A stretch of DNA of 39,942 nucleotides from an uncultured Prevotellaceae bacterium (lineage in GTDB: Bacteria > Bacteroidota > Bacteroidia > Bacteroidales > Muribaculaceae), in assembly GCA_900318065.1 (NCBI GenBank), contig ONIY01000030.1, positions 1 through 39,942 of the forward strand, in the 5' to 3' direction. Positions 1 through 39,942 of this stretch are shown here, piece by piece (position 1 is the first letter of the stretch; each line of letters begins with the position of its first letter). Under the pieces are notes generated by a model that was given only the letters and a program-made list of their open reading frames with translations, was not told the DNA's origin and searched no databases. A program made the position numbers and the translations under genes.

Positions 1-1047
1 ATTGAGGCCGCCGAGAAGACCAAAGAGCTGGGTGTAGCTGTTAAGTGCGCTACTATCACTCCAAACCTCAAGCGCATGGACGAGTACAAGCTCCACGAGA
101 TGTGGAAGAGCCCTAACGGCACAATCCGTTCTATCCTTGATGGTACTGTGTTCCGCGCTCCTATCACCATCCCAAGCATCAAGCCAGTTGTTAAGAACTG
201 GGAGAAGCCCATCACTATTGCCCGTCACGCCTATGGCGACGTTTACAAGAGTGTAGAGCTTCGCGCCGATGAGCCAGGCGTTGCTAAGCTCGTCTTCGAC
301 GGCGAGAGCGGCAAGCACGAGGAGGTTGTTATCCACGAGTTTAAGGGTCCTGGCGTTCTGCAAGGCATGCACAACATGGACAAGTCTATCCGCTCGTTTG
401 CTCACAGCTGCTTCAAGTATGCTATCGACACCAAGCAAGACCTGTGGTTCTCTACTAAGGACACCATCTCTAAGAAATATGACGCTCAGTTCCGCATCAT
501 CTTCGAGGAGGTTTATGAGCAGAACTACAAGGCAGAGTTTGAGAAGCTCGGTCTCGAGTACTTCTACACTCTGATTGACGACGCTGTAGCTCGCGTTATC
601 CGCAGCAAGGGTGGTTACATCTGGGCTTGCAAGAACTACGACGGCGACGTGATGAGCGACATGGTTTCTACTGCATTTGGTTCACTCGCTATGATGACCA
701 GCGTGCTCGTTAGCCCCGACGGCAACTACGAGTATGAGGCAGCTCACGGAACAGTTACTCGCCACTACTACAAGTATCTTGAGGGTGAGCAGACTTCTAC
801 CAACCCCATGGCTACCATCTTCGCATGGAGCGGCGCTCTGCGCAAGCGTGGTGAGAAGGACGGCCTGAAGGATCTCATGAACTTTGGCGACCAGCTCGAA
901 GGCGCTTGCTTCGATACCCTCAATGCCGGTATCGTTACCAAGGACCTCGTGAACCTCATGGAAGGCATCGAGCCCAAGCAGGTTAACAGCCTCGACTTCA
1001 TCAAGGCCATCCGTGCCAACCTCGAGAAGCGTCTCGGCTGCTGCTAA
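1..1047 (+). CDS. icd: NADP-dependent isocitrate dehydrogenase, C-terminal part (5' end outside window)
   Basis: The reading frame is open from base 1 and ends at TAA 1045-1047, giving 348 visible residues; the N-terminus lies upstream of the window. The enzyme converts isocitrate to 2-oxoglutarate and CO2 with NADP+, in the cytosol. The sequence carries signatures of the dimeric, eukaryote-like NADP-IDH subfamily: MWKSPNGTIRSILDGTVF near the visible start, RHAYGD, KSKGGYIWACKNYDGD-like metal-site residues, and AAHGTVTRHYYKYLEGEQTS followed by TNPMATIFAW. The internal ATG at base 76 is not the start, because the homologous sequence (ATITPN) continues upstream of it. Codons are strongly biased (AAG, GTT, GCT, CGT), as in nifJ at the other end of the window, which suggests high expression. 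A strong hairpin terminator follows directly. Confidence 0.95.
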   Translation: MEAAEKTKELGVAVKCATITPNLKRMDEYKLHEMWKSPNGTIRSILDGTVFRAPITIPSIKPVVKNWEKPITIARHAYGDVYKSVELRADEPGVAKLVFDGESGKHEEVVIHEFKGPGVLQGMHNMDKSIRSFAHSCFKYAIDTKQDLWFSTKDTISKKYDAQFRIIFEEVYEQNYKAEFEKLGLEYFYTLIDDAVARVIRSKGGYIWACKNYDGDVMSDMVSTAFGSLAMMTSVLVSPDGNYEYEAAHGTVTRHYYKYLEGEQTSTNPMATIFAWSGALRKRGEKDGLKDLMNFGDQLEGACFDTLNAGIVTKDLVNLMEGIEPKQVNSLDFIKAIRANLEKRLGCC

Positions 1048-1071
1048 TCACATCATTAGCAACACTACAGT

Positions 1072-1107
1072 AAAAAACACCGGCAACACAATCTGCCGGT
1101 GTTTTTT
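1072..1107 (+). terminator. Rho-independent terminator after icd
   Basis: A perfect 14-bp inverted repeat (arms 1072-1085 and 1094-1107, loop 8 nt) has a GC-rich core CACCGGCA and a run of six T at the end of the 3' arm. It lies 25 nt after the icd stop codon. The A-run at the start of the 5' arm would let it work in both directions. Confidence 0.9.
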
Positions 1108-1140
1108 CTATATATTCATTGCTCAACTTGCTAGGCCGGC

Positions 1141-1160
1141 GGACAAGGCACGCCTTGTCC
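1141..1160. repeat. Palindromic intergenic repeat (GGACAAGGC / GCCTTGTCC)
   Basis: Two perfect 9-bp arms around a 2-nt centre, followed by CTACA. The GGACAAGGC..GCCTTGTCCCTACA form resembles short dispersed intergenic palindromes that I recall from Bacteroidales genomes. Only one copy is seen in this window, so its dispersed nature is recalled, not shown. Confidence 0.5.
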
Positions 1161-1234
1161 CTACATTGCTCCTCAAGCCTCACTGCGCAAATGCATTGAC
1201 GGCTTAAGGGGTTCGTTTTTTTGGGAGAAGGGCT

Positions 1235-1402
1235 CTAATTCTGCGGCACGCGCACCGCCCGCACGCTTCGACCGCTGCCATTGCATGTAACCCAAACCGC
1301 CCTGGCAGTAGTGGCATCGTTCTCGGAGCCAAGCTCGTTCTTGTTATCCACTAAGCCGTTGTAGCCGTAGCTGCTATTGGTGCAGCACTTGAGCTTTTTT
1401 GC
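1235..1402 (-). pseudogene. FISUMP-domain remnant, in frame with the upstream C10 peptidase
   Basis: Reading the minus strand past the TGA of the C10 peptidase (1405-1403), the same frame stays open for 55 codons to a TAG at 1237-1235. The translation holds KLKCCTNSSYG and LVDNKNELGSENDATTA, which resemble the middle of FISUMP (Fibrobacter succinogenes major paralogous) domains. It then jumps to GRSVRAVRVPQN, like the C-terminal end of that domain. The intact FISUMP domain encoded at 14774 has equivalents (STNSALG, QDNKVVLDTEDDAA, GYSVRPVRKQ) about 100 residues apart, so the interior appears to be deleted. There is no start codon of its own. It is probably a decayed C-terminal domain of the peptidase or of a lost neighbour. 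Confidence 0.6.
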
Positions 1403-2680
1403 TCATATTCCAAGCAAAATGTCATAAATCTTTGTGACATCGGCACTTGTTACCGTGCCATCGCCATCAACATCGCTTGTCGAGAGGAATGTGGTGTCGC
1501 TATTAAGCAGATACTCATAGAGGGCGGTAACGTCGGTTGCTGTTACCGAGCCGTCGCAATTCACATCGCCAGTGAGCACTTGCTCGGTGGGATAAAGGTC
1601 GAGGTACATGCCCTGCCAGTCGTCAAACGACAGCCTGCCCACCTGCAGTGTGGCTATGTCGAAGTAACCGTCTTGCTGCCCATGCCATCCCCAGTTCACA
1701 TGCACGAGTCCGTTCTCGTCGTAGCCGTCGATGATGAAATTGTGGCCCACGAGGATTCCCACCTCAAAGTTTATGTCCTTGCCCGAATATAGCACCGGGT
1801 GCCCATCACTTAGCATGCGATAAATCATCTCCATCCATGCAGGCTCGTCATAGAGCGGACGATTAAGCACTTGGGCCGATGGGTTATATCTGAAATTGTT
1901 GATCATGGCACTAAGGATGTTCTCGTCAAATGTGCCACCCCCCAGGCTGTTCCAGTTAGCCTGAGCAGCAACAGCAGCATGATAGCACAGCTCGGCAGCA
2001 GCCTTGCCGTTCTCATCGGTATAGTCTCCGCTATAGTCGTCAAGCATCTTTCCCCACTCGTAGGTGGTGTTCTCTAAATCCACACTCAGCATCACGTTAG
2101 CTTGGTCATATTTCACTACCACCGATGCACTCCCCTTGCCATGCTTGGGATAATTGTAATATTTCATCAGCTGAGCCATTGCTGCCGGGCCACACCCCAC
2201 TGCGTTGTGAGTAGAGTCAGGAATATACACTCCATAGTGGCTCAAGTCGGGGTCATATTGCAGGAATGGGCACATGTAGCGGAATGGTTCATTCTGCCCC
2301 CACTTGGTTGTGGTGAGCGGTTCAACCCATGGCTTGAACCGCGACGGGTCGGGTTTAGTGGTCTCTTTCAGGCTTGCCCTCTTGACGGCACGCAGCCACC
2401 AGTTGAAGCCGGGATTACTGGTTGTCGTCTCAAATGAACCTTCCATCGAGTAGGCCAGCACAGCAGGAGCTTTGTCATCGGTCGAGATCAGGGCAAATCC
2501 CCCACCACGCTGGTTATAGGCAGTCATGTGCTCGCTCACTGCCACTCGTTCCATTGGCCGCTTGGCCTTGAGCACATGGGTTGCTGCGGCACGCATCTGC
2601 ATCTCACTACGCCTTGCGGCCTGAACCGGCATCACCAGCGCAGCCACCACAACCAACATCAATAATCTGAAATCTTTCAT
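1403..2680 (-). CDS. Secreted C10-family (streptopain-like) cysteine peptidase with dockerin-like C-terminus
   Basis: A 425-residue secreted protease. Residues 1-21 are a signal peptide (MKDFRLLMLVVVAALVMPVQA). The inhibitory pro-region runs to about residue 115 and ends near the conserved W-G-Q segment (KWGQNEPF). The papain-fold catalytic Cys is C163 in VGCGPAAMAQLMKYY. The catalytic His is H313 in GHNFIIDGYDENGLVHVNWG, followed by the WGW motif. Residues 370-425 form a dockerin-like module with two Ca-binding loops (DVNCDGSVTATD and DVDGDGTVTSAD). No cohesin partner is visible, so the module's role is unknown. It is the last gene of an S8-C10-C10 operon, 15 nt after the previous stop. An in-frame FISUMP remnant follows its TGA. 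The family assignment is firm; the substrate is not known. Confidence 0.92.
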   Translation of the reverse strand: MKDFRLLMLVVVAALVMPVQAARRSEMQMRAAATHVLKAKRPMERVAVSEHMTAYNQRGGGFALISTDDKAPAVLAYSMEGSFETTTSNPGFNWWLRAVKRASLKETTKPDPSRFKPWVEPLTTTKWGQNEPFRYMCPFLQYDPDLSHYGVYIPDSTHNAVGCGPAAMAQLMKYYNYPKHGKGSASVVVKYDQANVMLSVDLENTTYEWGKMLDDYSGDYTDENGKAAAELCYHAAVAAQANWNSLGGGTFDENILSAMINNFRYNPSAQVLNRPLYDEPAWMEMIYRMLSDGHPVLYSGKDINFEVGILVGHNFIIDGYDENGLVHVNWGWHGQQDGYFDIATLQVGRLSFDDWQGMYLDLYPTEQVLTGDVNCDGSVTATDVTALYEYLLNSDTTFLSTSDVDGDGTVTSADVTKIYDILLGI

Positions 2681-2695
2681 AGTCTAAATAATCAT

Positions 2696-3874
2696 TTAGT
2701 TACCAAGCAAAATATTATAGATAAGAGTCACATCGGCACTTGTAACCGTGCCATCGCCGTCAACATCACTAGTCGAGAGGAATGTAGTGTCATTACTGAG
2801 CAGGTAGTTGTAGATGGCGGTTATATCGGCAGCGGTCACTGTCCCATCGCCGTCAACATCACCAACGATGCTTTTAGGTCTGATTCCTGTAGCCATCATC
2901 TGATAAGCATCAAACTGCAGGTCTATGGGATTGAGCAACGCAATATCGTAGAAGCCATTGTGCCTTCCGTACCACCCCCAGTTAACATGAACCAAACCAG
3001 CCTCATCGTAACCATCGATGACAAATGAGTGACCATAAATTCCATAATTGCCGAGGTCAATTCCCAAAGCCTCATACAGGATTGGCCTGCCTTCGCTCAG
3101 TTCAGTATAAACCATTTTCATCCAATCGCTCTCACTATAGTTGTTCCGGTCAACACTCTCAACACCCTCGGTTGCATAGCCAAAATGCTCTTGCAGAGCT
3201 AAGATAGCATAGTAATTGTCGGTCGCCGAAGCATCTTCGCGATATCCCATCAACGAGGCCACACCCACATGATAGCAAAGCTCGGCAACAGCTTGAGCCT
3301 GCTCGGTAGTGTATTCGCCTTCCACATAATCGTCGAGCATCAGGTCCCAGCGATAGGTAGCCAGCGAATGGTCGACAGTATACACTGTTGTGCCTTCTTG
3401 CTGCTCGGGATTAACCGAGCTGGTTCCTGTTCCATGCAATGGATACCCAAAGTATTTCATGATTTGAGCAGTGGCTGTTGCCACACATCCAGTGGGGCAA
3501 TGAGGCACATCGGGCCTATAGCCAGCCCATGGAAGATAGCCAGGCTCAGGACACATCCAGCTATAGGGAGCATCTTGTCCCCAATTGGTTGTCAGCAGGG
3601 GTTCGCACCTGCTTGGAAATCCCAGTGATGCAGGTGTCGTGGTCTTGATGCCAACCATTGCTTTTGCTGGCAATCGTTCCACACTGCTGAGCCACCAGTT
3701 CAACCCAGGATTTGACCTGTCGATTGGGTCGCTCATATAGGCTATCACGCGTCCTTGGCGGTTTTGAAGCACAGTAGCACCGCTTTGTGCCTTCTTAATG
3801 CTGAAGTTATTGTGCGCCATCGCTGTCTGTAGCGAGACGCAAAGCATTATTGCTAATGCTACTCTAAGTTTCAT
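2696..3874 (-). CDS. Secreted C10-family cysteine peptidase with dockerin-like C-terminus (second copy)
   Basis: A 392-residue paralogue of the next gene downstream. The signal peptide is residues 1-20, followed by a shorter pro-region. The catalytic Cys is C130 in HCPTGCVATATAQIMKYFGY, a closer match to streptopain (SpeB) than its neighbour. The catalytic His is H282 in GHSFVIDGYD, followed by HVNWGW. A dockerin-like module (residues 338-392) has loops DVDGDGTVTAAD and DVDGDGTVTSAD. Its second half is almost identical, also at DNA level, to that of the 1403-2680 gene, suggesting recent duplication or gene conversion. The ATG overlaps the TGA of the upstream S8 gene in an ATGA, so translation is probably coupled. 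The pro-region is short for the family (about 60 residues before the KTTTPASL linker). Confidence 0.92.
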   Translation of the reverse strand: MKLRVALAIMLCVSLQTAMAHNNFSIKKAQSGATVLQNRQGRVIAYMSDPIDRSNPGLNWWLSSVERLPAKAMVGIKTTTPASLGFPSRCEPLLTTNWGQDAPYSWMCPEPGYLPWAGYRPDVPHCPTGCVATATAQIMKYFGYPLHGTGTSSVNPEQQEGTTVYTVDHSLATYRWDLMLDDYVEGEYTTEQAQAVAELCYHVGVASLMGYREDASATDNYYAILALQEHFGYATEGVESVDRNNYSESDWMKMVYTELSEGRPILYEALGIDLGNYGIYGHSFVIDGYDEAGLVHVNWGWYGRHNGFYDIALLNPIDLQFDAYQMMATGIRPKSIVGDVDGDGTVTAADITAIYNYLLSNDTTFLSTSDVDGDGTVTSADVTLIYNILLGN

Positions 3875-6066
3875 AGGCGAATGAGTGTTGAACCAGTGGT
3901 TGACTTATCATTAGTATTCAGTTGAACAGCATAAACTCCCGATGGCAGCGACGACAGATTTATTGAGCAGCCAGTAGCCCTCGCCACTGCAGCGCCACTG
4001 AGATCATACACAACGAGCTCGGCTCTGGCGGCCTTGGTGGCATCAATCTCAACATTGAGCATCCTGCCATTGAGTTTAAATCGAGCCGCGGCTGGTTGAT
4101 GGTCGCTCAAGGTGGGAATCGTGTTCAATGTCCCCAGCACATAGAGCAATCCAGCATAAGCGTCAATTTGGCCATGACCATAGGTGTTGTTAGGATAACT
4201 CATTGATGGCTCAGGCTTAGTGCTCGTGGCGGCAATGATCTCAACAATATCGGCGGGAGTGAGCTCGGGATTTGCCTGCAACCACAATGCTACAATACCA
4301 GCAACAACAGGACATGACATAGAGGTACCCGATTCGGCCAGATAATAATAGTCCTTTCCGTTATACACCACATGATCGACCAAGCTCTTGCGGTCGCTAT
4401 CAAAGGTCGACAAGAAGCTGTTGTAGGGTGCAATAATGTTCATTCCAGGCGCAACCACGTCGGGCTTGATAGTGCCATCAAAGGTGGGCCCCGTCGAGGA
4501 GAACTTGGCTAAATAGCCAGTTTGATCGGGCGCAAAGATGAGCACGTCGGTATTCTCATTGCCATCGATATTTACTACCGTGTTCTTGTAACCCGTTGCT
4601 CCAACGGCAATGATGTTATTGAGCGTTGCAGGCCATGCCATGGTATAGCCATCTTGGGCGCAACTATAAAGTGAATTGCCAGTCACGTCGGCCATCGGGC
4701 TCAAGAACAAGTCACTGTAGACCCAAGCTGGCCCATCGCCATTGACCAGGCATGCAGCACCACACAGCAGCAGGTAAGCAATGTGAGGCATCTCGCCCTT
4801 AACGTGATAGACATTGCCGCGGGGGTCGTTATAATCAGTCTTAGTGATGGTAAGTTTCACAGCACCCAGGCTCACTGTTGTGTTAAGCACACAAGGTTCG
4901 GGGGCAAGTGCTGCCACACTGTCGGTATTAAAAATTATTGTCCCTTCAATTGGACCACCCGATAATTTCATGCCAAGGAAGTCAAATCTCACTTGCTGGT
5001 TGCCCTCCGTGACGATGTCCATATCGATTGTTCCACCACCACCAATGCCATAGTTGATGCCAGTGCCAACGGCTTGAGTGCCCTCGGGCTTTATCATGTA
5101 GCACTTATTGGTGCCCATGTTTCCGGCTCCAGCCACGATAATGCGTCCAGGACCTGTGAGTTCCTGCAATGCCTCGCCCTCGAGTATGCGCTGGCGGGCA
5201 ATGGTGATGCTCTCGCAACTGCTAAAGTTGATAACACATGGCTTGCCCTCACTCTCTGCACGATCGAAGATGTACTTGAAACCAAGCACAGCAACTGCCG
5301 AGCTGGGGTCAAGTGTGTTTTCAAACTGCTCACGCATCGAGTTGAAATCAACGGCATAGATGTCGACCTCGGGGGCCATACCTTGATACTTGCCTTCAAC
5401 GGCTCCACCAGCCATGATGCCCATCACATGGGTGCCATGAATGCCCTCGTAGGTGTGCTGCGAGTGTGCATAGTCCATTATTTCTTGCTCTGTTTCAAGA
5501 GCATGACCGAAGCTGCCATCTTCGTTAGGCCAGTGGAAATCATAGTAGTACTTCACTCGAGTATTGCCTTCTTCATCAAGAAACGCTGGATGAGTGAAGT
5601 CGAAACATGAGTCAAACACGCCAGCCACCACCCCATTTCCAGTATAGGCTTGAGGCAACTCCACGCCAGCATAGATGTTGCTCGCATTCACCTGCACTGG
5701 TGTCACATCCATTGCTGGTCGTGGCATGGACTCGGCTTCAATGCGTTCCACTCGCTCGTCAAGCGACAACTTAGAAATGCTGCTCAGGGGGGCATTCACT
5801 ATGTACACCCTCCCTATGCTATCAACAACTTCAATACCATAGTCGGCCAGGAACCCACTTCGCAGGCTTGGTTCACTCAGCGACATCAGTGCCATGAGTT
5901 TTCTTGGCTGAGTGTTACTGTCAAGCCATTTAGCTTGATTGTCACGATATTTCTCCATAACAGTAACAACGCCTTGAGAGAGCTTGCTCATGTCCATCTC
6001 TTGTGAATGAGCCACATTGCCCAGCATCATCACAAGCAGCAATATAATTACGTAATTGTTTCTCAT
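3871..6066 (-). CDS. Secreted S8 (subtilisin-like) serine peptidase with T9SS-type C-terminal tail
   Basis: 731 residues, first gene of the protease operon. Residues 1-21 are a signal peptide. An N-terminal propeptide-like region precedes the subtilase domain (about 140-620). The catalytic triad is D152 (GVFDSCFDFTHP), H213 (GIHGTHVMGIMAGG) and S582 (ESGTSMSCPVVAGIVALWLQ); N316 in VAGAGNMGTN is the likely oxyanion residue. A long insert (about 330-480) separates H and S. The last 65 residues (VVYDLSGAAVARA, then NLSSLPSGVYAVQL) match a type A T9SS sorting tail, so export through T9SS and surface attachment or release is predicted. Unlike its two operon partners it has no dockerin-like module. 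It might mature or activate the C10 zymogens; that is inference. Confidence 0.92.
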   Translation of the reverse strand: MRNNYVIILLLVMMLGNVAHSQEMDMSKLSQGVVTVMEKYRDNQAKWLDSNTQPRKLMALMSLSEPSLRSGFLADYGIEVVDSIGRVYIVNAPLSSISKLSLDERVERIEAESMPRPAMDVTPVQVNASNIYAGVELPQAYTGNGVVAGVFDSCFDFTHPAFLDEEGNTRVKYYYDFHWPNEDGSFGHALETEQEIMDYAHSQHTYEGIHGTHVMGIMAGGAVEGKYQGMAPEVDIYAVDFNSMREQFENTLDPSSAVAVLGFKYIFDRAESEGKPCVINFSSCESITIARQRILEGEALQELTGPGRIIVAGAGNMGTNKCYMIKPEGTQAVGTGINYGIGGGGTIDMDIVTEGNQQVRFDFLGMKLSGGPIEGTIIFNTDSVAALAPEPCVLNTTVSLGAVKLTITKTDYNDPRGNVYHVKGEMPHIAYLLLCGAACLVNGDGPAWVYSDLFLSPMADVTGNSLYSCAQDGYTMAWPATLNNIIAVGATGYKNTVVNIDGNENTDVLIFAPDQTGYLAKFSSTGPTFDGTIKPDVVAPGMNIIAPYNSFLSTFDSDRKSLVDHVVYNGKDYYYLAESGTSMSCPVVAGIVALWLQANPELTPADIVEIIAATSTKPEPSMSYPNNTYGHGQIDAYAGLLYVLGTLNTIPTLSDHQPAAARFKLNGRMLNVEIDATKAARAELVVYDLSGAAVARATGCSINLSSLPSGVYAVQLNTNDKSTTGSTLIRL

Positions 6067-6149
6067 AACATCACAATTATATTGGTTAATAAAAAATTGA
6101 TTTCAATTAGGAAACATCATTGATTATGTTATCAATGAATTCAACAATG

Positions 6150-6157
6150 CAAATTTA
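6150..6157 (-). promoter_or_regulatory. Putative -7 box (TAAATTTG) of the protease operon
   Basis: On the minus strand this matches the Bacteroidetes TAnnTTTG box about 85 nt upstream of the S8 start codon. No clear TTTG stands at the -33 position (the sequence is an A/T run), so support is moderate. Confidence 0.45.
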
Positions 6158-6164
6158 ATCACAA

Positions 6165-6482
6165 TTATTTAATAAAAAAACATCTTAATAGAAAAATAAA
6201 TAACGTTAACCCAATCATCAAAATTCCAGCAACCCTCACGACAGTGCAAGCACCTCTTGGGTATAAGGGGCCGAGGGTAGTATGCTCGAATAAAATGCCA
6301 AAAAACACCATTAAAAAATCACACTCCATATTCACCCATAAATTACTGTCAATCAACCATCTGCCATCAGTTGCAGCCGATATCCAGTATTGTGCCACAC
6401 CACCAGCGCACAATGCCATCCCCATTATTCTCAGCCACTTACATCCATCAGCGTCTCCTGATTTTTTGATATTGTTTTCCAC
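6165..6482 (-). CDS. Small predicted membrane protein, unknown function
   Basis: A 105-residue ORF starting with GTG at 6482, preceded by a purine-rich GGTGAG. It has hydrophobic stretches at about residues 17-36 (RIMGMALCAGGVAQYWI), 50-66 (ECDFLMVFFGILFEHTT) and 81-103 (VVRVAGILMIGLTLFIFLLR), consistent with two or three membrane passes. I do not recognise the family. It stands alone between the protease operon and a short plus-strand ORF. Its reading frame covers the predicted promoter of the S8 gene at its 3' edge, so the two are close-packed. An in-frame ATG start is lacking, which lowers confidence. Confidence 0.45.
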   Translation of the reverse strand: MENNIKKSGDADGCKWLRIMGMALCAGGVAQYWISAATDGRWLIDSNLWVNMECDFLMVFFGILFEHTTLGPLYPRGACTVVRVAGILMIGLTLFIFLLRCFFIK

Positions 6483-6537
6483 CTCACCATGGTTTTACCT
6501 TTGCTCCCAGAATTTTTAACCGAAAACACAACATAAT

Positions 6538-6789
6538 ATGGAAACAAGAACTATCACCGAGGAGTTTCTCATTCGCATGGACAACGAAATGCGCTATCAT
6601 GGCAGACTTTATCAAAAGGAAGGCGAGCCCTTCCAGTCCGAGGCACTCACCACTGCCGCGGGCTCATCTTTTCCAGCTGTCGACCTCTGGCACGGACTAT
6701 GGTACCGGATGTATAGCAAACAAAGCAGGCTGGTGGCAACCACTTGCTGCAGCCTATGTAAGTCGTTGATTAGTTCCATAGGACTCTGA
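6538..6789 (+). CDS. Short ORF of unknown function, possibly a truncated gene
   Basis: 83 codons from ATG 6538 to TGA 6789. The first 35 residues (METRTITEEFLIRMDNEMRY, then HGRLYQKEG) look like real protein with normal charge balance. The rest is low in charge and Cys/Ser-rich (TTCCSLCKSLISS), more like non-coding translation. I do not recognise the family. It could be the 5' end of a gene broken by deletion or frameshift near base 6650. No promoter box is evident immediately upstream. Confidence 0.25.
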   Translation: METRTITEEFLIRMDNEMRYHGRLYQKEGEPFQSEALTTAAGSSFPAVDLWHGLWYRMYSKQSRLVATTCCSLCKSLISSIGL

Positions 6790-6848
6790 ATGACAATTAA
6801 CGACAAAAAGATAATGTTTCTTCTTTATTAAGAATAATTATTACCGGT

Positions 6849-6894
6849 ATAAAAAAGAAAGAAGGGCAATAAACAACCTTGTAAATTGCCCTTC
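6849..6894 (-). terminator. Terminator after the flavodoxin gene
   Basis: A 10-bp perfect inverted repeat (6861-6870 GAAGGGCAAT, 6885-6894 ATTGCCCTTC) is followed, reading the minus strand, by a T-rich tract (TTTCTTTTTT) down to about 6850. It begins about 15 nt after the flavodoxin stop codon, so it closes the dehydrogenase-flavodoxin operon. Confidence 0.8.
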
Positions 6895-6909
6895 AATGTC
6901 TTAAACAAA

Positions 6910-7485
6910 TTACTTCACCAATTTCTCAATCTCTCCCTTACTCTTGCCAGTGAGGTTGATAGGCTCTTTCCAGTTGGCTTTAGGAGCCGAAGGGGTGAGA
7001 TATTTCATTGTCTCGCCTGCCCCACTGCCACCCGAGGTGAAGAATGGGATAACAGTCTTGCCTTCAAGATTGTACTGCTCAACAAAAGTGTTGATAATGG
7101 TAGGAGCAATGTACCACCAGATGGGATAACCAATGTAGACTGTTGTGTACTGGTCCATGTTCTCCACCTTGTTCTTGATTGCAGGGCGGCTGCTCTTGTC
7201 CTTCATCTCCACCGAGCTGCGGCTTTGCTGGTTGTGCCAGTCAAGGTCGGCATCGGTATAGGGCTGCTCGGGTTGAATCTCATGCAAGTCGGCATCTACT
7301 GCCTGTGCGAGTTTTTCGGCAGCAGCCTTGGTTGTTCCTGTAGCCGAGAAATAGGCTACCAATGTTGTCTTCTTTTCCATGTTTTCAGTGTTGCTTTGTT
7401 GGCTGTCTTGCTGCGATTTGTTGCCTGCGCATGCGCAAAGCGCTATAGCAACGGCAACCGACAAAATTGTTGTTAAGCGTTTCAT
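6910..7485 (-). CDS. Flavodoxin-fold lipoprotein (Flavodoxin_4-like)
   Basis: 191 residues from the ATG at 7485; an upstream TTG in frame (7494) is less likely because MKRLTTILSVAVAIAL is a normal signal sequence. The lipobox LCAC predicts lipidation at C19, followed by a Ser/Gln/Asn-rich linker. The flavodoxin domain starts at about residue 41. TLVAYFSATGTTKAAAEKLA is the FMN phosphate-binding loop. YIGYPIWWYIAPTIINTF carries the aromatic/Trp flavin-contact region, and PFFTSGGSGAGETM is a later flavin loop. It is likely an electron-transfer or quinone/NAD(P)H-linked flavoprotein, unusual in being exported. It lies 24 nt downstream of an alcohol dehydrogenase gene and shares its operon and terminator. 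Confidence 0.88.
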   Translation of the reverse strand: MKRLTTILSVAVAIALCACAGNKSQQDSQQSNTENMEKKTTLVAYFSATGTTKAAAEKLAQAVDADLHEIQPEQPYTDADLDWHNQQSRSSVEMKDKSSRPAIKNKVENMDQYTTVYIGYPIWWYIAPTIINTFVEQYNLEGKTVIPFFTSGGSGAGETMKYLTPSAPKANWKEPINLTGKSKGEIEKLVK

Positions 7486-7509
7486 TGTAAACAAATTAAA
7501 TGGTTATTA

Positions 7510-8676
7510 TTACATGCTTTCTTTAAGAATTTCAATAACCTCATCGTGGTCAAGCACTTTGTAGCCACCATTAAGGATGATAGTGGCTTGGGCAATGCCC
7601 TCGAGCATATCCTCGGTAACGCCCAGCGAAGTGATCTCGGTGGCAACGCCTATCTCCTTCATCCAGCCTTCGAGAGCATCGAGCGAGGCGAGAGCCAACT
7701 CCCGCTCGGTCTTACCATCGGCCGAAATGCCCCACACTGCCTGTGCCCAGCGTGCAAACTTAGCTACACCACCATCCAAAATGTGGCGATAATAGGCAAT
7801 GCTCACAGCACTCAGAGTCATGCCATGGGTGGCATCGGTGTAGGCACCAATTGCCTGGCCTATCATGTGAACCATCCAGTCGGTCGATTTGCCCATCTTG
7901 AGCAATGTGTTGAGCGCCCATGTTGCTGTCCACATGATGTTGCTGCGAGCCTCGTAGTCCTGTGGATTCTTCACTGCAATGCGGCTGCTGTGGATGAGCG
8001 AGCGCATGAGACCCTCGGCGATGTAGTCGGTAGTGTTGTCATCGTGGTCACTGAGGTACTGCTCAAGGATGTGGCACATGATATCGTAGATGCCGGCAAC
8101 CATCTGTCGCTGTGGAACAGTGAATGTGTACTTGGGGTTTAGAATCGAGAACTTGGGCATCACGTTGTCGCCAAACACCTTGCCTATCTTGAGTTTTTGC
8201 TCATGATTAGTGATCACACTGCCGCCATTCATCTCACTGCCTGTTCCCACCATAGTGAGAACCGAGCCCACGGGAATTATCTTGCACGATGGTTCCTCCT
8301 GACGAAGGTAATATTTCTCCCAGGGGTCCTCGTCGCACCAAGCCGACACGCTCACGCCCTTGCTGTAGTCGATGGTCGAGCCTCCACCCACGGCGAGAAT
8401 AAGGTCGACATCATTCTCGCGAGCGATCTTAGCGCCTTCACGCAACTTTTGCGCTGTGGGGTTTGGCATCACGCCAGGAAGTTCAATAACCTCTTTGCCT
8501 GTTGCTTTCAACGCGGTCATAACGTCGTCATAGATGCCGTTGCGCTTGATGCTGCCGCCACCGTAGGTGAGCAGCACACGGGGACCATAATTCTTCAATT
8601 CCTCACTAAGGTTCTTAATCACCTCTTCACCAAAGTAAAGCTTGGTGGGATTGCTGTAAATGAAGTTTCCTAACAT
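7510..8676 (-). CDS. Iron-containing alcohol dehydrogenase, YqhD/BDH-like
   Basis: 388 residues from the ATG at 8676 (MLGNFIYSNPTKLYFGEE, the usual family start); a longer frame reaching 8784 is rejected because the extra 36 residues do not resemble the family. The protein is a cytosolic NAD(P)H-dependent reductase of aldehydes. The nucleotide-binding motif is GGGSTIDYSKG (97-107). Metal ligands by family pattern are D198 and H202 (YDIMCHILEQY), H270 (WMVHMIGQAIGAY) and H284 (TDATHGM). Length and motifs match E. coli YqhD and clostridial butanol dehydrogenases. It is first in an operon with the flavodoxin lipoprotein. A TAATTTTG box lies 33 nt upstream of the ATG. Confidence 0.94.
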   Translation of the reverse strand: MLGNFIYSNPTKLYFGEEVIKNLSEELKNYGPRVLLTYGGGSIKRNGIYDDVMTALKATGKEVIELPGVMPNPTAQKLREGAKIARENDVDLILAVGGGSTIDYSKGVSVSAWCDEDPWEKYYLRQEEPSCKIIPVGSVLTMVGTGSEMNGGSVITNHEQKLKIGKVFGDNVMPKFSILNPKYTFTVPQRQMVAGIYDIMCHILEQYLSDHDDNTTDYIAEGLMRSLIHSSRIAVKNPQDYEARSNIMWTATWALNTLLKMGKSTDWMVHMIGQAIGAYTDATHGMTLSAVSIAYYRHILDGGVAKFARWAQAVWGISADGKTERELALASLDALEGWMKEIGVATEITSLGVTEDMLEGIAQATIILNGGYKVLDHDEVIEILKESM

Positions 8677-8708
8677 AAAGTCTTGTTTTAATGGTTTTCT
8701 CTTTTTTG

Positions 8709-8716
8709 CAAAATTA
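8709..8716 (-). promoter_or_regulatory. Putative -7 box (TAATTTTG) of the alcohol dehydrogenase operon
   Basis: It matches TAnnTTTG on the minus strand, 33 nt from the chosen ATG. It lies inside the longer frame reaching 8784, which supports the shorter start. The -33 element is weak (TTGG at 8732-8735, spacing short). Confidence 0.5.
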
Positions 8717-8878
8717 CAAATATTTTTCAAGCCAACTATTATCATTATTACTGAGATATTTGCCTTTTTTACTGAACATGCCATAATAGTTACCTAAAAG
8801 TTACCCCAAAGATTGCCCAAAGAAGGGCAATTATGAACTTTCAATTACTTGATTTTTTCAAAAAAACACTTCAATGTC

Positions 8879-8909
8879 TTGCACAGTTCATAAAAAAGAC
8901 TTATCTTTG
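8879..8909 (+). promoter_or_regulatory. tRNA-Cys promoter (TTG - 20 nt - TATCTTTG)
   Basis: TTG at 8879-8881 and TATCTTTG at 8902-8909 fit the Bacteroidetes housekeeping promoter. The mature tRNA begins 19 nt after the -7 box. Confidence 0.7.
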
Positions 8910-8928
8910 CAGTCGCAAAAAAGAAAAT

Positions 8929-9000
8929 GGTCGCTTGGATGAGTGGTTTAGTCACCGGTCTGCAAAACCGGGCACAGCGGTTCGAGTCCGCTAGCGACCT
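8929..9000 (+). tRNA. tRNA-Cys (anticodon GCA)
   Basis: A cloverleaf of 72 nt. The acceptor arms GGTCGCT (8929-8935) and AGCGACC (8993-8999) pair perfectly, with T as discriminator at 9000. The anticodon stem CCGGT/ACCGG encloses loop CTGCAAA, giving anticodon GCA. The T arm AGCGG-TTCGAGT-CCGCT is canonical. CCA is not encoded. A promoter precedes it and a terminator follows after 4 nt. Confidence 0.97.
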
Positions 9001-9004
9001 CTTG

Positions 9005-9042
9005 AAGAAAGCATCTCACAACTGGTGAGGTGCTTTCTTTTT
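9005..9042 (+). terminator. Terminator after tRNA-Cys
   Basis: 15-bp stem (9005-9019 and 9025-9039) with one T.G wobble, loop 5 nt, and a T tract at 9036-9042. Confidence 0.9.
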
Positions 9043-9145
9043 GTCATTGAGGAGGAAATAATTATTAGTGTTAGATAAAATGTTGCCATCAACTCATGTG
9101 TCGATGGCAACATTATCAGTTGTTGTGTATTATGAAGGAATGGGA

Positions 9146-9736
9146 TTACACAGTGAGGACGATATTGTTCTCTATTGCCAGGCGGCGCATGTTGAGGATG
9201 GCATAGCGCATGCGACCGAGTGCTGTGTTGATGCTCACGTGGGTGTGATCGGCAATTTCCTTGAAGCTCATGTTCTTGTAGTAACGCATGAGCAGCACCT
9301 CGCGCTGGTTGTCGGGCAGTGCCGTTACCAGGCGTCGAACATCGTTATGAATCTGGTCGATGATTATATCGTCTTCGATAGTTGCCTCGCTCAACTCCTT
9401 GCGGTTTAAGATGTCTACTTCGCAGGAGTCGCTCGACTGGACATTTTCCGACTTTTCCTGGCGGAAGAAGTCAATGATAAGGTTATGGGCAATGCGTGTA
9501 ATCCATGCTGGGAAATGACCATTCTCCACATATCGCCCTTGTTTTATTGTCATAATAGCCTTAACAAAGGTCTCTTGGAAAATATCATTTGCCAAGTCCA
9601 CGTCTTTTACTGAATGTAAGATGTAATTAAAGATGCGGTTTTTGTGGCGCTCTATCAGCGCATCAAAAGCCTCATTATCACCTTCGACATACTTAGCGAT
9701 TAATCTATCATCGCTTACGTCAGTTACTTTTGTCAT
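9146..9736 (-). CDS. ECF-type RNA polymerase sigma factor (sigma-70 family)
   Basis: 196 residues. Sigma region 2 spans about 25-95: ERHKNRIFNYILHSVKD, then DLANDIFQETFVKA for core binding, and FPAWITRIAHNLIIDFFRQE for -10 recognition and melting. Region 4 spans about 135-190, with the helix-turn-helix in LPDNQREVLLMRYYKNMSFK and EIADHTHVSINTALGRMRYA. There are no regions 1 or 3, as expected for ECF sigmas. No anti-sigma gene is adjacent, so its control is not obvious from context. It has its own promoter (9852-9882), separate from the envelope module just upstream. The regulon cannot be read from the sequence; a link to envelope stress is a guess from the neighbours. Confidence 0.93.
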   Translation of the reverse strand: MTKVTDVSDDRLIAKYVEGDNEAFDALIERHKNRIFNYILHSVKDVDLANDIFQETFVKAIMTIKQGRYVENGHFPAWITRIAHNLIIDFFRQEKSENVQSSDSCEVDILNRKELSEATIEDDIIIDQIHNDVRRLVTALPDNQREVLLMRYYKNMSFKEIADHTHVSINTALGRMRYAILNMRRLAIENNIVLTV

Positions 9737-9851
9737 TACTCTTATGTGTGTTGGTTAATAAAGTAATGGTCTTGTCAATAGGCGTTCCGTTTTATGTTAA
9801 TACTCAATTAATTCGTTGATTATTTTACCATTTTCTCTAATGGTTGCGTGG

Positions 9852-9882
9852 CAAAATTATATATTTTTTGATAAACAGCAAA
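9852..9882 (-). promoter_or_regulatory. Promoter of the ECF sigma gene (TTTG - 19 nt - TAATTTTG)
   Basis: On the minus strand TTTG (9882-9879) and TAATTTTG (9859-9852) are 19 nt apart, a close match to the Bacteroidetes consensus. It predicts transcription from about 9845 and a leader of about 110 nt before the start codon. Confidence 0.75.
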
Positions 9883-9951
9883 ATATTTCTTTAAAAAAAT
9901 GCAATTTTGTTGCCATTGTTGCGTTAACAACGCTCTGGTGAGGAAATTGTG

Positions 9952-10245
9952 TCAACGGCGCTTGCGACGGGTGTATAATCTCACAAGAAGCATGATTGCC
10001 TTATAGCCCAGGAAGGCATAGTCGGCCTTCTTGAGACCTGCAACAGTACTGGGAGTAAACAGTAGGCTGCGCACTCCATTTCTCGACACCTCGTCGCGCT
10101 TAGTCTCCAACTGGTGTATCAGTGTTGCTCTCTTCACTTCACGACGAACCAGCATCTTGGCACGGCGCATCCTGAGCTCGTCCATGGTCAAGCCATTCCA
10201 CTGTGCTGGCTGGGTGTTTAATGTATTATCACTAATAGAATCCAT
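9952..10245 (-). CDS. Small basic protein of the YtxH/holin module, unknown function
   Basis: 97 residues, start 6 nt after the stop of the holin-like gene, so it is co-transcribed. The middle is rich in Arg/Lys and probably helical (DELRMRRAKMLVRREVKRAT). A moderately hydrophobic segment near the C-terminus (ADYAFLGYKAIMLLVRLY) is followed by a basic tail TRRKRR. It may be a membrane-associated protein. I do not recognise a named family; its constant-looking partnership with holin-like and YtxH proteins suggests an envelope role. Confidence 0.75.
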   Translation of the reverse strand: MDSISDNTLNTQPAQWNGLTMDELRMRRAKMLVRREVKRATLIHQLETKRDEVSRNGVRSLLFTPSTVAGLKKADYAFLGYKAIMLLVRLYTRRKRR

Positions 10246-10251
10246 AGTCTT

Positions 10252-10596
10252 TTATTCTTCGGGTTTTAATAATAGTTTGGTGACAAAGCGGGTTACTGGG
10301 TTTATCACCAGTGCCTTGCGGAAACCATAAAGAATCAAGAACAGCACCACCAGCACTGCTATCGACCCTAGCACCCCAACCCACAGGCTGCCACTCACTT
10401 GCGTGAGCCAGCTCTCAAGCCCCCACAGCAGCATGAAGAGGATGAAAGCCGCAAACAAGATCATCACAAACACGATGCACATTTGCGACAGCAGAACCGA
10501 GAGTTTCTCGGCCAACGTGAGATTGCCGTACTGTATCTCAAGCTTTGCGGCGTCTTTAAGTTGGGTGATCAGTTCTTTGAAATTCTTGTCTTCCAT
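10252..10596 (-). CDS. Phage-holin-like membrane protein (holin superfamily III-like)
   Basis: 114 residues from the ATG at 10596 (MEDKNFKELITQLKDAAKLE); a longer frame to 10638 adds an atypical N-terminus and is not preferred. An amphipathic N-terminal helix is followed by two strong membrane segments (about 37-60 CIVFVMILFAAFILFMLLWG, and about 68-92 WVGVLGSIAVLVVLFLILYG). The C-terminus is FRKALVINPVTRFVTKLL. This layout matches the small holin-X-like proteins that accompany YtxH proteins on bacterial chromosomes. A phage lysis role is unlikely, as no phage genes are near. It is the third gene of a four-gene minus-strand module. Confidence 0.82.
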   Translation of the reverse strand: MEDKNFKELITQLKDAAKLEIQYGNLTLAEKLSVLLSQMCIVFVMILFAAFILFMLLWGLESWLTQVSGSLWVGVLGSIAVLVVLFLILYGFRKALVINPVTRFVTKLLLKPEE

Positions 10597-10699
10597 AGGA
10601 CAATTTATTACAACCATCAAGTCACACACCCTTCCCACAACCCGTGGCTGTGGGAAGAATGAGTGCCGCTTGATGACAATGAGTGGTTAGTTAACTGAA

Positions 10700-10906
10700 T
10701 TATTGCTCAATTTGAGCGCTAATCTGGTTCACGAGTTGCTCTACCTCGTCGTCGCTGAAGTCGATGCCTTTTTTCTTGAGCATCTCTTTGATGCGAGTGC
10801 GCAGGTCTTTTCCCGACTCGGGTGCATAGAGCAATGCCAGGCCACAGCCCAAGATGGCTCCACCCATGAAAGCATATAACAAGCTTAATGATTTCAAGTC
10901 TCTCAT
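10700..10906 (-). CDS. YtxH-domain protein (copy 2)
   Basis: 68 residues. A glycine-rich hydrophobic helix (LLYAFMGGAILGCGLALLYA) ends in the YtxH signature APESGKDLRTRIKEML, then an acidic C-terminal helix. YtxH proteins are small, single-pass, and often stress-induced in other bacteria. It shares its layout with the 66-residue paralogue directly upstream (10975-11175), suggesting tandem duplication. Confidence 0.88.
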   Translation of the reverse strand: MRDLKSLSLLYAFMGGAILGCGLALLYAPESGKDLRTRIKEMLKKKGIDFSDDEVEQLVNQISAQIEQ

Positions 10907-10974
10907 ATTCTTTGATGTTTTGTGTGTGTAAATACTAATTGACTGAGAAGTAATTACTTGCGTTGAGCGCGGTA

Positions 10975-11175
10975 TTACTCTTCTTTGATTTCCTTAGTGA
11001 TGTCGTCGATGAGTTCGTCCATCTCCTGGTCCTTGAGGTTGATGCCGTTCTTCTTGAGGATATCGGCAATCTTGCTGCGAGTGTCAGCACCCTTGGCGGG
11101 AGCAAAGAGCAAACCAACAGCGGCACCTGCAAGTGCACCGCTCAATACTGCTAAAATAATGTGAACTGGTTTCAT
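10975..11175 (-). CDS. YtxH-domain protein (copy 1)
   Basis: 66 residues. The membrane helix LAVLSGALAGAAVGLLFA leads into APAKGADTRSKIADILKKNG and an acidic tail with DELIDDITKEIKEE. It is the first gene of the module, with a TATATTTG box about 50 nt upstream. It and the next gene share the K(K)xGI(N/D)(L/F) and DE(M/V)(D/E)(E/Q)L positions, so they are clear paralogues. Confidence 0.88.
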   Translation of the reverse strand: MKPVHIILAVLSGALAGAAVGLLFAPAKGADTRSKIADILKKNGINLKDQEMDELIDDITKEIKEE

Positions 11176-11227
11176 TTCTATTAATATTTTAGGGGTTAAT
11201 AAAACGATTTCTTTTATTTCTCGATTA

Positions 11228-11235
11228 CAAATATA
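11228..11235 (-). promoter_or_regulatory. Putative -7 box (TATATTTG) of the YtxH/holin module
   Basis: It matches TAnnTTTG on the minus strand, 53 nt upstream of the first YtxH start. The -33 position has only a partial match (CTTT). Confidence 0.55.
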
Positions 11236-11322
11236 GCACTTTTAATTATAAAGTGTATCGTTTTTAGGTTTTTTTTACAAAAAATATCATTCACAGTTCT
11301 TCTGCTCATCTTTCACAAAGAG

Positions 11323-11390
11323 GAGGGTGTTGCGTTTTAGACTAGCTAATGCAACACCCTCTTGATATAATAGGGAAGAAAAATCTTCCC
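11323..11390 (-). terminator. Two hairpins downstream of the 11422-12081 gene
   Basis: Reading the minus strand, a 7-bp hairpin (11390-11373, GGGAAGA/TCTTCCC) comes first. A perfect 11-bp inverted repeat follows (11361-11351 and 11333-11323, arms GAGGGTGTTGC/GCAACACCCTC, loop 17 nt). No long T-run follows either stem, so termination is plausible but not certain. The GAGGGTGTTGC arm recurs at 13431-13441. Confidence 0.5.
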
Positions 11391-11421
11391 ATTGTCGTGC
11401 TGTGAGTGAATAGTCAATCTA

Positions 11422-12081
11422 TCACTCGTCGAGTGGGAATCCCAGTGACTTTAAGCTAGCCTTGCGCAAGCGTGAGCGCTTAGTGGTCGATTTCTTGCTG
11501 TCGATGCGTGAAGTGATGACAGTGCGCCTGCGGGTGAGATAGTTATCGCTTGTCTCTACCGTCTTGCCGGTGTTGCGCTCATATTCAAACACGTCTTTGC
11601 CAATGAGCTTGAAGTCTCCGTTCTGATAGCGGAACACATGAGTTGTGGTGGGCTGGGTCCAGCTTCCTGCAGTAGCAAAGAATTCCAGCGAGATCTCCAG
11701 CGCGCCTTTCTTGTTGATGTCAAGCGACGGAGTGATGCTAAGGAACTCGTCTTCGCGTGCCGGTATCACGTCGTCATACTGCTTGAAGAGCTTGAAACTG
11801 CCATCTTTCTGCCCCCAGTAGATGGCGAGCACGGGTTGGTTGAAGTTGTAAACGAAGCCGTCGTCGCGAGTCTTCATCTTCTCTTTGTCGCAAGGAGTTG
11901 CGATGATAGCAAGGTCGGCAATGCCGTCGCCGTTAAGGTCGCCAGTCTTGAATGTTGACTCCCATCCAGTGGGAACAACGCTTGCAGCATCGTTACCACT
12001 AGCCTTAAGACCTTGAGCAAAAACATGCATTGGCATTAGTGCCAATGTTGCCACAACAATGCTGAATATTGTTTTCTTCAT
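11422..12081 (-). CDS. Secreted FG-GAP/VCBS-like protein, unknown function
   Basis: 219 residues with a signal peptide (MKKTIFSIVVATLALMPMHV, cleavage near FAQ-G). Residues 47-60 (GDLNGDGIADLAII) form a Ca-binding FG-GAP-like loop. A second repeat-like region surrounds SITPSLDINKKGALEISLEF. The last 45 residues are strongly basic (RRRTVITSRIDSKKSTTKRS, then RLRKASLKS). It is the last of two adjacent genes with the same layout (the other is 12124-12801, 42 nt upstream) and probably shares its transcript. Beta-propeller fragments of this kind often serve binding; no enzyme motif is seen. Confidence 0.75.
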   Translation of the reverse strand: MKKTIFSIVVATLALMPMHVFAQGLKASGNDAASVVPTGWESTFKTGDLNGDGIADLAIIATPCDKEKMKTRDDGFVYNFNQPVLAIYWGQKDGSFKLFKQYDDVIPAREDEFLSITPSLDINKKGALEISLEFFATAGSWTQPTTTHVFRYQNGDFKLIGKDVFEYERNTGKTVETSDNYLTRRRTVITSRIDSKKSTTKRSRLRKASLKSLGFPLDE

Positions 12082-12123
12082 AACAAAATAATGTCTTTAA
12101 TTGGTTGATATTGATGTTCTTAT

Positions 12124-12801
12124 TCACATCCCATACGATGCAAGGATAGTGCGCCATTGGGCTGGGAGTTGCGATTTCTTGTTGGTCTCAATTTTCTTGT
12201 TGGCAGCAACATTGTCGAAATTATCGCCTTCGACAACTGTGTAGCGACGCTTGACGCCATACTCACGGTAGGCCTTAGGGTCGGTAATCTCGATTAATGA
12301 CTCGGTGGCAACCAGGCGATTACCTTGCCAGGTATATCGAGTGTAATACTCCGAGCAATAGCTGCCTGAGCCCTGGCCCACGAGGAACTTCTTGCCTGGA
12401 TTTACCAGGAAGTTGCCGTTGAGAGGGTTACCTTCCATGGGCACAAACTCACCCTTGTTGTCATCCCATAGCAGGATTGTGCTGTAATTGCGAGAAGCAG
12501 CTGGACCAACCAGAATATCCATGTTGCCATCGAAATTGGCGTCAAGATAGTAGAGGTCGCCACTTGTTACTTCGAAACTAAAGGTTTGCGCCAGCTCCCT
12601 TCCACGATAAATGTTCACCTTGTAGTTGCCATCGTCCTGCTCCTCACTAGAGGCTTTAATGAAAGATAGCGAGGTGGGGCAATCAACAATGTTGTAAAAA
12701 CCACGTTTGTCGGTCTTGGGCTGCAACTTGCCTTGAGCAATGGCGTGTAGTGGCAATAAAGCCACTACGGCCATAATGATAAAAGAGAATGCTTTTTTCA
12801 T
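12124..12801 (-). CDS. Secreted FG-GAP/XAC2610-like protein, unknown function
   Basis: 225 residues. Signal peptide MKKAFSFIIMAVVALLPLHA with cleavage near IAQ-G. The central YYLDANFDGNMDILVGPAAS (85-104) is an FG-GAP-like Ca-binding loop of the kind seen in XAC2610-type proteins. Further beta-strands alternate to the C-terminus, ending KSQLPAQWRTILASYGM. Its gene starts 24 nt after the end of the ricin-type lectin gene, so the two are likely co-transcribed. It is related in layout to the 11422-12081 product, though overall identity is low by eye. Confidence 0.75.
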   Translation of the reverse strand: MKKAFSFIIMAVVALLPLHAIAQGKLQPKTDKRGFYNIVDCPTSLSFIKASSEEQDDGNYKVNIYRGRELAQTFSFEVTSGDLYYLDANFDGNMDILVGPAASRNYSTILLWDDNKGEFVPMEGNPLNGNFLVNPGKKFLVGQGSGSYCSEYYTRYTWQGNRLVATESLIEITDPKAYREYGVKRRYTVVEGDNFDNVAANKKIETNKKSQLPAQWRTILASYGM

Positions 12802-12825
12802 TTTTTCGGTTACAAATAATGTGTG

Positions 12826-13344
12826 TTATCTATTGATTTTCCACTTCTGATTTTTGCCACCTTTATTGCGCCAAAGTATTATATTCTGGCCATTGACAAT
12901 GCTACCCTTTTCCAAGTCTATCACATACTCGGGATTGAGTGCCGACTGAATATAGAAATATCCATTGCCGGCTGGTTCTAAGAACCATCTCTGTGCTTTT
13001 GTGCCATTAAAGTGGTAAAGCTGAATGTTAGAACCATTCTGAACTATGCCTTTTTTTACGTCAAGCACATAGTCGGTATTCATTGCCGAGCGAATGAAAT
13101 ATGTGCCGTCGCTGTTTGGCTGGAAATACCAATGCTGGGCTTGTGTCCCATTAGACCTATAAAGCTGGATATTGCGGCCATCCTGCACAATGGCTTTATG
13201 CAAGTCAAGGCAATAATGTGTGTCTAAAGCTACATGCACATAATAATAACCTTTGGCTAATTGAGCCGATGCTTTGTTTGTGCCGAGAATTGCCATCAGA
13301 CAAATCAAGCAGGCAAAAATAGTGCTTTTACTTTTCATAGTCAT
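12826..13344 (-). CDS. Secreted ricin-type beta-trefoil lectin
   Basis: 172 residues; a second ATG two codons in (13338) is an equally good start. After the signal peptide (to about ASAQ, residue 28) the whole protein is one beta-trefoil of three repeats. Each repeat holds Y(V/C)(L/I)D(L/V)xK and N(I)(Q/I)L(Y/W), and each ends in a QxW motif: Q70-W72, Q118-W120 and Q166-W168. This fold usually binds galactose-type or other sugars. There is no attached catalytic domain, so it is a stand-alone lectin. It may bind host or dietary glycans at the cell surface. Confidence 0.88.
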   Translation of the reverse strand: MTMKSKSTIFACLICLMAILGTNKASAQLAKGYYYVHVALDTHYCLDLHKAIVQDGRNIQLYRSNGTQAQHWYFQPNSDGTYFIRSAMNTDYVLDVKKGIVQNGSNIQLYHFNGTKAQRWFLEPAGNGYFYIQSALNPEYVIDLEKGSIVNGQNIILWRNKGGKNQKWKINR

Positions 13345-13400
13345 TGATTATATTTTAAATTATTATAGTTTTAAAATGCTTACTTACAGTGCCGAAGAGG

Positions 13401-13441
13401 CTGTTGCAAACGGTGGTCATTCCCTCATCTGAGGGTGTTGC
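13401..13441. repeat. Short hairpin and GTTGCAAA repeat in the gap before the lectin gene
   Basis: The 110-nt gap holds CTGTTGCAAA (13401-13410), a 6-bp hairpin CCCTCA-TC-TGAGGG (13422-13435), and GAGGGTGTTGC (13431-13441). The last is the same 11-mer as the hairpin arm at 11323. It may act as a weak terminator for the 13455 gene or be a dispersed repeat. Confidence 0.4.
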
Positions 13442-13454
13442 AAAAAACAGTTGA

Positions 13455-13973
13455 TTATCCCTTAGCGGTTGGATAGAAAGTCAATTTCTCACCGTTGTTG
13501 TCCCTAAGGATGAGTTTCTCCTTGCTTACCGAAATCACCTTCATGTTGTCCATGAAAGGAGGAACCAAGAGGAGCATTTGCTCTCTCATCTCGGGCTCAT
13601 GCTTTTGGAGTTCGGGCTCAATCATTGATTTAAACAGCGACTTAGCCTGTCGATCGGCTCCATTAATATCAATGTCATAGGAGAACTCAGCCTTTCTCTT
13701 GTTGAAACTTAAGGTGATGTCGCGTCCGTCTTGGTTATAAATACCAGGAACCGCCAGCGATGAGCGGATAATCATGCTCATTCCTGCCTGTAACTCCTGG
13801 AATTCTTCGGTAGTGAGGATGACATAGCATTCGCCATCATCTTCAAAGTTGAGCACCATCTCAAGTTCTTGGTCACCGGGAACCATAGTAGACCATGCGG
13901 TTTCTGTCAAGTATTGAGCCTGAACAGATATCATAGACACCATCATAAGTGCCAAAAATAATATTTTCTTCAT
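13455..13973 (-). CDS. Secreted protein of unknown function
   Basis: 172 residues with signal peptide MKKILFLALMMVSMISVQAQ. The mature part starts YLTETAWSTMVPGD. It alternates beta-strands (LNFEDDGECYVILTT, then RDITLSFNKRKAEFSYDIDI) with a helical acidic stretch (PELQKHEPEMREQMLLL), and ends with KLILRDNNGEKLTFYP. The short beta-rich form with a xxxGxxLTF ending resembles lipocalin-like secreted proteins of Bacteroidales, but I cannot assign a family. It is 29 nt downstream of the 14003-14665 gene. Confidence 0.7.
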   Translation of the reverse strand: MKKILFLALMMVSMISVQAQYLTETAWSTMVPGDQELEMVLNFEDDGECYVILTTEEFQELQAGMSMIIRSSLAVPGIYNQDGRDITLSFNKRKAEFSYDIDINGADRQAKSLFKSMIEPELQKHEPEMREQMLLLVPPFMDNMKVISVSKEKLILRDNNGEKLTFYPTAKG

Positions 13974-14002
13974 AGTGTAGTCAATAATTTAAAAAAAACG
14001 GA

Positions 14003-14665
14003 TTATTTAATGTTGAACGAAGAGCCGTTCCACTTTATTGTGCCAGTGCGTTGCATCGTTTTGGGCACTGCAGTGGGGTCGGCCATGCGGAAGGTGATGT
14101 CTTTGCCCACCTGTGGCAGTTTGTAGCAAGGCATGTACTTGTTGGCATCCTCATTGTCGGCACTCTTAACCTCGTTAGTCACTTTCTTGCTGGCTTTAGC
14201 CTTGTTGAGCATGTCAACTGGCTGTGGCTCACGGTCGAACGGAGCATCTATGAGTTTCATCACCTTGGTTTTCACGTTGTAGCGATAGAAGTTGAGGAAG
14301 CTCTCGTCAAATCCCATTCCGTTGCTCACCTGGTTCACAGCCACAAGTTTCTCGTTCTTGTTGTCGCAGTTCCAGAAGCACATCTCGAGAGTCTCAACCG
14401 AGCCGTCGGCAATCTTTGTCGAGTACTTCACATAGCCATTCTTGGTGTCGACAACACAGTTTTTTGAGTTGCCCTTGTTGAACGCGGCAAGCGCCTGATG
14501 CTCAAAACTTCCTTGGTCAAACTGCGAGCAATAAGCACGGGCAAAGTCCTTGATGGTGGCCTTAGCACCAGCAGGTTTCACAGAGCATGACTCAGGCTGA
14601 GCCATTGCGGCAACTGGCATCGCGCAAATGGCGATGACGAGTAATGATTTGAGTAAATGTTTCAT
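14003..14665 (-). CDS. Secreted protein of unknown function
   Basis: 220 residues. Signal peptide MKHLLKSLLVIAICAMPVAA, cleavage near MAQ-P. The mature region contains five cysteines (including C46, C70, C96 and C100), which might form disulfides. A central part (LEMCFWNCDNKNEKLVAVNQ) is followed by FLNFYRYNVKTKVMKLID and a charged linker. The C-terminus FRMADPTAVPKTMQRTGTIK ends in a beta-hairpin-like WNGSSFNIK. I do not recognise the family. It is probably co-transcribed with the next gene. Confidence 0.7.
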   Translation of the reverse strand: MKHLLKSLLVIAICAMPVAAMAQPESCSVKPAGAKATIKDFARAYCSQFDQGSFEHQALAAFNKGNSKNCVVDTKNGYVKYSTKIADGSVETLEMCFWNCDNKNEKLVAVNQVSNGMGFDESFLNFYRYNVKTKVMKLIDAPFDREPQPVDMLNKAKASKKVTNEVKSADNEDANKYMPCYKLPQVGKDITFRMADPTAVPKTMQRTGTIKWNGSSFNIK

Positions 14666-14773
14666 AATAGATTGATTTAAAATGTATTGATAAATTTAGA
14701 TTGTAATGCAAATTGGCACCCAAATGGGCAGCATGAGCAATGGTTGCTTTAGGCGAGTGTGGCTGAATCATTT

Positions 14774-17140
14774 CTATTGCTTACGCACTGGTCTCACACT
14801 GTAGCCTTTGTAGCGACTGCCACTACTTGAAGAGTTGGTGGTAACACTCAAGATCCATGCAAGAATACAATTAGATGTATAAAGATCTCGTGTCCAGTAG
14901 TAACCGCTGACGCCATTTACCACAAGATTGTCTCCGTCGTAGTGGCCAGCAGTGGGCATAAACAGAGTAGAACCATTATGCTTGCTGGTAAACAGCCTGC
15001 CATTGACACCGTTGAGTGTTGTCCGCTCTATTATGCATTCGTTGCACAGCTCTTCTACTTGGTCATGGGACGGCATTTGCCACTCGGCGCCCCAATTCTG
15101 GGTGGCAGCGTCATCTTCGGTGTCAAGCACTACCTTGTTGTCCTGAATGCCCAAGGCGCTGTTAGTGCTATATTTTGTCAATGAAGAATTTGTGCCATTG
15201 CACCAACGGTAATTGCCCCAAGAGTAGGTGCTTTTGGGTGACGTCTCGCCCCAAGCGAAGTAGTTGCCAAAGCCCTCGGGACTTGTCGCGCCAACGTTGG
15301 TCGTTGCCCACAACGTGCCTGAGGGAAGCCCCAAGTCCACATAGGTGTGTTCTACAGGCTCGTTGCTGCCCAGGAGGATGCTGTAGACAGCCGTTACGTC
15401 GCCCGATGTGATATTGCCGTCGCCATCCTGGTCGCCGTTGACGATTGAGCTGTAATCGTTGCTCAGCAGCACTCCATAGAGTGCGGTTATGTCGGCCGAA
15501 GTGACGTCACCGTCGCCATTGACATCGCCTGCAACAACCGCCCTTTTCAGTCTAAGGTCGCAGTCGAAGTAGGCTCCACCCCAGTTTTGCTGCATATAGA
15601 TAGCCAAGACATTCTCTCCTACCGTGAAAGCCGAGGCTGGAATGACGAATGAGTCATAAGAATTGTCCCAGGTGCTGGCGTTAGCAGTCCATCCCTCGGC
15701 ATTTATCACCTGCTGGCCATTGACATATACCACCATATTGTCGTCGTGAACGCAATGAAGGATGAAACTGTCGCCTGTATTCACTCTCTCGAGATTGAAG
15801 GTGCGGCGCATCCAGTAGCAGTTGTACTCACCATACCAGTGGGAATTATATTGCAATAAATAGAATGGGCCATTGCTGTGGTCGGGACTTGCAGTGGGTA
15901 AAGCCAGGTCAATCCAGTCACTGTCGTCATAGTCTACCTCGTTCCATCCTGCAGGCGGCGATGGCCAGGTGCCATCACTGCCGAGTGATGCGTGAAGTGC
16001 CTTGACGTAATAAGGTGCTAACCTCTGGCCGTTGTAGAGTAACATGGTTTCATGCTCATTGATTCCACATCCTGCGCACACGCCATCGGTATAATTGTGA
16101 CTTGTGCTTGGCTCGATGAGCTCGGTGCGTGAGACGTTGCACTTGTTGCATTTCATCACTCTCACCTGTGGATATCCGCAGCTATTGTCTTGTGTAGAGA
16201 CCTCAGTCCATGAGTCGTGCGATTCTTCATTGATCCACACCTCGCTAAGTTGCACAACATTACCAGCTCCCTGTGTACATGTGAACTTGAAGAAGCTGAA
16301 CTTGCGAGTGTCATTAATTTTTATCACAACCTCGGCTTGATCCTCAAAGGGCATCGGGAAATCGTTGCGCACATCAATGTCTTCCCAGTTGACATTATCA
16401 TTCGAGCCCTGCAGTTTCCAGCTACGCAAAGAGCGCCCGTAGTATTGGCGAGTGTCACCGGTGGTGACAATGCTGTACTGACCCACAGCCACATCATCGC
16501 TCGACTTTATGGTGACCCAGCAGTTGGAGGCATTGCCATAATATTTCGTCAAGGCATTGTCGTCACACAGGTTGCTGGCAGTTTCATCGTCGGTCAATGC
16601 TTCACCACCTTCAACATAACTATACCCCACTCCATTGGTGTCATGTCGTGTCCATGTGATGGCGGGGTCAACGCTGAACGGTGCCATGGGCCAGGGGGAG
16701 ATGTCAATGTATCTCATCGTGCCATACTGGTCGGTGTAGGCATGCATGAACAAGTAGTAGGTCGAGAGATAATCATATCTCAGGTTGAAATAGGTCTCAT
16801 CTTGGTATTCAACATGGATGTACTCACCGTCATCAACATCGGCATTGGCAGCATGAAAAGTTCCAAGTCCAAGATACAGTCCTAACCCCTTATTATAAAC
16901 ACGATAACCGCTTTCCTCATCACCCACAAAGCACCAAATGTGATAGTCGTTGGCGGCACTTGGTGAACTTATGAAGTCGGTTTCGAAACCATCGCCTGTG
17001 GCAATCAAGTAGAAACCATCGCTCTTGATAAAATACCATGAGGTGTTTATGAGCGCGGGATCGCTGGTGGGCGTAAATGGCAAAGCGTGAGCAACTGCTG
17101 TACCCAAAAACAAAGCAAGTATAAAAATAATTTTTTTCAT
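14774..17140 (-). CDS. Large secreted multidomain protein: F5/8-type and galactose-binding-like domains, dockerin-like module, FISUMP domain
   Basis: 788 residues. 1-19 signal peptide. 30-160 is a domain shared with the 17228-18148 product (WYF/YIKxxGxYLxxT, WCFV, IYNK, YIDxxPWP). 185-303 is an F5/8 type C (discoidin)-like domain (LTKYYGNASNCWVTI, GRSLRSWKLQGSNDNVNWED). 331-360 has four CxxC cysteines (CNKC, CAGC). 440-532 is a galactose-binding-like domain (FILHCVHDDNMVVYVNGQQV). 536-592 is a dockerin-like module with two Ca loops. 598-788 is a FISUMP domain (YVDLGLPSGTLWATTNVGA, GYSVRPVRKQ). The dockerin-like module is internal, which is unusual. No catalytic domain is seen, so adhesion or glycan binding is likely. 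Confidence 0.88.
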   Translation of the reverse strand: MKKIIFILALFLGTAVAHALPFTPTSDPALINTSWYFIKSDGFYLIATGDGFETDFISSPSAANDYHIWCFVGDEESGYRVYNKGLGLYLGLGTFHAANADVDDGEYIHVEYQDETYFNLRYDYLSTYYLFMHAYTDQYGTMRYIDISPWPMAPFSVDPAITWTRHDTNGVGYSYVEGGEALTDDETASNLCDDNALTKYYGNASNCWVTIKSSDDVAVGQYSIVTTGDTRQYYGRSLRSWKLQGSNDNVNWEDIDVRNDFPMPFEDQAEVVIKINDTRKFSFFKFTCTQGAGNVVQLSEVWINEESHDSWTEVSTQDNSCGYPQVRVMKCNKCNVSRTELIEPSTSHNYTDGVCAGCGINEHETMLLYNGQRLAPYYVKALHASLGSDGTWPSPPAGWNEVDYDDSDWIDLALPTASPDHSNGPFYLLQYNSHWYGEYNCYWMRRTFNLERVNTGDSFILHCVHDDNMVVYVNGQQVINAEGWTANASTWDNSYDSFVIPASAFTVGENVLAIYMQQNWGGAYFDCDLRLKRAVVAGDVNGDGDVTSADITALYGVLLSNDYSSIVNGDQDGDGNITSGDVTAVYSILLGSNEPVEHTYVDLGLPSGTLWATTNVGATSPEGFGNYFAWGETSPKSTYSWGNYRWCNGTNSSLTKYSTNSALGIQDNKVVLDTEDDAATQNWGAEWQMPSHDQVEELCNECIIERTTLNGVNGRLFTSKHNGSTLFMPTAGHYDGDNLVVNGVSGYYWTRDLYTSNCILAWILSVTTNSSSSGSRYKGYSVRPVRKQ

Positions 17141-17227
17141 ATAATTTTAAATTTCAGAAATATAGGTACTACAAGAATATAAACAAAAAATGAGTCAACA
17201 GTTCTCTTCAGAGCAGATGTCATAGTT

Positions 17228-18148
17228 TTATTTACTTCCCAGCAGGAAATTGTAGACCGATGTGACATCGGCAGCGGTGATGTCTCCGTCTCCGTTCTGG
17301 TCACCGTTGACGATAGCGCTGTCGTCGTTGTTGAGCAGCAAGTTGTAGATCGCTGTCACGTCGGCCGACGTCACATTGCCATCGCCATTCACGTCGCCAG
17401 GCACATTTGCCAGAGCAGGAATCACGTAGGTCTTGGTTGCGACAAGTTCCCTGATTCTGGGATTGGCGCTAAATGTCACGTGTGCTTCGGCTTCGAGTGT
17501 CTGCGCTTGACTGGTGCGCTGAACCGAGTAAGAATTTCCTCCCACAAGTTGCCCATTGACATAGAGAAAATACTCACATCCATACACATTGTTAATCACA
17601 TCATATCCAAAAGTGCAGTGGTCGGCATATACCTCAAGGTCGGAAAAAACAATCTCTGCCCCTGAATCGATATAGTCTTCTACCAATGCTTCGATAGCGA
17701 TGACCGGGTGTTCTGGCCATGATGTGATGTCGAAACCACTACCATCGCCATAGTCGATATACCATTTCTCGCCGGCATCATTATAGCAGATGTAGAAACT
17801 GTTTCCGCTTCCCTCTTCAACATAGTTGTTTGAATTGCTGTAGTAGGGATTTAGAAAGTAGCCTTTGTACATGTACTGTTTTTGTGCCTTGTTGTAGATA
17901 TAAATCTTTCCAGAGTTTGTGGCTACGAAACACCACAGTGACCAGTCGTAGTAGTCACTCTCAGTGTCAATTTCTGTGATACCCGAAACAGTCCCACCCG
18001 ATGTGCCTAAAAGGTAAACTCCATTGATTTTCAAGTAATACCAGTGGATGGGATAGGTGGTTGCACCGGGTGTGGTCACAAATGGCAGCGCCTGTGCGGT
18101 TAGCAAGCAGAATAAGGCCAAAACAATAAAAGATAGAAATTTCTTCAT
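17228..18148 (-). CDS. Secreted protein with dockerin-like C-terminus
   Basis: 306 residues from the ATG at 18148; a TTG 27 nt upstream in frame is less likely because MKKFLSFIVLALFCLLTAQA is a normal signal peptide. Residues 35-150 match the N-terminal domain of the 14774-17140 product (WYYLKINGVYLLGT, WCFVATNSGKIYIYNK, DITSWPEHP). A middle beta-rich region (about 165-245) is unassigned. Residues 250-304 are a dockerin-like module with two Ca loops (DVNGDGNVTSAD, DQNGDGDITAAD). Its promoter region faces an AraC-type regulator across a 220-nt divergent gap with direct repeats, so it is the likely target of that regulator. Confidence 0.82.
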   Translation of the reverse strand: MKKFLSFIVLALFCLLTAQALPFVTTPGATTYPIHWYYLKINGVYLLGTSGGTVSGITEIDTESDYYDWSLWCFVATNSGKIYIYNKAQKQYMYKGYFLNPYYSNSNNYVEEGSGNSFYICYNDAGEKWYIDYGDGSGFDITSWPEHPVIAIEALVEDYIDSGAEIVFSDLEVYADHCTFGYDVINNVYGCEYFLYVNGQLVGGNSYSVQRTSQAQTLEAEAHVTFSANPRIRELVATKTYVIPALANVPGDVNGDGNVTSADVTAIYNLLLNNDDSAIVNGDQNGDGDITAADVTSVYNFLLGSK

Positions 18149-18190
18149 ATTTTTTAGTTTAAAGTTATTATTCAAAGTCTTTTAAACATT

Positions 18191-18198
18191 CAAAATTA
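18191..18198 (-). promoter_or_regulatory. Putative -7 box (TAATTTTG) for the 17228-18148 gene
   Basis: It matches TAnnTTTG on the minus strand, 42 nt upstream of the ATG. No good -33 match lies 19-20 nt further up, consistent with an activator-dependent promoter. Confidence 0.5.
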
Positions 18199-18238
18199 CA
18201 ATAAATAATTATAAAAAAGTTTGATAAATAAAGCAAAC

Positions 18239-18311
18239 TTGGTTGCAATTCGCAAAACTGCAACCAAATTGACAAAAGTGCAACCATTTTTGACAAAAGT
18301 GCAACCATTTT
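18239..18311. promoter_or_regulatory. Cluster of 21-bp direct repeats and palindromes, likely regulator binding sites
   Basis: Two exact 21-nt tandem copies (18270-18290 and 18291-18311; unit begins TGACAAAAGTGCAACC) follow a degenerate third copy in register (18249-18269, core CAAAACTGCAACC). A 9-bp palindrome TTGGTTGCA / TGCAACCAA (18239-18247 and 18259-18267) overlaps the first. A 21-bp period equals two helical turns, so each unit presents the same face of DNA. AraC-type regulators typically bind direct repeats of about this spacing. The cluster lies between two divergent promoters. Confidence 0.6.
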
Positions 18312-18334
18312 TGTTGCGGTATCTTGCTTTTTTC

Positions 18335-18365
18335 TTGTTCAATTGGCGTTAAAGCACTAATTTTG
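18335..18365 (+). promoter_or_regulatory. Promoter of the AraC-type gene (TTG - 20 nt - TAATTTTG)
   Basis: TTG at 18335-18337 and TAATTTTG at 18358-18365. The ATG at 18370 is only 4 nt after the -7 box, so the predicted transcript has almost no leader. Confidence 0.6.
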
Positions 18366-18369
18366 CAAC

Positions 18370-19455
18370 ATGGAACAGTTGTATCATCTACTTGACGCAT
18401 TTTTGGCTCCCGGCATATTGGTGGGTATGGCAGTGTGTCTTATATTTCTTTATATTCCTCCCAAGGCTGCGCTTCGTAACTATCGCGTGGCACGCTATGT
18501 GATGGGAGGTGCCTATCTTTTCTATGCCCTGTGCATCTCACTGGAGTACAATGTGTTCAACGCCAGCGAGTCGGCTGCTCTTACTCAGCCCATAATTCTG
18601 TTTATAGCATGTTTTCAGGCATTTCTCTTCACATATACAATGATTACTTTAATCCGCATCAATTATGTTCCTATGCAACAAGTGGTTATGGAACTTGCGG
18701 TGATTGTTGTAATCTCGGTCGCTCTGTTTGTTTTGCGTCTGTGCTATCCGGGCACCGTTGCACAGTGGGCGTCATGGATATATATGGCATTCTACATCGC
18801 CATGCTTGTGCGTTATGTGTTGATGTTCAACCGAGAATATAGGCTCTATGAGTCGCAGATGGACAATTTCTATAGCGATGAGGACACACGCAGGCTCTAC
18901 TGGGTGAAGCGCTCGTTCTACATATCACTTGCGGTGGGCGTGCTGGCGCTGCTATATGCTCTCTTGCCCGTCACAGCGGTGGGCATCGTGTTTATGGCAA
19001 TAGTGATTGTGTTCTATGCTGCCTTTGGTGTAAGGTTCATCAACTATGTGCTTCATTTCCAGTCGATAGAGACTGCGATAACGGCATCGGTTGAGGAGGC
19101 AAGCCTAGATGAGGATATTGACAATGAGATGATGCAGCGCATCGACACTCTGATGACCGAAGAGAAACTGTATCGCAAGAGCGACCTCTCGGTGGCCGAC
19201 ATAGCTGAGCGACTTGGCGGTCGTGCACGCGAGGTGTCGATGGTGATAAGCGCTTGCAGGCAGGTGAATTTCAAGACCTATATCAACGAGTATCGCGTTG
19301 TCGAGGCAATGCGGTTGCTCAACGAGGACAAGAGCAACAAGCGCACCATCGACGCTATTGCCAGCGAGGCAGGATTTGCCAACCGCAGCAGCTTCTATCG
19401 TGTGTTCAAGCGCTCGCAGGGCATCTCTCCCACCGACTACCGCATGTCTAATTAA
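18370..19455 (+). CDS. Membrane-anchored AraC-family transcriptional regulator
   Basis: 361 residues. The N-terminal 230 residues hold about six or seven hydrophobic helices (for example LVGMAVCLIFLYIPP, QPIILFIACFQAFLFTYTMI, ISLAVGVLALLYALLPV). The cytoplasmic C-terminus (about 255-361) is an AraC DNA-binding domain with two helix-turn-helix units: LSVADIAERLGGRAREVSMV and IDAIASEAGFANRSSFYRVF, ending FKRSQGISPTDYR. This one-component layout, a membrane sensor fused to an AraC domain, occurs widely in Bacteroidales. The signal sensed is unknown. The divergent dockerin gene and the repeats between them suggest local control. Followed by uvrA, which has its own promoter. Confidence 0.9.
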   Translation: MEQLYHLLDAFLAPGILVGMAVCLIFLYIPPKAALRNYRVARYVMGGAYLFYALCISLEYNVFNASESAALTQPIILFIACFQAFLFTYTMITLIRINYVPMQQVVMELAVIVVISVALFVLRLCYPGTVAQWASWIYMAFYIAMLVRYVLMFNREYRLYESQMDNFYSDEDTRRLYWVKRSFYISLAVGVLALLYALLPVTAVGIVFMAIVIVFYAAFGVRFINYVLHFQSIETAITASVEEASLDEDIDNEMMQRIDTLMTEEKLYRKSDLSVADIAERLGGRAREVSMVISACRQVNFKTYINEYRVVEAMRLLNEDKSNKRTIDAIASEAGFANRSSFYRVFKRSQGISPTDYRMSN

Positions 19456-19484
19456 TAATCTTCATTCATTTAGTAGCTCCTTAA

Positions 19485-19515
19485 TTGCCTGAAATATTTT
19501 TTTTCACTAACTTTG
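19485..19515 (+). promoter_or_regulatory. uvrA promoter (TTG - 20 nt - TAACTTTG)
   Basis: TTG at 19485-19487 and TAACTTTG at 19508-19515, 30 nt before the uvrA ATG. Good match to the Bacteroidetes consensus. No SOS-box-like palindrome is evident. Confidence 0.75.
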
Positions 19516-19545
19516 CACGCTTAACGCTTATTTAGAAATCAGGCA

Positions 19546-22332
19546 ATGAAGGGTAATGAGATAATAGTTAAAGGAGCAAGAGTTAACAACCTCAAGAACA
19601 TCGATGTGACGATTCCGCGCAACAAGTTTGTGGTAATCACTGGCTTGTCGGGCTCGGGAAAATCGTCGCTGGCGTTCGACACGCTATATGCCGAGGGGCA
19701 ACGACGCTATGTGGAGAGCCTCTCGTCCTATGCCCGTCAGTTCCTGGGCCGCATGTCGAAGCCTGAGTGCGACTTCATCAAGGGTCTGCCTCCAGCTATT
19801 GCCATTGAGCAGAAGGTGAACAACCGCAACTCACGCAGTACCGTGGGCACTTCGACCGAGATTTACGACTACCTGCGGCTGCTCTTTGCCCGCATTGGCA
19901 AGACCTTCTCGCCCGTGAGTGGCGAGCAAGTGAAGAAGCACACCACTGCCGATGTCATAAACGCCATCAAGCAGTTGCCCAATGGCACGCGATTTGCTCT
20001 CTTGGCACCCATTATTCTGCCTGAGGGCCGTGAGATGAGCCAGCAACTCGACATCTTGCTGAAAGGCGGATATTCGCGCGTGGAGCAAGATGGAAAATTC
20101 ATGACTATCTCGCAAGTCCTTGAGCAAGACGAGGTGGGTGGCAAGCTGCGATTGCTGGTCGACCGAATGGTGGCTCCCATCAGCAATGATGATGAGCTGC
20201 GATTGCTGGATTCTATTGCCACAGCATTCTATGAAGGACACGATGAGTGCCTGCTGCTCATCTTCAATGCCGATGGCACTACCACCGAACAGACGTTCTC
20301 CAAGCGGTTTGAGGCCGATGGCATCACTTTCAAAGAGCCCACCGACCTGATGTTCAACTTCAACAACCCCATTGGCGCATGCGACACGTGTGAGGGCTTT
20401 GGAAACATCATTGGCATTGACGAGAACCTGGTTGTGCCCAATAAGACGCTCTCAATCTATGACGATGCCGTGTTGTGCTGGCGCGGCCAGGTGATGAGCG
20501 AGTGGAAGAATGCATTTATCAGGATTGCATCAAAATATGGATTCCCCATTCATAGGCCTTATTACCAGCTGACGCAAGAGCAACATGACCTGTTGTGGCA
20601 TGGATGCGCCGAATTCCCTGGCATCGACGGCTTCTTTGAGTTTATAAAAAGCAAGTCCTACTCTATCCAGTATCGTGTGCTGCTGGCTCGTTATCGTGGC
20701 AAGACCACTTGCCCCGTGTGCAACGGCTCAAGATTAAAGGCCGATGCCAGCTATGTGAAGATCAGCGGCAAGACGATAGGCGACCTCGTGCACATGCCCA
20801 TCGACCAGCTTGCGCAATGGTTCAAGGACATCAAGCTCGACAAGGAAGACGCCACTATAGCCAAGCGACTGCTCACCGAGATTAACAACCGCCTGTCGTT
20901 CTTGATTGAGGTGGGACTGCCCTACCTCACTCTCGACCGGCTGTCGGGCACGCTGTCGGGTGGCGAGAGCCAGCGCATCAACCTGGCCACATCGCTGGGC
21001 AGCACACTGGTGGGCTCTATCTACATTCTTGACGAGCCCAGCATTGGACTGCATCCTCGCGACAACGACCGCTTGATACATGTGCTGAAGATGCTTCAGG
21101 CGCTGGGCAACACCGTTGTGGTGGTTGAGCATGACGAGGAAATAATGCGCGCTGCCGACTATATCATCGACATGGGACCTGACGCCGGGCGCCTGGGAGG
21201 CGAGGTGGTGTATCAAGGCACTGTCGACCGTCTCAAGGGAATTGACCGCAGCTACACACTCAAGTATCTCACTGGTGAGATGTCGATAGCACTACCCTCT
21301 CACCATCGCCACTGGAACAACTACATCGAGGTGAAAGGTGCAGCACAGAATAACCTTAAGGGAATAGACGTGCGCTTCCCCATTGGTGTGATGACTGTTG
21401 TCACTGGTGTGAGTGGCTCGGGCAAGTCTACTCTGGTGAATGATATATTGTATCGTGCCCTGGCACGCCAGCTTGGCGAGAGTGCCGAAGCGCCAGGAAC
21501 CTATTCTTCGCTTGGTGGTGACATCGACCTCATCAAGGCGGTGGAGTTTGTCGACCAAAATCCCATTGGCAAGTCTTCGCGCAGCAATCCTGCCATCTAC
21601 CTCAAGGCATTTGATGAAATCAGGCACCTCTTCGCCAACCAGCAGCTGGCAAAGCAAATGGGATATAACGCTGGATTCTTTTCCTTTAACTCACCTGGCG
21701 GACGGTGCGAGGAATGTAAGGGCGATGGAAAGATCTCCATTGAGATGCAGTTTATGGCCAACATCACTCTCACTTGCGACACTTGTCATGGGCGTCGGTT
21801 CAGCAACAATGCTCTCGAGGTGCTATACCGAGGCAAATCGATATATGACGTGCTGGAGATGACTGTCAATCAAGCAATAGAGTTCTTCTCTCAAGAGAAC
21901 ACTCTCAACGAGAAAAAGATTGTCAACCGTCTCAAGCCGCTGCAAGATGTGGGATTGGGATACATCAAGCTGGGGCAGTCGTCATCGACCCTCTCAGGCG
22001 GTGAGAATCAGCGCGTGAAGCTGGCGAGCTTCTTGAGTGGAGAGAAAAAGAGCCACACATTGTTCATTTTTGATGAACCCACCACAGGCCTGCATTTCCA
22101 CGACATAAACACCCTGATGAAGTCGTTCAACCAACTCATCGACCGCGGCAACACCATCATCATTATTGAGCACAATCTCGACGTGATAAAATGCGCCGAC
22201 CACATCATCGACCTCGGCCCCGAAGGAGGAGAAGGAGGCGGAACAGTAGTCACCACAGGCACCCCAGCCCAAGTAGCAAAACACCCCACAAGCCACACAG
22301 CCAAATGGCTCAAAAAAGTGCTGGAGAAATAA
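19546..22332 (+). CDS. uvrA: UvrABC excinuclease subunit A
   Basis: 928 residues, the usual full length. UvrA is the damage-recognising, DNA-binding ATPase of nucleotide excision repair and loads UvrB. It has two ABC ATPase halves. First half: Walker [10 protein letters not shown] (K39), signature LSGGESQR (470-477), Walker [13 protein letters not shown]. Second half: Walker [10 protein letters not shown] (K627), signature LSGGENQR (816-823), Walker [13 protein letters not shown]. Zinc-binding cysteines are intact: [16 protein letters not shown], and the C-terminal finger CEECKGDG ... CDTCHGRRF. The ATG is confirmed by the conserved start ([14 protein letters not shown]). Codon use turns A-rich over the last 30 codons. 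It is convergent with the AT-rich helicase/Hsp70 unit. Confidence 0.98.
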
Positions 22333-22385
22333 GAACTAACTCGAAATATGTAAGAGGTTTTTATTCAAACTATTAAGAACGAGAA

Positions 22386-22416
22386 TGTCCTCAAATGAAC
22401 TGAGCATTTGAGGACA
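22386..22416. terminator. Hairpin between the convergent uvrA and Hsp70-like genes
   Basis: A perfect 12-bp inverted repeat (22386-22397 and 22405-22416, arms TGTCCTCAAATG/CATTTGAGGACA, loop 7 nt) lies in the 119-nt convergent gap. Neither strand has a long T-run after the stem, so it may terminate poorly or act only to protect 3' ends. It also marks the point where base composition drops. Confidence 0.55.
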
Positions 22417-22451
22417 AAATAAGAAATAATTGCATTCTTTTAATAAAACGA

Positions 22452-23696
22452 TTATTTTAGTGTATCCCAATCACTGTATAAACTTAATTTGTCTCCAGAA
22501 TCAAATACTTTATGTGAACTATTATTTTGCACTCTCAGCTTGGCAAAAATTTCACTTAGAGGCTTCATGACAATGTCATCATTGGTTGCACTCACTGATA
22601 AACCATATGCAGTTGCAAGGATAGGGCATAATTTTTTATCTGTAATGTCATCAAACTCTTCTATCGCTGAACCATTCCACTGACGTTCAGAAATAAGTAT
22701 GATGTCTACATATGCATCGTATGGGTTCCGAAGAGAATTAAATGTGCTACCTCCTCCACTATAAATAAGTGGTCTTTTTTTCAGAGATTGTTTTAGTTTC
22801 CAAGATTGCACATCTGTTTCTTCCAGATTTTTAAACAATTCTGTACGGATAATACCACAAACATGTTTAATGTCTTTCATGAAAAAAAACTTTCTTTTTT
22901 GATCAATCTTTGCTGTCTTTGCTAGATTTGAGTGTATTCCTGAATGTCTGACTTCGTCTGCATGTGTAAGAAAGTTTAATCCTTTATTCAAGGAATAGAA
23001 AGCATAAACTTGAGGTTTATTGTTTTCAATTGTAAAGAATGATATGTCTGTAGTACCGCCTCCAATGTCAATCATTAAATTCATGCCGGATTCCAACTTG
23101 CCTTGACTAATTAATGGCATAAGACAAGCATATGCTTCAGGAAATACTAACAAACCGTAATTGTTTTTTGTCTCGATACTATATGGAACGATTACTGTCA
23201 TTTCTACCAGTTCTTTCATGGTTGTGGATAGAAACCGTTGTTTATCATTTTTAAAAACGTCCTCTACTAACCGGTATGCAGATGACACGATTCTCGTAGT
23301 TATTTCTTTTGCCTGCTCTACATGACTGCTATCAGTGGGCGCTCCCATTTGAATAGCAAATTGCTGTCCATATTTTTTTTCTAAATCAAAAATAATGAAA
23401 GCAATATACCATGCAGAAAAATACCATGCATTAATTTGAGGCATTATATATGAAGCATTCGCATCAAAAGCACTCTGTTTAAAGTACTTAACTATTCTGC
23501 CATCAAAATCTCGATTCAAGAAACCATAGTGCATAAGGCCTTTCTTATCAACACCTACAACAGATGGCAGCGTGTAAAATTCACTGTGATATGTATCTTC
23601 AAATTTCATAAAAGAGTAGTTTATTTCTACTCCTTCACTATCCTCAATACAAACCTTAGTTTGATGAGTACCAAAATCAAGTCCAACAGTAATCAT
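22452..23696 (-). CDS. Hsp70/actin-fold ATPase without substrate-binding domain, partner of the SNF2-like helicase
   Basis: 414 residues forming one nucleotide-binding domain of the Hsp70/actin/sugar-kinase superfamily. Phosphate 1 loop: VGLDFGTHQTKVC (D7). Connect 1 region: FPEAYAC (E187). Phosphate 2 loop: LMIDIGGGTTDISFF (D210, G212-T215). Adenosine loop: LIYSGGGSTFNSL (GGG 314-316). The Hsp70 substrate-binding domain and lid (normally about 250 more residues) are absent, so it is not a DnaK-type chaperone. There is no signal peptide or membrane segment. The start codon is separated from the helicase stop by one nucleotide (TGA-T-ATG), so the two are translationally coupled and probably act together. 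Base composition is AT-rich, unlike uvrA next door. Function unknown; a regulatory ATPase of a defence or DNA-processing complex is inference. Confidence 0.85.
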   Translation of the reverse strand: MITVGLDFGTHQTKVCIEDSEGVEINYSFMKFEDTYHSEFYTLPSVVGVDKKGLMHYGFLNRDFDGRIVKYFKQSAFDANASYIMPQINAWYFSAWYIAFIIFDLEKKYGQQFAIQMGAPTDSSHVEQAKEITTRIVSSAYRLVEDVFKNDKQRFLSTTMKELVEMTVIVPYSIETKNNYGLLVFPEAYACLMPLISQGKLESGMNLMIDIGGGTTDISFFTIENNKPQVYAFYSLNKGLNFLTHADEVRHSGIHSNLAKTAKIDQKRKFFFMKDIKHVCGIIRTELFKNLEETDVQSWKLKQSLKKRPLIYSGGGSTFNSLRNPYDAYVDIILISERQWNGSAIEEFDDITDKKLCPILATAYGLSVSATNDDIVMKPLSEIFAKLRVQNNSSHKVFDSGDKLSLYSDWDTLK

Positions 23697-23697
23697 A

Positions 23698-26600
23698 TCA
23701 GATTATATTTACAAGATTTAAAGATACAATACTCTTTGATATATCTATAAGAGTAGATTCTTCTAATTGTTCAAGTCGGGTATCTCGTTCGGACTCCAAT
23801 CTTCTGATATTTTCTTCTGTCATGTGAATAAGCCTAAGCATTTGATTTGCTCTTTTCTCATCACTAGCCATTAGCCATTCTACTTCAACTTTCCATGCAT
23901 TGATATTCTGTTGCAAGTTATCAATACGGCAACGATAATAATCTTTAGTTTGATGAACTGTTCGTTGATTATCTCCTACGATTTGTAAAAGTAGTTCGTT
24001 CTTTCTTTTATCTATTATATTATCAACTGCTTCAGTAAAATCAAAACGCATATCCTGGATGAGCTCCATATTCATCCCTTCATTAAGTGCATTGCATTCT
24101 TTTCCGTCTATTTGAGAACGAGAAAAAATATGTTCGACAAGATCTTCGTCTTTAACAACTTTCCTGTTGTTTATGTCATATAAGATTGGTAGTAAAGTTT
24201 CTGTGAACTTAGGAACACCGTGTACTTTATTGGCAACACGAACTTTATAAATAATAAGATAGTAAAGCTTATCTTTTTCAAGTTGCTCGTCTTCTGTTAG
24301 TGCATAGCAGAATGATGTACTTGACTTATCTTCTTGACTTAAATAATACTGATGGCAAGCCTGGATGATAGGATGATATAAATTCAAAAAATAAACTTTG
24401 CTGTTCGTATATGCAGTGTCTTGGTCAAAAGTAATACGAATTGAAGTTTGCCCTTCTATATCTCTTCTAAACATATTGAAAGCAGCAGCTGCTTCTTCAT
24501 CCAAAGGTTGATTTTCATACAGGAAGTTTTGTAATAATTTAGGGTTACTTAAAGGTAACTGCAACTCATAAATGTGTTCATCTAATTGATTAAGTGTACA
24601 TGTTGGCAATTTTTGTTTTATCGCCATAACTAAATAATTGCACAACTCTTTTTCTGTAACATATGCGTTATTGTTTTGGATTCGGCTAATTTGCTCTTTG
24701 AAGTATGCATCATTGGTAAGAGCGTTATTTAAACCCTCATCAAGACGTTCTATTGTTTCTTTCTCGTTTGCTATTGCAATTTCAATATCTTTAATTTTCC
24801 TATATTTTTCTTCTTTTGTCAATTGTGTTGTATATAATTCTTTTTCAAGACTATTATATACGTCTTGTATTGTTATTTTACTTCCTTTCGTGAAAGGGGC
24901 ATCAAGGATGGCTTCCATGTCGCCAATCGCACTTTTGAAGATGCCAATTCGCTCTAATAAACGTATATAAATATCTTCTTGAATAGAATCTTCTACAATA
25001 ATATTGTAAATATTTACTTTGGGCGATTTCTGACCAAAACGATCAATACGACCTATACGTTGTTCAACAACCATTGGATTCCAAGGAAGATCATAATTTA
25101 CCATAGAGTTACAAAACTGCATGTCTAGACCTTCGCTGCCTACTTCGGAAGAAAGAAGAATGTGTGCATCAGGATTATTCTTGAAATCATCAAGAATTTC
25201 AGAGCGATTATGTATTTGTCCATGTATCATTAATGCGCCATAACCTCGCTTTTTAAGTCTTATTTGTAAATATTTCAATGTGCGACGGAAAAGAGCAAAG
25301 ACAATAATTTTCTTCGTCCCATTCTCAAAAACTTGAGTAATAATTCTAATAAGTGCATCAAATTTTGCATCTGAATAGTCTTGATATTCATCAATCCCTC
25401 TGTTTAATGATTCTTCTGAGTTTAGGTATGCAAAAACACTACTGGCAACCTGACGTTTCTTTTGTACAAGACCTAATGCACCGCCTTGTGTGAGGTGTTC
25501 TTCTCCCCAGTAATCGGTGTATGAATTATCGTCATAATACTCCTCTATTACCTTCTCAAATTCTTCCCTTTCCTTTGGTTTGAGCTTTACTTTACACAAG
25601 TGAGGCACACGTTCTGCCTGAGATAAATCTTTTATAACCTCACGTTTTCTTGTCCTTGAGAATATATTGTTCATCATGCTCATTGATGAAATCAAGCCTT
25701 GAAGTCTTACACGTGCTTTAGGTGTATCTTCTTCATGTAACATGCGTTGGATTTCTTGGTACATTGCATTTTCAGAAAAAATCTTGTCTGCCGTACTTTC
25801 AAAGCGGTATTCTCTTCTATTAATGGTGAAGCCGATATTAACGGATGAATTTTCAAGTTCTCTTGATATATAATCGAATGGTTTGTGGTTGTTTATGCCA
25901 CTTAATGCTTCAATAAAAGGTCGATTCTCTTGAAGGCGGTTTTCAAAAATCTGATAATTATAAAAACGAGTATTATCAAGTAAATGCATCAAATTATATA
26001 AGTCCTCGTAGCGAATCATTACTGGTGTAGCAGTAAGAAAAATTGCTGCATCAGCTCGACTTGTTATGATTCTAGCCCCTTTATATGTTTGTGTGCCGCT
26101 ATTGCGCATTCTATGTGCTTCATCGCACAACACCAAACTAAAATTGAAATTATGCTCTTTAAGATAATCAACTATATTGTTGGGTTCAGTATTATCATTT
26201 GATTTCGTCTGTATATCTCTGATTTTCTCGTAATTAATTATTGCATGTATAGAAACTCTTTGTTCTTTCATGTCCTGCAACAAGTCCTTTTGAGTTTCAT
26301 AAATTTTGAATTTGAGGCCAAATTTGTTAGCAAGTTCTTCTCTCCATTTGTTTTGAAGAGATTTTGGACATATTATAAGAACGTTTGATAATTCTTGCCT
26401 TGCTTTTAACTCAAGCATGATATGACCTGCTTCTATAGTTTTACCTAAACCAACTTCGTCAGCAATGAGTAATCGTCGATTAGGCGAATTTAGAAACTTC
26501 AGCAATGGTTTGAATTGATATGCTCGAAAGAGTGTCTTTGAGGATTTGAGAGAAGATATTGTGCTATTATTTGATGTGCCAATTTTAAAAGATGTGTTCT

Positions 26601-26826
26601 TCTTTGCGTATTCATTATATGAACCAAAGATACCTGCAGCACATCTGTCAAAGGGGTCATAAATCTCTTGATCAGCTTTAAGTTTGTTTTCAAACTCATC
26701 TGATGTTATATCACCAAACTGCACAACATATATGTTGCCACGTCGTGAAGACCTCACACTTGTAATAATTCCATGTTGAGTGGAGCCTATTTTTATAACC
26801 TTATCTCCAATGTTGAATTTGCCCAT
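23698..26826 (-). CDS. RapA/SNF2-type DEAH helicase (superfamily 2), candidate defence helicase
   Basis: 1042 residues. 1-40 is a small beta-barrel-like start (FNIGDKVIKIGSTQHGIITS). The SF2 core has motif I ADEVGLGKTIEAG (K129), motif II LCDEAHRMRN (DEAH 235-238), motif III LTATPV (264-269), motif V SSEVGSEGLD (559-568), and motif VI QRIGRIDRFGQ (589-599). These match SNF2/RapA (HepA) ATPases, which translocate on double-stranded DNA. The 440-residue tail (650-1042) has coiled-coil stretches (RKIKDIEIAIANEKETIERL, and a final one near RLESERDTRLEQLEES). It shows no nuclease or methylase motif that I can recognise. First gene of a two-gene unit with the Hsp70-like ATPase. AT-rich, suggesting transfer. 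It differs from true RapA in its N- and C-terminal parts. Confidence 0.9.
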   Translation of the reverse strand: MGKFNIGDKVIKIGSTQHGIITSVRSSRRGNIYVVQFGDITSDEFENKLKADQEIYDPFDRCAAGIFGSYNEYAKKNTSFKIGTSNNSTISSLKSSKTLFRAYQFKPLLKFLNSPNRRLLIADEVGLGKTIEAGHIMLELKARQELSNVLIICPKSLQNKWREELANKFGLKFKIYETQKDLLQDMKEQRVSIHAIINYEKIRDIQTKSNDNTEPNNIVDYLKEHNFNFSLVLCDEAHRMRNSGTQTYKGARIITSRADAAIFLTATPVMIRYEDLYNLMHLLDNTRFYNYQIFENRLQENRPFIEALSGINNHKPFDYISRELENSSVNIGFTINRREYRFESTADKIFSENAMYQEIQRMLHEEDTPKARVRLQGLISSMSMMNNIFSRTRKREVIKDLSQAERVPHLCKVKLKPKEREEFEKVIEEYYDDNSYTDYWGEEHLTQGGALGLVQKKRQVASSVFAYLNSEESLNRGIDEYQDYSDAKFDALIRIITQVFENGTKKIIVFALFRRTLKYLQIRLKKRGYGALMIHGQIHNRSEILDDFKNNPDAHILLSSEVGSEGLDMQFCNSMVNYDLPWNPMVVEQRIGRIDRFGQKSPKVNIYNIIVEDSIQEDIYIRLLERIGIFKSAIGDMEAILDAPFTKGSKITIQDVYNSLEKELYTTQLTKEEKYRKIKDIEIAIANEKETIERLDEGLNNALTNDAYFKEQISRIQNNNAYVTEKELCNYLVMAIKQKLPTCTLNQLDEHIYELQLPLSNPKLLQNFLYENQPLDEEAAAAFNMFRRDIEGQTSIRITFDQDTAYTNSKVYFLNLYHPIIQACHQYYLSQEDKSSTSFCYALTEDEQLEKDKLYYLIIYKVRVANKVHGVPKFTETLLPILYDINNRKVVKDEDLVEHIFSRSQIDGKECNALNEGMNMELIQDMRFDFTEAVDNIIDKRKNELLLQIVGDNQRTVHQTKDYYRCRIDNLQQNINAWKVEVEWLMASDEKRANQMLRLIHMTEENIRRLESERDTRLEQLEESTLIDISKSIVSLNLVNII

Positions 26827-27126
26827 AGTTGTAATTCTTTATCAGTCCTGGGTATCTAGTATGTTTTGATGTTCACGAAATTTTATACCTTTTTCTATGC
26901 CACTATTCCCATATGTTTCAAAATAAGTTGAGAATAATCGTTGTGTCGTCTATTGGCAAAAGAATATTTTGGAGGCGATGGAGACGCCGCATTTGCAACA
27001 CTACTAATCCTTTTATTAAAAGCAGTATTCTGACTAGTGAAAGAGGATTATGCCCTTTGCTAATCCTTTTTATTGATTCCCCATGTCGGGCATTGTTTTT
27101 TTATGTCCGACAGGGGGAAGGTGTTA
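26827..27126. other. Gene-free AT-rich gap with a long hairpin and direct repeats
   Basis: No convincing gene is seen in these 300 nt. A near-perfect 17-bp inverted repeat (27077-27093 and 27103-27119, two mismatches, loop 9 nt rich in T) stands next to the end of the YARHG gene. A 14-nt direct repeat CTAATCCTTTT(T)ATT occurs at 27004-27017 and 27060-27074. No TAnnTTTG box was found on the minus strand for the helicase gene. Confidence 0.5.
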
Positions 27127-28042
27127 TCACTCATTCTCTTTCATGACCTTTTCCATGTTCTGGATGAGGGCGATGTTGATGCGTTCTATTTCGTTGAGTT
27201 TCAGTGCTGATGCGTTGCTGGTGACTGGGGTGTACCACTCTTGTGCGGCGAAGATTTTGCTGAGGTTGCTGTCTTTGAACTTGTAGCCATGGCGTGCGTA
27301 GATGTCGTTGCGCATGAGTCGCAGTGTCTCGATGTTGTAGCAGCTCAAGTAACCAGCAGGGAGGATTTCCTGAGCGGTGATGGGCCACAGACTGTTGCCG
27401 GTGTAGCGAAAGCCTTCCACTTTGGCGTATTTCACGGAGGTAATCGACTCTACTGCGGGTTCGTCGTCCCAAGAAGCACCGTCGACTGGTTTCACCTCAT
27501 CCAGCTTTATGTTCTGCTTGTCGAAGTCGAACGAATAATGTTTTCCGGTTTTGAGCACCTCGATAATGTTGGTTGGTATGTCAAAGCTAGAAAGGAACTT
27601 GAAATTATCCCATTTGTTTTGTGAAGGAGTTGTCGACATGGCATTGTTACCGTTAAACGCCAGGTATTTGCCCTGTGCATTGTGATACACGCCATCGAGC
27701 TGCTTGTTGAGCTGGTCGATCTGCACATCCTCAAAGCTTGACAGCAACAGTTTTTCTCTCAATAGTAGACCCACTCGCCGACTTTCCAGTCAATGGGATT
27801 ATATCAAAATTTTCGTAGGAAGAGGCAATCACCATTTTGCCGCCTCGTCCTTTCACCACGTTAAACTCATATCCACCCTCGTGGAGCGTGCCTCCCGAGA
27901 AATGCAAGACACCTTTACTCTCTTTCACTTTAAAGAAAGCATAACCGTCGTGCCAGTATGTGCCGTTGATGTTTCCCAGAGAACCTGCCATAGCCTGCAG
28001 GAAGAACAGTGTTGCTGTAATCAGTGATAGAAATCGAATCAT
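27127..28042 (-). pseudogene. YARHG-domain secreted protein, split by a frameshift
   Basis: Two overlapping minus-strand frames make one recognisable protein. The first (28042 to stop at 27731, 103 residues) has signal peptide MIRFLSLITATLFFLQAMAG and a beta-rich N-terminal domain. The second (open from about 27774 to stop 27127; no ATG, only a GTG) carries the rest and a C-terminal YARHG domain (RNDIYARHGYKFKDSNLSKI, EWYTP). They join if one A is removed from the A5 run at about 27762, giving a protein of about 300 residues. A true mutation, an assembly error in the homopolymer, or less likely +1 frameshifting could explain this. It is the last gene of the DUF4293-nhaD operon (28 nt gap). 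YARHG domains are extracellular and of unknown function. Confidence 0.75.
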
Positions 28043-28070
28043 AGTAATAGTATTTTTAGTCAGTGAATAA

Positions 28071-29390
28071 TTATATTGCTGTTAATACAAAGTTCTCAAG
28101 CCATATAAGCGCAATTCCTGCAAGATAGCCCAGGAAAGCTATGAAAGTTATCTTCTTGAAGTACCAGAAGAAAGGAATCTTCTCGATGCCCATGGCAACA
28201 ACACCTGCTGCCGAGCCAATGATGAGCAGGCTGCCGCCCACGCCAGCAGTGAAGGTGAGCAAGTGCCAGAAGAGTCCGTCCTCAACGAAGTAGGCCAAAT
28301 AGGTGGGGTCGCCACCAGTCATTCCCGTGAACATCTTGATACATGCAGCCACCAGAGGCACGTTGTCGACAATCGACGACAACACGCCAATCAATCCGGC
28401 GATAGACACAGGCTCATGGATAGAATCGTTCAACGCTCCTGCAATCCCGTGCAAGATGCCAGCCTGTTGCAATGCCGACACACTCATAAGGATGCCCAGG
28501 AAGAACAATATCGACGACATGTCGATGTGTCGCATTGCCTGCGAGACACGTCCTCCCAGCTTGGGGTCAATCTTATAGCGAGTGATAAGAATCTCAGTGA
28601 CCAGCCAAATGACGCCCAGCGACAACATCATGCCCATGTAAGGCGGGAGATGAGTCACCGTCTTGAACACTGGCACAAAGAGCAGTCCTGTTACACCCAA
28701 GATGAGGATTGCCTTGCTGATGTGAGGATGCTCCTGCGACATCATGATGGCTTCCTCACGACGTGCCATGGGCTTGGGCATGGGCTCTTTCTTGATCCAG
28801 TGAGTGGCAAATGCCACAGGAATAATAACCGAGACAATCGATGGCAGCAGCAAGTTGTCGATCAGGCTAAGTGCAGTGACCTTATCGGCCATCCACAGCA
28901 TGATGGTGGTAACGTCGCCAATTGGCGACCACGCGCCACCACTGTTGGCTGCAAGGACCAGTACGCCGGCAAAGAGCCATCGTTCCTTCTGGTCGGGAAG
29001 CAATCGGCGCAGCATCATGATCATGATGATAGTCGTGGTCATGTTGTCGAGCACTGCCGACATGAAGAATGTGGTGATTGACAAGATCCACAGCATGCGT
29101 CGCTTGTTCTTGGCATGGATGTGCTCGGTGATAAAGCTGAAGCCTCCATAGCGGTCGATGTGCTCCACAATTGTCATTGCTGCAATGAGGAACATCAATA
29201 TCTCGCAAGTCTCGCCAAGGAACATCAACAGTTCGTCCTCCATTGTGGCATCGTGGGTGCACAATGAATAGACCGACCACAACACACCGCACATTATCAG
29301 CGCGAATGTGGATTTGTTGATTTTTAAGGAATGCTCAAGGGCAATAAGTATATAACCAATCACAAAGATAGTGATCAATGCAGCTGTCAT
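28071..29390 (-). CDS. nhaD: NhaD-type Na+/H+ antiporter
   Basis: 439 residues with about 11-12 membrane helices. NhaD-family signatures are present: SAVLDNMTTTIIMIMMLRRL (conserved D and N with TTT), AANSGGAWSPIGDVTTIMLW, and a second inverted-repeat half with SSIVDNVPLVAACIKMF and GGSLLIIGSAAGVVAMG. The protein exports Na+ (or Li+) in exchange for H+ at the inner membrane, helping pH and salt tolerance. It starts 27 nt after the DUF4293 gene and shares its promoter at 29902-29932. The family assignment is firm. Confidence 0.94.
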   Translation of the reverse strand: MTAALITIFVIGYILIALEHSLKINKSTFALIMCGVLWSVYSLCTHDATMEDELLMFLGETCEILMFLIAAMTIVEHIDRYGGFSFITEHIHAKNKRRMLWILSITTFFMSAVLDNMTTTIIMIMMLRRLLPDQKERWLFAGVLVLAANSGGAWSPIGDVTTIMLWMADKVTALSLIDNLLLPSIVSVIIPVAFATHWIKKEPMPKPMARREEAIMMSQEHPHISKAILILGVTGLLFVPVFKTVTHLPPYMGMMLSLGVIWLVTEILITRYKIDPKLGGRVSQAMRHIDMSSILFFLGILMSVSALQQAGILHGIAGALNDSIHEPVSIAGLIGVLSSIVDNVPLVAACIKMFTGMTGGDPTYLAYFVEDGLFWHLLTFTAGVGGSLLIIGSAAGVVAMGIEKIPFFWYFKKITFIAFLGYLAGIALIWLENFVLTAI

Positions 29391-29417
29391 AGCTCAAACA
29401 GTTTAAAATAAATTATC

Positions 29418-29843
29418 TTATCTGATTCTACTACTGCCCCTTAGCAGTTTCCTGTCGTGAGAAATACCCTTGTGAGCGAGAAGCAGGAATATTATTGCTA
29501 GAATGGGCAACACATTGTAATAAGTGAGACTTCCCAGCAGGTCGCAGTCTTCTTGCAAGAAAGCAATCGAACACATGGTTGCCAGCGAAGCCAAGATGAG
29601 CAGAATGTTGATAATGCACAATGTCTTTTGAAACTTCAGGCTCTTGAACTTGAAGATTGTTATGAACGATAACAGAGCAATGAGGCAGTTGAGGAAGAAG
29701 GGAATTGATTCAAGTCCTTCTAAACACATGCCACCCATTATCACATCGCCACGGGCATTAATCAACTGGGGCATAAAAGCATAAATACCCATTAAAATGG
29801 CGGCTATTAAAAGAAACAATGATTGCTTGCGCTGGATTACCAT
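29418..29843 (-). CDS. DUF4293 family membrane protein
   Basis: 141 residues. The N-terminal VIQRKQSLFLLIAAILMGIY is the family's characteristic start (MIQRxQT/S). Four hydrophobic helices follow (around 8-25, 48-66, 75-95, 108-125). The C-terminal DRKLLRGSSRIR corresponds to the conserved DxxLxRSxDRLR ending. This family is confined to Bacteroidetes and has no known function. First gene of a three-gene operon with nhaD and a YARHG gene. Confidence 0.9.
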   Translation of the reverse strand: MVIQRKQSLFLLIAAILMGIYAFMPQLINARGDVIMGGMCLEGLESIPFFLNCLIALLSFITIFKFKSLKFQKTLCIINILLILASLATMCSIAFLQEDCDLLGSLTYYNVLPILAIIFLLLAHKGISHDRKLLRGSSRIR

Positions 29844-29901
29844 GATGTCTATAATCGGTTTTTGTTAATATTTGTATTTATTTGTTTCGCTAAATTTAGT
29901 G

Positions 29902-29932
29902 CAAAATTAATGCAAACTATGATAATAGCAAA
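29902..29932 (-). promoter_or_regulatory. Promoter of the DUF4293-nhaD operon (TTTG - 19 nt - TAATTTTG)
   Basis: On the minus strand TTTG (29932-29929) and TAATTTTG (29909-29902) match the Bacteroidetes consensus exactly, 59 nt before the DUF4293 ATG. It is divergent to the promoter at 30013-30044. Confidence 0.8.
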
Positions 29933-30012
29933 ATAAAAACAAAGTTTTTAAACCATTTATCGCATTTTTTCAGCGTGAATCTGTGGCAAGAAGCCGAGAA
30001 GGTGTCGTTAAG

Positions 30013-30044
30013 TTTGTCATATTCCATTAATTTCATTATTTTTG
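30013..30044 (+). promoter_or_regulatory. Promoter of the TPR-dcp operon (TTTG - 20 nt - TATTTTTG)
   Basis: TTTG at 30013-30016 and TATTTTTG at 30037-30044, about 52 nt before the chosen ATG at 30097. This places an in-frame upstream start (30067) inside the leader and supports the later one. Confidence 0.78.
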
Positions 30045-30096
30045 CACAAGAATTGCAGTATAGTGTTTGTATATTTTATCTTCACGCAATAACAAC

Positions 30097-32301
30097 ATGG
30101 ATAAAGCAGAGATTTCAAAACTACGAAATAAAATATTTGAGCATCTTGACAACCGTCAGTTGGCACTGGCACTCAAGCACTTGAGGACTATGGTCGACGG
30201 CACTACCCAATGGGACATGAAAGAGGCGTTTAATCGTCTCGACACTTCCTATGGCTACTTGCTGCAATACCTCTCGCAAGGTGTTAGCGACCCTCAACGT
30301 GACACCATTTTGTCACAAATCTTTGCCGAGGTCTATGAGCTTACTGACAAAACTGTCATAGCCCTGGCTGCCGAGCAGTCGACTCACCTTTTCTACCTGC
30401 GACATCAAGAATATTCAGGAAGGAGCCTTGAGGCGATGCTCACTGAGTATAAAGCCGAGCACAGCAAAAGCGCTCTCATCAACCCCGACGACATCAACAC
30501 CACAGTTTCAATCAATATCCTCAAGCGATGTGAAGCCATTGAGAGCGACATCTTCAACAAGGTGTGGAGCTCATTCCCCATTGAGAATGCCGACATCGGC
30601 GTGCTCGCCAGTGCCCTTCGTGACAACGAGTTGCCATCACATCTCAAGAGCTTGATACTCTCGGCGTTGATGCTTGGATTGACAAAGTTTTTTGATGCGC
30701 CAAAACTCAAGTTGCTCATCGACAGTTACACATTCATTGATGACGATGAGCCGAAGCTGCGGGCGCTTATTAATGCTGTGATAATACTTTACCTTTACCG
30801 CAACAGGATTAATTATTACAGCGACCTGTTGTCATCACTTGACGAGATTCAGAAGCTGCCGTCATTCACAAGCGACATGCAGCTCATCTTCACAAGGCTA
30901 ATTCACAGCCGCAACACCGACAACATCTCACGCAAGATGCGCGAGGGCATCATGCCCGAGTTGCAGAAGATGAGCCCCGACCTCTTCAACAAGATAAAAG
31001 GCAAATCGCCCGGCACCATCAACATCGATGAGATAGAAGAAAATCCACAATGGCAGGAGTGGCTCGACAAGAGCGGAATAACAAAAAAACTCGAGGAATT
31101 CAATGAGATACAGCTCGAAGGTGGCGACGTGTTCATCTCCACATTCTCTAAACTCAAGTCCTATCCCTTCTTCAACACGCTTTCCAATTGGTTCTTGCCC
31201 TATCACGACAACTGCTCGGCAGTGACCAGCGCTTTTGGAGGGAAGAAACATCCTCTCACCGCCCTCTTCAAGGTGATGCCCATCCTGTGCGACAGCGACA
31301 AGTACTCGATGCTGCTGTCGATAGCGTCGGCCCCAGAGTCGCAACGCAACATGATGTTCTCTCAGTTTGAGGCACAACGCGAGCAATTCCAGGATTTGCA
31401 AAGCGAGGAGGCACAATCGGTAATAAAGATGCGAGACATCATTGTCAACCGCTACATTCAAGACCTTTACCGCTTCTTCAAACTCTATTCTCGCCGTCGT
31501 GAGTTTAAATCAATTTTCGACACAAGCATCAATCTTACCGAAGTTTACTGCTTGAAGGAATATTTGAGCGACACCCCTACCCTCTCGGTTATCGCCGAGT
31601 TCTATTTCAAAAACGGATTCTACAACGACGCAATAACGTTTTACCGCCGCATGGTCGCCAATCATGATGCCAATCCACATGTGTATCAAAAGATTGCCTA
31701 TGCCTACCAGTCGCTTGGCAAGTATCGTGAGGCTCTAAAGAACTATTCAAGATATGAGCTGGTTGACAGTTCCGATGCCTGGAACACCAGGCAAATGGCA
31801 CAGTGCTATCGCAGCCTGCGTGAGATTGACAAAGCCATTGAGTGCTACAACCGTGCCCTGGAGATGTCGCCGCAGAGTGTGAACTTGTGTCTGAACCTGG
31901 GGCATTGCTACCTTGACAAAGGCGACTACGACAATGCCCTGCATCAGTATTACAAGGCCGACTTCATGCCCAAGGCCAAGCATCGCGCCTGGCGACCCAT
32001 TGCCTGGTGCTCATTCCTCACGGGCAAGCATGAGCAAGCAGTCAATTATTATGAAAAGATAATCAACGATGACACACCCACATCGCAAGACTATCTCAAC
32101 TATGGCCATCTCCTGCAGTCGATGGGACGCATTGCCGAAGCGATTGAGAAATACCGCAAGTCGCTTGCCATGGAGAACAACGATGAGGAGGCCTTTGCCC
32201 AGCTTTATATCGCCGACGCAAAATATATGGTAAACAAATTGGGTGTGGCACCAGGCGACTATGCTCTACTGCTTGATGCCACTCTCAAGAACATTAAATA
32301 A
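30097..32301 (+). CDS. TPR-repeat protein, function unknown
   Basis: 734 residues from ATG 30097 (MDKAEISKLRNKIFEHLDNR). No signal peptide, so it is probably cytoplasmic. The first 480 residues are helical with no named domain that I recognise. Residues about 500-700 contain five or six tetratricopeptide repeats (for example NLCLNLGHCYLDKGDYDNAL, AYQSLGKYREALKNYSR, SLREIDKAIECYNRALEMSP). TPRs form a scaffold for protein-protein contacts. The dcp gene starts 13 nt after its stop, so the two share a transcript. A start at 30067 is in frame but adds an atypical segment. Confidence 0.88.
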   Translation: MDKAEISKLRNKIFEHLDNRQLALALKHLRTMVDGTTQWDMKEAFNRLDTSYGYLLQYLSQGVSDPQRDTILSQIFAEVYELTDKTVIALAAEQSTHLFYLRHQEYSGRSLEAMLTEYKAEHSKSALINPDDINTTVSINILKRCEAIESDIFNKVWSSFPIENADIGVLASALRDNELPSHLKSLILSALMLGLTKFFDAPKLKLLIDSYTFIDDDEPKLRALINAVIILYLYRNRINYYSDLLSSLDEIQKLPSFTSDMQLIFTRLIHSRNTDNISRKMREGIMPELQKMSPDLFNKIKGKSPGTINIDEIEENPQWQEWLDKSGITKKLEEFNEIQLEGGDVFISTFSKLKSYPFFNTLSNWFLPYHDNCSAVTSAFGGKKHPLTALFKVMPILCDSDKYSMLLSIASAPESQRNMMFSQFEAQREQFQDLQSEEAQSVIKMRDIIVNRYIQDLYRFFKLYSRRREFKSIFDTSINLTEVYCLKEYLSDTPTLSVIAEFYFKNGFYNDAITFYRRMVANHDANPHVYQKIAYAYQSLGKYREALKNYSRYELVDSSDAWNTRQMAQCYRSLREIDKAIECYNRALEMSPQSVNLCLNLGHCYLDKGDYDNALHQYYKADFMPKAKHRAWRPIAWCSFLTGKHEQAVNYYEKIINDDTPTSQDYLNYGHLLQSMGRIAEAIEKYRKSLAMENNDEEAFAQLYIADAKYMVNKLGVAPGDYALLLDATLKNIK

Positions 32302-32314
32302 ACTACCGTCAAGA

Positions 32315-34408
32315 ATGAAAAAATTATTATTATCAATCTCTTTTTTACTTTCTATTGCAACTATGATTAGTGCCGACAATGTTTTTTTCCAGCCGTTTAA
32401 GACTACTAACGGCGCTATACCCTTCGACCGCATCACTACTGCCGACTATGAGCCGGCCATAATCGAGGGAATGAAGCGTCACAGTGCCGAAATCGAAGCG
32501 ATTGCCAACCAGGAGGCTACGCCCACCTTTGAGAACACCATCGTGGCGCTTGAGCGCTCGGGCGAGATGCTCAACCGCGTGCTGGGAGTGTTCTATCCCA
32601 TGCTTTCGGCCAATGCCGACGACTCGCTCATGGCTGTCTCGGAGCGCATGGCTCCTAAAATCACCGAGCATGGCAACAGCGTGACACTCAACGAGAAGTT
32701 GTGGCAGCGCATCGACTATGTGTACAATCATTTCGACAAGTCGAAGCATGACAAGGAAGACTGGATGCTTCTTTACAACACCCACGAGTCATTCGTGCGC
32801 AGTGGTGCCGCTCTCAAGGGTGCCGACCGCGATAAATATAAAGAACTCTCAACACGCTTGTCGCAACTCACTCTCAAGTTTGACCAGAATGCGCTCAAGG
32901 AGACATCAAAATATGAGATGTGGCTCAGCAAGAACGACCTTGACGGTCTGCCCGAGAGTGCTGTTGAGGCAGCCGCTGCAGCCGCCAAGGCCAAAGACCG
33001 CGAGGGAGAATACCTCATCACCCTGCACGCCCCCAGCTACATGGCATTCATGAAGTACAGCTCACGTCGCGATTTGCGCGAGAAACTCTACAAGATGTAT
33101 AACTCGCAGTGCACCAGTGGTGAGTTCAACAACATCGAGATCATGCAGCAAATTGCCAACACTCGCCTTGAACTCGCCAACCTGCTTGGCTACAAGACCT
33201 TTGCCGACTATCAGCTCGCCAACAAGATGGCCGAGAATCCCACCAACGTTTACAACATGCTCAACCAGCTCAAGGATGCCTACACAAAGCCCCAAAAGAG
33301 CGACATGGACGACCTCAACAAGTATGCCAGCCAGCTCGAAGGCAAGAAGTTCACTATCATGCCTTGGGACTACTCATATTACTCTAATAAACTCAAGGAA
33401 GAGAAATATTCCATCAACGACGAGTTGTTGAGGCCTTATTTCAAGCTGGAGAATGTGATTGGCGGAGTGTTTGGTTTGGCAACACGTCTCTATGGCCTGC
33501 ACTTCACCGAGAACTTCGATGCACAGGTGTTCCATCCCGAAGTCAAGGTTTATAATGTGACCGACGATGATGGCAACTTTGTGGCTCTGCTCTACACCGA
33601 CTTCTTCCCCCGTGAGACCAAGCAGAGCGGTGCGTGGATGACCAACTTCCGTGAGCAGTATCGCGATGCCAGTGGCAACGATGTGCGCCCCATTGTAACC
33701 CTCACAATGAACTTTACACGTCCCACCGACACCAAGCCCTCGTTGCTCACCTACTACGAGGTCGAGACTTTCATGCACGAGTTTGGCCATGGCTTGCACG
33801 GCATGCTCTCGAAGTGTAAATACGCCTCCACTTCGGGCACCAACGTGTATCGCGACTTTGTGGAGCTGCCATCGCAGTTCAACGAGAACTTCTTGAGCGA
33901 GCGCGAATATCTCGACAGCTTTGCCAAGCATTATCTCACTGGCGAGAACATCCCGCAAGAACTGGTCGAGATAATAAAGGCATCGGAGCAATATGGCGCA
34001 GCCTACGCTTGCCTGCGGCAACTCAGCTTCGGTTTCTTGGATATGGCCTATCACAGCATTACCAAGCCAGTCGAGGGCGACGCCTTCAAGTTTGAGTATG
34101 ATGCCATGAAACCTGTTGAGATATTTAAACCAGTGAACGGCTGCATGATGTCGCCACAGTTCACCCACATCTTCTCGGGTGGTTATGCTGCCGGCTATTA
34201 TGGCTACAAGTGGGCCGAGATTCTCGACGCCGACGCCTTCAGCAAGTTCCAGGAAGATGGCATCTTCAATCCCGCCACTGCCCGCTCGTTCAAGGAGAAC
34301 ATCCTCGAGCGCGGTGGAACCGAGCCTCCAATGACGCTTTACAAGCGCTTCCGCGGCCGCGAGCCAAAGATTGACGCCCTGCTCAAACGTGATGGCATCA
34401 AGAAATGA
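32315..34408 (+). CDS. dcp: M3 family peptidyl-dipeptidase Dcp-like zinc metallopeptidase
   Basis: 697 residues from ATG 32315, chosen because it begins with a signal peptide (MKKLLLSISFLLSIATMISA); an in-frame upstream ATG at 32243 overlaps the TPR gene and is rejected. Export to the periplasm is predicted. The zinc site is HEFGH (H488, E489, H492) in ETFMHEFGHGLHGML, with E517 (DFVELPSQF) as third ligand. The N-terminal helical half and YKWAEILDADAF near the end are typical of the Dcp/oligopeptidase A group. Dcp removes dipeptides from the C-terminus of oligopeptides, which fits a protein-degrading lifestyle together with the S8/C10 proteases. A hairpin terminator follows. Confidence 0.94.
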   Translation: MKKLLLSISFLLSIATMISADNVFFQPFKTTNGAIPFDRITTADYEPAIIEGMKRHSAEIEAIANQEATPTFENTIVALERSGEMLNRVLGVFYPMLSANADDSLMAVSERMAPKITEHGNSVTLNEKLWQRIDYVYNHFDKSKHDKEDWMLLYNTHESFVRSGAALKGADRDKYKELSTRLSQLTLKFDQNALKETSKYEMWLSKNDLDGLPESAVEAAAAAAKAKDREGEYLITLHAPSYMAFMKYSSRRDLREKLYKMYNSQCTSGEFNNIEIMQQIANTRLELANLLGYKTFADYQLANKMAENPTNVYNMLNQLKDAYTKPQKSDMDDLNKYASQLEGKKFTIMPWDYSYYSNKLKEEKYSINDELLRPYFKLENVIGGVFGLATRLYGLHFTENFDAQVFHPEVKVYNVTDDDGNFVALLYTDFFPRETKQSGAWMTNFREQYRDASGNDVRPIVTLTMNFTRPTDTKPSLLTYYEVETFMHEFGHGLHGMLSKCKYASTSGTNVYRDFVELPSQFNENFLSEREYLDSFAKHYLTGENIPQELVEIIKASEQYGAAYACLRQLSFGFLDMAYHSITKPVEGDAFKFEYDAMKPVEIFKPVNGCMMSPQFTHIFSGGYAAGYYGYKWAEILDADAFSKFQEDGIFNPATARSFKENILERGGTEPPMTLYKRFRGREPKIDALLKRDGIKK

Positions 34409-34417
34409 ATACAATGG

Positions 34418-34445
34418 GGGTGTGTGCACACCCTCTTTCTTTTTC
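34418..34445 (+). terminator. Terminator after dcp
   Basis: A 7-bp inverted repeat GGGTGTG/CACACCC (34418-34424, 34427-34433; the two-base centre means the loop likely opens further) is followed by TCTTTCTTTTT. It lies in a 56-nt convergent gap. Confidence 0.7.
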
Positions 34446-34464
34446 CCATGTTGAAACTGTAGAA

Positions 34465-35550
34465 TCAATGTGAATAGCGCAACCAGCCCAGGTGTCGCCT
34501 ATGCTCCAGGGTCATGATAATTTCAGCCAGTGAAACAGATAGCGCAATAGCTATTAGAAACAATAATATCGGCACAATAGCGCTTGGGGCCTTGATCCCA
34601 TTATTGCCGTTAAGAATCAGGTGCTCTAGACTGTGCCCCAGACTCAGAATTGTTCCATGGCAGCAGTAGATGACCGTTGAATAGGATCGCAATTTCTTGG
34701 TGTCGACATTCATTTTGCATGGCCTGCTCTGCCCTATTAGCATGAAGATGCAGGTGCAAGTCACAGGCAGCATAAAGAAGCAGTCGTCATAATAGGCTTT
34801 AAAATAATGTTGCGTAATGAAGAACTCCACATAGAGCAGCACCATCGACACTCCAAGCACGCACCATAGCATCTTGCCCGATGGTGCAAACTGTCTCTCG
34901 GCCAACAGCTTGCCAATTCCTATGAACAATATTGAGCACGGGAAGCTGTTGAATGGCAATGTGAAGAGATTGACATAGGTTTGATATGCCTCAAGAAATT
35001 GTGGACAACCCTTGAGCGCTTCGTTGTAGTTTGACACTAAGCAGCACAGCACATAAATCACTGCCCCAATGCCTATTATCCACCCGTTTCTCATCTTCCA
35101 TGATGCCAGCAACCACACTATCGCCACGCCCATTAGCGATGCCATCAGGAACCAGGAGGCAATGAATGTGCTGCCGAAGAAGAAACTCCTCGCAATAATC
35201 AGCAGTTTTTCCGGCCCAAAATCAACGTACCATTCTCGATAATAGATGGTACAAGGCAGCAGCAGGACAAACCAGAAGAGATACAGCATCAATATGCGCT
35301 TAGCATATTTTCTCAACCCGTGGCATCGTTCTTTGCGAGTGCTCAATGTGCTCTGTTTCAAGAAGAACAGATAAGACGAGATAATGAAAAACAATGGCAC
35401 TGCCAGACGCAATACTGGGCGAAAAACCATTCCTGCCACAGTTGAATGGATTGCTACTATGAGTATTGCAAGAAGCAGCTTGAGAATGTCATATTTGTTG
35501 CCATTCACAGCCATGTATTCATTGCTTCTTATTTTTATCGTCGACGCCAT
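34465..35550 (-). CDS. Acyltransferase-3 family membrane protein
   Basis: 361 residues from ATG 35550; a TTG three codons upstream is less likely. About ten membrane helices. The family's N-terminal pattern is present: YDILKLLLAILIVAIHSTVA with the catalytic-type H35, then LRLAVPLFFIISSYLFF (the PxFFxxSGY-like motif, here ISSY), and YAKRILMLYLFW. Such enzymes move O-acyl groups to sugars of surface polysaccharide, peptidoglycan or exported molecules. No glycosyltransferase or polysaccharide gene is near, so the acceptor is unknown. It stands alone, convergent with dcp and divergent from nifJ. Confidence 0.87.
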   Translation of the reverse strand: MASTIKIRSNEYMAVNGNKYDILKLLLAILIVAIHSTVAGMVFRPVLRLAVPLFFIISSYLFFLKQSTLSTRKERCHGLRKYAKRILMLYLFWFVLLLPCTIYYREWYVDFGPEKLLIIARSFFFGSTFIASWFLMASLMGVAIVWLLASWKMRNGWIIGIGAVIYVLCCLVSNYNEALKGCPQFLEAYQTYVNLFTLPFNSFPCSILFIGIGKLLAERQFAPSGKMLWCVLGVSMVLLYVEFFITQHYFKAYYDDCFFMLPVTCTCIFMLIGQSRPCKMNVDTKKLRSYSTVIYCCHGTILSLGHSLEHLILNGNNGIKAPSAIVPILLFLIAIALSVSLAEIIMTLEHRRHLGWLRYSH

Positions 35551-35679
35551 TTGATACAATTAGGTCATTTGGATTTATGTCAATCTCTTTTTAAACGTTG
35601 ACAATCGCCACAAAATTATATTAATGACTTTTAATTTGTTGAATGTTGATAACTAATATCATAATTTTGCCCAAAATCC

Positions 35680-35710
35680 TTTGCCGTGTGCCACTTAATG
35701 TGTACCTTTG
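35680..35710 (+). promoter_or_regulatory. nifJ promoter (TTTG - 19 nt - TACCTTTG)
   Basis: TTTG at 35680-35683 and TACCTTTG at 35703-35710 match the consensus. The ATG is at 35807, giving a leader of about 90 nt rich in A/T. A second TAATTTTG at 35662-35669 could be an alternative. Confidence 0.75.
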
Positions 35711-35806
35711 CACCGTTTTTTAAACAATGAAACTATTGCATAACAGAAAACTAATTCATTTTTTTCACAAATCATAAATTCTTAAAAGTACTTTTTAGAC
35801 ACAATT

Positions 35807-38800
35807 ATGGCTAAAGAAAAGAAATTCATGACCTGTGATGGTAACCAAGCTGCGGCTCACATCAGTTACATGTTTACCGAGGTGGCTGCTATCTACCCCA
35901 TCACTCCGTCATCTACTATGGCAGAGCACGTTGACGAATGGGCAGCTGCCGGTCGTAAAAACATCTTTGGCGAGACTGTTCTCGTGCAAGAAATGCAGAG
36001 TGAGGCTGGTGCCTCGGGTGCCGTTCACGGTTCGCTCCAGGCGGGTGCTCTTACCACCACCTACACCGCTTCGCAGGGCTTGCTCCTGATGATCCCTAAC
36101 ATGTACAAGATTGCCGGTGAGTTGTTGCCAGGCGTTTTCCATGTTTCGGCTCGCACACTCGCTTCTCACACCCTGTGTATCTTTGGTGACCACCAGGATG
36201 TAATGGCAACTCGCCAAACCGGCTTCGCCATGCTGTGCGAGGGCTCGGTACAAGAGGTTATGGACCTTGCTGCTGTTGCTCACCTGAGCGCCATCAAGGG
36301 CCGCGTGCCTTTCGTTAACTTCTTCGACGGTTTCCGCACTTCGCACGAGATCCAGAAGGTAGAGGCTCTTGACCAAGAAGACCTCAAGCCACTTGTCGAC
36401 ATGGAGGCTCTCGCAGGATTCCGCCGTCGTGCCATGAATCCCGACAAGCCCGTTACCCGCGGTACTGCCGAGAACCCCGACGTGTTCTTCCAGCATCGTG
36501 AGTCGTGCAACGACTACTACACCGCAGTTCCTGCCATCGTAGAGGACTACATGAACAAGATTAGCGACCTCACTGGCCGCAAATATGGTCTCTTCGACTA
36601 CTACGGAGCTAAGGATGCCGACCGTGTTATCATCGCTATGGGTTCGGTTACCGAGGCTATCCGTGAGACTATCGACCACCTCACCGAGCAAGGCGAGAAG
36701 GTGGGCCTCGTGGCTGTGCACCTGTATCGTCCATTCTCGGCCAAGCACTTCCTCGCTGCCGTGCCCAGCACTGCCAAGCGCATTGCTGTTCTCGACCGCA
36801 CTAAGGAGCCTGGTGCAGTGGGCGAGCCTCTCTATCTCGACGTTAAGGACTGCTTCTATGGTGCCGAGAATGCTCCATTGATCGTGGGCGGTCGTTACGG
36901 TCTGGGTTCTAAGGACACTACACCTGCTCAGATTCTCTCGGTTTATGAGAACCTGTCGTTGCCAGTGCCCAAGAACCAGTTCACCATTGGCATCGAGGAC
37001 GATGTGACATTTGCATCGCTGCCTCAGAAGGAAGAAATCGCCCTGGGTGGCGAGGGTCTCTTCCAGGCTAAGTTCTACGGCCTGGGTGCCGACGGTACTG
37101 TGGGTGCCAACAAGAACTCTGTAAAGATTATTGGCGACAACACCGACAAGTATTGCCAAGCCTATTTCTCCTACGACTCTAAGAAGTCGGGTGGTTTCAC
37201 CTGCTCGCACCTGCGCTTTGGTGACCAGCCCATCCGTTCTACCTACCTGGTAACCACTCCTAATTTCGTCGCTTGCCATGTTCAGGCCTATCTGCACATG
37301 TATGACGTTACTCGTGGCTTGCAGAAGAACGGCACCTTCCTGCTCAACACCGTTTGGGAAGGCGAGACTCTGGCAAAGAACCTGCCCAACAAGGTGAAGA
37401 AATACTTTGCCGACAACAATATCACTGTTTACTACATCAACGCTACCAAGATTGCTCAGGAGATAGGCCTTGGCAACCGCACCAACACTATCCTCCAGAG
37501 TGCATTCTTCCGCATCACTGGCGTTATCCCCGTAGAGCTCGCTGTTGAGCAGATGAAGAAATTCATCGTTAAGTCTTATGGCCGCAAGGGTGAGGACGTT
37601 GTCAACAAGAACTATCAGGCTGTTGACCGTGGCAACGAGTATGAGCAGCTCACTGTTGATCCTGAGTGGAGCAACCTGCCAGTTGACAACGACATCGACG
37701 ACAACGCTCCCGCATTTATCAACGATGTGGTTCGTCCCATCAACGCTCAAAACGGCGACTTGCTGCCAGTTTCGGCATTCCGTGGCCGTGAGGATGGTAC
37801 CTGGGACGCTGGTACTGCTGCCTATGAGAAGCGTGGTGTTGCCACCTTCGTTCCCGTTTGGAACGCACAGAACTGTATCCAGTGCAACAAGTGTGCTCTC
37901 GTTTGTCCTCACGCTGCAATTCGTCCATTCCTCATGAACGAGGAAGAGGCTGCCGCATCTCCATTTGCCGAGGCCGACAAGTTGCCAGCAATTGGCAAGA
38001 CTCTCGCTGGCTTGAAGTTTGTTCAGGCTGTCGACGTGATGGACTGCCTTGGTTGCGGCAACTGTGCCGACGTTTGTCCTGGCAAGAAGGGCGAGAAGGC
38101 TCTCACTATGGTGCCTCTCGAGCAGCAGGTTGAGAACCAGAAGCTCTGGGACTACTGCATTGCCAATGTGAAGACAAAGCAAGACCTTGTCGACATCAAG
38201 AGCAACGTGAAGAACTCGCAGTTTGCTACTCCACTCTTTGAGTTCAGCGGCGCTTGCTCTGGCTGTGGTGAGACTCCTTACGTTAAGCTCATCTCGCAAC
38301 TCTTTGGCGACCGTCAGATGGTGGCAAACGCTACCGGATGTAGCTCAATCTACTCGGCTTCGGTTCCTTCTACTCCTTACACCGTCAACGAGAAGGGTCA
38401 CGGTCCCGCTTGGGCCAACTCTCTGTTTGAGGACTTCTGCGAGTTTGGTATGGGTATGACCATTGCCGACGAGAAGATGCGCAACCGCGTGACTGGCTTC
38501 GTGAAAGACGCTATCGCTTGCGACAACGTTAGTGCCGACGTTAAGGCGCTCTATCAAGAGTGGCTCGACAACAAGGAAGACGGCGCACGCAGCCGTGAGC
38601 TCAGCGACAAGATCCTCGCTGCTATCGAGAACAGCGACAACGAGTGCGACAAGAAGGTTAAGAGCCTTGCTCAGTACCTCGTTAAGCGCTCGCAGTGGAT
38701 CATTGGTGGCGACGGTGCAAGCTACGACATTGGCTTTGGTGGACTCGACCACGTGATTGCCAGTGGCAAGAACGTCAACATCCTCGTTATCGACACCGAG

Positions 38801-39361
38801 GTTTACTCCAACACTGGTGGTCAGGCTTCGAAGGCTACTCCTCTGGGCGCTATCGCCAAGTTTGCTGCTGCAGGCAAGCGCATCCGCAAGAAAGACCTTG
38901 GCCTCATTGCTTCTACCTACGGCTACGTTTACGTGGCTCAGGTGGCTATGGGTGCCAGCGATGCTCAGTGCCTCAAGGCATTCCGCGAGGCTGAGGCCTA
39001 CGACGGCCCATCGGTAATCATCGCCTACGCTCCATGTATCAACCACGGTCTCAAGGTGGGTATGGGCAAGTCGCAAGCCGAGGAGGCTAAGGCCGTTGAG
39101 TGCGGTTACTGGCACCTGTGGCGCTACAACCCCGAGCTCGAGAAAGAGGGCAAGAACCCATTCACTCTCGACAGCAAGGAGCCCAAGTGGGATGAGTTTG
39201 AGAACTTCCTCAAGGGAGAGGTTCGTTACGCTTCGGTAATGAAACAGTATCCCGAGGAGGCAGAGCAACTCTTTGCCGCCGCTAAGGAGAACGCTCAATG
39301 GCGATACAACAACTACCGCCGTCTGGCACGCCAGCAGTGGGGAGTTGAGCCCGAAGAGTAA
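35807..39361 (+). CDS. nifJ: Pyruvate:ferredoxin (flavodoxin) oxidoreductase
   Basis: 1184 residues, full length for the single-chain enzyme, which converts pyruvate and CoA to acetyl-CoA and CO2 and reduces ferredoxin or flavodoxin. Domains in order: pyruvate-binding domain (YPITPSSTMAEHVDEWAAAG), transketolase-like part, gamma domain (about 420-610), a two-cluster ferredoxin domain with C690/693/696/700 (CIQCNKCALVCPH) and C747/750/753/757 (CLGCGNCADVCPG), then the TPP domain (ACSGCGETPY, ATGCSSIY, DTEVYSNTGGQASKATPLGA). Codon choice is strongly biased, as expected for a highly expressed anaerobic enzyme. Long antisense frames across it are artefacts of this bias. Confidence 0.98.
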   Translation: MAKEKKFMTCDGNQAAAHISYMFTEVAAIYPITPSSTMAEHVDEWAAAGRKNIFGETVLVQEMQSEAGASGAVHGSLQAGALTTTYTASQGLLLMIPNMYKIAGELLPGVFHVSARTLASHTLCIFGDHQDVMATRQTGFAMLCEGSVQEVMDLAAVAHLSAIKGRVPFVNFFDGFRTSHEIQKVEALDQEDLKPLVDMEALAGFRRRAMNPDKPVTRGTAENPDVFFQHRESCNDYYTAVPAIVEDYMNKISDLTGRKYGLFDYYGAKDADRVIIAMGSVTEAIRETIDHLTEQGEKVGLVAVHLYRPFSAKHFLAAVPSTAKRIAVLDRTKEPGAVGEPLYLDVKDCFYGAENAPLIVGGRYGLGSKDTTPAQILSVYENLSLPVPKNQFTIGIEDDVTFASLPQKEEIALGGEGLFQAKFYGLGADGTVGANKNSVKIIGDNTDKYCQAYFSYDSKKSGGFTCSHLRFGDQPIRSTYLVTTPNFVACHVQAYLHMYDVTRGLQKNGTFLLNTVWEGETLAKNLPNKVKKYFADNNITVYYINATKIAQEIGLGNRTNTILQSAFFRITGVIPVELAVEQMKKFIVKSYGRKGEDVVNKNYQAVDRGNEYEQLTVDPEWSNLPVDNDIDDNAPAFINDVVRPINAQNGDLLPVSAFRGREDGTWDAGTAAYEKRGVATFVPVWNAQNCIQCNKCALVCPHAAIRPFLMNEEEAAASPFAEADKLPAIGKTLAGLKFVQAVDVMDCLGCGNCADVCPGKKGEKALTMVPLEQQVENQKLWDYCIANVKTKQDLVDIKSNVKNSQFATPLFEFSGACSGCGETPYVKLISQLFGDRQMVANATGCSSIYSASVPSTPYTVNEKGHGPAWANSLFEDFCEFGMGMTIADEKMRNRVTGFVKDAIACDNVSADVKALYQEWLDNKEDGARSRELSDKILAAIENSDNECDKKVKSLAQYLVKRSQWIIGGDGASYDIGFGGLDHVIASGKNVNILVIDTEVYSNTGGQASKATPLGAIAKFAAAGKRIRKKDLGLIASTYGYVYVAQVAMGASDAQCLKAFREAEAYDGPSVIIAYAPCINHGLKVGMGKSQAEEAKAVECGYWHLWRYNPELEKEGKNPFTLDSKEPKWDEFENFLKGEVRYASVMKQYPEEAEQLFAAAKENAQWRYNNYRRLARQQWGVEPEE

Positions 39362-39391
39362 TCCCGCGCAACTAAACTAAACAATCACATG

Positions 39392-39430
39392 ACAGCACCG
39401 CTCGTTACAATAACAGCGGTGCTGTTTCGT
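39392..39430 (+). terminator. Terminator after nifJ
   Basis: An 11-bp perfect stem (39392-39402, 39415-39425; ACAGCACCGCT/AGCGGTGCTGT) with a 12-nt loop, then TTCGTTTAT. The T tract is interrupted but the stem is strong. Confidence 0.75.
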
Positions 39431-39504
39431 TTATATAATATAAAACTTCTCGTATCAAATTAGTTTGTTAGTCTGTAAATATCGATCTATTTGCTCTCGC
39501 AAAC

Positions 39505-39942
39505 ATGCGTAAGTTGTTATACATATTGCTCACGGCAGTGGCTCTCACCCTTGTGATGGGCTGCAGTCGCAGTGTGGACAAGCGGCTGGTTCTTGCCGAC
39601 ACGCTCATGTGGACTGCACCCGACAGCTCGCTCAAAATCCTCACAGCCATCAACCGCGACTCCCTCCAGGACAAAGAAAACCTGGCATACCACGCCCTGC
39701 TTCTCACCCAGGCACAGTTCCGCTGCAACGGCAACTGCGAGAGCGACACATTGATAAACCTCGCCCTCAGCCACTACAGCGACAACCACAACCGAGAGCA
39801 CTATACCCGTGCGTTATTATACAAAGGATCTTTCTACGAAGTTCATGACAATCCAGTCGAGGCCATCAAATGGTACAAGCGCGCCGAAGACAACGCCGAC
39901 ACTACCGACTACCGCAACCTCGCGCAAATCAACTTGCGCATG
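39505..39942 (+). CDS. TPR-like lipoprotein, N-terminal part (continues beyond window)
   Basis: Open from ATG 39505 to the window end, 146 codons, no stop. The N-terminus MRKLLYILLTAVALTLVMGC is a lipoprotein signal with lipobox VMGC, predicting lipidation at C20. The following helices (VDKRLVLADTLMWTAPDSSL, AYHALLLTQAQFRCNGN, HYTRALLYKGSFYEVHDNPV, EAIKWYKRAED) follow a tetratricopeptide-like pattern. In Bacteroidales, lipoproteins starting this way often continue into a membrane segment and a C-terminal HTH or coiled-coil; that part is outside the window. Two pairs of cysteines (CNGNC) lie near residue 73. Confidence 0.8.
   Translation, partial: MRKLLYILLTAVALTLVMGCSRSVDKRLVLADTLMWTAPDSSLKILTAINRDSLQDKENLAYHALLLTQAQFRCNGNCESDTLINLALSHYSDNHNREHYTRALLYKGSFYEVHDNPVEAIKWYKRAEDNADTTDYRNLAQINLRM

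What the first reader, a model, noticed from the sequence alone, without database searches (positions are those of the whole stretch)
22452..26826. Two-gene unit of a RapA/SNF2-type helicase and an Hsp70/actin-fold ATPase lacking a substrate-binding domain
Seen: helicase motifs I, II, III, V and VI, then after a 1-nt gap an ATPase with all three phosphate/adenosine loops but only 414 residues. Known: SNF2-type helicases occur in defence systems such as DISARM (DrmD), and Hsp70-fold proteins without the peptide-binding part act as ATP-dependent switches. Inference: the ATPase regulates or assembles the helicase in an anti-phage or anti-plasmid role. I know no named system made of just these two genes, but cannot search.
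Basis: partly seen in the sequence, partly recalled or inferred. Interest (0 to 1): 0.78.

Follow-up and report, generated by a model that had tools for sequence, protein, structure and literature searches.

The report
Helicase and bare-Hsp70 defence gene pair
Two neighbouring bacterial genes, a DNA-motor helicase and a stripped-down Hsp70 ATPase, travel together through many bacteria, often near anti-virus genes, and probably form an unnamed defence module, though nobody has tested it yet.

Summary
On the minus strand lie a 1042-aa RapA/DrmD-type SNF2 helicase (23698-26826) and, one base on, a 414-aa bare Hsp70 nucleotide-binding domain (22452-23696). Catalytic residues of both are conserved. 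A scan with an ATPase-only profile gave 50 loci (3 of them the profile's own); the helicase lies directly upstream in 49, and the other contig is cut. The pair also occurs in PLSDB records of Alphaproteobacteria and Cyanobacteria. In the window it looks like an insertion: GC 0.32-0.36 against 0.43-0.57 in adjoining genes, ATPase detected in 3 of 101 genus genomes (own included), absent in 5 of 5 relatives that keep uvrA beside nhaD. Neighbours elsewhere are rich in defence genes (124 neighbours hit 185 PADLOC families, 118 control ORFs hit 3), including type I RM, GmrSD and BREX. In one locus the ATPase is fused to a Septu PtuA. It misses NCBI's cut-offs for DrmD, DpdE and RapA, and my searches of the held papers found no description of the pair. 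Most likely mechanism (inferred): an SNF2 DNA motor gated by an Hsp70-type ATP switch acts against invading DNA, alone or feeding neighbouring effectors. Anti-phage activity and physical binding are untested.

The parts
22452..23696 (-). Hsp70-fold ATPase gene, 414 aa: nucleotide-binding domain (residues 1-372) plus a 42-residue tail; no substrate-binding domain
23649..23687 (-). phosphate-1 loop, VGLDFGTHQTKVC (residues 4-16)
   Evidence: G5, D7, G9, T10, Q12, K14 in 47 of 48 rows, one gap
23478..23480 (-). K73, placed like the catalytic lysine of Hsp70 (equivalence recalled)
   Evidence: 48 of 48 rows
23136..23138 (-). E187, connect-1 glutamate (equivalence to Hsp70 recalled)
   Evidence: 47 of 48 rows
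23046..23072 (-). phosphate-2 loop, IDIGGGTTD (residues 209-217)
   Evidence: D210 and G212 in 47 of 48 rows
22746..22760 (-). adenosine loop, SGGGS (residues 313-317)
   Evidence: GGG in 48 of 48 rows
22455..22472 (-). C-terminal hexapeptide DWDTLK at the end of a low-confidence linker; near-consensus D[WY]D[AT]xK in the 15 sequences of the subclade
   Evidence: residues 392-410 pLDDT under 50
23698..26826 (-). SNF2/RapA/DrmD-type helicase gene, 1042 aa
26434..26460 (-). helicase motif I, DEVGLGKTI (residues 123-131)
   Evidence: GLGKT 48 of 48 rows
26113..26124 (-). helicase motif II, DEAH (residues 235-238)
   Evidence: D and E 48 of 48, H 47 of 48
26023..26034 (-). helicase motif III, TATP (residues 265-268)
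   Evidence: residues 266-268 48 of 48 rows
25129..25140 (-). helicase motif V region, GSEG (residues 563-566)
   Evidence: G563, E565 and G566 48 of 48 rows
25039..25062 (-). helicase motif VI, QRIGRIDR (residues 589-596)
   Evidence: QRIGR and D595 48 of 48 rows
23758..24069 (-). long predicted C-terminal helices of the helicase (residues 920-1023), a possible docking arm
   Evidence: secondary structure of the model; role inferred
22386..22416 (-). terminator-like hairpin (12 pairs) just past the ATPase stop, on the pair's strand
   Evidence: consensus scan; 4 found, 2.3 expected
22333..27126 (.). stretch absent between uvrA and the YARHG/nhaD genes of relatives; low GC over the pair
22437..22454 (+). 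left arm of an 18-nt inverted repeat (17 of 18) that brackets the pair; possible end of the inserted piece
   Evidence: weak
27005..27022 (-). right arm of the same inverted repeat
   Evidence: weak

Best explanation
The pair is a mobile two-protein module, most likely anti-invader. The helicase is a RapA/DrmD-type SNF2 motor that translocates along double-stranded DNA and remodels what it meets there. The partner is a bare Hsp70 nucleotide-binding domain that works as an ATP/ADP switch on the helicase: it has no peptide-binding part, so it would act through its NBD face and a flexible tail with a conserved end peptide. On invading DNA the ATP state of the switch would license or redirect the motor, which strips or blocks phage replication and transcription or hands the DNA to co-encoded effectors (type I RM, GmrSD, BREX, Septu-type PtuAB). 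Shown here: the two genes, intact catalytic residues, near-constant adjacency, patchy spread with an insertion signature, defence-rich company, one fusion of the ATPase to a PtuA. Inferred: physical contact, direction of regulation, DNA as substrate, anti-phage outcome.
For: Helicase directly upstream in 49 of 50 loci from an ATPase-only profile scan, 46 of 47 without the profile's own three. In PLSDB, 7 records match a Shinella ATPase; in 6 the helicase is next to it (Shinella, Leptolyngbya, Cyanobacterium, Aminobacter, Sphingobium fuliginis; Sphingobium CAP-1 from the positions only), and Rippkaea was not judged. Matching divergence of the partners, r = 0.93 over 53 pairs, 0 of 2000 permutations as high. 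Both active sites conserved. Bare NBD fold. RapA-like layout. Patchy presence: 3 of 101 genus and 2 of 295 order genomes, own included. Empty site and GC drop. Defence neighbours: 124 neighbours hit 185 PADLOC families, 118 control ORFs hit 3; RM and GmrSD tallies. BrxC and DUF1819 (one locus) and BrxL (two loci) as neighbours. Hsp70-PtuA fusion, 265.9 bits to PtuA over residues 420-865, followed by an HNH gene.
Against: No experiment. No nuclease or toxin family was found in either window protein, so a stand-alone killing step is not visible. The window locus has no other defence gene among the flanking genes scanned. The correlation of divergence is expected from common descent alone. The neighbour tally counts families, not genes, covered 124 of 166 selected neighbours (loci L054-L089), and the neighbours also include ordinary genes (IMPDH, glycerate kinase, rhamnosidase, one member each). 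Related helicases exist without the Hsp70 partner: of 25 other genomes with a helicase match 11 were opened, 3 with the Hsp70-type gene, 4 with an Hsp90-like one, 4 with neither or not judged. No complex was modelled.
Confidence: 0.6

Rival explanations
1. The pair is an accessory of other defence systems rather than a system: it supplies DNA translocation to neighbouring restriction, BREX or GmrSD operons and does little alone.
For: In several loci it sits within or beside RM, GmrSD or BREX genes; it has no visible nuclease; in G711 it lies between a GmrSD_N-like gene (named from its sequence start) and an LRR_5 gene.
Against: Neighbours vary from locus to locus while the pair alone is constant: after the two pair clusters (50 and 49 loci) the next reaches 6 of 50 loci. 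In the window, L054, L066 and L073 no same-strand ORF of 100 aa or more lies within 500 bases of the pair, apart from the YARHG gene 300 bases upstream in the window.
Confidence: 0.22
2. A RapA-like transcription factor: the helicase recycles RNA polymerase and the Hsp70 domain helps remodel it; a cell function rather than defence.
For: Among solved structures RapA gives the highest Z and the only alignments that run through to the C-terminus among the 50 rows shown.
Against: NCBIfam RapA score 190.4 against a cut-off of 576. Detected in 3 of 101 genomes of the genus, in plasmid records and in defence-rich surroundings.
Confidence: 0.04
3. An abortive-infection device: helicase and Hsp70 domain form a sensor that keeps itself or an effector inactive until phage DNA or a phage protein arrives, then harms the cell.
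For: Hsp70-PtuA fusion with a following HNH gene and an LRR third gene in one subclade fit a sensor that feeds effectors; Hachiman pairs a sensor helicase with a nuclease (PMC12278908, start of abstract in the listing).
Against: No constant effector accompanies the pair; neither window protein shows one.
Confidence: 0.1
4. Cargo that serves the mobile element itself, for example stability or competition between elements, with defence only incidental.
For: Plasmid copies, integrase-like neighbours by eye in three loci, one copy in a viral-contig collection, insertion signature in the window.
Against: Among the 25 commonest neighbour families shown of 139, restriction families dominate and no transfer family appears.
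Confidence: 0.06

Closest known systems
DISARM DrmD (SNF2-like helicase)
   Same: Same helicase family: best PADLOC model PDLC02623 DrmD, 5.6e-119, and 5e-254 for the relative in L036.
   Different: Below the NCBI DISARM_DrmD cut-off (365.7 against 610 bits); no DrmA, DrmB, DrmC or DISARM methylase among the window genes scanned; usual partner is an Hsp70 NBD.
BREX helicase BrxHII and BREX-related Swi2/Snf2 helicases (PMC12839542, passages read)
   Same: RapA-like layout; homology to the PADLOC BrxHI/BrxHII models, 1.2e-60; some relatives of the pair lie beside BREX genes.
   Different: No BREX genes among the window genes scanned; the held main text of that paper has no occurrence of Hsp70, DnaK, ASKHA, chaperone or actin-like.
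RapA, RNA polymerase recycling ATPase
   Different: Below the RapA family cut-off, accessory distribution, paired with an Hsp70 NBD.
CoCoNuT CnuD, Hsp70-like component of McrBC-type systems (PMC11090510, passages and section 10 read)
   Same: Hsp70-like ATPase inside a predicted defence system.
   Different: CnuD carries NBD and SBD, is tied to McrB/McrC, and is described there as having degenerate Walker A-like motifs; here a bare NBD with conserved loops and a SNF2 partner.
Septu PtuA/PtuB
   Same: In L042/L057 (one locus fetched twice) the ATPase is fused to a PtuA-type ATPase and followed by an HNH gene.
   Different: That is the only such fusion among the 48 ATPases of A3 (AAA_21 and similar in 1 member); the Hsp70 part and the helicase are not Septu parts (recalled).
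Hsp70/DnaK nucleotide-binding domain
   Different: No substrate-binding domain or lid; below Pfam HSP70 cut-off.
Eukaryotic SWI/SNF and INO80 remodellers with actin or Arp subunits (recalled)
   Same: An SNF2 motor with an actin/Hsp70-fold ATPase partner.
   Different: No kinship between the accessory subunits was tested; docking in the bacterial pair is unknown.

Membership tests
DISARM | DrmD equivalog by NCBIfam NF038317 cut-off | tested here: not met
   365.7 bits against 610
DISARM | Core genes DrmA, DrmB, DrmC and a methylase alongside | tested here: not met
   None among the 14 window proteins given to Pfam, spanning 11.4-39.4 kb; window genes below 11.4 kb, and some within the span, were not scanned
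BREX | BrxC, PglX and PglZ alongside | tested here: not met
   Absent among the window genes scanned; BREX genes lie beside some relatives of the pair
Dpd | DpdE equivalog cut-off | tested here: not met
   207.9 bits against 500
RapA | RapA equivalog cut-off | tested here: not met
   190.4 bits against 576
RapA | RapA-like domain layout | tested here: met
SNF2 helicase superfamily | SNF2 core with motifs I, II, III, V and VI | tested here: met
Hsp70 | Nucleotide-binding domain fold and loops | tested here: met
Hsp70 | Substrate-binding domain after the NBD | tested here: not met
   Only 42 residues follow residue 372, partly disordered
Hsp70 | Pfam PF00012 gathering score | tested here: not met
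   10.1 bits against 20.6
CoCoNuT (CnuD) | McrB/McrC partners | tested here: not met
   None among the window genes scanned
PADLOC candidate PDC-M61 | ATPase matches model PDC-M61B | tested here: inconclusive
   2e-5, 21.5 bits, residues 196-268 only, for the window; five other ATPases have no PADLOC match at 1e-10, and the PtuA fusion shows no PDC-M61 among its 25 best of 38; no paper with that label found
Shango | TerB-like gene, Shango ATPase and helicase | tested here: inconclusive
   No TerB family among the window genes scanned; SngB and SngC sequences were not compared; system described in PMC10250203 (passages)
Anti-phage defence system | Lowers phage plating when cloned | not testable with these tools
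   Wet experiment needed

The most novel reading that the evidence does not exclude
This is a prokaryotic counterpart of the SNF2 motor plus actin-fold subunit of eukaryotic chromatin remodellers: a bare Hsp70/actin-fold ATPase docks permanently on the long C-terminal helices of a SNF2 translocase, by its NBD and its conserved C-terminal end peptide, and gates DNA translocation as a self/non-self checkpoint. A related helicase branch sits beside an Hsp90-like (sacsin-type) ATPase instead, so defence SNF2 motors may often be run by chaperone-fold ATPases, a class of immune module that my searches did not find described.
Probability: 0.2. Interest if true: 0.88.

Novelty: new variant of a known kind. 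Interest (0 to 1): 0.68.

Why it matters
SNF2 helicases recur in DISARM, BREX and Dpd, but what starts and stops them is poorly known (recalled). Here the motor has a near-constant partner of minimal size, an Hsp70 ATP switch without a substrate domain. Two genes are enough to reconstitute, so how an Hsp70 NBD could control a DNA motor becomes directly testable. If active, it would be an unnamed defence module, frequent among Bacteroidota loci found here and present in plasmid-collection records of two other phyla. PADLOC's models see mainly a DrmD-like helicase in it, and the plasmid records with an annotation there call the ATPase hypothetical.

Tried and rejected
Single-sequence scans with the window ATPase found nothing in genome contigs, viral contigs, plasmids or phages. 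A four-sequence profile (A2) solved this for genome contigs and viral contigs. A Bacteroidota-type ATPase (L034) again found no plasmid copy, whereas a Shinella ATPase found 7 records. The Shinella record is 4.6 Mb long although listed as a plasmid.

Full housekeeping role considered and rejected: 3 of 101 genus and 2 of 295 order genomes carry the ATPase, own included, with the caveat that these used the single window sequence and may miss distant copies.

PDC-M61 considered because of a weak hit; not supported by relatives. Shango considered and left open (see membership test).

A PD-(D/E)xK nuclease in the helicase C-terminal part was looked for only by eye in the list of invariant columns; no such pattern was evident. 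Repeated swapping of Hsp70-like and Hsp90-like partners was considered. On the helicase tree (quick method, long branches flagged by the program) the 7 Hsp90-type rows form one side of a branch (support 72). The 53 Hsp70-type rows need 3 changes, partly because L051 had been labelled 'other' before one search showed that it too has the ATPase. One old split may be enough. The Hsp90 type rests on a Pfam match for L039 and a record annotation for L046; L037, L040, L041, L052 and L053 were judged by a shared motif, L041 from a fragment.

The PLC-like domain in the L097 ATPase proved to be an N-lobe (residues 1-239) joined to unrelated sequence near a contig end and is not used as evidence. Direct repeats at the insertion ends gave at best 9 nt. 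Promoter scan no better than shuffles.

Rows dropped: A3 leaves out L065, L084 (gene split in two ORFs) and L091 (cut); A4 leaves out L064, L080 and L090 (cut or absent). The neighbour set A5 holds 124 of 166 selected ORFs, the control A6 118 of 142 (17 of 18 regions represented), both cut by the 50,000-residue limit. Of the first 10 plasmid helicase hits, 8 were opened (H6 and H8 not): 5 have the Hsp70-type neighbour (in Leptolyngbya upstream of the helicase) and 3 an Hsp90-type one. Of 25 other genomes with a helicase match, 11 were opened: 3 Hsp70-type (G589, G517, G477), 4 Hsp90-like (G664, G435, G507, G501), 4 other or not judged (G562, G459, G529, G503).
Full report
WHAT IS THERE. The two ORFs are as described: 23698-26826(-), 1042 aa, and 22452-23696(-), 414 aa, one base apart. 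A terminator-like hairpin of 12 pairs lies at 22416-22386 on the same strand, just past the second gene (four such sites found, 2.3 expected), which fits a transcription unit that ends there. Upstream, 300 bases separate the helicase from a gene with a YARHG domain on the same strand; downstream is uvrA on the other strand. uvrA and nhaD are named here from their sequences, not from a call.

THE HELICASE. Pfam gives SNF2-rel_dom and Helicase_C. The best PADLOC model is DrmD at 5.6e-119, with other DrmD, BrxHI/BrxHII, HmaA and DpdE models among the next. NCBIfam scores are under the curated cut-offs: DISARM_DrmD 365.7 of 610, DpdE 207.9 of 500, RapA 190.4 of 576. The AlphaFold2 model (pLDDT 80.5) matches E. 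coli RapA with the highest Z, 21.0 over 717 residues spanning 56-1042; chromatin remodellers such as SMARCAD1 are tied on Z (20.2) but cover the SNF2 core only. Long helices fill residues 920-1023. So it is an SNF2 motor of RapA/DrmD layout that belongs to none of the equivalogs tested.

CONSERVATION. Over 48 aligned rows each, ATPase K73 and GGG 314-316 are invariant, and D7, E187 and D210 are kept in 47. Helicase GLGKT, the D and E of DEAH, residues 266-268 of TATP, and QRIGR are invariant, and the H of DEAH is kept in 47 of 48. Both enzymes appear to be under selection to hydrolyse ATP.

RECURRENCE. The three nearest full-length helicase relatives in the phylum search (G589, G517, G477) each have an ATPase next door. 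A profile of four ATPases then found 49 loci in genome contigs and 1 in viral contigs. The helicase is upstream on the same strand, within 25 bases, in 49 of these 50; in L080 the contig begins less than 200 bases before the ATPase ORF. Three of the 50 are the profile's own loci; without them it is 46 of 47. The hosts are mostly Bacteroidota (with Balneola) and one Moraxellaceae MAG contig (titles). A second ATPase subgroup, mostly with N-terminal extensions, occurs in plasmid-collection records of Cyanobacterium, Shinella, Aminobacter and Sphingobium, in G477, and in Leptolyngbya with the ATPase upstream of the helicase. The subgroups are related by profile comparison, probability 99.8, E 6.6e-28. 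Partner divergences correlate at r = 0.93 over 53 pairs; the highest of 2000 permutations was 0.28. Common descent alone would give a correlation, so this shows joint inheritance rather than contact. Not every relative of the helicase has this partner: of 25 other genomes with a helicase match, 11 were opened, 3 with the Hsp70-type gene, 4 with an Hsp90-like gene, 4 other or not judged; of 8 plasmid-collection records opened, 5 and 3.

ACCESSORY AND MOBILE. By the single window sequence, 3 of 101 genomes of the genus and 2 of 295 of the order hold the ATPase, own included. Of 11 relatives fetched around nhaD, 5 keep uvrA beside it and none of these has the pair between; the other 6 show no uvrA there and cannot be judged. 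In G695, 75 bases separate uvrA from the YARHG gene, against 4,794 in the window. GC is 0.32-0.36 across the pair, against 0.49-0.57 over uvrA and 0.43-0.54 from 27.0 to 29.7 kb; windows further out on both sides fall to 0.38-0.39. An 18-nt inverted repeat, 17 of 18, brackets the pair (22437-22454 and 27005-27022) and exceeds all of 200 mononucleotide shuffles. It is not a general feature of other loci: 2 of 43 cases tested, window included, exceeded their shuffles.

COMPANY. Clustering of all ORFs of the 50 loci shows that only the two pair genes are constant (50 and 49 loci); the next clusters reach 6 loci (LRR_5 third gene, WYL-type regulator) and 4 (type I RM-like subunits). Scanned at E 1e-20 against PADLOC, 124 neighbouring ORFs hit 185 families; 118 ORFs from preset positions of six single-contig genomes of the same class hit 3. 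Pfam tallies of the neighbours include GmrSD_N 5, Eco57I 5, N6_Mtase 4, ResIII 4, LRR_5 5 of 124; the 25 of 139 families shown also hold ordinary genes such as IMPDH and glycerate kinase, one each. BREX company is confirmed by annotated relatives: BrxC (65.6% identity) and DUF1819 (the BrxA family; equivalence recalled) in L035/L056, which are one locus, BrxL in L036, and BrxL by Pfam in L099. In L042/L057, one locus, the ATPase continues into a PtuA-type ATPase, 265.9 bits, followed by an HNH gene, with genes that look like type III RM beside it (named from sequence).

A PARALLEL. Seven fetched relatives of the helicase (L037, L039, L040, L041, L046, L052, L053) are followed by a GHKL-type protein instead: Pfam Sacsin for L039, 'molecular chaperone of HSP90 family' in the annotation of L046, and a shared ELLQNAEDA-like motif for the others, by eye. 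On the helicase tree they fall on one side of a branch with support 72. Related SNF2 motors thus appear with either an Hsp70-type or an Hsp90-type ATPase as close neighbour.

MECHANISM. Shown: a conserved two-gene unit, both active sites intact, an insertion signature, defence-rich company. Follows from family knowledge (recalled): SNF2 motors translocate on dsDNA; Hsp70 NBDs are nucleotide-dependent switches. Inferred: that the NBD gates the motor, and that the outcome is restriction of invading DNA. No nuclease is visible in the window pair, so either the motor itself blocks replication or transcription, or an effector elsewhere finishes the job; the PtuA fusion favours a link to effectors at least once.

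KNOWN OR NOT. Searches of the held paper library for the pair and for the PADLOC label gave no paper describing it. The nearest is the CoCoNuT paper, with Hsp70-like CnuD in McrBC systems (PMC11090510: passages, section 10). The 2026 BREX survey (PMC12839542) has no occurrence of Hsp70, DnaK, ASKHA, chaperone or actin-like in its held main text. A preprint on YprA helicases (PMC12458937, one passage) and the HEPN survey (PMC3710099, passages) did not describe it in what I saw. Most subscription papers are not held and supplements were not searchable, so a description could exist there. I rate it a new variant of a known kind, SNF2-helicase defence modules, with a partner that I did not find described in that role.

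Noticed in passing
window 27127-28042: The YARHG-domain gene upstream of the pair lies in two frames here but is one 327-aa gene in relative L124; a broken gene or an assembly slip next to the insertion.
   Followed up: partly
window 22437-22454 and 27005-27022: 18-nt inverted repeat (17 of 18) brackets the two genes; possible ends of the inserted piece, no transposase seen.
   Followed up: partly
L042:6703-9339 and L057:3404-6040 (same locus): Hsp70 NBD fused to a Septu PtuA-type ATPase, followed by an HNH gene and type III RM-like genes; a possible Hsp70-controlled Septu.
   Followed up: partly
L064, L065, L068, L069, L072, L076 and L156:10270-11727: One subclade has a third gene, mostly a few bases after the ATPase, with BspA-type leucine-rich repeats where scanned one by one (L068, L076, L156); possibly a sensor subunit.
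   Followed up: partly
L037, L039, L040, L041, L046, L052, L053: Relatives of the helicase are followed by Hsp90/sacsin-like GHKL proteins instead of the Hsp70 NBD.
   Followed up: partly
L055:5141-8815, L059:11794-15501, L092:2244-6761: A RecD-like helicase of 1224-1505 aa recurs beside the pair; PADLOC PDC-S68 models match three neighbours, of which L055 and L059 may be two. A similar protein start follows the Hsp90-type pair in L039.
   Followed up: partly
L097:9995-11575: ATPase N-lobe (residues 1-239) joined to a zinc-dependent phospholipase C-like domain near a contig end; probably a chimera or decayed copy.
   Followed up: yes
L103: The pair occurs on a contig of the viral collection, with three regulator-like genes of the WYL-type cluster upstream of it.
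   Followed up: no
window 14774-18175: Two proteins with dockerin type I domains.
   Followed up: no
L038:3645-5162: A DnaK-like 505-aa protein (by eye) lies a few kb from a diverged SNF2 helicase in G562; a possible separate association.
   Followed up: no
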